In this document: piece after piece, positions 1 through 42,546 of the stretch
Numbering within the stretch: the first letter of the stretch is position 1
How the letters are laid out: the number at the start of each line of letters is the position of its first letter
Assembly: GCA_031275945.1 (NCBI GenBank)
Contig: JAISOA010000003.1
Span: 1 to 42,546 of the forward strand
Direction: 5' to 3'
DNA length: 42,546 nucleotides
From: Spirochaetaceae bacterium
GTDB taxonomy: Bacteria; Spirochaetota; Spirochaetia; Treponematales; Breznakiellaceae
Notes under the pieces: generated by a model
What the model was told of the DNA's origin: nothing
The model's input: only the letters and a program-made list of their open reading frames with translations
The model's database searches: none
Made by a program: the position numbers and the translations under genes

Positions 1-90
1 TTTATGTCCTATGGCGGTTCGGCCCTTATTTCTGCGTTAATAGGAATAGGCCTTGCCATGAGCATCCACGTTAGAAGATTCCAGCACTGA
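1..90 (+). CDS. FtsW/RodA-type SEDS protein, C-terminal end only
   Basis: The first 29 codons in frame 1 read through to a TGA at 88-90. They contain an S-Y-G-G-S motif followed by a hydrophobic helix (ALISALIGIGLAMSI) and a short basic tail. This matches the usual end of SEDS-family proteins (FtsW, RodA, SpoVE), the membrane glycan polymerases that build septal or side-wall peptidoglycan: a conserved SYGGS followed by the last membrane helix. The rest lies before the window, so FtsW cannot be told from RodA. It ends 18 bases before the radical SAM gene on the same strand and may share its transcript. Confidence 0.75.
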   Translation, partial: FMSYGGSALISALIGIGLAMSIHVRRFQH

Positions 91-108
91 TGATAATCCG
101 GTTGATGC

Positions 109-2550
109 ATGACCCGGTATATTGATCCCCTTACCCGCTTGGGAAAACGGCTTTTAGAGGTGGAAAAACCCGCCCGGTATACCGGCGGTGAATACGGCAG
201 GCTGGCAAAGCCCGGCGCGATTCTGCAAACAGCGGTGGTTTTTCCGGATCTCTATGAACTGGGCATGTCGAACCAGGCCTTTCGTATTCTGTACAATACC
301 CTTAACCGGATCGATGATATTTCCTGCGACAGGGCCTTTACCCCCGCTCCGGATTTTGAAAAACTTTTGGAAGAAGAAGGGGTACCCCTGTACGGTCTTG
401 ATACGGGGATCCCCCTTGGTAATACGGATATGCTGCTCTTTTCCCTAGGATACGAACTTGGCATAAACGGCGTCCTTTCAGTGTTGAACCGTTCCCGCAT
501 ACCCTTTCGGGAAAGAGGCCCCGGGGATCCTATTGTAATCATCGGGGGTCCCTGTGTTTCCAACCCCTTGCCCTACAGCCCCTTTGCCGACGCCTTCTGG
601 ATTGGCGAGGCCGAAGCGGGTTTTTTTGATCTCTGTAAAACTATTCTGGGTTTAAAAAAATCCGGCGCCTCGAGGAAGGATATGCTGAATCGAATCCTGT
701 CGCATCCCCATATCTGGGCGCCAGGAAAGATCCGGGTGTCCCGGGCTGTTTCAGCGGACTTTGGCCGGCGGCCGCAGAAGGCAATGGCCTTTCCCGTGTC
801 AAACATTCGGACGGTCCAGCACCATGGCGCGGTTGAAATTATGCGGGGTTGTCCCAATGGATGCCGGTTTTGCCATGCCGGCATTTGGTACCGGCCCATG
901 CGGCAAAAACCGGCGGATCTGGTTATACAGGAGGTGGAAGAACTTGTTACTACCGGCGGATACAGGGAGATAAGCCTTTCGTCCCTTTCCAGCGGCGATT
1001 ATTGCCATATTAATGAGCTTGCCACATACCTAAATGGTCTGTATTCCCCCCGGCATGTTTCGTTTCAGCTTCCGTCGCTACGGGTTTCGGGCTTTTCGCT
1101 CCCCCTGCTGTCTGCGATATCCCAGGTCCGCAAAAGCGGCCTTACCTTTGCGGTGGAAACGCCCCTTGAAATATGGCAGCTGGGGATAAACAAAATGGTT
1201 AAGCTTGACGAGGTTGTTTCGATACTGACGGAGGCCAAGCGGCGCGGCTGGCGGGGGGCAAAATTTTACTTTATGATCGGCCTGCCGCCGGCAAACCGGA
1301 TGCAGGCTTTCGGGACGAACGGGGAGGCCGAAAAAGCCGGCGGCGGGGACCGGGAAGAAAACGCCATCGTGGATTTTATTGCCGAAGCGGGGAAGCGAAG
1401 CGGGGGACACTTTCACATTAACGTAGGGGTCTTTGTTCCCAAACCCCATACCCCCTATGAAAGGGCCCCCCAGCTCGGGGAAGATCAGGCCTGGCCCAAA
1501 CTCAACCATATTATCTCGGCCCTTAAGCCCCTGGGACACAAGGTAAGTGTTCACGATCCCTTTGTTTCTATGATTGAAGGACTTATCGCCAGGGGAGACG
1601 AAAGGGTAGGGGATTTGATTGAACAAGCCTTTACTGCCGGAGCCAGGCTTGATCCCTGGTCCGAGTATTTTAGAAAGGATATTTGGAAGGGGCTTTTTGA
1701 GCAGAATCCGGGACTGGTTTCTTCGGTGCTTTCGGAAAAAACCGGGAAAACCCTTCCTTGGCGAATCGTTGAACCCGGCGTTACCGGAACATTTTTATCC
1801 ACCGAAAGATACAAGTCCGAAGTCCAGGAACCAACCGCAGCATGTATAGAAAACTGCACGCATCCATGCGGCGTCTGTGGTAAATCCGCCGATGTTATAA
1901 AAAATAATATACATCGTGAAGTAAAAACCGGGGCGAAGCCGGAAAATTCCGAAAATCCCCGGGACCTTCTCTGGCGAATGTTGTTTTCGTTTTCAAAAAA
2001 AGATTCGGCAATTTTTACTCCCCATCTGGGCGTCATCGAAGTTTTTTCCATGGCCCTGTTGCGAAGCGGATTGCAGCCCGTTTTTACCCAGGGTTTTAAT
2101 CCCCACGTGCGGCTTGATTTTGCTTCTCCCGCCGCCTTGGGACTTATTTGCAGGGAAGAAGCGGCCTGCGTTGACTTTGAACAGTACCTTGAACCGGAAA
2201 CATTTATTCTACAGCTTAACTCGGCCCTCCCACCGGGGTTTTTGGTAACCCAGGCTGAAATTTTTAAGATTCCCCTGGGAACAAAAAAATACTCGCTACC
2301 GCCCCTTTTATACGGTTTTATGTATACAAGCCCCGATAACACAGATCACTGCATCAAGGCTTCGGAGGAAAAGGCATTTCGGCTAAACTGTAAAACCGGA
2401 TTATCTTTTCCGGTTCGAAGCCGTGTCCTGGCCCATAATCCTGAATTTGCCAAAACCGGCGAAGCGGCGACTCACGGAACGGCGGGGATCTTTCCCTATA
2501 CCGGTTATTTTAACGCCTACAGAACCTTATACGAAAATAACAGTTCCTAA
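109..2550 (+). CDS. B12-binding-like radical SAM protein fused to a DUF2344 domain
   Basis: This is an 813-residue protein of the TIGR03960 type with a TIGR03936/DUF2344 C-terminal part. Residues about 30-200 resemble the B12-binding-like region of the family. The radical SAM core carries the 4Fe-4S motif CPNGCRFC (C248, C252, C255), followed by a TIM-barrel-like stretch to about residue 500. A second Cys group (CIENCTHPCGVCG, about residue 580) precedes the DUF2344 part from about residue 618, with its typical FTQGFNPHVRLDF motif. The substrate of this family is not known to me; members often sit near RNase G or ribosomal protein genes, hinting at RNA or ribosome modification. ATG 109 is the first in-frame start (TGA at 103-105), but no strong ribosome site precedes it. 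The C-terminus may be shifted (see findings). Confidence 0.88.
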   Translation: MTRYIDPLTRLGKRLLEVEKPARYTGGEYGRLAKPGAILQTAVVFPDLYELGMSNQAFRILYNTLNRIDDISCDRAFTPAPDFEKLLEEEGVPLYGLDTGIPLGNTDMLLFSLGYELGINGVLSVLNRSRIPFRERGPGDPIVIIGGPCVSNPLPYSPFADAFWIGEAEAGFFDLCKTILGLKKSGASRKDMLNRILSHPHIWAPGKIRVSRAVSADFGRRPQKAMAFPVSNIRTVQHHGAVEIMRGCPNGCRFCHAGIWYRPMRQKPADLVIQEVEELVTTGGYREISLSSLSSGDYCHINELATYLNGLYSPRHVSFQLPSLRVSGFSLPLLSAISQVRKSGLTFAVETPLEIWQLGINKMVKLDEVVSILTEAKRRGWRGAKFYFMIGLPPANRMQAFGTNGEAEKAGGGDREENAIVDFIAEAGKRSGGHFHINVGVFVPKPHTPYERAPQLGEDQAWPKLNHIISALKPLGHKVSVHDPFVSMIEGLIARGDERVGDLIEQAFTAGARLDPWSEYFRKDIWKGLFEQNPGLVSSVLSEKTGKTLPWRIVEPGVTGTFLSTERYKSEVQEPTAACIENCTHPCGVCGKSADVIKNNIHREVKTGAKPENSENPRDLLWRMLFSFSKKDSAIFTPHLGVIEVFSMALLRSGLQPVFTQGFNPHVRLDFASPAALGLICREEAACVDFEQYLEPETFILQLNSALPPGFLVTQAEIFKIPLGTKKYSLPPLLYGFMYTSPDNTDHCIKASEEKAFRLNCKTGLSFPVRSRVLAHNPEFAKTGEAATHGTAGIFPYTGYFNAYRTLYENNSS

Positions 2551-2673
2551 AAGGCGGGATTCCAAAGCCGCAATAGAAGTAGACAGAATAGACATTATGA
2601 ATAGTAAAACCTGGTGATGTTTTTTGTTTGTTGTTATTGTTTTACGGCTTGGATCCGACCGGCTCTAACTCAT

Positions 2674-2709
2674 TGGCGCATTCCGGCTACCCTGCCGGCT
2701 ATTCCCGCC
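2674..2709. other. Inverted repeat between convergent genes
   Basis: The 191-base gap between two convergent genes holds CCGGC (2683-2687) and GCCGG (2694-2698) around a six-base loop, with a weaker GGCG/CGCC pair outside. A bidirectional terminator is plausible by position, but neither strand shows a T-run directly after the stem. A T-rich stretch (about 2620-2644) lies before the hairpin, not after it. No gene was seen in the gap. Confidence 0.25.
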
Positions 2710-2741
2710 CAATCATGTTTTCAGGCGGTCCGCGCCAAGTG

Positions 2742-3599
2742 TCAGGAGATGTTGGGAAGACGGAAAATCCCTATATGCTTGGGCCGTGAATAAATTACGG
2801 TATAATTTGAATCAATCCCCGAGGCAAGGATGTACATCGAAACGTAGGTGTATTTTACGGTGTTTGCCGGGTTATTATTGGCATTTTTTTCCACATCGGC
2901 GTTTACCATGCCGGTGATGATGGTACTGTCGGTAATTTGATTTGGCCCGGTGGTATTTTTTAAAAACCGGTCAGGCCGGGCGGTAAAATCCCCGGCCCGG
3001 AATAAATAGAAGGTGGATAAAGCAGGATCGTGATCCAGCTTCATAAAAGGCTCAATAGAAGAACTGGTAAAATCAAGATGAACGGTGCTCCCGATTCCGG
3101 CGAGAGAATCGGCAGAAGGGATGCTGCCATAGGACTGGTTTCCCAGTAACTGGTAAAGGGCTATGTCATCGGATCTATTAAACGTAACGTACAGCGGGTA
3201 ATAGTGAAGACTGTTAAAAACCGAACCTATGGCATTGGGAGAAACCTTATCGTTGGTGGTATAGGGTTCCAGAGTGCTGTAGTGGGATGCCAGGGCCGGA
3301 TTAATATTCTGTCGTTCCGATGAGGTAGTGATGCTGGATAATGAAAGATCGCTGATGTAGATCCGGTAAAAAATTGTATAGCTGCGGAAATACGTATTAC
3401 CACTGTTATTGGGGATTATAATACGTCCCCGGCTTATATCCTCGGCATAGGCGATTTCTACCGGCCTAAGGTAAATGTAATCTTCGATGCCACAAGAAAG
3501 AACCGGCAGCGTAAAAGACACCATAAGAAACATCACCGGTAAAGAAAAACCAGGGGAAACACAACGTGTGCCGGTACCGGTCTTATTGGGATATTTCAA
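2742..3599 (-). CDS. Predicted lipoprotein of unknown function
   Basis: This is a 285-residue protein. The N-terminus has a basic region, a hydrophobic stretch and LPVLSC, with C36 as the likely lipidated cysteine. Spirochaete lipoboxes are looser than the LAGC consensus, so a lipoprotein is likely. The mature part is rich in Ser, Thr, Tyr and Asn and has no motif I recognise. The start is a TTG that overlaps the upstream TPR gene by 17 bases; ATG codons inside the hydrophobic segment would leave the signal without a basic end, so TTG is preferred. It is the last gene of the long minus-strand run that begins at recA. Its function is unknown; the surface or periplasm is the inferred location. 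Confidence 0.7.
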   Translation of the reverse strand: MKYPNKTGTGTRCVSPGFSLPVMFLMVSFTLPVLSCGIEDYIYLRPVEIAYAEDISRGRIIIPNNSGNTYFRSYTIFYRIYISDLSLSSITTSSERQNINPALASHYSTLEPYTTNDKVSPNAIGSVFNSLHYYPLYVTFNRSDDIALYQLLGNQSYGSIPSADSLAGIGSTVHLDFTSSSIEPFMKLDHDPALSTFYLFRAGDFTARPDRFLKNTTGPNQITDSTIITGMVNADVEKNANNNPANTVKYTYVSMYILASGIDSNYTVIYSRPKHIGIFRLPNIS

Positions 3600-4266
3600 G
3601 GGAGATAATCCTGCTCTGGGCTAGTTTGGCCCAATTGGAATCCGGTGAATTTTTTTCGATTACGGTACGGTAGGCTTCCAGGGCCGCTTCCGTATCCTGC
3701 CGGGCTTCGTGAATTCTTCCAATGTTAAACCGGGCCCTGGAAGCGGCGGGAAAATTACCGGGAAAATCCAGGCTTTGGTTGTAGTACTCCAGGGCCTTTT
3801 CCAGGTTACCCTGTTCTTCCGCCGCCACCGCCGCATTGTATAGCGCCAGGGGCTTGAGGTATGTTTTTCCGGATCTCCGGGCAGAGTCAAGGTACGCCGA
3901 TTCCGCCTTTTCCCAGTCACCCCTGTCCATATAGATAGAAGCCGCTAAAAAATAGGATCGGGCAGCGGCGTATCCAAAGGTTTTGGAGGCAAAACTTGTA
4001 ATCTCCTGGAGCAGGTCTTCCACTTCGGCAGATTTGGAACTGTCGCTTAGCTCCCCCAACAGGGAACGTTTTTCTTCGATTTCTTCCAGGGTAATAATTG
4101 CTTTTTTTTGCAGTTCATTCCGGACAGAAAAAAACACCGCCGAACCGGCTATTCCCGCCGCCGCAATTATTATTACGGCCAGGAGGGCTTTTCTGTTTTT
4201 TTGTACAAAATCGGCAATCTTATCGCTTATGTGCGCAGATTCCGTTTCCGCTTTCTTCATTTCCAT
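3583..4266 (-). CDS. Membrane-anchored TPR protein
   Basis: This is about 227 residues: a basic N-terminus, one membrane helix (about residues 27-49 of the longest reading, rich in Ala and Ile), a coiled segment, and at least three TPR-like units (for example WEKAESAYLDSARRSG, LEKALEYYNQSLDFPG, TEAALEAYRTVIEKNS). The layout resembles YfgM-like proteins, with a cytoplasmic N-terminus and a periplasmic TPR domain, but the assignment is only by architecture. Two nearby ATGs are possible; a GGAG at 4277-4274 lies one base before ATG 4272 but seven bases before ATG 4266, so 4266 is preferred. The stop overlaps the lipoprotein start downstream, which suggests coupling and a shared envelope role. 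Confidence 0.72.
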   Translation of the reverse strand: MEMKKAETESAHISDKIADFVQKNRKALLAVIIIAAAGIAGSAVFFSVRNELQKKAIITLEEIEEKRSLLGELSDSSKSAEVEDLLQEITSFASKTFGYAAARSYFLAASIYMDRGDWEKAESAYLDSARRSGKTYLKPLALYNAAVAAEEQGNLEKALEYYNQSLDFPGNFPAASRARFNIGRIHEARQDTEAALEAYRTVIEKNSPDSNWAKLAQSRIISLEISQ

Positions 4267-4297
4267 TATCATACTCCATAGATTTAAGTTTGTCAGG

Positions 4298-5815
4298 TTA
4301 GGAATAATGTTCCTTAATGGACAGTTCCTTAATCAGTCTGGATAAATAGGTCCGTTGAATATCCAGAGCCTTTGCCGTTTCTGTCTGGTTCCAGTTGTTT
4401 TCTTCCAACACCTTTTGAATAAAGTGTACTTTAAAAGTATTTATCGCATTTTTTAAGTTCCGGCTACCCTCCCCGGCATGTTCGGGTATGGCCGAAAGGT
4501 TTCGTAAAAAAAGATCATCCTTCTGTATCCAAGCGCCCTTTCCAATGACACAGGCCCTTTCTATGCTGTTTTCCAGTTCCCGGACGTTTCCGGGCCAGGA
4601 ATAGGAAAGCATAAATTCCATGGTGTCGTTAGAAAACCCCTCAAACTGCTTTTTTGTTTCCCGTTGATATTTTTTAAGAAAAAAATTAGCCAATTCAGGG
4701 ATGTCTTCGGGACGTTGCCGCAGGGGGGGGATATAAATGGGCAGAACGTTGATCCGGTAATATAAATCGTTGCGGAACTCACCCTTTTCTACCATTGCTT
4801 CGATGTCCCTGTTGGTGGCCGCCAGTATCCGGACATCCACGGTTATCGAAGTATTTGATCCGACTTTTTCAAATGTTTTTTGCTGGATTACCCGCAGAAG
4901 CTTGGACTGCAGGGCCAGGGGCAGGTCCCCGATTTCATCAAGAAAAATCGTACCCCCGTCGGCCAGTTCAAACCGGCCCTGGCGGTTTTGTATGGCATTG
5001 GTAAAGGCCCCCCTTACATGTCCAAAGAGTTCGCTTTCCAGAAGATTTTCCGGCAGGGCAGCGCAGTTAACCCGGACAAAGGGAGCGGAACTGCGGGGAC
5101 TGCGAAGATGGATCTGCTCGGCAATTAATTCTTTTCCTACGCCGCTTTCACCCAGGATTAAAACCGAAGAATCGGTCTGCGCAACCCGATCGATGATTTC
5201 AAGTTTTTCTAACATAACCGGGCTTTTTGCAATAAGGGTATGGTATCCCTGGGTATTTCTTAGTTCGGTTTGGAGATGATTTATCTCTGAGTGGGCCTTT
5301 TCAAAGCGCTGGACATTCTGGATGGCCAGGGCGGCTTGATTGGCCAATATTTCAAGCCATTCAAGATCGTCCTGGGTAAAATAATTGCCACCCTTTTTAT
5401 TAAGCAGTTCTATGACACCGATACATTCGTCTTTTATCCGCATGGGAACGGCGATCATGGTTTTTGCAGGATACCCCAACTGATCGGGAATTTTTTTAGA
5501 ATGCCGTTTGTCGTTTTCCACATCGTGTACCATAAGCGATTTATTATGGGTGGCCACCCAGCCGGCAATTCCTTCGTTTAATTTAACGGTATACTTTGCT
5601 ATTTTTGCACTCTTGGATCCCAGGGCAACCTCAAAGTACAGTTCCTTGGTTTCCTTGTTCACCAGCATCAAGCTGGAAGCCTCTCCCTGGCAGAATCTGG
5701 TGGCGGACTCCAAAATCTGGGTTAAGAGGGAATGGAGATCGGTAAATTTTGAATTAATAAGGGAATTGATTTCGATGAGGGTATTAAATTTATTGGCGTC
5801 GATTTTTGACAGCAT
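4298..5815 (-). CDS. GAF-domain sigma54-dependent transcriptional activator
   Basis: This is a 505-residue bacterial enhancer-binding protein. Residues about 20-165 form a GAF-like sensor domain. The AAA+ domain (about 195-430) shows Walker A (GESGVGKE) and Walker B (GGTIFLDEIGDL). The last 40 residues hold a Fis-type helix-turn-helix (NQTETAKALDIQRTYLSRLI). It should hydrolyse ATP to open sigma54-RNA polymerase complexes at promoters bound by the Fis-type domain. The sigma54-contact loop reads GAFTNA (residues 269-274) instead of the usual GAFTGA. There is no receiver domain, so a small ligand or protein contact at the GAF domain probably controls it. It follows rpsA by 20 bases. No -24/-12 promoter was seen in this window, so the targets are unknown. 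Confidence 0.9.
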   Translation of the reverse strand: MLSKIDANKFNTLIEINSLINSKFTDLHSLLTQILESATRFCQGEASSLMLVNKETKELYFEVALGSKSAKIAKYTVKLNEGIAGWVATHNKSLMVHDVENDKRHSKKIPDQLGYPAKTMIAVPMRIKDECIGVIELLNKKGGNYFTQDDLEWLEILANQAALAIQNVQRFEKAHSEINHLQTELRNTQGYHTLIAKSPVMLEKLEIIDRVAQTDSSVLILGESGVGKELIAEQIHLRSPRSSAPFVRVNCAALPENLLESELFGHVRGAFTNAIQNRQGRFELADGGTIFLDEIGDLPLALQSKLLRVIQQKTFEKVGSNTSITVDVRILAATNRDIEAMVEKGEFRNDLYYRINVLPIYIPPLRQRPEDIPELANFFLKKYQRETKKQFEGFSNDTMEFMLSYSWPGNVRELENSIERACVIGKGAWIQKDDLFLRNLSAIPEHAGEGSRNLKNAINTFKVHFIQKVLEENNWNQTETAKALDIQRTYLSRLIKELSIKEHYS

Positions 5816-5835
5816 AGAATGCGGTCAGCCGGCTT

Positions 5836-7833
5836 CTATCCGGACGCCGGAGGGGAAATTTCGGCCGCCGCAGTTCCGGCTGAAGTCTCCGCCACCGGAG
5901 CCTCCGGCAGGGAAGTTCCTTGCATTGGCGCTTCCGGTACCGAAGCCTCCTGGGTTGAAATTTCCGGCGTTGATGAAACCTCCGGTATTGGGACTTCCGC
6001 CGCCGGAGTCTCCTCCGGCGGCGGGGCTTCCGGCACCGGAACGCCGGCCTTTTTCCGGGATTTGGCGGAAGTTTCGGTTTTTCCCGCGGAAGCGGTCTGG
6101 GAAGCAGAAATTTGGCCGGCTTCCTGTTCACTGTTCTTAGATTTTAGAATATCACCCACGGTAACGGTGGAATCGCCGGATCTTTCTTCTGTCATGTACC
6201 GGGAAATCTCGTCCCGGTGTACTTTTCGCTGATAATCCCGGATCGAAAAAGAAGCTTTTTGCTTTTCCGGTTGAAGCTCCACCACCACCGCGGTAATTTT
6301 ATCCCCGGCATGGTAGCGTTTAAGGGCATCGTCGGGATTTTCTTCGCGGTTTTCCGGCAAATTGGTTTTATGGATAAGCCCTTCAATACCCCCGGGAACT
6401 TTTACAAATATCCCGAAATCGGTGACGGAGGACACCTCCCCCTCTACCCGGGATCCGATCTTATAGGCCGCGGCAAAATTCTGCCAGGGATCTTCCGAAA
6501 GCTGCTTAATTCCCAGCTTAATATTGCGGCTATTCCGATCAATGCCAATGACCATTACTTCCAATTCCCCGCCCACGATTAATTCGCTGCCAGGGTGCTT
6601 AATCTTTTTGGTCCAGGAAATATCGTCCACATGAAGGAAGCCGTCGATACCCTCTTCCAGTTCAATAAAGGCCCCGGCGTTAGTTGTTTTAACCACCTTT
6701 CTGGTAAGCCTGGTACCGACGGGGTATTTTTCGCTGATATCGTTCCAGGGATTGGCGCTAACCTGCTTAAGCCCCAGAGAAACCCGCCCGGCCTGTAAAT
6801 CGTAACCCAGGATCATGCATTCCACTTCATCCCCGATGGCAAGAAGGTCCCCGGGGGAATGAATTTTTTTGACCCAGGAAAATTCCGATATATGGGCAAG
6901 TCCTTCAATACCCTCTTCCAGTTCAATAAAGGCGCCAAAATCCGTTAATTTGGTAACCCTGCCCATAACGATGTCGTTAACATGGTATTTGTCTTCAAAG
7001 TGCATCCAGGGATCGTCGGTAAAATGCTTTAACGAGAGGTTAATCCGTTTTTCTTCCGGATCGATTCGTATGACCTTAACGGTAATTTCCTGACCCTTTT
7101 TTACAAAATCCTTGGGTCTGGTTACATGTCCCCAGCTCATATCGTTGATGTGCAAAAGGCCGTCAAAGCCGCCCAGATCGATAAAGGCCCCAAAGGAAGT
7201 AAAACTTTTAACCACCCCTTTTCTGTCCGCCCCAATGGGGGTGTTTTCAAAGAATTCCTTCTGTTTTTTGACGGTTTCTTCTTCCAGCCACTTACGGCGG
7301 TTTACCACAATGTTTACTTTGCCGTCGGAATAGAGCCGTTCCACGTACATTTTGGACCTAAGCCCCAGGAATTTTTCCGGCTTATCAACCTTTTGTGAAT
7401 CGGAGTGGCTTATGGGACGAAACGCATGAACCTGAGCGCCAAGATTGACGTCAAAGCCCCCCTTGACGTGCTTTTCTATGGTACCTTCCAAGGGGGTATG
7501 ATCCTGGAAGGCCTGGCGAAGATCTTTCCAGAACAGCTTAATATCCGCCTTTTGTTTGGAAACAATCACCTCGCCGTATTTGTTTTCTTTAGAAACCAGG
7601 ATAACCGATACCGGATCCCCTACTTTGGGAACCGTGGAGAATTCGGAAAGGGGTATTTTCCCCTCTGATTTATACCCCACATCCACAAATACCTGGTCGG
7701 GGGTTACTTGAATAACATGGCCGTCAATAAGCTGGCCTTCTTCAAGCTGTTCGAGTGATCTAAGGTATTCTTCCTGCAATTGTGATTGAATGTCGCCGGG
7801 ATTAGTGTCCGTTCCCACTTCCATCTGAGCCAT
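5836..7833 (-). CDS. rpsA: 30S ribosomal protein S1 with a long acidic-proline tail
   Basis: This is a 665-residue S1 with six S1/OB-fold repeats, at roughly residues 35-100, 115-180, 197-265, 285-350, 370-440 and 455-525. Repeats 3 and 4 show the classic FGAFIDL/FGAFIEL...GLLHI/GLAHIS pattern. S1 binds mRNA on the 30S subunit and helps start translation. About 65 residues at the end form a Pro/Glu/Ala/Ser tail with irregular PEAP and PE-S units, not part of normal S1 and probably disordered. The ATG lies four bases after the cmk stop codon begins a TGA-ACC-ATG string, in the same frame as cmk; an AAGGA in the cmk end serves as the ribosome site. Synthesis is therefore coupled to cmk, or a fusion could form by UGA readthrough. 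Confidence 0.95.
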   Translation of the reverse strand: MAQMEVGTDTNPGDIQSQLQEEYLRSLEQLEEGQLIDGHVIQVTPDQVFVDVGYKSEGKIPLSEFSTVPKVGDPVSVILVSKENKYGEVIVSKQKADIKLFWKDLRQAFQDHTPLEGTIEKHVKGGFDVNLGAQVHAFRPISHSDSQKVDKPEKFLGLRSKMYVERLYSDGKVNIVVNRRKWLEEETVKKQKEFFENTPIGADRKGVVKSFTSFGAFIDLGGFDGLLHINDMSWGHVTRPKDFVKKGQEITVKVIRIDPEEKRINLSLKHFTDDPWMHFEDKYHVNDIVMGRVTKLTDFGAFIELEEGIEGLAHISEFSWVKKIHSPGDLLAIGDEVECMILGYDLQAGRVSLGLKQVSANPWNDISEKYPVGTRLTRKVVKTTNAGAFIELEEGIDGFLHVDDISWTKKIKHPGSELIVGGELEVMVIGIDRNSRNIKLGIKQLSEDPWQNFAAAYKIGSRVEGEVSSVTDFGIFVKVPGGIEGLIHKTNLPENREENPDDALKRYHAGDKITAVVVELQPEKQKASFSIRDYQRKVHRDEISRYMTEERSGDSTVTVGDILKSKNSEQEAGQISASQTASAGKTETSAKSRKKAGVPVPEAPPPEETPAAEVPIPEVSSTPEISTQEASVPEAPMQGTSLPEAPVAETSAGTAAAEISPPASG

Positions 7834-7836
7834 GGT

Positions 7837-8502
7837 TCATCCTTCTAGTGTATTATCTTGTATTACTTCTATTAATTTGTCATAAACTTCGGTTAAGGTC
7901 AAGTCCGATGTATCCAGGTAGATAACACCGGGGGCCACCATAAGGCTTCCCTCTTCCTTGTGGCTGTCTAATGTATCCCTTTCGGCGATGGACGTTTCGA
8001 TCTTCTCCAGGCTTAGGCGGGAAAAACCCTGTTGGAAACGCCGTTTGGCCCGTTCCCGGATCGATGCGTCCAGGTAAAAGCGGTATTCTGCCCCGGGAAA
8101 CACCACCGTGGTCATGTCCCGCCCTTCCACCACCGCATTAAGCCCCCGGGCAATGTTCCGGACATGATCATTGACCACATGGCGAACGGGCACAATTGCC
8201 GAAAGGGGGGAAACGACCCGGTCTATGTCGTCACCGTGCAGCAGGGGTTCCACCATTTCGTCTCCCAGGTACAGCCGGCCGTTTTTGTACATCACCGGGG
8301 CTTTTTTTGCATACCCCAGAACGCCTTCCGGATCCCGGGGATCGATTCCCTGCCTAAGGCATCCCAGGGTAATGACCCGGTACAGGTTGCCCGAATTGAC
8401 ATAGGTAAAAGGGCTGCCGTCGCCGCCCCTAAGATTTTCCGCCAGCATCTTTGCGATGGTGCTTTTTCCGGTTCCCGCAGGCCCGTCAATGGCGATTATC
8501 AT
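7837..8502 (-). CDS. cmk: Cytidylate kinase
   Basis: This is a 221-residue P-loop kinase with Walker A GPAGTGKS (residues 7-14), a downstream VVEGRDMTTVVFP motif and the lid-region REXAKRR-type stretch (SIRERAKRRFQ). These fit CMP/dCMP kinase, which phosphorylates CMP and dCMP for nucleotide supply and for recycling RNA breakdown products. The length matches the family. Its ATG overlaps the rluB stop by four bases (ATGA). It ends with a TGA that is separated from the rpsA ATG by a single ACC codon in the same frame. The cmk-rpsA order is widespread in bacteria. Confidence 0.95.
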   Translation of the reverse strand: MIIAIDGPAGTGKSTIAKMLAENLRGGDGSPFTYVNSGNLYRVITLGCLRQGIDPRDPEGVLGYAKKAPVMYKNGRLYLGDEMVEPLLHGDDIDRVVSPLSAIVPVRHVVNDHVRNIARGLNAVVEGRDMTTVVFPGAEYRFYLDASIRERAKRRFQQGFSRLSLEKIETSIAERDTLDSHKEEGSLMVAPGVIYLDTSDLTLTEVYDKLIEVIQDNTLEG

Positions 8503-9233
8503 AGATATTTCCTGAATTGGAAGAGTTCTCCTTCCGTTAAGCGTCGGGTTTTCCCTTCCTCCAGGGTTCCCAGTTCCACCGGTCCAATCCGGATCCGTTT
8601 AAGGAGCCGGGGGGAAAGGTGAAAATACGAAAAAACCCGCCGGATTTCCCGGTTTTTTCCTTCGATAAGCACAATTCTAAGGGAGCGGCGTCCCAACCGT
8701 TCAACAGCCCGGGCCCGGTAGGTTTCCCCCTCGATGTTTATTCCCGCAAGAAAATCATCAATGACCCTGTCCGGAACGGGAACCTTGGATTCTATAAGGT
8801 ATTCCTTTTCAATTTCCGAGCCGGGGTGGCTTATGCGGGCTGCAAAATTCCCGTCGTTGGTAAAAAAAATCAGCCCGGAAGAAAGGTAATCCAGCCGCCC
8901 CACGTTGTACAGTCGCTCGGTGATGTCCGGGGGAATCAGTTCCAGGGCCAAGGAGCGGCCCTGGGGATCCCGCGAACTGCACAAATACCGGGGAGGTTTG
9001 TTCATTGCCAGGTAGTGCCGTTTTTTTTCGGTCCGGACCGGTATACCGTCTACCCGGATATCACTATCCGGTTCTACCTTGGTCCCCAGAAGGGTAACAA
9101 TTTCCCCGTTGACCGTTACCCTCCCCTGGAGTATAACGGCCTCCGAGCGGCGGCGGGAAGCCACACCGCTCCGGGCAAGAAATACCTGGAGCCGGAGCGG
9201 CCCGGCTTTTTCATTAGCTTCCTTCAAGTTCAA
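8499..9233 (-). CDS. rluB: RluB/RsuA-family pseudouridine synthase
   Basis: This is a 244-residue protein with an N-terminal S4 RNA-binding domain (LQVFLARSGVASRRRSE, about residues 15-65) and a catalytic domain with GRLDYLSSGL (D115 the expected nucleophile) and KTRRLTEGE-type end. The family makes pseudouridine in rRNA; RluB modifies 23S position 2605 in E. coli, but RluE/RluF/RsuA relatives cannot be excluded by eye. The scpB-rluB-cmk neighbourhood is typical for RluB. The start is an uncertain TTG that overlaps scpB by 20 bases; no ATG in this frame lies before the S4 domain. Confidence 0.88.
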   Translation of the reverse strand: MNLKEANEKAGPLRLQVFLARSGVASRRRSEAVILQGRVTVNGEIVTLLGTKVEPDSDIRVDGIPVRTEKKRHYLAMNKPPRYLCSSRDPQGRSLALELIPPDITERLYNVGRLDYLSSGLIFFTNDGNFAARISHPGSEIEKEYLIESKVPVPDRVIDDFLAGINIEGETYRARAVERLGRRSLRIVLIEGKNREIRRVFSYFHLSPRLLKRIRIGPVELGTLEEGKTRRLTEGELFQFRKYL

Positions 9234-9750
9234 AACGGTCGGCCTCGTGTTCGCTCAGTTTCGGCAGGTCCGCAATGCTTTCCAGCCGGAAAAAACGCAA
9301 AAATTCCTTGGTGGTTCCGTACTGGACGGGTTTGCCGGGGACATCCTTTTTTCCCATTTCCCGGATCAGGGACTTTTCCAGAAGTAACCTAATCATCGTA
9401 TCCGCCTGGACCCCCCGGATCGCTTCAACTTCGCTCCGGGTGATGGGCTGGGAATAGGCTATGATGGACAGGGTTTCCATGGCGGCCCGGGAAAAGCGGG
9501 TTTCGTTCTTTTTTCCGTACCGTTCCTTTAGCTTATCCCAGTATTCTTTTTTAGCCGCGAGCATGACTCCACCTCCTATGCGGATCACTTCCACCCCCGA
9601 ATCGGCCCGGCGGTATTTTTCGTCCAGTGCTTCTATGGCTTGGCATACCACTTCCTTGGAAAGCCCCGAATACCGGACAAGGGTATTGGAATCCAGGGGA
9701 TCCGTTTCCAGGTACAGTATGGCTTCTATCAAGGCCGTTTCTTTTTCCAC
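9214..9750 (-). CDS. scpB: Segregation and condensation protein B
   Basis: This is a 178-residue protein with two winged-helix parts; the stretch RFSRAAMETLSIIAYSQPITRSEVEAIRGV (only part quoted: ETLSIIAYSQPITRSEVE) is the ScpB hallmark. ScpB dimers bind ScpA and the SMC ATPase to condense and separate chromosomes. It starts with GTG at 9750, preceded by a GAGGA that overlaps the scpA stop codon, so scpA and scpB are translationally linked. It overlaps rluB downstream. The order scpA-scpB-rluB is conserved in many bacteria, which supports all three calls. Confidence 0.93.
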   Translation of the reverse strand: MEKETALIEAILYLETDPLDSNTLVRYSGLSKEVVCQAIEALDEKYRRADSGVEVIRIGGGVMLAAKKEYWDKLKERYGKKNETRFSRAAMETLSIIAYSQPITRSEVEAIRGVQADTMIRLLLEKSLIREMGKKDVPGKPVQYGTTKEFLRFFRLESIADLPKLSEHEADRFELEGS

Positions 9751-9757
9751 CGTATCC

Positions 9758-10531
9758 TCACTGTCCCGTAGTATCAGTTTTTGCCCTAATCAATATATCA
9801 CCAAACATACGGTTCTGATAAATCGTTACCATCCTGCACTTTACCGCCTCCAGCAGGGCAAGAAAGGCGCAGATAATATCCATAACGGACCCCCGCCGGG
9901 CTACCAGATCGGTAAACCGGCATTCATGGGATTTTTCCAGCAGCTCCGCCAACAGGGCGGTTTTTTCGTTAACCGATATTTCCTCATACAGATCAATAAT
10001 GCTCCGCCCCTTTTCTTCTCCGCTGATGCCAATCATCAGGGTGGAGAAGGTTTTAAGCAGGTCCCAGACATCCACCTGTTCCCACAGTGCCTCATCGGTA
10101 AAGGGAAGAGGCCGTTGAAGTTTTTTTCGTTCGATGACCCATTCCGCTTCCCTGCCCTGCTCTTCAAGAAGTTCGGTAAGTTTTTTAAACCGCTGGTATT
10201 CAATAAGCTTTTCCACCAGTTCCTGCCGGGGATCTTCAATTTCATCCAGATCCAGTTCCACCGGCAGAAGTACCCGGGATTTAATGTACAAAAGAGTAGC
10301 CGCCAGGGTCTGAAATTCCGTAATATCTTCCATATCCAGGGTAAGGGCAAATCTAAGGTACTCAATGTACTGTTCGGTTATTTGGGCTATGGGAATATCG
10401 TAGATATTGATTTCATTCTTTTTTACCAGGAAAAGAAGCAGGTCCAGGGGGCCTTCAAATTCCCTGATTTTAAATGTATGAGCCGGATGATCCTTCTGCC
10501 GGGGTTCTGTAAACAGGTCTGGTTTTTCCAT
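9758..10531 (-). CDS. scpA: Segregation and condensation protein A
   Basis: This is a 257-residue kleisin. The N-terminal domain shows FEGPLDLLLFLVKKNEINIY, a near-invariant ScpA signature, followed by DIPIAQITEQYIEYL; the C-terminal winged helix ends the protein. ScpA bridges the heads of SMC and carries ScpB. Its first 62 bases overlap the 3' end of folK in another frame, an unusually long overlap for this window. No ribosome site is obvious before its ATG, so it may depend on folK translation. Confidence 0.94.
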   Translation of the reverse strand: MEKPDLFTEPRQKDHPAHTFKIREFEGPLDLLLFLVKKNEINIYDIPIAQITEQYIEYLRFALTLDMEDITEFQTLAATLLYIKSRVLLPVELDLDEIEDPRQELVEKLIEYQRFKKLTELLEEQGREAEWVIERKKLQRPLPFTDEALWEQVDVWDLLKTFSTLMIGISGEEKGRSIIDLYEEISVNEKTALLAELLEKSHECRFTDLVARRGSVMDIICAFLALLEAVKCRMVTIYQNRMFGDILIRAKTDTTGQ

Positions 10532-11081
10532 CTGCGGTCTTTAGTATACCCGGACCAGGTGGAGTAGTAAATACCTGTACCCCTTGATCCGGCAGGGAGT
10601 TAAAGATATCCCGGTAGCTTCTGCCGGTCTCCGGTTCCCGGGCTTTGGGAAAGAGTTCCAGCAAAGGCCGAAGGGCAAAGCTCCGCTCGGTGAGCCGGGG
10701 ATGGGGGATAATTAGGGCCGAATCGTGCAGTACCAGGGTCCCGAAGATGAGTATGTCGATATCCAGGGTCCGTTCCCCCCAACGGCGTTCCCGGGCACGA
10801 TCCCTGCCCAGGGAATTTTCTATGGCCTGAACCCGGGCCAGAAGCTCCCGGGGACTTTTGCGATAGTATCCGCAGAAACAACAGTTAAAGAAGTCCCGTT
10901 GATCCTTCACGTGCAGGGGGGCGGTTTTGTATATCGACGAAGCCCTGCCCCGGGTAAGGACTCCATCCAGTTCCACCATGGCAAAACTCAGCAGTTCCGG
11001 GGAAAAACGGCCCCGATAGGGCAGATTGGATCCCAGCCCCAGAATACAAAGTTCCCCCGGCGGCGCCTTAAAAGAGTTCAT
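10470..11081 (-). CDS. folK: 2-amino-4-hydroxy-6-hydroxymethyldihydropteridine pyrophosphokinase
   Basis: This is about 203 residues, some 40 longer than the usual 160. LGLGSNL near the start, [15 protein letters not shown] and the [18 protein letters not shown] block are HPPK signatures; the two Asp residues in TLDIDIL bind Mg. The enzyme transfers pyrophosphate from ATP to the pterin in folate synthesis. The extra C-terminus (after about residue 165) is the part that overlaps scpA and may be only tolerated read-on. ATG 11081 is preferred (a TTG at 11096 adds five residues); the start overlaps recA by 14 bases. No other folate gene is seen here. Confidence 0.9.
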
Positions 11082-12438
11082 CCCCGGTGGAAGCAAGTTC
11101 CCCCGGTTCCGGCTGTCCGGCGGGATTTCCTATTTCCAGGGATACTTCAGGATTTTTCCTCGGCCGCCCCGGTCCGCGGTGTTCCCCCTCCGGCGCCGGG
11201 GGCCGGGAGGGCGTCCCGGGGATCGTTTGGGCCGCTGCGGTTTTAAGGAAACCTCCGGAAACGGCCGCTAAATTTACCGCTCCGGCGGCAGTACCGCCAG
11301 TACTACCACCGGGGCCGTGGGCGGGATCGGGCGGTGGACCCGCCGTATGTGCGGTTGAACCCGCCGTGACGGTACTCTGCCCTCCCGGAGAAATGGCGGC
11401 GGTTCTTCCGGGAAAGATTAGATTGCGAAGCCTGGCCTCTACCTCCGCGGCAAAACCGGGATTGTCCTGCAAATATTGCTTGGCGTTTTCCCTGCCCTGC
11501 CCAATTTTTTCTTCCCCGTAGGAATACCAGGCCCCTTTTTTTTCGATTATGTTGTACTTGGCCGCCGCATCCAGAAGGCTTCCGATGGCGGATACTCCCT
11601 TGCCGAAAATAATTTCCAGTTCCGCCTTTCTAAAAGGGGGGGCCACCTTATTTTTTACAACCTTAACACGGATCCGGTTTCCCACCGCATCGGAATCTTT
11701 TCCCGCTTCAATGGTCTCTACCCGGCGAACTTCAAGGCGCAGGGAGGAATAGAATTTAAGGGCGTTTCCCCCGGTGGTGGTTTCGGGGTTCCCAAACATG
11801 ATGCCGATCTTCATACGGATCTGGTTAATAAAAACCAGCAGGGTTTTTGATTTACCGATGGTGGCGGTAAGCTTACGAAGGGCCTGGCTCATCAGCCGGG
11901 CCTGGAGGCCCATGTGGGCGTCTCCCATATCCCCTTCGATTTCCGCCTGGGGGGTCAGGGCTGCCACGGAGTCAATCACAATTATATCTACCGCCCCGGA
12001 GCGGACCAGGCTTTCGGCAATTTCCAGGGCTTGCTCCCCCGTGTCGGGCTGGGACACCCACAATTCGTCAATATTCACTCCCAGGTTTTTTGCATACACC
12101 GGATCCAGGGCATGTTCGGCGTCAATAAATGCGGCAATGCCCCCCAGTTTCTGGGATTCCGCGATGGCGTGGAGAGCCAGGGTGGTTTTTCCTCCGGATT
12201 CGGGGCCGTATATTTCCACAATCCTGCCCCGGGGATAGCCGCCGATACCCAGGGCTTCGTCCAGCAGTATCGACCCGGAAGGTATAACCTCGATCCCCGC
12301 GGCATTGGTATGGGCCCCCAACTGCATGAGCGATCCTGCCCCGTATTGTTTTTCAATCTGAAGCCTGGCGGCTTCCAGGGCCTTTCGTTTTTCTTCCCCG
12401 GTACCGGTTTGTTTTTCTGCTTCGTTCATCGTTGCCAT
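11068..12438 (-). CDS. recA: RecA recombinase with an extended AT-hook-like tail
   Basis: This is 456 residues from ATG 12438, which has GGGAGGG five bases upstream; the open frame runs further upstream but without support. The core shows Walker A GPESGGKT (78-85; the usual form is GPESSGKT), a [10 protein letters not shown] Walker B region, [22 protein letters not shown] (L2 region; quoted in part: [16 protein letters not shown]) and a normal C-terminal domain ending near residue 335. It forms filaments on single-stranded DNA for strand exchange. About 115 further residues are Gly/Pro/Ala/Thr-rich and hold [10 protein letters not shown] (421-430), an AT-hook-like DNA-binding motif. The family is normally about 350 residues. 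It heads the ten-gene run and lies divergent to the PRPP synthetase gene; a palindrome sits in its leader. Confidence 0.96.
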
Positions 12439-12465
12439 CCTTTCCCTCCCCTTCTTTACATATGG

Positions 12466-12482
12466 CAAGAAGTGTGTTCTTG
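12466..12482. promoter_or_regulatory. 17-bp palindrome in the recA leader, candidate operator
   Basis: CAAGAA-GTGTG-TTCTTG is a perfect 6-5-6 inverted repeat 28 to 44 bases upstream of the recA ATG. It could be an SOS-type operator or a small mRNA hairpin. It does not match the LexA boxes I know (E. coli CTG-N10-CAG, Bacillus GAAC-N4-GTTC, Leptospira TTTG-N5-CAAA), so no protein is assigned. Confidence 0.4.
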
Positions 12483-12545
12483 ATTTAACGCATACATAAA
12501 AATAGCATTTTTTTTTATAAAATGGAATACCGTCGGGCACTGTCC

Positions 12546-12574
12546 TTGTTCTCGTTTACAGCCTATGGTATACT
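12546..12574 (+). promoter_or_regulatory. Sigma70-type promoter for the PRPP synthetase operon
   Basis: TTGTTC (12546-12551) and TATACT (12569-12574) are separated by 17 bases. Transcription would start near 12581, only about 12 bases before the ATG; AAGGA at 12583-12587 fits within that very short leader. Confidence 0.65.
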
Positions 12575-12592
12575 GTACATCTAAGGATACCG

Positions 12593-13732
12593 ATGAACGA
12601 ATTTGTCATAACCGCCACCAGAACAATGAAATCCTATGCAGCCAAGGTGGCCGGATACGTGACAAAATTTTCGAGTTTTGCCCCCTTTGCCGGGACCATT
12701 AACGGCATAGACATGTTAAACACCGATTTGTTTGCGGACGGGGAAAAGGAAGTGGTTATCGGATCTTCTATTCGGGGAAAAGACGTGTTTATCTTTGCCA
12801 GCTGCGCCCGTAATGAGGCAGGGCTGGGGGTGGATGAGGCAAAAATAGAGCTTTACCATGCGGTGGATGCCCTTAAACGGGCCCAGGCGGAGCGGATCAT
12901 CGTCTTTGAGCCCTTTATGTCCTGTTCCCGTTCGGACAGAACGGCCCGGCGTAGTTCGGTGGGGCTGTGGGTTCATCTAAAGACCCTTTCCAGCCTGGGG
13001 GCCCGGCATTTTGTAAGTTATCAGCTCCATTCGGATAAATCCAAGTCGATGATCGATCCCGCCCGGTGCGTTATAGATGACATACCGGCCCTGACCCTGC
13101 TTAAACGCCGGCTCTGCGACGTATATATACGGGATATACAGACCCTGTATAAAGCGGTCCGGCCAAATTGGGCCTTTTGTTCCGTGGATGCGGGGGGCGA
13201 AAAACTTGCCCGGAGATTCTCGAATTCCTTTGGAGTTTCCCTGGTCATAGCCCATAAGCAACGGGATTATACCCGGAAAAATACCGTGGAGTGCGTAAAT
13301 ATTCTTTCTGCAGAACCCGTGGAAGGAAAAGTGTTGTGGATTGTGGATGATATGATAGATACGGGCGCTTCCATAGAAACCCTTGTCCGGGCGCTGTGGC
13401 CCTTTAAACCGGCGGAAATAAACCTTATGGCGGTACATCCGGTTTTTTCGCACCCCGCGCCGGAACGGCTGCAACGACTTTACGACGAGGGATATATAAA
13501 ACATGTTATCGTGACCGATACGATCTGCTGCTCCGAGATACCCCATAACTTTGAGTTGGAAATTGTCCCTTCGGCGGAGTTATCCGCCCGGGCAATACAT
13601 ACAATAGCGGTAAACGGTTCTATGGCAAAACTGCTGCGGGAGTTTAATGCCGAAACATATCTGAACTCCCCCAGCCTGTTGAACCAGCGGGATTACGACC
13701 CCTCCGGTTATACCGATCCTTCCCCCGTATAA
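12593..13732 (+). CDS. prs: Divergent ribose-phosphate pyrophosphokinase
   Basis: This is 379 residues against about 315 for standard enzymes, with additions at both ends. The PRPP-binding loop VDDMIDTGAS and a catalytic flexible-loop equivalent (HKQRDYTRKNT) are present; HSDKSKSMID replaces the usual LHAEQIQGFF but keeps the His. The enzyme makes PRPP from ribose-5-phosphate and ATP for nucleotide, His and Trp synthesis. The N-terminal half is far from the classical Prs (no RQDRR; it has SRSDRTARRSS), so it belongs to a divergent subgroup. ATG 12593 has AAGGA five bases upstream. The next gene, an FGGY kinase, follows after about 10 bases, so a pentose link is possible. Confidence 0.85.
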   Translation: MNEFVITATRTMKSYAAKVAGYVTKFSSFAPFAGTINGIDMLNTDLFADGEKEVVIGSSIRGKDVFIFASCARNEAGLGVDEAKIELYHAVDALKRAQAERIIVFEPFMSCSRSDRTARRSSVGLWVHLKTLSSLGARHFVSYQLHSDKSKSMIDPARCVIDDIPALTLLKRRLCDVYIRDIQTLYKAVRPNWAFCSVDAGGEKLARRFSNSFGVSLVIAHKQRDYTRKNTVECVNILSAEPVEGKVLWIVDDMIDTGASIETLVRALWPFKPAEINLMAVHPVFSHPAPERLQRLYDEGYIKHVIVTDTICCSEIPHNFELEIVPSAELSARAIHTIAVNGSMAKLLREFNAETYLNSPSLLNQRDYDPSGYTDPSPV

Positions 13733-13742
13733 GCAGGTTATG

Positions 13743-15272
13743 ATGAAATACGCCATAGTGGTAATTGACATCGGCATGACTAATAAAAAAGTAGCGGTCT
13801 ACGACGACAGCCTCCGTCAGCTTGATGCAAAATACCGGAATTTTGAACCGAACATTATCGAAGGGCTGCCAACCCATGATCTGGATGGCATGGAAGCCTG
13901 GTTTATTAAGGAAATAAAAACATTCGCCGCGGAATATCCGGTTAGGGGTATCGCGGTTTCCACCCACGGGGCTACCTTTGTCTGTCTGGGAAAGGACGGC
14001 AGGGCCGCCCTGCCCTGCGTGTACTATACCTACGAACCCGGGGATGATTTTTACGACCGGTTTTACCGGCGTTTTGGCCCCCCCCTGGAACTTCAGGAGC
14101 AGACCGGAACGCCGGCATTCCGGGCCCTGATCAACCCCGCCAAGGGAATATTCTTTGCCCAGGAACGGTTTCCGGAGGCCTTTAAAAACGTCGGTGCCCT
14201 GCTTCCCTTTCCCCAATACTGGGGCTTCCGGTTTACCGGAAAACTTGGGGCGGAAAGTACGTACATGGGCTGTCATACCTATTTGTGGAACCCCGTTGCC
14301 GGAGCCCCCTCATCGGTAGCCCGGGATCTGGGGGTGGCGGAACTGCTCCCCCCCAATCTGAACAATTCCTGGGATGTGTTGGGAACCCTTACGGAAGACT
14401 TTGCGGAAAAAACCGGCCTTTCCCCTGACACCATTGTAAGCCTGGGCATCCACGATTCTAATTCTTCTCTGCTTCCGCATTTTGCCAAGAAAGGAGAAAC
14501 CGGGTTTGTGCTTAATTCTACCGGAACCTGGTGCGTTATTATGAACCCGGTAAAAAAATACGGATTTGCCCCGGAGGAACTGGGAAAGGTGGTATTTTTT
14601 AATGTTTCCGCCTTTGGTAAACCCATAAAAACCGCTATCTTTCTGGGGGGACAGGAGTTTGAAAGCTGGTCCGCGCTTATCGCCGCCCGCCACGGGGAGA
14701 GCGGGGTTCCCGGCTGGAACGAAGAACTGTACCGAACCATACTTGCCGAAAAGCGCCTGTTCTTATTGCCCGAAATAACCGCCGGATCGGGACAATTTCC
14801 CGGATCCCGGGCCAGGATCGTCGAAGACGGAAGAGCATACTTTTTTGACGATATGCAAAGGGCCCTGGCGGTTCCCGGGGAATCGGGCGGCGAGGCGGCC
14901 TTTCCTCCCTGTTTTACGGATCGCGGGATCCTCTTTGCAATATTGCGAATTTCTCTGGTGATGCAGACCCTGACGGCCCTGGAAAGGACCGGTATTTCCG
15001 GGAGGCAAATTTATACCGAAGGCGGATTCCGCCGGGACCAGGCTTACAACCGCCTGCTTTCTTCCGCCCTGACGGACAACGGGGTTTTTCTTACCGGTAT
15101 CGCCGAGGCTACCGCCCTGGGAGCGGCTATCACCGCGAAGATGGCCATCGGCGGACAATCCTTGACAGATATGGCCGGGGATTTCGAGGTGGAATACCGG
15201 CCGGTAGAAAAAGACCATATTCCCGAACTGGGGACATACCGGAACGCATGGCTTGCGGAAGCGGAAAAATAA
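13743..15272 (+). CDS. FGGY-family carbohydrate kinase, substrate unknown
   Basis: This is about 509 residues. The first actin-fold phosphate loop is near the start (VVIDIGMTNKKVAVYD, similar to the DxGTTxxK-type motif). GIHDSNSSL holds the expected catalytic Asp (near residue 238), and TEGGFRRDQAYNRLLS plus EATALGAAITAKMA match the C-terminal FGGY and adenine-binding signatures. It should phosphorylate a sugar or polyol with ATP. It looks nearer to fuculokinase/rhamnulokinase-like members than to glycerol kinase, but the substrate is not readable. Two adjacent ATGs occur at 13740 and 13743; AGG at 13735-13737 favours the second. It shares an operon with prs; no transporter or isomerase is nearby. 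Confidence 0.83.
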   Translation: MKYAIVVIDIGMTNKKVAVYDDSLRQLDAKYRNFEPNIIEGLPTHDLDGMEAWFIKEIKTFAAEYPVRGIAVSTHGATFVCLGKDGRAALPCVYYTYEPGDDFYDRFYRRFGPPLELQEQTGTPAFRALINPAKGIFFAQERFPEAFKNVGALLPFPQYWGFRFTGKLGAESTYMGCHTYLWNPVAGAPSSVARDLGVAELLPPNLNNSWDVLGTLTEDFAEKTGLSPDTIVSLGIHDSNSSLLPHFAKKGETGFVLNSTGTWCVIMNPVKKYGFAPEELGKVVFFNVSAFGKPIKTAIFLGGQEFESWSALIAARHGESGVPGWNEELYRTILAEKRLFLLPEITAGSGQFPGSRARIVEDGRAYFFDDMQRALAVPGESGGEAAFPPCFTDRGILFAILRISLVMQTLTALERTGISGRQIYTEGGFRRDQAYNRLLSSALTDNGVFLTGIAEATALGAAITAKMAIGGQSLTDMAGDFEVEYRPVEKDHIPELGTYRNAWLAEAEK

Positions 15273-15309
15273 CCACTCCCCTATTCCCGGGAATTCTGCG
15301 ATATATCCG

Positions 15310-16398
15310 TTAATATCCCGGGGCCTGATGTATGGCGGCCCCTTCAAGCATGAACTTTTGTGCATCCCCCGGAAGAAGGATAATCCGGCCCAGAATTTCC
15401 AGGGGTTCATCGCCCTGTATAGCCGCGGGAAAATGCAGTTCCACCGGTACTATCCCTTCCAGAACGTGCTTACTGTCGTAGCCCACCATGAAATCAAAGG
15501 AAGTTTTATCCGGCCCGTATTCCAGATTAACCGCCATGCCGTGCCACAGTACGTAGCAGTCCCGGTATAGGGCCGGTTCTTTAAAAACTTCTTCATAACT
15601 AAACCTGTCCTTGAGGGTGTTAAAATCCGGGGTGGCGGTGTAGCCCATAAGAAGCCGGGCTTTGTTTTTAACCGCCGCCGAAGCATTGGATTCCAAAAGA
15701 CGGTTCAGTTCCCGTTTTGCCGCCTCGTCCCGGTACTGATTAAAGAGCTTCCGGGCATTGGTGTAATACGAAATTACCTGGTCCCGGGTAAAAACATACC
15801 GGTAGGCTCCGCCTGTTTCTACGGGATTTTTTTCTTCCTCTTCTTCCAGGGCACTCTGATCCAGCCCTCCCCGGTGTTCCACGGGGATCTTTTGTATCCC
15901 CAGAAAAATTCCCGATCCCAGAGCGGCGATGCCCAGGATCAGCGCCAGGGGAACGGGGTTAAACGAAAACCCCGCCTTGGGAAGGGGTGGATACAGGGAA
16001 ACAAGTTTTCCCCTTTCAAGCCAGGTTCCCAGGGATTCGGTGCCCCCGTGCCGGCGGATTATTGCCAGGGCCCGTTTGGAAGTAGGATTGTCCGGATCCA
16101 GATCCTGTACATCCAGATACAGATCCAGGGCCTTGCCTGTTTCGCCCCGCCTCAGAAAAAGAACCGCCAAAGCCAACAGAGTACGGGGGTCCCGCATCTT
16201 AATATTCTTTGCCCGGTTAAGATACGTAAAGGCCCCGCCAAAGTCCCCCGCATAGAGGCAGCTTATACCCAGGGTATAGTAATAGTTAAACGAATCCTGA
16301 TACCGAAATACTTCCGCTTCCAGCATTTTAATAGCCGAGTCATATTTTTTGCGCCGGGAAAGGATAATCGCTTTTTTTAATATGGGATCAGCTGCCAT
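15310..16398 (-). CDS. TPR protein with one central membrane helix
   Basis: This is a 362-residue protein. Residues about 1-120 form TPR-like helices (KKYDSAIKMLEAEVFRY; DFGGAFTYLNRAKNIK; ETGKALDLYLDVQDLDPDNP). One hydrophobic helix (PLALILGIAALGSGIFLGI, about 150-170) is followed by an acidic run and an apparently extracytoplasmic C-terminal domain of unknown fold. So the TPR part would lie in the cytoplasm and the rest outside. It follows the exported-protein gene by four bases. The function is unknown; an envelope assembly role is guessed only from neighbours. Confidence 0.7.
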   Translation of the reverse strand: MAADPILKKAIILSRRKKYDSAIKMLEAEVFRYQDSFNYYYTLGISCLYAGDFGGAFTYLNRAKNIKMRDPRTLLALAVLFLRRGETGKALDLYLDVQDLDPDNPTSKRALAIIRRHGGTESLGTWLERGKLVSLYPPLPKAGFSFNPVPLALILGIAALGSGIFLGIQKIPVEHRGGLDQSALEEEEEKNPVETGGAYRYVFTRDQVISYYTNARKLFNQYRDEAAKRELNRLLESNASAAVKNKARLLMGYTATPDFNTLKDRFSYEEVFKEPALYRDCYVLWHGMAVNLEYGPDKTSFDFMVGYDSKHVLEGIVPVELHFPAAIQGDEPLEILGRIILLPGDAQKFMLEGAAIHQAPGY

Positions 16399-16402
16399 GG
16401 AA

Positions 16403-17431
16403 TCAGGGAATTCCGTATTTAGATTTAATCTTAGAGATAAGCAACCCTATGGCGGCCAGTTCATCTTCCGGAACCGAAGTACCGGAGGATAGATACATAT
16501 CCAGTCTGTTTACCATGTCCCGCAGTGTAATAAGATCGGTTTGTATCGCTTCCCGAAGGTCCGCCCCTTCAAACTTGGCACTGCTTTGGATAAGCTGGGA
16601 TAGATCGTCGGGAACGCTGTTGTTTAAGGCAAAACCGTTTTCGTCCTCCGACGCAAGCACGATGGAGATAATCCGGGAAGCCTTCGGATTAATTACCGCC
16701 GGTTCATAGTAGTAGCATACCGCCGAATCGTTAATAGAATAGGGAAGGAAATTAAAATTTCGTCCCGATATAAAGGGTGTTTTCCAGGGGGTGTCGTTAA
16801 GCCGCTTCCAATTAGCCAGATGGATAAAATCGGGCCGGGTTAAATTGTGGGCATCCACGCTTCCCATAAGGGCAAGCTGGCTGTTTTTGGAAATCCAGTA
16901 GCTGTCTCCGGAAGACGCGTCAATCACCGCTTCGGAGTGGATCTGCCGCCGGTCGGTGATAAAGTGGGAGGAACCCTCTTCTCCCAGAGTGGTATCTATA
17001 AGAAACCGGGCCCCCGCTTCTACGGGCCGTTCTCCCCTATTGGTGATGCTTATGGTAAGCCGGATGCCGTTGGTAAGGGAAGATGATCCGGTTCGCACAA
17101 ACGAAAATTCTTCGGTTACCGTAAGAAATGACGATTCAAAGATCAACACCGGATTTGAAGGGGTACCCCCCAGCCTGGTTTTAAACGAGGCCGATTCCCC
17201 CATCCGATAATTTCTGTTATTAACCATCAGGGCAAGAAAACTGGTTCGCGGATCCTGATCCACAAAAAACGGAAAATACCGCTCCCGGGCAATGTCGGTC
17301 ATAAAATACAGAGAAAAACGGCCGGTATTTTCATTGATGACCAGCCGGATTCTTCCGTCGGTATATTCCGCAGCCCCGGCGGAGAAAGAAACGGCGCACA
17401 GGATCGTACATACCAGGAGTAGTTTTTTCAT
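16403..17431 (-). CDS. Exported protein of unknown function
   Basis: This is a 342-residue protein with a clear signal peptide (MKKLLLVCTILCAVSFSAGA then AEYTDG, cleaved near residue 20). The mature part looks beta-rich at first (EYTDGRIRLVINENTGRFSLYF, quoted only as a start) and ends in a helical stretch. I do not recognise a domain. The ATG overlaps the stop of the TPR gene upstream by four bases (ATGA), so it is translated together with it. Periplasmic or surface location is inferred. Confidence 0.7.
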   Translation of the reverse strand: MKKLLLVCTILCAVSFSAGAAEYTDGRIRLVINENTGRFSLYFMTDIARERYFPFFVDQDPRTSFLALMVNNRNYRMGESASFKTRLGGTPSNPVLIFESSFLTVTEEFSFVRTGSSSLTNGIRLTISITNRGERPVEAGARFLIDTTLGEEGSSHFITDRRQIHSEAVIDASSGDSYWISKNSQLALMGSVDAHNLTRPDFIHLANWKRLNDTPWKTPFISGRNFNFLPYSINDSAVCYYYEPAVINPKASRIISIVLASEDENGFALNNSVPDDLSQLIQSSAKFEGADLREAIQTDLITLRDMVNRLDMYLSSGTSVPEDELAAIGLLISKIKSKYGIP

Positions 17432-18393
17432 AGGTCTTCTCCGTTAAGCCTCTTGTTCAGAGCGTTGATCAGTTCTAGGGCCGCGGCCTTTAGTTCCATG
17501 AGTTTTAAAGCCCGTTCGGTTTCCGTCAAGGGGCCTAAACCGGGAAAAGCTACCCCGTGGCCCTGGAGTTCGATGAGGGCCGCGTTGGCTTCGCCGAGGC
17601 TTGCCTCCAGCGCCGCTATGCGTATTTCGGCTTCGGCAAGTTTGCTTTTATACGCTACCCCGGATTCTTCAGCGTCCGCCCCGGCGCCCGCAAGCATTTC
17701 CGCTACCTTCTGTTGGTAGATAACAATGGCCTGATCGTAGGTTTTTTCCCGGGCCTGGTATTCTTCCAGGGTCTTTAGCGATTCTTCATGGCTCCATTTC
17801 AAAATACCAAGGAGTTCGGCTTCTATTTTTTTCTGGTTGATTAGATCCAGCCGGTACGAGGCGGCTTCGTACTTTACACTGGAGGGGTATTTTTCTATCA
17901 CCAGCGAAAAAATGTCTGCCGCGCCGTCAAGTTGGCCTAAGGCAAAGAGAGATTCCCCCATCCAGTAATACGAGGCGGCTTTGCGGGGATCCTGTTCTTC
18001 CAGCCGGTCCATGGAATCCGTAAAATTAACCAGGGCTTCCTTGTACCGGCCCTGGTAAAAGTAACACCGGCCCCGGTGGTAAGGAATTTCGCCGGTCCGT
18101 TCACCGCCGGCCCTTTCCAGCTTTTCCAGATCCGCCAGGGCTTCGCCGTACTGCCCCGAGGAAAGTTCCGCCAGGGATATCCAGTACAGGGCCTCGGCAT
18201 AGAGGGCCTTGTCTGTTTCGGGACCTATAAGACGCAGCAGGGTACACGACTGGTTGAATTTTCCCTCACCGTAAAAACTAATCCCCGTTTTAAGGAGTTC
18301 TTCCGGCGACGTAGGGCGGCCCTGGGTAAAGCCCGGTCCGATTCCCCACAGAAACAGAAGCGCCAGGATAGCCATGGGCATTTTTTGTATCAT
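17428..18393 (-). CDS. Exported TPR and coiled-coil protein
   Basis: This is about 321 residues with a signal peptide (hydrophobic MAILALLFLWGIGPGFTQG, cleaved near TQG), then several TPR-like units in tandem (YAEALYWISLAELSSGQYGE; PYHRGRCYFYQGRYKEAL; ASYYWMGESLFALGQLDGA) to about residue 190, and a long helical, Glu/Ala-rich coiled-coil part. This layout recalls periplasmic TPR proteins such as YbgF/CpoB, but no orthology is claimed. The start at ATG 18393 is chosen because GGAGGGG lies five bases upstream; a GTG at 18399 is too close. It is the first gene of three in the minus-strand set. Confidence 0.7.
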   Translation of the reverse strand: MIQKMPMAILALLFLWGIGPGFTQGRPTSPEELLKTGISFYGEGKFNQSCTLLRLIGPETDKALYAEALYWISLAELSSGQYGEALADLEKLERAGGERTGEIPYHRGRCYFYQGRYKEALVNFTDSMDRLEEQDPRKAASYYWMGESLFALGQLDGAADIFSLVIEKYPSSVKYEAASYRLDLINQKKIEAELLGILKWSHEESLKTLEEYQAREKTYDQAIVIYQQKVAEMLAGAGADAEESGVAYKSKLAEAEIRIAALEASLGEANAALIELQGHGVAFPGLGPLTETERALKLMELKAAALELINALNKRLNGEDL

Positions 18394-18464
18394 TACCACC
18401 CCTCCATTACGATTTTCGGCAGTACCGGCCCATTTCTATAGGATTTTACCGCCATGTACCCCTC

Positions 18465-18492
18465 TTGTAAAGAACGTAAATAATAGTATAAT
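18465..18492 (+). promoter_or_regulatory. Sigma70-type promoter for the greA operon
   Basis: TTGTAA (18465-18470) and a consensus TATAAT (18487-18492) have 16 bases between them. The predicted start of transcription, about 18499, lies a few bases before the ATG at 18505, so the message is almost leaderless; the AAGG at 18496-18499 would be at or outside its 5' end. Confidence 0.6.
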
Positions 18493-18504
18493 AAGAAGGC
18501 TGTA

Positions 18505-19449
18505 ATGGACGCTGAAAAATCTGTGGAGGGGCTTATTCAAAAAGCCTATGGTAGCCTTACAAGCTCGGATGTAGAGGGCGCCAAACGGGCGTTAAACGAG
18601 GCCCTCAAACTCAATTTTGAGCATCCCGAGGTTGTCTATGCCCTCAAATGCCTTTCCTGGTGGATGGAAAGGCTAAAGAAACTGTCCGAAGTCCAGGATT
18701 CCTATGACCGGGGCGGGTTTATCCTTTCCCAGTGGAAGAGCTTTTATAGCTTTCTGGACCGTATCGGCGAAGAGCGGAAATTTGATTCCTGCCTTTATGC
18801 GATGAAGCATTTTGTGTTTTCAACCGCCCTGGGATTCTTTGGAGACATTTTGGGAGAGGGGGATAACCAGTATGACCCGGCTCTACTCCTCCAGGCAGGG
18901 CGTTGTTACAAGGGGGTGGGTAATTTTGTAGAGGCCCTTAAATACCTGGAACAGGCTGCCCGGTTTAAGCGGGACGACGGAGAGACCCTTTCGGAACTGG
19001 CGGACATAAATGCCCTGCTTGAAGAACCCCGGGCCGCCAAGGCCCTGTTTCGGGAAGCGTTTTTTCTTGATCCCCAGGGAATAGAGCTTCGAAACATGGA
19101 TTCAGAGCTAATTTTGCGCCTGGCGGACCGGGTGCGGGAAATGGGTTATGAGGGGCAAGAGTTACTTGAGTGGATCCCTATTTACGGCGCCCTTTTTGGG
19201 GTTTTCTCGGTAAACCGGGAATTGAAGCTTGCCGAACTGGGGAAGCTTAAACAGTCAATTTTTACCCTGGAGAATGAGATCCGGGGGAATGCCGGTAAAA
19301 CGGAGCTTTTGATCCCCCGGCTAATCAATCGGTACCTGTGGCTTATCGACCACTATGAGAATGTCCAGGCCGATCCGGCTCTTATTGAAGAAACTATGTT
19401 AAAGATAAAAATAACCGATCCGGCCATTTATGAACGGTATCGAAATTAA
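18505..19449 (+). CDS. TPR-like helical protein upstream of greA
   Basis: This is a 314-residue soluble protein without signal or membrane helix. TPR-like units are seen near the start (DVEGAKRALNEALKLNFEHP) and in the middle (NFVEALKYLEQAARFKRDD, PRAAKALFREAFFLDPQ). The remaining helices resemble no family I know. It is the first gene of the operon that continues with the giant GreA; a strong hairpin separates the two, so it may be made in greater amount than GreA. Because the GreA N-terminal part is also helical-repeat-like, an interaction is possible but only guessed. Confidence 0.72.
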   Translation: MDAEKSVEGLIQKAYGSLTSSDVEGAKRALNEALKLNFEHPEVVYALKCLSWWMERLKKLSEVQDSYDRGGFILSQWKSFYSFLDRIGEERKFDSCLYAMKHFVFSTALGFFGDILGEGDNQYDPALLLQAGRCYKGVGNFVEALKYLEQAARFKRDDGETLSELADINALLEEPRAAKALFREAFFLDPQGIELRNMDSELILRLADRVREMGYEGQELLEWIPIYGALFGVFSVNRELKLAELGKLKQSIFTLENEIRGNAGKTELLIPRLINRYLWLIDHYENVQADPALIEETMLKIKITDPAIYERYRN

Positions 19450-19453
19450 GAGG

Positions 19454-19482
19454 GCCCTTAGGAACCCGCGGGTTTAAGGGGC
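19454..19482 (+). terminator. Strong hairpin between the TPR gene and greA, possible attenuator
   Basis: CCCTTA-GG-AACCC-GC-GGGTT-TAAGGG forms an 11-bp stem with a two-base bulge (19455-19480), four bases after the TPR gene stop. A weak T-rich tail (TATTTTG) follows after a GC. It may act as a partial terminator or an RNA-processing/stability element, since the greA ribosome site AGGAG (19497-19501) is just downstream. Confidence 0.5.
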
Positions 19483-19507
19483 TATTTTGTGTACTTAGGA
19501 GAAGAGC

Positions 19508-22240
19508 ATGGCAGATGTGGCTGAAATCCAGGCGGAACCGGTTGTTGCTTCACCGCTTTTGAAACAAATTCAGGAAATGCTTAACGAGGAAAAGTGGACC
19601 CGGGCAGCTTTAAGCAACTACTCCACCGGCCAGTTTAAAGAACTGGATGTACTTTTAAAAGAAGCCAGGGAAGGAAAATTCTACGACGATCTAAAACGGC
19701 TGTGCGACGAGCATTTAATTCATACCAAGAACAGCATTATAGCCCTGTACCTTTCGGGAATGATTGCCCTGTCCCGGCAGCTTATTGACGATGCGGTACT
19801 GGTTAACCTGGTTACTATCTTTGTGGACAACCGGAAATGGGGCATTGTGCGGTATCTGTGCGAGCGGATCCTTGATTACGGGGAATCCAAATTTGCCCTG
19901 CGAACCCTGGCAGAATGTTATAAAAATGAAAATGAAGAGGATCTTATAACCGGCATTTGGGAACGGCTTGTAAAGGTTGATTACGAAGAGGCGGATATAG
20001 CCAAGGCATTGGCGGAACACTATGAAAAACTGGGGAACACGGAAACCGCGGTGGATTATTATAAAAAGGCCCTGCACCGCTATATCAATAAGGGGCTTTT
20101 TACCAACGTCAGGGAAATCTGGACAAAGCTTATTGAGTATTGCCCTGAGGACATAGACTTTTTTCTTCATGTCGAAAAACGGATAGCCAAGAATATCAGC
20201 GAGGACAAGGCCGCATTGCTGCTCCAGGATGTATTTATGTCCTGTAAAAAACGGGGTGAAATTGACACCGCCATAGGGCTTTTAAAACTGATTCTGCAGT
20301 ACAATGAACGGGATTCTTTAGCCCGCAGGGAAATAACCGAATGTTTCCGCCTTAAATATGCGGATCACAGCCAGTTGGAGGAGTATATCCGGCTGTCGAA
20401 TCTAAGCCAAAGCTGGCGTAATGTCCGGGAAGCAATTACCGATTTTGAAAAACATATTGCCTTTGATAAGGGAAGTTTTGTATTTCATCGCACCTGGGGG
20501 GTTGGACGGATTTCGTCCATGCAGGGGGATGAAATTGTGGTAGACTTTGCAAAAAAACGGGGACACGCCATGGCTCTTAAAATGGCGGTGAACGCCCTTC
20601 AAACCCTTTCAAAAAACCACATTTGGGTGCTTAAGGCCACCTGGAAAAAAGAAAAACTTCATGAACGGGTAAAAACTGAACATGCTTGGGCCCTTAAAAC
20701 GGTAATTCGCAGTTTTGACAACCTTTGCGATCTTAAACGGATTAAGGCGGAACTGGTTCCCTCGGTGCTTTCTACGGGAGAATGGACCGGCTGGATTGCC
20801 AAGGCCAGGGAGATCCTTAAAACCGATTCTACCTTTGGAGTAAGCCAGGATAACATCGATCTCTTTACCGTCCGGGACAGGCCTATCAGCATTGAAGAAA
20901 AACTGTACAATGAATTTAAGGCTCAAAAGAATTTCTTTGACCGAATTACTACGATTAGGGATTTTGAATCCAAAAAGGAAGCGGAACTGGATTCGGAATT
21001 TTTTAACGAGATGTTTAATTATTTTACCGGCTACCTTCGATCCTATAGCCAGATTAATGAGCAGGTTATTGCCTCGTACCTGTTGGTTAAAGAAATGGCC
21101 GGAAGGCATCCCCAGCTGGGCAAGAATCTTAATTGTGATTTTGAAGAGATCTTTAAAAATATCGAGGATCTGCCGGCTCTGTTTTTTGGCCTTAAGGATC
21201 TAAAGCTTAAGGAAGAATTTCTGCTTCAAATACGGCTGACCGCAGATCAATGGCCCGATATTTACGTGCGCCTTTTTCCCTATGCCATGTTGTCTTCGAT
21301 TATTAATAGCCTGGAAAAAGAGGGATACGAAGAAAAGCTTGTGGGGCTTATACAGAACTGTTTTGAAAATTACCGTGATTATAGGGAAGCGGTGGTTTGG
21401 CTTTACAAAAACGTAAAGAACCCCCAATGGTTTAGCGGCGCTAATATCACCGAGGAAAAAAAAATCATCACCCTTATTTATATTCTGGACATTACCTACC
21501 GGGATATCGACAACCACCGGAATACAACGGAAAACCGTAAGATCAACAAACAGGTCTATACCCTGCTTTTTAAGGACAGGCTGCTTGAATCGTTTATTCT
21601 AAAGGCCGATGAAGATACCCTGCTTAGAATCTATACCCTGATCGAGGATGTAAAAGACCTTGATCCGGCGGATAAATTTAAACTCCGGGCGGTTATACAG
21701 GAAAAGGATCCGCATTTCAAATTTACCGGGGGCACAGAAAAAAAAGTATCCCGGGGACTTATGGTTACCGCCGCGAAGTACGAGGAAAAACAGCGGCAGC
21801 TGACCCATATTATGGACGAGGAAGTACCCGCCAATTCCAAAGAAATCGCCTTTGCCCTGTCTTTGGGGGATCTGCGGGAGAACGCCGAATACAAGGCCGC
21901 GAAAGAAAAGCAGGAAATTCTTAACTCCACGGTGGCAAAATTAAAGGACGAGATTGAGCGGGCCCAGATCTTCGATCCCGCGACGGTTAATACGGACCGG
22001 ATCTCCTTCGGAACCAGGGCGGTGCTGGAAAATGCGAATTCCGGGGAAACCGAAGAATATACGATCCTGGGCCCCTGGGAATCGGATCCGGAAAATCGCA
22101 TTATTTCGTATCTGTCTCCGTTTGGAAGCGCTCTGCTCAATAAAAAAGCGGGCGAACAGTTTGAATTTTTCTTTGACAAGACCAATCGGGATGAGAAATT
22201 TGTTTATACTGTAAAAGAGATAACAAAAATTCCTGTATAG
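19508..22240 (+). CDS. greA: Giant GreA-type transcription elongation factor
   Basis: This is a 910-residue protein. The last 160 residues form a GreA: an N-terminal coiled coil with GDLRENAEYKAAKE (787-800), where D788 and E791 match the tip acids that act in RNA-polymerase transcript cleavage, and a C-terminal FKBP-like part (about 830-910). Ordinary GreA is about 158 residues. Residues 1-310 and 380-740 are mainly helical, repeat-like and unassigned. Residues about 320-375 (KGSFVFHRTWGVGRI) look like a small Tudor/CarD-type beta domain. I recall long GreA versions in treponemes, so this is a lineage form rather than an error. AGGAG lies six bases before the ATG. The added parts could bind RNA polymerase or ribosome factors, which is inference. 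Confidence 0.88.
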   Translation: MADVAEIQAEPVVASPLLKQIQEMLNEEKWTRAALSNYSTGQFKELDVLLKEAREGKFYDDLKRLCDEHLIHTKNSIIALYLSGMIALSRQLIDDAVLVNLVTIFVDNRKWGIVRYLCERILDYGESKFALRTLAECYKNENEEDLITGIWERLVKVDYEEADIAKALAEHYEKLGNTETAVDYYKKALHRYINKGLFTNVREIWTKLIEYCPEDIDFFLHVEKRIAKNISEDKAALLLQDVFMSCKKRGEIDTAIGLLKLILQYNERDSLARREITECFRLKYADHSQLEEYIRLSNLSQSWRNVREAITDFEKHIAFDKGSFVFHRTWGVGRISSMQGDEIVVDFAKKRGHAMALKMAVNALQTLSKNHIWVLKATWKKEKLHERVKTEHAWALKTVIRSFDNLCDLKRIKAELVPSVLSTGEWTGWIAKAREILKTDSTFGVSQDNIDLFTVRDRPISIEEKLYNEFKAQKNFFDRITTIRDFESKKEAELDSEFFNEMFNYFTGYLRSYSQINEQVIASYLLVKEMAGRHPQLGKNLNCDFEEIFKNIEDLPALFFGLKDLKLKEEFLLQIRLTADQWPDIYVRLFPYAMLSSIINSLEKEGYEEKLVGLIQNCFENYRDYREAVVWLYKNVKNPQWFSGANITEEKKIITLIYILDITYRDIDNHRNTTENRKINKQVYTLLFKDRLLESFILKADEDTLLRIYTLIEDVKDLDPADKFKLRAVIQEKDPHFKFTGGTEKKVSRGLMVTAAKYEEKQRQLTHIMDEEVPANSKEIAFALSLGDLRENAEYKAAKEKQEILNSTVAKLKDEIERAQIFDPATVNTDRISFGTRAVLENANSGETEEYTILGPWESDPENRIISYLSPFGSALLNKKAGEQFEFFFDKTNRDEKFVYTVKEITKIPV

Positions 22241-22251
22241 GGGAGCCGTAT

Positions 22252-23841
22252 ATGAATTTGAAAAAAATTGTCTTTGGATTGTTGATTTTCTGCGGGGCCT
22301 TTTCTCTTTTTGCCCAGCGGCATAAAGATCTTATCCTTATAGTTGATACTTCTGTGGATATGCTTCCTCATTATTATGAGGTGGGGACCTATCTTACGGG
22401 CCCCTTTTTGGCGGATGAACTGGATTTTTCCGATACCTTCCACCTGATTTCTTTCGGAATGAAGCCCCGGGTTGAAATTTCACAGCCCGTGCGTGAACCG
22501 GGGGATATTGAAAATATTAGCAGCAGAATATGGCTGCTCTATCCGCTGGAAACCACCTCAAGCCCGGAAGCGGCCCTGCAGTTTGCCGAACAGTATATCA
22601 GAACCCTGCCGGCGGGACGGCCAAAGACAGTATTTTTAATAAGCGGCAAAGATTCCGGCGGTGTTGTAAATGCCACCGCGGGCCGGTTCCGGTCAAGCGG
22701 GACGGATCTGTTCTTCCTAAGGGTCGCCGACAACCGGGTGGTAGACCCCAGGGGAGCCGGAACCGCCGGTGAAACAGGAACGGGTTATGAATCCGGAGCC
22801 GCCGGGGGTAATCGTACCGCCGGAGAACCCGCCGCCCTTCCCAGGACCGCTTCCGCCTCCCCCGGCAACCGGGATACCGTCGCCGTCAATGAACGCGGCA
22901 CAGGGACCGGCGCCGCCGGGGAGAGCGCCGTGGCCGGGAGAACCGGTGCTGCCTCCTCCGGCGAATCCTCCGTATCCGGAACCGGTTCCGGGCAGAACGG
23001 AGCTGAGCCCGGGGATCCGGAAACCGCCGGAGAAGGGGCCGGCTTAGGGGAGGAAGGCCGGGGATCCGGCAATGCCGCCGGGCTTATTACGCCGGGGAAT
23101 ACCGCCGGAACCGGTAAAAATCCCGGGACGGAAACCGGGGACGCTGAAAACGCCGGGAGGAACCCCGCCGAAGGGATAGGGCTCTTTATCAATTCCCTTT
23201 CACTTCCCTTCCTAATCACCGCCGGACTGCTGCTGCTTCTTGTTCTGGCCTTTATCATCATTATGATAGCCCGTAAGCTTCAATCCTCTCCCAACAAGGT
23301 AATAGCCGCGGCTAGTTCCACCGATGATACGGCGGCCAGGAACGCGGAACTTCTTAATAAGTTTGCAAGCCAGCAGGCAGAAGCCTCTCTTAAGGGCCCC
23401 CACCGCCGGTATCATCATCTACGGGATGACTCAAGCCAATTTTTAACCAACCCGCCGATGCTGACCATTTTTGTGGAGGAACAAAATACGGCCATAGGGC
23501 GGCGAAATGTCCATGCCTTAAAAAAGGGCAATACCTATACCGTAGGCGGAGGGAATTCGGATTTTCTTATTTTCCTGGTATCCATACCTCCCCGGATCGG
23601 CCGGCTTTACTTTGACGGCAATAATTGTACCTTTACCCCCCTTAAGCCCAGATATTTTCCCGATATAGGTTCCAACCCGGTGCATGAATGCCTGGGAAAA
23701 ACAATTAGGATCCTTTCGGATAGGAACTATGAGATCTTTTTCCATTTTGAACAGTATAAGGACCCGCTTATTGTTCTAAATCAGTTGCTTCATTCGATAT
23801 CGGTTCCATCTGCGCCGGATACTCTGGATCCTTCGGTATAG
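22252..23841 (+). CDS. Exported vWA-like protein with a membrane helix and FHA-like C-terminus
   Basis: This is a 529-residue protein. A signal peptide (MNLKKIVFGLLIFCGAFSLFA) precedes a vWA-like domain (about 25-165) that opens with ILIVDTSVDM, a degenerate MIDAS (DTSVD rather than DxSxS). Residues about 165-310 are a Gly/Ala/Thr/Glu/Ser linker of low complexity. One membrane helix (about 318-340) follows, then about 190 cytoplasmic residues whose region KGNTYTVGGGNSDFLIFL resembles an FHA domain lacking the classic GR/SxxH signature. It may pass an external state inward to phospho-threonine partners, but the FHA call is weak. GGGGAG lies before the ATG. Its last 74 bases are shared, antisense, with the HEAT gene. 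Confidence 0.78.
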   Translation: MNLKKIVFGLLIFCGAFSLFAQRHKDLILIVDTSVDMLPHYYEVGTYLTGPFLADELDFSDTFHLISFGMKPRVEISQPVREPGDIENISSRIWLLYPLETTSSPEAALQFAEQYIRTLPAGRPKTVFLISGKDSGGVVNATAGRFRSSGTDLFFLRVADNRVVDPRGAGTAGETGTGYESGAAGGNRTAGEPAALPRTASASPGNRDTVAVNERGTGTGAAGESAVAGRTGAASSGESSVSGTGSGQNGAEPGDPETAGEGAGLGEEGRGSGNAAGLITPGNTAGTGKNPGTETGDAENAGRNPAEGIGLFINSLSLPFLITAGLLLLLVLAFIIIMIARKLQSSPNKVIAAASSTDDTAARNAELLNKFASQQAEASLKGPHRRYHHLRDDSSQFLTNPPMLTIFVEEQNTAIGRRNVHALKKGNTYTVGGGNSDFLIFLVSIPPRIGRLYFDGNNCTFTPLKPRYFPDIGSNPVHECLGKTIRILSDRNYEIFFHFEQYKDPLIVLNQLLHSISVPSAPDTLDPSV

Positions 23842-25300
23842 GATCCTCCGCAACGGGACCGGAGGGTTCCTCCGCGGGACCCGAGTCTTCTACGGCGGGG
23901 TAAGGCTCTTCCGCAGAAAGGCCCCATTTTTCTAAAAGAGCCAGGGATTTTCGGGAAAGGCTTCCGTTCTTGGGATCCGCGAGTCTTCGTAATTCGCCGG
24001 CCAGGCTGCGGAAGTCGTTATTGGCGCAGATATCAATGGCATAGGATTTTTCCACCACTCCGCCGGTGGCAAAAAAACGGCGGGCCAGACCCTCGAGCTT
24101 ATCCGATTTAGCGGACCCCAGGATCCGCAAAAAACCGTTGTAGAGGGCCGTCTGGTTTTTTGCCCTTGCCTCATCCAACTCAATAATTACGTCCTCCGTA
24201 TAATCCCGGGAACCCCCGCTTAAAAGCATCTCTCCCGCATTGATCCGGATCCGGTCATTGTTCTTCCGTTCCGAAAAAAGATTTTTTAGGATCGTATCCG
24301 CCTCGTCTCCGCCAATCAGGGCTATGGATTTTATGGCCTCGTCCCGTACCGCGGGTACGTCGTCATTTTCGGCGCGAAAGCGAAGAAACGGCACCGCCTG
24401 GGTAAGTTTCCGTTCCCCCGCGGCCTTTGCAGCGGCTATGCGGGTCCTGTAGTAAGAATCGCGGAAGGAATCCATGATGGCCTCCTCCGCCTCTTCTCCC
24501 GCAAAGGGGCCCAGGGCTCCGACGGCGGAAGACCGTACATTGGGATCCCGGGACGAAACGGCACTGATGATGGCCCGGAGCCCCCCGGGATCGGCGATTT
24601 TTGAAAGTCCCTCCAGAGCCGCAATGCGAAGGGGAACCCGTTCTTCCTCATTTTCCGCGATGGATACTAAAAAGGCGGTTCCTTCTTTTGCCCCCGCGTC
24701 CCCCACCGCGGAAATAATAAGCCGCCTGTTTTCATCCCCGGGCTCGCGGTTCGTATAGTAATCAATCAGGTATTCCACGGTTTTTCCGGGATCGGATTTT
24801 GCCGCGGTCTTTCCCAGGGTGCGGATTGCGCCGGGCAGATATCGGGTTTCTTCGCCCTCCAGAATGCGTATCAGGGCTTCCTGGATTCCGGCGGCCTGAA
24901 CTTTACCCAGGTAGTCAATGGCGGCGTTCACCGCTTCTGCCCCCTCATAATCCCTGTCTTCAATTATCTGGAGGGCCCGGGCTTCGAGCCCCTCTTTTTC
25001 CCGATCCCCGTAATAGTTGAATATTCCCGTTATGATGGTCCGGTTTTTTGATTTTTCCGCCAGGTCCAGAAGTTCCGCATCCAGGGGATGATCACCCTTT
25101 GCGTCCTTGGCCTGCTCGCTCCTCAGGGTTTTTATAAGATTGGCAATTTCGGTATCGGTACCGTAGCGGATCACCATCAGCCGCTGTTCGTCGATGGAAT
25201 TAAGGGAAGGATCGGCAACAGAAGGCGCATCCGGTTCCTGGGCAAGAAGGCCGCGTATGATAATACAGAGTCCGCAAAAAAGAACCATACCCCGCATCAT
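23768..25300 (-). CDS. Exported HEAT-repeat protein
   Basis: This is a 510-residue protein with a signal-like start (MVLFCGLCIIIRGLLA then QEP). From about residue 110 to 440 there are HEAT/PBS-lyase-like helical pairs with recurring alternation such as VRSSAVGALGPFAGEEAEEA and VPLRIAALEGLSKIADPGGL. The C-terminal 60 residues are rich in Pro, Glu and Asp. It is likely a periplasmic scaffold; no enzyme motif was seen. The ATG overlaps the tgt stop by four bases behind GGAGGAGG; a second ATG at 25297 is an alternative. It ends the rimP operon and overlaps the vWA gene tail-to-tail. Confidence 0.78.
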   Translation of the reverse strand: MMRGMVLFCGLCIIIRGLLAQEPDAPSVADPSLNSIDEQRLMVIRYGTDTEIANLIKTLRSEQAKDAKGDHPLDAELLDLAEKSKNRTIITGIFNYYGDREKEGLEARALQIIEDRDYEGAEAVNAAIDYLGKVQAAGIQEALIRILEGEETRYLPGAIRTLGKTAAKSDPGKTVEYLIDYYTNREPGDENRRLIISAVGDAGAKEGTAFLVSIAENEEERVPLRIAALEGLSKIADPGGLRAIISAVSSRDPNVRSSAVGALGPFAGEEAEEAIMDSFRDSYYRTRIAAAKAAGERKLTQAVPFLRFRAENDDVPAVRDEAIKSIALIGGDEADTILKNLFSERKNNDRIRINAGEMLLSGGSRDYTEDVIIELDEARAKNQTALYNGFLRILGSAKSDKLEGLARRFFATGGVVEKSYAIDICANNDFRSLAGELRRLADPKNGSLSRKSLALLEKWGLSAEEPYPAVEDSGPAEEPSGPVAEDPIPKDPEYPAQMEPISNEATDLEQ

Positions 25301-26433
25301 TCTCCTCCTCCGTTATGGTAACGGTATAAAAATTTTTCTTTAAATTCTTTAAATCTATTTTCGCTAATTGCCCTTCGGGAATCAAGCACAAGCCGGTTAA
25401 GAAAGAACAAATTATGATAGCTTGCCAGCATGGAGCAGAGTATCTCTCTGGTTTTAAAAAGATGCCGTAAATACGCCCTGCTGTAGGTTTGGCAGACCCG
25501 GCAGCTGCAGGAGCCGTCTATGGGCAGAAAACTTGCGGTGTGTTCGGCTTTTTTTAGGACCAGGGGGCCGTTGCGGGTAAAGACATGACCGTTTCTGCCC
25601 GTCCTGGTGGGGAGGACGCAATCAAACATATCTATTCCTTCCTCGATGGCCCAGAGAATATATTCGGGACTTCCTATGCCCATGACATACCGGGGTTTTT
25701 CATCCGGAAGCAGGGACGAGGTAATATGGAGGTATTCCCTAAACAGTTCCTCCGGTTCCCCCACGGAAAGGCCCCCTATGGCGATGCCGGGAGTTTCCGT
25801 CTCCAGGGTCCGGGCCACGCTTTCCTGCCTGAGGTCTTGAAAAAAATTCCCCTGAACTATGGAAAAAAGTGATCCCCGGTAACCCCGGTCCGCCGCGGCG
25901 GTCCAGGCCCCGTGGGACCGGATAAGCCAGCGGCTGGTCAATTCCAGGGCCTTTTTTGCTTCCTCCCGGCCGATGCCCCAGGGGGTACACACGTCCAGGG
26001 GCATCTGTATGTCGCTGTTCAGGGTAACCTGGATATCCACCACGGCTTCAGGACTTAGTGTATGGGAGGATCCGTCGATGTGGGAGCGGAATTGTACTCC
26101 TTCGTCGTTTATTTTACGAAAGGGGGCCAAAGAAAAGATCTGGAAGCCCCCGGAATCGGTTAAATAATTCCCCTTCCATTTGGTAAAACTCCGCAGGCCT
26201 CCGGCGCCGCAGATAACCTCCATGCCCGGCCTTAGGTACAGATGGTAGGTGTTTGCCAGGATCATGGAGAAACCGATTTCTTCCAGGTCTTCATTTGTCA
26301 GGGCCTTAACCGTTCCGTTGGTTCCCACGGGCATAAATACCGGAGTTTCCACCGGCCCCTGGGGAAGGTTTAGGATTCCGCAGCGGGCCTGGCTAAGGGT
26401 GTCCCGGCGGGTAATGGAAAAAATGTGCTTCAT
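25297..26433 (-). CDS. tgt: tRNA-guanine transglycosylase
   Basis: This is a 378-residue enzyme. LTDSGGFQIFSL holds the proton-acceptor Asp (D93), the stretch MFDCVLPTRTGRNG contains the second catalytic Asp, and CSCRVCQ plus a later His form the zinc site near the end. It swaps guanine-34 for preQ1 in GUN anticodon tRNAs in the queuosine pathway. ATG 26433 is chosen because it overlaps the upstream stop by ATGA; the longer GTG form would begin inside lptG. No queuosine precursor gene is in the window. Confidence 0.95.
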   Translation of the reverse strand: MKHIFSITRRDTLSQARCGILNLPQGPVETPVFMPVGTNGTVKALTNEDLEEIGFSMILANTYHLYLRPGMEVICGAGGLRSFTKWKGNYLTDSGGFQIFSLAPFRKINDEGVQFRSHIDGSSHTLSPEAVVDIQVTLNSDIQMPLDVCTPWGIGREEAKKALELTSRWLIRSHGAWTAAADRGYRGSLFSIVQGNFFQDLRQESVARTLETETPGIAIGGLSVGEPEELFREYLHITSSLLPDEKPRYVMGIGSPEYILWAIEEGIDMFDCVLPTRTGRNGHVFTRNGPLVLKKAEHTASFLPIDGSCSCRVCQTYSRAYLRHLFKTREILCSMLASYHNLFFLNRLVLDSRRAISENRFKEFKEKFLYRYHNGGGE

Positions 26434-27491
26434 GTCCGGGAGTACCACAGTAACAGCAATCCCGCGACGGTACAGATAAAAACCGGAATCCAGGCCCCCA
26501 GGAAGGGGGGCAAAAGTCCGGCCCGGGCGCTCATCATGCTGATCATTTCGATCACATAGTATACGACGGCAGTCCCCAGGCTTCCAAGAAGGCTTAACAG
26601 CAGGGTGTTCTGCTTAAACCGGGTACTCATGCTTAACGAAAGAAAAATAACGACAAAGGATACGGCGGAAAAGGAAAACCGGTGATAATAATCCGTTAAG
26701 GCGGAACCAATCGGAAGCCCCGCCTTTTGCAGATCCCGAATCAAGAGGCGTAGAGCGGCGGTCTGCAACTCCTCCGGAGACATGGAGCTTCGCACAAAGG
26801 TTTGCGGGTCTTCGGTATACTTTTCTGTTTCCCCGTATTCCCGGGGTTTAAAAAACCCTTTTTCCCACCGGTACTGTAGAGCATGGGAAAAGGACCAAAA
26901 GGCGCCGGTCCAGATCGCCTGGGGGGCGTAAACTATGGAAACGATCCGTTTTGTATCGTCCAGTTCAATAATTGTTACGCCGTTAAGGGTTTTGGTCGTG
27001 TGGGTGTAATAATCCGCCGAATAAATAATCCTTCCTTCGTGGAGTTTTATCACAATATCCGCCAGGGTGTCGGTGTTGGTATGAAGCAGTTCTTTGCTCA
27101 TTTCGTTTTTTTTACGTAAGGTGGGAATAACCGCCAGATCTTCAAAAAAAAATGCAAAACCCGATGCGACAAGCCCCAGGATAATCAGGGATCGGCAAAA
27201 GCGCCAAAAGGGCATGCCCGCTCCAATCAGGGTGATTAGTTCGTTTCTTGCGCTTAGGTCGCCCAGGGTATAGGCGGAGGCAAATAACAAAGAAACCGGC
27301 ATGGCATAACTAAAACTTTTTGGAATATAGTAGAGGGAAACCTTTAGAATATCCTTAACAGCCGCGTTGGCGTTAAGGTACCGGACCAGGTAATAAAAAA
27401 GATCGATGAGAGAAACCAGCATCATAAAAAGGGCAAGGGAAAAAAGAAAAACGGGAAAAAACTGTTTTAAAAGGTACCTGTCTACGATCAT
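26430..27491 (-). CDS. lptG: LptF/LptG-family permease, second of pair
   Basis: This is a 353-residue YjgP/YjgQ-type membrane protein. Three membrane helices lie near the N-terminus (about 8-35, 55-75, 98-122), a beta-rich periplasmic domain covers about 130-265, and three helices end the protein. In proteobacteria LptF and LptG pair with the LptB ATPase to extract lipopolysaccharide from the inner membrane. Spirochaetes of the Treponema group often lack true LPS, so the exported glycolipid may be different. The ATG overlaps the upstream gene by four bases. Whether this is the F or the G type is set only by order. Confidence 0.85.
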   Translation of the reverse strand: MIVDRYLLKQFFPVFLFSLALFMMLVSLIDLFYYLVRYLNANAAVKDILKVSLYYIPKSFSYAMPVSLLFASAYTLGDLSARNELITLIGAGMPFWRFCRSLIILGLVASGFAFFFEDLAVIPTLRKKNEMSKELLHTNTDTLADIVIKLHEGRIIYSADYYTHTTKTLNGVTIIELDDTKRIVSIVYAPQAIWTGAFWSFSHALQYRWEKGFFKPREYGETEKYTEDPQTFVRSSMSPEELQTAALRLLIRDLQKAGLPIGSALTDYYHRFSFSAVSFVVIFLSLSMSTRFKQNTLLLSLLGSLGTAVVYYVIEMISMMSARAGLLPPFLGAWIPVFICTVAGLLLLWYSRT

Positions 27492-28798
27492 TTTGCCGCA
27501 GCCTTTGCCAGCGTTAGGCCTAAGCCTAAACTAATTGCCAGTATATTGGGAAACCACATGGACCAGAAGGGAGAAAAATTAAGTACGGTCCCCAGAGCCT
27601 GCCCGATAAGGAGTAGGCCCCAGTAAAGGGCGGCGATGCATATTCCTATGACAAACCCCACAACCTGACCGCTTTTACGGGTCATAAGTCCTATAGATAC
27701 CGCGGCCAGTACAAAGGAAATTCCGCCAAAGGGGATGGAGAATTTTTTATAATATTCAAGCCGATAAATTGAAAAATTCCTGTCTTTTCGTATCTGTGCG
27801 GCGGCATTTACCGTATAGGACCAGTCCATTAAAAGAGAATCAAAACGGTTATGTTCGCTGCTTCCCCTTCGCAGGGCATTTTCTAAAACCAGGGCATCCT
27901 CCGTAATTCTTCGGTGTTCGCCGTCCAGGTTATTAAAAATAGCCCCCTCCTGTTTAAGGATTTCTTTTTTTACATCCACCGAACTCATTTCCCTGGCGTT
28001 TATGATATAAACGCCTTCCAGAATATCGTCCTGGGATACCCGGTAGGAAAGGGTTTCCGCCAGGGCGTAGTCGTAATTTTTCTTAAGATTTTCTTTTCCA
28101 GACTGGACAAAAGCCTGTATTAGGTTAATGCTTAAGTTCCCCTCCCCTAGGTCTTCCAAAGTCGCTTCCCGGGCGCTGATAATTCGCCGTTCCCCGTCCC
28201 TGGTCCTGTCGATGATAAGGATATCCTCTATAACATGGCCCGTTACCTGTCCTGTGATTATTACGGAATTTTTAAACCGCTTAACCGAATTAGCCTCTAA
28301 TTCCAGAGCGGGGGATGAGAAAAGAATACGCCGGTAAAGCCGTGAAAACTGTACCGTTCCTGCTGGGAGCAATATGTCATTGGCAAAAAAAGAAAACAAA
28401 GAAATAAGGATTCCCACCAGCAGGGCGGGCAGAAAAACAGACCGGTATGAAAGCCCGGAAGAAAGAAACACCAGGATCTCGTTATCCGAATTTAAGCGCC
28501 CTATGGTCATGAGGGTTCCGGTAAGGCACGCGAAGGGAGAAGTCATGGCGATTATTGAAGGCAGGGAGTACAAAATCAAAAGCGCCACCTCAAACAGGGG
28601 AACCCGCTTGGCAAGAATTTCCCGGGCCATAAGTAAAAGCTGGTTTACAAAGAAAACAAAAAAGAAAAAAAGAAAGCATACAAAAAACGAGAAGAAAATT
28701 TCCCGGATTATGTAGAAAAAAATTGTTTTTGACCCGGTAAAAACAGGCACGGTTTTTATGGAAAATCCCTTAACGGGGCCGGTTTCCGGATCTGTCAC
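27488..28798 (-). CDS. lptF: LptF/LptG-family permease, first of pair
   Basis: This is a 436-residue YjgP/YjgQ-type protein, longer than its neighbour. A phenylalanine-rich first helix (FFSFFVCFLFFFFVFFV), the typical SLPSIIAMTSPFACLTGTL second helix region and a long periplasmic loop (about 140-350) are seen, with three C-terminal helices. With lptG it should form the membrane core of a lipid-export ABC transporter; the ATPase and bridge genes are not in this window. The start is GTG 28798, 11 bases after the dut stop; no clear ribosome site, so the start is uncertain. Confidence 0.83.
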   Translation of the reverse strand: MTDPETGPVKGFSIKTVPVFTGSKTIFFYIIREIFFSFFVCFLFFFFVFFVNQLLLMAREILAKRVPLFEVALLILYSLPSIIAMTSPFACLTGTLMTIGRLNSDNEILVFLSSGLSYRSVFLPALLVGILISLFSFFANDILLPAGTVQFSRLYRRILFSSPALELEANSVKRFKNSVIITGQVTGHVIEDILIIDRTRDGERRIISAREATLEDLGEGNLSINLIQAFVQSGKENLKKNYDYALAETLSYRVSQDDILEGVYIINAREMSSVDVKKEILKQEGAIFNNLDGEHRRITEDALVLENALRRGSSEHNRFDSLLMDWSYTVNAAAQIRKDRNFSIYRLEYYKKFSIPFGGISFVLAAVSIGLMTRKSGQVVGFVIGICIAALYWGLLLIGQALGTVLNFSPFWSMWFPNILAISLGLGLTLAKAAAK

Positions 28799-28809
28799 CC
28801 TGGAACCGC

Positions 28810-29283
28810 CTACTTGTTTTTTGATATCCCGGTGGAGCCGAATCCTCCCGCTCCCCGTCCGGTGGCGGAAGGATCATCGTCTGTAAATTCCAGCGCCGCC
28901 TGGGGAACGGCGGCAAACACCAGTTGGGCTATCCGGTCGCCGGTATGGATGACATACGGCTCTTTACCTAGGTTTACCAAAAGCACCTCCAGTTCCCCCC
29001 GGTAATCGCTGTCTATGGTACCGGGGGCATTGAGGACCGTAACGCCGTGCCGAAGGGCAAGGCCGGACCGGGGCCGTACCTGGGCCTCCCAGCCCGGGGG
29101 TATTTCCAGCACCAGGGCCGTGGGGACCCTTGCCCAGGCGCCGGGAGCAATGGTTAAATCCGAACCGAGAAGGGCCTCCACATCGGCCCCTGCGGCTCCC
29201 TTGGTCGCATACCGGGGCAAGACGGCGCCGGGGTTTGTTTTAAAAACCCGGACGCGGGGTGTACCGGAACTGTTGCGGACCAT
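28810..29283 (-). CDS. dut: Deoxyuridine triphosphate nucleotidohydrolase
   Basis: This is 157 residues with all five trimeric dUTPase motifs: AGADVEA (1), [10 protein letters not shown] (2), [11 protein letters not shown] (3), GDRIAQLVF (4) and the glycine-rich [10 protein letters not shown] (5) near the end. It splits dUTP to dUMP and keeps uracil out of DNA. ATG 29283 lies one base after the pnp stop codon; a longer version starting inside pnp at 29337 would add 18 residues without homology. Its place inside a translation operon, between pnp and lptF, fits pnp-dut-type arrangements seen in several bacteria. Confidence 0.95.
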
Positions 29284-29284
29284 G

Positions 29285-31429
29285 TTAGAACCGCCGGTGG
29301 TTGCGGTCTTCCCGGTGGCCTCCCCCCTCGGGGCCACTTGAGGCCCCGTTTGGATCTACGGCGTCGATGTAGGAAAGATTAAGCCGTCCCATTTTATCAA
29401 TCTCCAGGAGTTTTACGGGTATTTCCTGGCCCTCGGTAAGTACGTCGCTTACCTGGGCTATGCGCTGCCGGGAAAGTTTGGAAATGTGAACCAGCCCCTC
29501 TTTGCCCGGTAAAATTTCTACAAAGGCTCCGAATTCCATAATCCGCTTGACCACGCCGTTATAGATTTTTCCGGTTTCGGGATCCGACACAATCCCCATG
29601 ACTGCGGCTTTGGCTTCCTCCGCATTCAGGGTGTTTTTGCCATAGATGGTGACGGTTCCGTCATTTTCCGTATTAATCGTTACTCCGTATTGTTCACACA
29701 GGGCCTTAATATTTTTACCCCCGGGTCCTATAAGGGCGCCGATTTTATCAACCTCGATTTTAAAGCTGAGTATTTTAGGGGCAAATTCGCTGATGGCCAA
29801 GGCGGGCTTATTAATGGTTTTGTTCATAATTGAAAGAATATGGAGCCGCCCCCGTTTAGCCTGGGCCAGGGCTTTTTCCATAATTTCCGCGGTAACTCCG
29901 GAAATTTTAATATCCATTTGAAAGCCCGTAATACCATCTTCGGTTCCGGCCACTTTAAAGTCCATATCTCCCAGATGATCCTCTTCCCCCAGGATATCGG
30001 AAAGGATCGCATATTTGTCCCCATCGCTGATAAGGCCCATGGCAATACCCGCCACGGGCTTTTTCATCGGAACCCCCGCATGAAGCATCGACAGGGTACC
30101 GCCGCATACGGAGGCCATGGAAGAGGAACCGTTGGATTCCATGATTTCGGAAACCATCCGGATGGTATAGGGAAATTCCTCCTTTGAAGGGATCATAGCC
30201 ACCAGGGAACGGCGGGCAAGGTTACCGTGACCGATTTCCCGGCGACCCGTTCCCAAGCGGCCTACTTCGCCTACCGAATACGGGGGGAAGTTGTAATGGA
30301 GGATAAAATTCTCCCGCTTGTCCCCTTCTATGTCATCGTAGATCTGCTCGTCAAAAACCGTCCCCAGGGTGGTTACCGCCAGGGACTGGGTCTCGCCCCG
30401 GGTAAAAAGGGCCGATCCGTGGGTTCGCTTAAGAAGCCCTATTTCGCAGGTAATGGGCCGGATTTCTTCCGTACCCCGGCCGTCAACCCGCTTTCCCTTA
30501 TCCAAAATAGAAGACCGCAGGATATGGTATTGCATATCCTCAAAAAGGGCGTCGAATAGCTTCTTTTGAAACTTATCTTCCAGCTGGGATGCGTACTGGA
30601 CCTCCAGAGAGGTCTTTACCGCCCGTATTGCGTTGTGGCGCTCCCCCTTGGTGGGTTCAAAGCATGCCTTTTCCAGCCGTGGATAGGCTTCGTTGTAGAT
30701 TGTGTCCCGGTTTTCAAGTACATGGGTATCCGGCGTAAGGGGAAGTTTTTCTTTTCCAGCCAGTTCCCGGAGTTTTTCCTGCAGGCCGCAAAGTTCCTTG
30801 ATCGTCTGATGGGCCTTTTCCAGCGCCTGTACCATCAGTTCTTCGCTTACCTCGTTGGCTCCGCCTTCCACCATGGTAATACCGTCTTTTGTACCGGCCA
30901 CCACGATTTCCAGTTGGCTGCTTTCTATTTCGCTGTAACTGGGATTGATAATCAGTTCGCCACCTCTGGCGCAGATCCGAACCGCTGCAATGGGGCCGTT
31001 AAAGGGAATGTCGGAAATGTGGACCGCCGCGGAGGATGCGATAATCGCTAAAATATCCGGCGGATTGGTCTGATCCGCGGAAATAGTTGTCGGCACCACC
31101 TGAATTTCCCGCCCGAAGCTTTTATCAAAGAGGGGCCGCATGGGCCTATCGATAAGCCGGGAGACAAGAATTTCCTTGTCCTTGGGACGTCCTTCCCGTT
31201 TAATAAACCCCCCGGGGATCTTTCCCGCGGCATAGTACTTCTCGTTATAATCCACGGTTAAAGGTACATAGTCCAGCCCTTCCACCGATTCGGAAGAAGT
31301 ACAGACCGTGGCAATAACTGCGGAACCTTCGTATTGGGCAAAAACAGAGCCGTTTGCCTGCTTTGCGATCCTGCCGGTTTCCAGGATAAGATCCTTACCG
31401 GCGATGGTATATGTTACTGTCTGCATCAT
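29285..31429 (-). CDS. pnp: Polynucleotide phosphorylase
   Basis: This is a 714-residue protein with two RNase PH domains (about 1-230 and 310-550), a KH domain ([20 protein letters not shown], near 565-600) and an S1 domain ([20 protein letters not shown], near 630-690). The [15 protein letters not shown] block holds the active-site Asp residues. It degrades RNA 3' to 5' with phosphate and adds tails in reverse. Its ATG overlaps the rpsO stop by four bases; the rpsO-pnp pair is one of the most conserved operons in bacteria and is often autoregulated by PNPase in the leader, which cannot be judged here. Confidence 0.97.
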
Positions 31430-31695
31430 TTGCGCAAGCCCAATTCCTTAATTAAAGAGCGGTACCGTTCCAGGTTTACCCGCCGCAAATATTTAAGCAT
31501 GCGGCGGTGCTGACCCACCAAAATTAAAAGGCCCCGCTGTCCGGATTTGTCCTTCTTAAACTGCTTGCAATGCTCCGTTAACTGCCCAATTCGCTTGGTT
31601 AACAGGGCAATTTGAACTTCCGAATTTCCGGTATCTTTTTCGTCTTTACCGAACTTTGTAATGATGGAAGTTACATCTTCTTTGTTTAACGCCAT
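31426..31695 (-). CDS. rpsO: 30S ribosomal protein S15
   Basis: This is 89 residues, the standard length. DTGNSEVQIALLTKRIGQLTEH (quoted as a fragment: SEVQIALLTKRIGQLTEH) and SQRGLLILVGQHRRMLKYL-like stretches are S15 signatures. It binds the 16S central domain early in 30S assembly. The upstream AAGGAG is eight bases before the ATG. A 70-base gap to ribF holds no clear terminator; S15 mRNAs often carry a regulatory fold there, and a CTCC/GGAG complement near the ribosome site is the only hint seen. Confidence 0.97.
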   Translation of the reverse strand: MALNKEDVTSIITKFGKDEKDTGNSEVQIALLTKRIGQLTEHCKQFKKDKSGQRGLLILVGQHRRMLKYLRRVNLERYRSLIKELGLRK

Positions 31696-31765
31696 ATATG
31701 CACTCCTTAAAAACTCTTGTTACATGCCCGCGGAGAAAAAAATATTTGGGCTGCTACAACCGGGC

Positions 31766-32413
31766 TTAGCGATTTTTCCCCAGGGGCCTTCCTAAAAGCA
31801 GTTCCGCCTCATGGTAGCGTCCGGCCCGGAGGGCAGCCCGGATCCTGCTTGAGCTTACCGGGATTCCCCCCTCTACTACGGGTTTAACGATTTCGGCGCT
31901 AATCCCCATTCCCTCCGCCAGGACTTTAAAGCGCAAAGCATCGGTATCCTGGCGGTATCCGCAGTGGAAATTAGCCCCTACCGCTATATATGCGGGATCC
32001 AAATAACGGTACAGGGCCTCTATAAAACTTCCACCATCTATTTTACTGAAATTTTCCGAAAAGTCAATGATCACGCAGAAGGCCACTCCCGATTGGCTTA
32101 GCAGGGTCATTTTTTCGTCAAAGCCTATGATGTCCTCAAAGGGATTATCCGCCGAGGAAGGGCCTGCAAAGTCCGGAGAATCTGCGGGCTGTGCTTCCTG
32201 CCGGAGAAAGGAATATTTTTTTGGATTTTCCCGGAAGGTAACCACCCCGGGAAGGAGCGCCGGGGCTTTTTCGACTATTTTGGTAATTAAAACCCGGTGG
32301 CCCCGGTGAAAACCGTCGAACACTCCTATGGTAAGGGCGGTTTTGCGGTCCCCTCCCCGGGTTTGCCATAGGCCCCTTTCCAACTCCTCCCAGTTAATCT
32401 TGTACATTGACAT
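31766..32413 (-). CDS. ribF: FAD synthetase domain protein, RibF-like without riboflavin kinase part
   Basis: This is about 215 residues. IGVFDGFHRGHR, near residue 30, is the nucleotidyltransferase signature, and ISSSRIR-type GIPVSSSRIRAALRAG marks the second conserved block. Bacterial RibF is usually near 310 residues with a C-terminal riboflavin kinase barrel; here the protein stops after the adenylyltransferase part. It should make FAD from FMN and ATP, while FMN would have to come from another kinase. Two start ATGs (32413, 32407) lie inside the 3' end of truB, so the overlap is about 14-20 bases. Confidence 0.85.
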   Translation of the reverse strand: MSMYKINWEELERGLWQTRGGDRKTALTIGVFDGFHRGHRVLITKIVEKAPALLPGVVTFRENPKKYSFLRQEAQPADSPDFAGPSSADNPFEDIIGFDEKMTLLSQSGVAFCVIIDFSENFSKIDGGSFIEALYRYLDPAYIAVGANFHCGYRQDTDALRFKVLAEGMGISAEIVKPVVEGGIPVSSSRIRAALRAGRYHEAELLLGRPLGKNR

Positions 32414-33272
32414 ACCTGTATTTCCAGTCTTTTTCTGTTTTCGCAACCAGGGCCGCAAAAAAACCGGGACCGAAAATGGCTAGGGTATCCGTATCCTGGG
32501 GAAAAGAAAGCTGCCTAAGGGATCCCAGGGCCTTGCCCCGGCATAGGGCCAGGGCTGTTTCTTTGTCCACGGATAAGGTACATATACCCAGGGCGCTAAA
32601 CAAACCGGGATCAAGGGGTTGTAAGGCATCCCTAATGCTCTGCAGGTCCGCATCGGAAGGAACCGCCCCTTCCACAGAAAAATTACCTACCTTGGTCCTG
32701 GTAAGGGAAACAAGGTGGGCCCTGGAGCAAAGGGCCAGGGCTATATCCCGGGCCAGGGAACGAATATACGTACCCTTTGAACAGTGAATTTCCAATTCCC
32801 CCAGGGGAGGATCCCAGGAACACAGACGAAGACTATAAACCGTCACGGGTCTTTGCGCCATTTCCACCTGAACGCCCGACCGGGCAAGCCGGTGGGCCCG
32901 TTGTCCGGCAATATGGACTGCGGAATAAAGCGGCGGCGACTGGAGTATTGGGCCCGTAAACCGGGGAAGGATCTCTTCCAGTGCCTGCCGGGAAGGAACC
33001 GGAGCCCGGGCAAGGATCTCCCCCTCCGGGTCCAGGGTATCCGTTTCTTCCCCGAATTTAACACAGGCCAGGTAGCGCTTATCACAGGTGGAAAACCATG
33101 ACGCCAGTTTTACCGCCCGGCCAACCAGCACAACCAGGAGTCCCCGGGCAAACTTATCCAGCGTACCGGTATGTCCCACCGTGCGGGTACCAAAGGCTCT
33201 TTTTACCGCTCCCAGGGTTTCAAACGAACTTTGACCGGGATTTTTATTCAACAGAATATAGCCGACCGTCAT
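32394..33272 (-). CDS. truB: tRNA pseudouridine-55 synthase
   Basis: This is 292 residues. VGHTGTLDKFARGLL has the catalytic Asp at D39, although the common form continues GTLDPLATG. The SGVQVEMAQRPVTVYSL and GTYIRSLARDI motifs are typical for the family. It makes pseudouridine in the T-arm of tRNAs. It overlaps rbfA by 29 bases and has a GAGG just before its ATG. The order rbfA-truB-ribF-rpsO is widespread and supports the call. Confidence 0.95.
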   Translation of the reverse strand: MTVGYILLNKNPGQSSFETLGAVKRAFGTRTVGHTGTLDKFARGLLVVLVGRAVKLASWFSTCDKRYLACVKFGEETDTLDPEGEILARAPVPSRQALEEILPRFTGPILQSPPLYSAVHIAGQRAHRLARSGVQVEMAQRPVTVYSLRLCSWDPPLGELEIHCSKGTYIRSLARDIALALCSRAHLVSLTRTKVGNFSVEGAVPSDADLQSIRDALQPLDPGLFSALGICTLSVDKETALALCRGKALGSLRQLSFPQDTDTLAIFGPGFFAALVAKTEKDWKYRYVNVQD

Positions 33273-33615
33273 GTTCCTCTGTCAATGCGTCGATTTTCTT
33301 GATAATGTCAAAGCCATCCCGAATTCCTGAATCTTCATGGAACCGGAGCCGGGGGGTAACCCGGATATGCATGCTGCGGGCCAGTTGGGCCTGAATAAAC
33401 CCCGCGGCGCTTTTAAGGCCCGCCACCCCTGTGGAAAGGTTCTTGTTACAGCCGGAAATAAACACATCCGCATATACCAGGTCCCGGGAAACTTCGACCC
33501 GGGTAACAGAAAGCAGCGAATCCACCCGGGGATCTTTTATTTTCCCCCCCACAATGAGTTCCCCGATTTTTTCCTGAAGAAGGGCGCCTACCCTATCGGT
33601 TCTAAATCCAGCCAT
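33244..33615 (-). CDS. rbfA: 30S ribosome-binding factor A
   Basis: This is 123 residues with a single KH-like fold; RTDRVGALLQEKIGELIVGG (fragment) at the start and VSRDLVYADVFIS in the middle match RbfA. It helps mature the 5' end of 16S rRNA and is important in cold. An AGGA lies directly before the ATG. It lies 25 bases after infB and runs into truB. Confidence 0.94.
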   Translation of the reverse strand: MAGFRTDRVGALLQEKIGELIVGGKIKDPRVDSLLSVTRVEVSRDLVYADVFISGCNKNLSTGVAGLKSAAGFIQAQLARSMHIRVTPRLRFHEDSGIRDGFDIIKKIDALTEEHDGRLYSVE

Positions 33616-33640
33616 ATCCTGTACAGTGCCTGCGGCAACC

Positions 33641-36076
33641 TTAACCGGTAAGTTTCCGGGCTATTTCAACAATCTCAAATACTTCTATTTGATCCCCTAC
33701 CCGTACATCATCGTAATCTTCAATACCCAGACCGCATTCAAAGCCCGCGGCTACTTCCCGGGCATCGTCTTTGAACCGCTTAAGGCTGCCAATCTTTCCC
33801 GTATGGACCACAATCCCTTCCCGGATAAGATTAACACGGGCGTTACGTTTAACAGTACCGCTAAGCACATAGCATCCTGCAATGGTACCAATTTTGGGCA
33901 CCTTGAAGGTGTTCCGTACTTCCACAGTGGCCACAAGCTCTTCCTTGGTATCGGGCTTTAACATTCCCTCCAGGGCCTGTTGAATTTCTTCCACGGCCTT
34001 GTATATGACATTGTACTTGCGCACGTCAACCCGTTCCTGATCCGCCAGGGCCTTTGCCTTTGGAGTGGGCCTAACATTAAAACCCAGGATGATGGCGTTG
34101 GATGCGCTGGCCAAATCTATGTCCCCTTCGTTAATTGCCCCCGGTAGGGCCTGTATTACATGGACCCGGACTTCATTATTGGAAAGTTTTTCCAGACTGG
34201 AGCGGAGCGCCTCGGCGGAACCTTGAACGTCCGCTTTAATGATCACCTTAAGTTCCTGGATCGCCCCATCGCTGATCGTTTCATGAAGGTTGTCCAGGGT
34301 GATCTTTTTAATATTTTTGGAATCTTCAAAACGTTTTAATTCCTGGCGTTTGGAAGAAACGCCCCGGGCTACCCGTTCATCTTCCACCACCTGCAGAGGA
34401 TCCCCCGCATTCGGTATGCCCTCGAAGCCCAGGACTTCCACCGGCATGGAGGGACTGGCGGTTTCAACCTTTTCCCCCTTGTCGTTAAAAAGAGCCCGGA
34501 CCTTTCCGGGCCAGATCCCCGCCACAAAGGAGTCGCCGATTTTTAAGGTTCCCTTTTCGATGATCACCGTGGCCACAATACCCCGGCCATGATCTATTCG
34601 GGATTCCAGCACCTTGCCCTCGGCGTTGCGCCGGTAATTTGCCTTCAAGTCCAGGATTTCCGATTCCAGTAATATGGCATCGATAAGCTTATCTATACCC
34701 TCTTTCTTTAGGGCGGAAAGTTCCACAAACATGGTCTGTCCGCCCCAGGCTTCGGGTATAAGTCCCAGTTCGGAAAGCTGGTTTTTAACCCTATCTGGAT
34801 TTGCCTCGGGTTTATCGATCTTGTTAACCGCCACAATGATCGGCACCGCCGCTTCTTTGGCATGATTTATGGCCTCTACGGTTTGGGGCATAACCCCGTC
34901 GTCGGCGGCCACCACCAGAATGACAATATCAGTAACCTGGGCGCCCCGGGCCCGCATGCGGGTAAAAGCTTCGTGGCCGGGGGTGTCCAGGAAGGCAATT
35001 TTACCGTGGGCGGTATCTACCATATAAGCGCCGATATGCTGGGTTATGCCGCCGAATTCCCCCGAGGCCACGTCGGAGCTGCGGATCGCATCCAGTAGTT
35101 TGGTTTTACCATGATCAACATGTCCCATGACGGTAACCACCGGTGGCCTGGGTTCCATGGTGGACAGGTCATCGGTACCGCTGTCAATTACCGTTTCGTC
35201 ATAGAGGCTTACGATGTTTACCTCAGCGCCGAATTCGGCGGCCAGGATCGAAGCGGTTTCCGCATCTATTTGCTGATTGATGGTTACCATCATTCCCATG
35301 CTCATGAGTTTTTGAATAAGATCCGACACCTTTAGGTTCATTTTCCGGGCCAGTTCCGAAACGGAAATAACTTCCATAATATCTATTGATTTAGGAACAG
35401 GATTGGCAAGATGGGTGATCTTTTTCTTGGTTTGAAGGAGTTTTTCCTCCATCTCTTGTTCTTTTTTTTGATAAACCGTTTTTTTTGCTTTAAAGAATTT
35501 TTTTACGGGCCCCTTGCCGCCTTCGATCGTCGGATCCGCAGTCCCCGATCCAAAGCCGGGTTTATTGCCCCCGGGCCTGCCACCTCGAAGGATAAAGCCG
35601 CCGTTTTGCCGGGGTGGAGCGCCGGTTCTTTGCGGCTGGGATTTTCCTACGGAAGGCCGTCCGCCGCCGAAGGGAGGCCTTTCGCCGCCCCTTCCAACCG
35701 GGCGGCCCCCTACCCTGCCGGCGGCCCCGGCGGGGCGCTGGAGAAAAGAAACGTTTCCAACCGGGCGGCCCCCTACCCTGCCAGCGGCCCCGGCGGGGCG
35801 TTGGGGGGTGGACAGCGTCTGCGGCGGTTTCGGTTCTTCTTTTTTTTGTTCAGTTGAAGGCGCTTCGGGGATCTTGGCCTTTGGTTCTGTCTGAACCGGC
35901 ACAACCCTGGGCTGGAGGGTTTTCTTTACCGTCCCTGCGGAAATGGGAACTTTCTTCTTAACCACCACCACCTTGCGGCGTTCCCCCTGTTCGATCTTGG
36001 GCACAGGTTCTTCGCTCTTGGCATGCTTAATAAGTTCAACCTTGGGTTTCTGCGCATTATCTAGTTCGTCAGTCAT
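33641..36076 (-). CDS. infB: Translation initiation factor IF-2
   Basis: This is 811 residues. The first 200 are basic and Gly/Pro/Arg-rich with a tandem unit [15 protein letters not shown] twice; the IF2-N-type domain ([20 protein letters not shown] region, ~ 235-285; quoted as fragment) precedes a GTPase with GHVDHGKT (G1), DTPGHEAF (G3), NKID (G4) and SALKKEG (G5), and the C-terminal domains that bind initiator tRNA. It brings fMet-tRNA to the 30S subunit. The ATG follows AGGTGG and the nusA stop by 11 bases. The repeated N-terminal region is variable in the family. Confidence 0.97.
35692..35804 (-). repeat. Two near-identical 50-bp repeats inside infB
   Basis: Copies at 35692-35741 and 35755-35804 differ at two positions by hand comparison and lie 63 bases (21 codons) apart. 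Both encode the same 15- to 16-residue Gly/Arg/Pro unit in the N-terminal part of IF-2. The multiple-of-three period keeps the frame, so recombination between copies could change the number of units without harm. Confidence 0.85.
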
Positions 36077-36087
36077 ATTCCACCTTG

Positions 36088-37563
36088 TTATTCTTCGTAC
36101 TCAAAGCTTAGGCCTATTCCGCAATTAGGGCAATTGGTCATATCCACGGTAATCCGGGCTCCACATTCGGGACATTCGTATTCTTCCGGCGCCTCTTCCT
36201 CTTCGGAAGTTTCAAAGCTTTCTTTTGCCGTTTCGTCTTCTTCCACATCCCCTGTTTCTTCGGGGGCTTCCTCATTCTCCACTATTTCCACATATTCTTC
36301 TATAAGCCTGCGAAGTTCTTCTATCTGGGCTACGTTAACTTCTTTTAAATCGGATATTTCGGTTTCAGAAAGGGAAAGGAAGTCTTCGATAAATTCAATA
36401 TTGTTTTTGAGCAGTCCCTCCGCAGTTTCCTTTGAAATCCCCGGCAGTTCGGAAATCTTCGATATTTCTTCCGAATCGCCGAAAAGTTCGGATACCGCCC
36501 GGCGGGATTCGGAGGCAATATCCATTTCCGCAAACTGAGCCTCGGTCTTTACGTCGATATTCCAGTCCACCAGCCGGTTGGCAAGCCGGACATTAAGGCC
36601 CTGCTTGCCTATGGCCAGGGAAAGCTGGGAATCCGCCACCACCGCCAGGGCCTGGTGTTTACCTTCGTCAAGGATAATTACATCCCGCACCTCCGCAGGG
36701 GAAAGGGCGTTTTTAATAAACCGTTTTGCATCCGGATCAAACTTTAAAATATCAACCTTCTCCCCCTCCAATTCGCGGATAACCGCCTGTATACGTACCC
36801 CCTTAAGGCCCACGCATGCTCCGACGGGGTCCACGTCGTCCCGGTTGGAATACACCGCCAGTTTAGTACGGTATCCCGCCTCCCGGACTATTTTGTGGAT
36901 CTCCACGGTCTTATCGTAGACCTCCGGTACCTCCAGTTCAAAAATAGCCCGGACAAAGTCTGTATGGGTTCTGGAAAGTACCACCTGAAGCCCCGCGGGG
37001 GTTTTATTAACCTCGGTAATAAGGGCTTTAATCCGGTCATTCACGTGGTAAATTTCCCGGGGAGATTGGTATTTTTTAGGCAATATCCCCTCCACCTTAC
37101 CCAGGTCAACATAGATGGTTCCGTTCCGTTCCCGCTGGTAGTAGCCGATAATTATCTCCCCTACCTTGTCTTTAAATTCCGAATACAAGCTGTCTTTTTG
37201 GATTTCCCGTATGGACTGGTGGGCCGTCTGCTTGGCACTCTGGATAGCAATGCGATCAAATTCCTTGGGATCCACCTCAATTAAAAGGTCGTCCCCCAGT
37301 TCCGCATCGGGGTTCAATTCCTTGGCTTCTTCCAAGTCGATTTCCGCCACCGGATCGTATACGCCGTCTACGATTTTTTTCTGCGCATAAATTGAAACCA
37401 TCCTGTTATCGCTGTTAAACCGTACTATGGCATTATCCGCATTCCCGAAACGGCGCTTATATGCCGCAAGCAGGGTGTTTTCGATGGTTTTAAGGATCAG
37501 TTCTTCCGAAATGCCCCTGTCATGAATAAGCTGATGGATTGCTTCCGACATATCCGTTGCCAC
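36088..37563 (-). CDS. nusA: Transcription termination/antitermination factor NusA with zinc ribbon
   Basis: This is 491 residues. The N-terminal RNA-polymerase-binding domain (about 1-130), S1 domain (about 135-200) and two KH domains (about 205-350, with DPVGACVGLKGVRIQAV) are standard. After helix-hairpin-helix-like residues (about 360-420) comes an acidic stretch and then CPEC and CPNC (C464, C467, C478, C481), a zinc ribbon absent from the textbook NusA. It binds RNA polymerase and acts in pausing and termination. GTG 37563 is the start, with AGGAGGT seven bases upstream. Confidence 0.94.
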   Translation of the reverse strand: MATDMSEAIHQLIHDRGISEELILKTIENTLLAAYKRRFGNADNAIVRFNSDNRMVSIYAQKKIVDGVYDPVAEIDLEEAKELNPDAELGDDLLIEVDPKEFDRIAIQSAKQTAHQSIREIQKDSLYSEFKDKVGEIIIGYYQRERNGTIYVDLGKVEGILPKKYQSPREIYHVNDRIKALITEVNKTPAGLQVVLSRTHTDFVRAIFELEVPEVYDKTVEIHKIVREAGYRTKLAVYSNRDDVDPVGACVGLKGVRIQAVIRELEGEKVDILKFDPDAKRFIKNALSPAEVRDVIILDEGKHQALAVVADSQLSLAIGKQGLNVRLANRLVDWNIDVKTEAQFAEMDIASESRRAVSELFGDSEEISKISELPGISKETAEGLLKNNIEFIEDFLSLSETEISDLKEVNVAQIEELRRLIEEYVEIVENEEAPEETGDVEEDETAKESFETSEEEEAPEEYECPECGARITVDMTNCPNCGIGLSFEYEE

Positions 37564-37610
37564 GTCCGCTACCTCCTGTGCCCTGCGGTAAAGTCCCTAG
37601 CAGTTTTCAA

Positions 37611-37680
37611 ATTGCCACCGGATCAAGGTCCGCAGCCGCCCCGGCAATCGGGATGTTCTGCATAGTGATGCAAAACATCC
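37611..37680 (-). promoter_or_regulatory. Structured RNA leader before nusA
   Basis: The 133-base gap between rimP and nusA is much longer than the other gaps of the operon. On the minus strand, 37680-37651 forms a 13-bp hairpin: GGATGTT, a U-G wobble, TGCAT, loop CACT, ATGCA, AACATCC. Next to it ATTGCC (37648-37643) pairs with GGCAAT (37616-37611). No U-run follows, so termination is unlikely; translation control or RNA processing of nusA mRNA is possible. Confidence 0.45.
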
Positions 37681-37696
37681 ACAAGTGCAAAGGCTG

Positions 37697-38206
37697 TTAG
37701 GCGTTTTCGATTGAATCATCCAGCCTCGCTTTGGCAATTAGTTCATAGGGCAGTTCTATCCGTTCCTGTTGTGAAGAAGACACCCCGTCTTCGGTTTCAA
37801 GAAGGATCTTTTCCGTATCCGAAAAGCGAAGTATGCCCCGCTGCCATTGTGCCGTATCGGTCCGGTAAATACGAATCCTCCTGTCCACATAATGGCGAAA
37901 TTCCGCCCCCTCTTTAACCAGTCTGTCCGTACCGGGGGAAGAAAGTTCCACATGGAGATCCCCGTCGGGAAAAGCGGCTTCCAGCCTGGGCAGTATGGCC
38001 CGGTGCGCCCCCGCCAGTTCCCCGGTGCCAAAAGACCCGGCGGTCCCCGGTTTGGTAAGCACAAGCCGTACCTGGACAGCCCCCCTTTTGCCCGCATGGA
38101 ACAGGTTTAGTTCCACCGGAACAAATCCAAGTCCCTGAAGGACCGGTTCCAGGTCCTCCCTCAGGGAAGCGGTTTCTCTGTCCTCGTTTTTGGCCCTATA
38201 CCGCAT
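37697..38206 (-). CDS. rimP: Ribosome maturation factor RimP
   Basis: This is about 169 residues from ATG 38206 (a start at 38278 would add 24 Gly/Arg-rich residues with no family support and lie in the leader). The ELSSPGTDR motif, the DDSIENA end and the N-terminal helix with LEPVLQGLGFVPVELNL fit RimP, which is needed to mature the 30S subunit. It is the first gene of the operon with nusA-infB-rbfA-truB, the classical order. Confidence 0.92.
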   Translation of the reverse strand: MRYRAKNEDRETASLREDLEPVLQGLGFVPVELNLFHAGKRGAVQVRLVLTKPGTAGSFGTGELAGAHRAILPRLEAAFPDGDLHVELSSPGTDRLVKEGAEFRHYVDRRIRIYRTDTAQWQRGILRFSDTEKILLETEDGVSSSQQERIELPYELIAKARLDDSIENA

Positions 38207-38296
38207 CCGGCTAAATCCTACCGGGAACCCGCAGCCCGGAATGGCCTGCCCCCGCCGGCCCGCATAACCGTCAGGCACATGCGGCGGTTTTTCTAT

Positions 38297-38326
38297 AAAA
38301 AAGGGGTCGTCTAAGCGGCCCCTTTT
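38297..38326 (-). terminator. Intrinsic-terminator-like hairpin in the rimP leader, candidate attenuator
   Basis: On the minus strand AAAAGGGG (38326-38319) pairs with CCCCTTTT (38306-38299), inner loop about 12 bases, and the T-run continues to 38297. It lies just after the predicted rimP promoter and about 90 bases before the rimP ATG. So it would stop transcription of the whole operon unless overcome. GTCTAA upstream is complementary to TTAGAC in the loop, so an alternative contact is possible. Confidence 0.6.
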
Positions 38327-38348
38327 CCGATGTTAGACTGTCTAGGGC

Positions 38349-38377
38349 ACTATACAACAGGATTTTTTTTTTGTCAA
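38349..38377 (-). promoter_or_regulatory. Consensus sigma70 promoter for the rimP-nusA-infB operon
   Basis: On the minus strand TTGACA (38377-38372) and TATAGT (38354-38349) are 17 bases apart; the spacer begins with a run of A. This is the best promoter in the window. Transcription should start near 38342, giving a leader of about 135 bases. Confidence 0.78.
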
Positions 38378-38448
38378 GTCACGGGCCCATGCATGTCAAC
38401 GACCGGCAGGTGGAACACTTCTGTCAAGAAAGCAAGTCCGCAGGGCGC

Positions 38449-40323
38449 CTATTTTTCCGTCATGGTCACGGTGGCATCCCAATCCGCCGGGGGAGGATTT
38501 TTGATATACTCAGCAATACGTTCCAGGTACATAGAAGAAAGGTAGTCGGGATTTCCGGTCTTTTCCGCTATGTCCCGGGCCCGGGTAAAGTACTGTCCCG
38601 CAGTTTCCCATTCCCGCATACCGTACAGTTTAAGTCCCTTGTTGTACTGATCCAGTACTTCCCGGTCCAGGATCAGCGCCGGCGGGGTTTCTTCATCATG
38701 TTCTCCGCGGTAGGCGGCATAGACGGCGTAGAGCCCCACGGGCTGGTTTTTTCCCTTAACCCGGACACTGTCGGTCATGCGGAAGATAAACTGATCCTTT
38801 GCCTGCTGGTAGATGTTCTGTGAAACGATAATTGACTGCCTGTAGTATTTTGTTATTCCCTCAAGCCGGGAGGCCAGGTTAACCGTGTCCCCTATGACCG
38901 TATAGTCCAGTTTGTCCTGAAAGCCGATATTGCCCACCACACATTCGCCATAGTTGATCCCCACACCGGCGCCAAAGCCCGATTCCGGCAGGCTAATGCC
39001 CGAGGTGTCCACCTTGGGAAGGGCCTGTACCATCCGCAGGGCCGCCCGGATCGCGCTGGCGCCGGCATTTTCCAGGGTTTTGGGGGCCCCGAAGATGGCC
39101 ATGATCGCATCTCCGATAAACTTGTCGATGTTCCCCCCCTCGCAGACAATTTGGTTTCCCATTAAAGAAAAATATGCGTTAAGAAAATTTACCAGTTCCT
39201 GGGCATTGGTTTTTTCTGAAATTTTGGTAAAATTTCTAATGTCGGAAAAAAGTACCGCCACCACCCTGGTTTCACTCTGACTGGATTGGGCGGAGGATTT
39301 TTTTATAATCTCGTCCATCACGTCTACCGGAACATACCGGGCAAAGGCGGTTCTAGTTTTCTTTTGCAGAATATCCATCTGCCGCAGCCGCAACGCGTTG
39401 GCCACAATGGGAGCGGCGGCGGATAAAAAGATATTTACGTTTTCCATGATTGCCGGAGAAAAATACTCTTTAATTGTATTGCCCACATGAACCGTGGCAA
39501 AATCTTCGCCTGAACTTTTAAGGGGGATCATGATATACGATTCTATTTTTTTGTTTTTTTCTCCCGGAGGAAAGAAATCTTTTAGTTCCCGGGACACAAC
39601 CTGGTAATCGGGAAAAAGGGTGTTAAAATCCGCGATTGCCACGGCTTTAAAATCTTCGGCGATTTCTTCGGCATATCCGGATCTGTTTGCGTTGTACACC
39701 ACCAGGGAATTATCCGTATCTTTAATCATGATGGAAGCAATTTCCGCTTCGCATATATTCGGTAAAAGATCAAACATACCCTTGACTATTTCTTCCAGGG
39801 AACTAAGCTTGCCGGACAATTCCGCCAAAAGTCCTATAATGGTGGTTTGAAAGAGCTTATTGTCCAAAAGGTTATTTACCATTTCTACCAGAGAATTGTC
39901 GTTTATCCGTTTTCCTTCTTTTTGGATAAGGCCGTAATCCACCGGGGCAGAAAGGGCCAAAAATTCTTCTATCCGGGTTTTAAGTTCCGCAAAATTTTCC
40001 GGTGATTTTTCGATATAGAAATCCGCCCCCGCCTGGCCGCCCCAGAATTTGTCCTTTCGTTCCCCCAGGGAGGTAAACATGATAACCGGAATGGACCGTG
40101 TCGAGGGCCGGGATTTAAGGAGTCGCGTTGCCTGGTATCCTTTAAAAAGGGGCATTTCCACATCCGTTACGATAAGCTGGGGCAGAAAGGAATAAACCAT
40201 CTTAATTCCCTCCAGGCCGTTTATGGCCCTGGCCGTTTCGTAACCTTCGCCGATAAGGAATTCCGTCAACATGTCGGAAAAAATGTCCGAATCCTCAAAA
40301 ACCAGGATCTTTTTTTTATCCAT
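38449..40323 (-). CDS. Response regulator with GAF domain and class III adenylate cyclase
   Basis: This is 624 residues. An N-terminal REC domain (phospho-acceptor D54 in IVTDVEMP; conserved Lys in IEKSPEN) is followed by a GAF-like domain (about 165-315) and a class III cyclase (about 340-520). FSDIRNF and GDAIMAIFG carry the two metal Asp residues; DKFIGD has the adenine-binding Lys, and DYTVIGDTVNLASRLEG has Thr, Asn and Arg positions as in bacterial adenylate cyclases, so cAMP is the expected product. A TPR-like end follows. ATG 40323 has GGAG six bases upstream and overlaps cheA by eight bases, so the adjacent kinase is the obvious phospho-donor. Confidence 0.9.
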   Translation of the reverse strand: MDKKKILVFEDSDIFSDMLTEFLIGEGYETARAINGLEGIKMVYSFLPQLIVTDVEMPLFKGYQATRLLKSRPSTRSIPVIMFTSLGERKDKFWGGQAGADFYIEKSPENFAELKTRIEEFLALSAPVDYGLIQKEGKRINDNSLVEMVNNLLDNKLFQTTIIGLLAELSGKLSSLEEIVKGMFDLLPNICEAEIASIMIKDTDNSLVVYNANRSGYAEEIAEDFKAVAIADFNTLFPDYQVVSRELKDFFPPGEKNKKIESYIMIPLKSSGEDFATVHVGNTIKEYFSPAIMENVNIFLSAAAPIVANALRLRQMDILQKKTRTAFARYVPVDVMDEIIKKSSAQSSQSETRVVAVLFSDIRNFTKISEKTNAQELVNFLNAYFSLMGNQIVCEGGNIDKFIGDAIMAIFGAPKTLENAGASAIRAALRMVQALPKVDTSGISLPESGFGAGVGINYGECVVGNIGFQDKLDYTVIGDTVNLASRLEGITKYYRQSIIVSQNIYQQAKDQFIFRMTDSVRVKGKNQPVGLYAVYAAYRGEHDEETPPALILDREVLDQYNKGLKLYGMREWETAGQYFTRARDIAEKTGNPDYLSSMYLERIAEYIKNPPPADWDATVTMTEK

Positions 40324-42546
40324 GTGCTTCTCCAATTAATTCCTTAACGGCGCTGATTAAATTATGGTTGTTGAACGAGTTCTTTACAATATACCGGTTT
40401 GCCCCAAGCATCGCAGCCCGTTTTTGATCATCGTCGTTGGTCCGGGATGAAATAACAATAACCGGAATATCTTTTAAGTTGTCGTTCTTGCGGATATTTT
40501 CCGTGAGTAAAAATCCATCCATGTTGGGCATGGCAAGGTCGGTACAGATTAGGTCGTACCGGCTGTTTTTCGCCGCCCTCAGGGCTTCGGAACCGTCGGC
40601 AGCCGTATCCACCTTGTATCCCTCGGCTTGCAGTATATCCCGTACAATCTCCCGGGTTGGCCGGGAATCGTCCACCACAAGAACGGATTTGCGCAGCCGT
40701 TCGTAGTCGACGTGGCGTTTTTTAAGATCGATGGTTTTGGTGCGCCGGGCCATTTTAATCAGGGTAGGCACATGCAGGGCCGGGATCATTTCGTAATCCT
40801 CGCTAAGGACAATGCCGGAAAAAATCGGAATCGTTTCCATAAACGAAGGCATATTTTTTAAGATCACCGACCGCATACTGCTGATACCGCTTACCGCCAG
40901 GGCTATGGTTTCTTCATAGGCGTGGATGATCACCACAAACACCGGGCCTTCTTCCTGTTTTTTCCGGTTCGAGGTAATTTTTAGGATCTGGTAAAGGTAG
41001 TAGAGCTTTATAACCCGGCCCTGGTATTGTATCCCCGGCCTGTCAACCACGGTGATAATTTCCTCGTTTTTAAGTAACAGGATCGTGTCCACAAAATTCG
41101 CGGGGATAATAAAATTCATGCCCCCGGAAGAAATCGGAAACCCCATTAAGGAGGCCATGGACAGGGGAACCGAAATGGTAAAAACCGTTCCCTCCCCCTG
41201 GGTGCTTTGCACGGTGATGCTTCCCTTCATTCGCTCGATATTGTTTTTTACCGCGTCCATTCCCACTCCCCGGCCGGAAACACTGGAAAGTTTTTCCGCG
41301 GTAGAAAATCCGCTTTGAAAGATAAAGTTAATAAGCTCATCTTGATCCAGCGCGGCGGCGCTTTCTCTGGATACCAGTCCCCGGTCAACGATCTTTTTGC
41401 GGATCCCCTCTGTGTTAATACCCCGGCCATCGTCGGTAATGGTAACTTTCATATTCCCGCTTTCCCGGACACAGCGGATATGCAGAAGCCCCGTTTCGCT
41501 TTTGCCCCTTTCCCGCCGTTCCGCCGGGGCCTCTATGCCGTGATCTATGGAATTACGGATCATGTGAAGAAACACTTCGGAAAGGGATTCTATAAGGTTC
41601 TTGTCGATTTCGTTTTCCGCCCCCTCTATACGGATCTGTACCTGTTTTCCCAGTTCCGAGGCAATGGTAAATACATACCGGGGATATGCGTCTAAGACCG
41701 TGGAAAGAGGAAGCATCCGCAGGGCTATGACGCTGTCAAAGGCGTTTCTGGTGTGGTTTCCCACGTCAATGGCATAGTTTTTTACCGCGGAACCCAGTTT
41801 GTTTATCAGGGTTTCCAGAGTCCTAAATTCCTGAAACGCCGGGGAGTTGTAGGAGTCTTCGGCGCCGGCAAGCCGGGAATACTGCCGGGTTAATTCCTGG
41901 ATCGTCCCGGTGTTCCGGACTATGTTTTTAGCGGCTATTTCCAGGGACTGCAGGGCCGCCATGGTTTTTATAATTTCATTGATCCGGTCCAGGGATATGC
42001 GGATACTTTCGGATCTTGCCTCTTCCAGTTTATTCCGTTTTGATTCCCCCGGGGAAGAGGCGGCGGATGTTAGCCCTTTTGTACCGGCGGCTTCCACCCT
42101 GCTTCCCGAAACCTCAGTTTCGGAAGCCGAGGTTTCCCCCTTGTTTCCGGAAATCGCAGCTTCCCCAAAAGACTCGGCCGTCGCCGGGGATTCCGAAGCT
42201 TCGCCGTTTTCCCTTACCCGGTTTATCCTGGGGATGGAAAAATCTTCGTTCGCCGCTAAGGATTCCAGTTCTTTTTGAAAAAGCGCCGCCTCTACGTCAT
42301 CCTCCCCTCCGGCCCGTATCATACGGAGGGCCGCCTTAAGCTCGTCCAAACCCGCCAGTATAAGCCTCACGGCCCTGTCGCTAAGGGATATCCGTTCGTC
42401 TTTTAGGGCCGCAAAGACCCCTTCCATGGCATGGGAAAGGGTCTCAATGTTCTTAAATTCCAGCATCCGGGAAGAACGCTTTAGGGTATGCAGGGCTCGC
42501 ATCAACGTTACCAAGCCGTCCTGGACGGCAAGGCCGTCTTTTATTT
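40316..42546 (-). CDS. CheA-type hybrid histidine kinase, N-terminus outside window
   Basis: The frame stays open to the window edge, so the gene starts beyond 42546; the TTG at 42514 is only an internal codon. Visible parts: an HPt-like stretch with ALHTLKRSSRM (His codon at 42488-42490), a low-complexity linker, the dimerisation helices (ISLDRINEIIKTMAALQSL), a HATPase with HMIRNSIDHGIE, DDGRGIN and GRGVGMDAV, a CheW-like domain and a C-terminal REC with DLAMPNMDG. Fused REC and CheW parts mark a non-motility or specialised chemosensory kinase. It lies just upstream of the REC-GAF-cyclase, its likely target. No chemoreceptor is in the window. Confidence 0.9.
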   Translation of the reverse strand, partial: IKDGLAVQDGLVTLMRALHTLKRSSRMLEFKNIETLSHAMEGVFAALKDERISLSDRAVRLILAGLDELKAALRMIRAGGEDDVEAALFQKELESLAANEDFSIPRINRVRENGEASESPATAESFGEAAISGNKGETSASETEVSGSRVEAAGTKGLTSAASSPGESKRNKLEEARSESIRISLDRINEIIKTMAALQSLEIAAKNIVRNTGTIQELTRQYSRLAGAEDSYNSPAFQEFRTLETLINKLGSAVKNYAIDVGNHTRNAFDSVIALRMLPLSTVLDAYPRYVFTIASELGKQVQIRIEGAENEIDKNLIESLSEVFLHMIRNSIDHGIEAPAERRERGKSETGLLHIRCVRESGNMKVTITDDGRGINTEGIRKKIVDRGLVSRESAAALDQDELINFIFQSGFSTAEKLSSVSGRGVGMDAVKNNIERMKGSITVQSTQGEGTVFTISVPLSMASLMGFPISSGGMNFIIPANFVDTILLLKNEEIITVVDRPGIQYQGRVIKLYYLYQILKITSNRKKQEEGPVFVVIIHAYEETIALAVSGISSMRSVILKNMPSFMETIPIFSGIVLSEDYEMIPALHVPTLIKMARRTKTIDLKKRHVDYERLRKSVLVVDDSRPTREIVRDILQAEGYKVDTAADGSEALRAAKNSRYDLICTDLAMPNMDGFLLTENIRKNDNLKDIPVIVISSRTNDDDQKRAAMLGANRYIVKNSFNNHNLISAVKELIGEAHG

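Follow-up and report, generated by a model that had tools for sequence, protein, structure and literature searches.

The rimP-nusA-infB operon of this Spirochaetaceae bacterium is headed by what is very likely a transcription attenuator, a promoter-proximal leader with a terminator hairpin in front of rimP. In the preferred reading, to which we give a probability of about 0.6, it is most likely the NusA level that sets the balance between termination and readthrough, which would amount to negative feedback. Taken by itself, NusA as the controller of the leader is proposed by analogy and stands at about even odds. We infer termination in vivo, the switching between two folds and the part of NusA as the factor. 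Much of the spirochaete class has the same arrangement, and the leader is thus probably a feedback valve, the spirochaete form of a regulator known in other bacteria.

The window (the whole stretch of 42,546 nucleotides that was analysed) carries the element on its minus strand, flanked by rimP and by the gene for a two-component response regulator (38449-40335). The rimP gene (37697-38206, minus strand), encoding a ribosome maturation factor, is the first of the operon and was recognised by RimP models, the best of them NF011230 (E 5e-27, below the model cut-off). Its ATG lies at 38206, with a putative ribosome-binding site, AGGA, at 38216-38219 on the same strand. The operon runs rimP-nusA-infB-rbfA-truB-ribF-rpsO-pnp. 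The second gene, nusA (36088-37563, minus strand; TIGR01953, E 4.5e-124), is the candidate source of the feedback signal, and infB (33641-36076, minus strand; TIGR00487, E 3e-258) encodes translation initiation factor IF-2. The ribF product (31766-32458, minus strand) has 230 amino acids and aligns with just the first ~180 of the ~300 positions of the RibF model, so that its riboflavin-kinase half seems to be missing. No tRNA, such as E. coli metY, was found in the leader stretch.

A TTGACA-17-TATAGT promoter followed by a hairpin before rimP had been described in the initial annotation, and it is confirmed. This sigma-70-type promoter (38349-38377, minus strand) agrees with the consensus at 11 of 12 positions, with the -35 TTGACA at 38377-38372, a 17-nt spacer and the -10 TATAGT at 38354-38349. 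Among 125 family members with the element, 123 have the exact TTGACA and 115 the 17-nt spacer. Behind the -10, the minus strand reads GCCCTA-GACAGTCTAACATC up to the hairpin.

The terminator hairpin, GGAAAAGGGGCCG-CTTAGA-CGACCCCTTTTTT (38297-38328, minus strand), starts 20 nt past the -10 and ends 90 nt ahead of the rimP ATG. Its core stem, AAAAGGGG/CCCCTTTT, pairs 38326-38319 with 38306-38299, and the whole hairpin adds inner CCG/CG.A and outer G-T pairs. A C.A mismatch interrupts the stem, the outer pairs are A-U, and the U-tract is broken (UUUUUUAUA); the tract, TTTTTTATA (38294-38302, minus strand), has its interruption at the distal end. The description of a stem followed by a T-run stands in part: TTTTTT is present, but most of it belongs to the 3' arm itself (AAAA pairs with UUUU) and ATA comes next. 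The hairpin folds at -14.4 kcal/mol (z -2.2); the leader as a whole (38342-38206, 137 nt), whose folding had been suggested, is not unusually stable (z -0.38). Its GC-rich downstream part (38288-38206) folds in an unremarkable way and differs in sequence in G001 and G002. The hairpin was not among the sites listed in a terminator scan of the window. With transcription starting at the seventh base after the -10, the geometry fits an attenuated leader RNA of ~46 nt (38297-38342, minus strand). Between this presumed start and the end of the stem the window leader contains no ATG, GTG or TTG; a leader-peptide attenuator, with its short open reading frame, is therefore ruled out.

For comparison, 400 bases upstream of rimP were taken from 86 genomes belonging to the window's own genus, family or order. 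With relaxed criteria, a promoter and then a hairpin with a T-run occurs in 78 of the 86. A strict rule (TTGAC/TAnnnT promoter with hairpin and T-run within 45 nt), picked post hoc with the data already seen, finds the arrangement upstream of rimP in 72 of 83 relatives compared with 0 of 1660 dinucleotide-shuffled copies, and across the 42.5-kb window it selects a single place, the rimP leader. The T-run follows the hairpin in nearly all genomes. In the family, the distance from -10 to stem varies from 20 to 42 nt and the predicted RNA through the stem end from 43 to 69 nt. The combination of promoter and hairpin is missing ahead of rimP in G069 (L071; 1.14 Mb), and no treponeme genome in the first set is smaller.

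The stem itself is conserved. In 40 family members 90% of the cells are paired, and changes on both sides occur in 26 cells versus 12.3 in shuffles; the covariation score of 0.291 exceeds that of all 500 shuffles, and every slid register scores lower. The lack of a conserved stem in relatives, which had been put forward as evidence that would count against attenuation ahead of the nusA operon, was thus looked for and not found, and stem conservation and covariation, as sequence comparisons, back the attenuation proposal.

A covariance model (R1) was built from 40 family members, and a second (R2) for other families of the order. The covariance search proposed earlier for related spirochaetes was fruitful: R1 matches once in the window's own genome (E 1.4e-8) and hits 150 of 200 family genomes; where there is a second match, it is mostly this hairpin again, read on the opposite strand. 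From the model searches 140 places were then fetched; RimP was detected on the same piece in 127 of them, and some of the others are near contig ends (e.g., L109 and L113). Across the class, matches at E <= 0.01 occur in 61 of 297 genomes, with RimP adjoining the match in 15 of 20 checked. The element has been detected in many Treponema sp. MAGs, in Treponema ruminis and in Candidatus Marispirochaeta associata. Borreliella finlandensis and B. tanukii have the hairpin with a shorter T-run. Several of the MAG contigs nearest to the window are presumably of termite-gut origin.

The leaders of some relatives have features of their own. In Borreliella (L288 and L290), a long AT-rich hairpin, AATAAGGTTCTT-AAAGAACCTTATT, lies ahead of rimP directly after a TTGACA promoter. 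At the order level, leaders of families f2, f4 and f5 (L064, L065, L068, L070 and L119-L148) contain a conserved hairpin, GATTCTCCTTA-GGAA-TAAGAAGAGTC, often GNRA-capped, that overlaps the 5' arm of the terminator. Many leaders of these families have a terminator T-run that reaches almost straight into the rimP start (TTTTTTTATAGGTATG). In family f4 (L121, L123, L128, L129, L133, L138 and L139) the RNA often starts with ATGTAAAAA, an ATG followed immediately by a TAA stop, perhaps as a start-stop element, perhaps by coincidence. Genome G117 has two rimP leaders on separate contigs (L309 on C159 and L185 on C210), perhaps as a result of strain mixture or duplication.

The initial annotation had also noted that GTCTAA and TTAGAC could pair in an alternative fold, and comparative tests in the family support this pairing. 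GTCTAA (38338-38333, minus strand) lies right at the start of the predicted transcript, and its partner TTAGAC (38314-38309, minus strand) consists of the terminator loop and the first base of the 3' arm. When the window RNA was folded stepwise, with the chain lengthened two bases per step, GUCUAA/UUAGAC and an inner helix of CGG (38327-38329) with CCG (38318-38316) were predicted to form first, at 36-40 nt (-8.8 kcal/mol). Past base 40 (at 42 nt) the terminator displaces this antiterminator, reaching -14.4 kcal/mol. Equivalent helices with other letters are found in related genera (GTCTGA/TCAGAC, GTCGATGAT/GTCGTTGAC and TTCGGAAT/GTTCCGAA), and within one genus the pairing occurs as GTCGAAC/GTTCGAC and GTCGGA/TCCGAC.

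In the proposed mechanism, RNA polymerase would start at about 38342, and the first ~10 nt, with GUCUAA, would pair on emergence with the terminator loop and edge (UUAGAC) to give the antiterminator. Once the C-rich 3' arm and the U-tract emerge, the more stable terminator could displace it. Termination would release the ~46-nt RNA ahead of rimP; readthrough would produce the rimP-nusA-infB-rbfA... mRNA. NusA would aid folding of the terminator hairpin and slow the polymerase at the U-tract, so that high NusA would lead to termination and low NusA to readthrough. The strong GC stem could also terminate without NusA.

The signal might be a different one. The same attenuator could respond in trans to NusG, to melting of the hairpin by a cold-shock protein or to RimP itself, or could depend on a choice of start site that trims the antiterminator strand. 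Because that strand lies at the RNA's 5' terminus, moving the start by a few bases would alter it. Cold induces the E. coli operon (PMC6511841), and no result of the present analysis singles out NusA. In the literature compared, however, NusA autoregulation is the sole regulation shown elsewhere for this operon (PMC12288461, and E. coli work as cited in PMC2965389), and a signal other than NusA is considered somewhat unlikely.

Alternatively, the hairpin could be a constitutive, partly efficient terminator that does not switch and holds short RNA and operon mRNA in a fixed proportion. This would suit a full-length terminator ~5.6 kcal/mol more stable than the alternative fold and an antiterminator that is not visible in some genera. 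Comparative tests of the pairing argue against it. In a partner-swap test with one representative for each of 48 genera, the 5' segment was set against the terminator arm and loop; own pairings averaged -7.02 kcal/mol versus -5.51 kcal/mol for swapped ones (sd 0.26, z -5.9). The effect is gone when either strand is reversed (z 0.4 and -0.3). With dinucleotide-shuffled 5' segments, z is -1.7 (sd 0.9; the lowest of 60 was -3.8). Nascent folds have 7.8 pairs between the two parts versus 6.1 in shuffles (Wilcoxon by genus, p 3e-6), although p-values are optimistic here because the genera are related and the samples hence dependent. Loop helices with 6 or more uninterrupted pairs have a frequency of 0.20 with own partners and 0.107 with swapped ones (sd 0.034), and 20 different loop helices occur across 13 genera. 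Better pairing with the own partner and compensated helices would be unexpected were the 5' segment free, and a terminator without switching is judged unlikely.

In family f1 the antiterminator was scored by pairing energies rather than by pair counts in the MAFFT alignment, because loop gaps break the register of the latter. A per-sequence duplex shuffle test gave a modest signal (mean z about -0.9; window rank 0.08). The view that the GTCTAA/TTAGAC fold is unconserved, suggested by letters that vary in relatives, was overturned by the swap, nascent-fold and loop-helix tests. For family f1, these sequence comparisons support an alternative pairing that excludes the terminator and has been kept in evolution; exceptions are the congener G002, where it is weak, and genera g17, g45, g51 and g53, where it is weak or absent. 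There is good reason to regard the antiterminator as real at the level of the family, and it is probably, with less assurance, real in the window genome. In families f2, f4 and f5 a helix, GAUUCUYYUUA-GNRA-UAAGRAGAGUC, is conserved (87% paired). Its covariation is not above that of shuffles and the partner-swap test is null there; among the tests in these families, the nascent-fold test alone (p 5e-5) supports an antiterminator.

The terminated ~46-nt leader could itself be a small RNA acting in trans, given a strong promoter and a short defined product. Its loop and 5' sequence vary among genera while their mutual complementarity is kept, which points to a role in cis and makes this very unlikely. 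That the hairpin merely stabilises the mRNA 5' end or affects translation would agree with its position in families f4 and f5, where it abuts the rimP start region, but is most improbable with a T-run behind nearly every hairpin and 90 nt between hairpin and rimP in the window.

Attenuation under NusA feedback thus stays the preferred reading. In a broader and more tentative form, which we put at slightly less than even chances, spirochaetes as a class would possess an RNA switch of only 45-65 nt. Its antiterminator strand would consist of the first transcript bases and would re-evolve in sequence along with the terminator loop, and the switch would set the supply of NusA and IF2 jointly. A very short two-state leader conserved across spirochaetes would, if true, show a possible tuning of the operon. 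It would also make NusA feedback readily testable in a phylum whose termination is little studied, and would provide a covariance model for a family absent from Rfam.

Several known systems resemble this leader. Rfam RF01770, 'Gammaproteobacteria rimP leader', shares the gene context; at its gathering cut-off of 47 bits it had no match in 10 spirochaete genomes, and it had none at the window locus. Nothing in Rfam matched the leader at gathering or permissive thresholds, and a riboswitch, T-box or other Rfam cis-element was rejected on that basis. Several Bacilli rimP leaders (e.g., L303 and L307) have in the same upstream region a hairpin of a different type, AGAGTGGG-gaaa-CCCACTCT. In B. subtilis, NusA is autoregulated through NusA-stimulated termination in its own leader (reviewed in PMC12288461). 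As there, an intrinsic terminator lies in the 5' leader of an operon that includes nusA; unlike there, where NusA dependence has been demonstrated, it is proposed for the window by analogy. Consecutive terminal A-U or G-U pairs and distal U-tract interruptions mark Nus-dependent terminators in B. subtilis (PMC8060035), and the window terminator is similar in its terminal A-U pairs and distal U-tract break. NusA also represses the E. coli operon (via PMC6511841 and PMC2965389). In the S. agalactiae rimP operon (gbs0413-0418), according to the portion of PMC4448216 compared, transcription ends 31 nt past the start. A rimP-nusA-infB operon is common to both systems, as would be a short and a long transcript from one start; termination was mapped by RNA-seq in S. 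agalactiae and is predicted from sequence in the window, and an antiterminator is not described in that portion.

The closest relative is the rimP-leader, the most ubiquitous attenuator according to Naville and Gautheret 2010 (PMC2965389), with a GGGc...gCCC stem and NusA as its likely regulator; spirochaetes are not named in the main text. The window shares its terminator hairpin with G-rich 5' arm, C-rich 3' arm and T-stretch before rimP-nusA-infB, and its 90-nt distance to the gene is within the published 4-130 nt. The motif in the window is GGGGCCG...CGACCCC, with the 5' half present and an A replacing the g that precedes CCC; GGGCCG or GGGUCG...CGGCCC is found in many members of the family, and the f2, f4 and f5 stems differ, with GAGUCG...CGACUC. 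The window is best read as a member of the rimP-leader family, which it fits by position, hairpin and T-run and half-fits by motif. For this most ubiquitous attenuator, PMC2965389 reports an antiterminator as visible only in some Gammaproteobacteria, yet the spirochaete form has a predicted and comparatively supported one. What appears to be new is this spirochaete form, in which the antiterminator is short, varies in sequence and occupies the very 5' end of the RNA.
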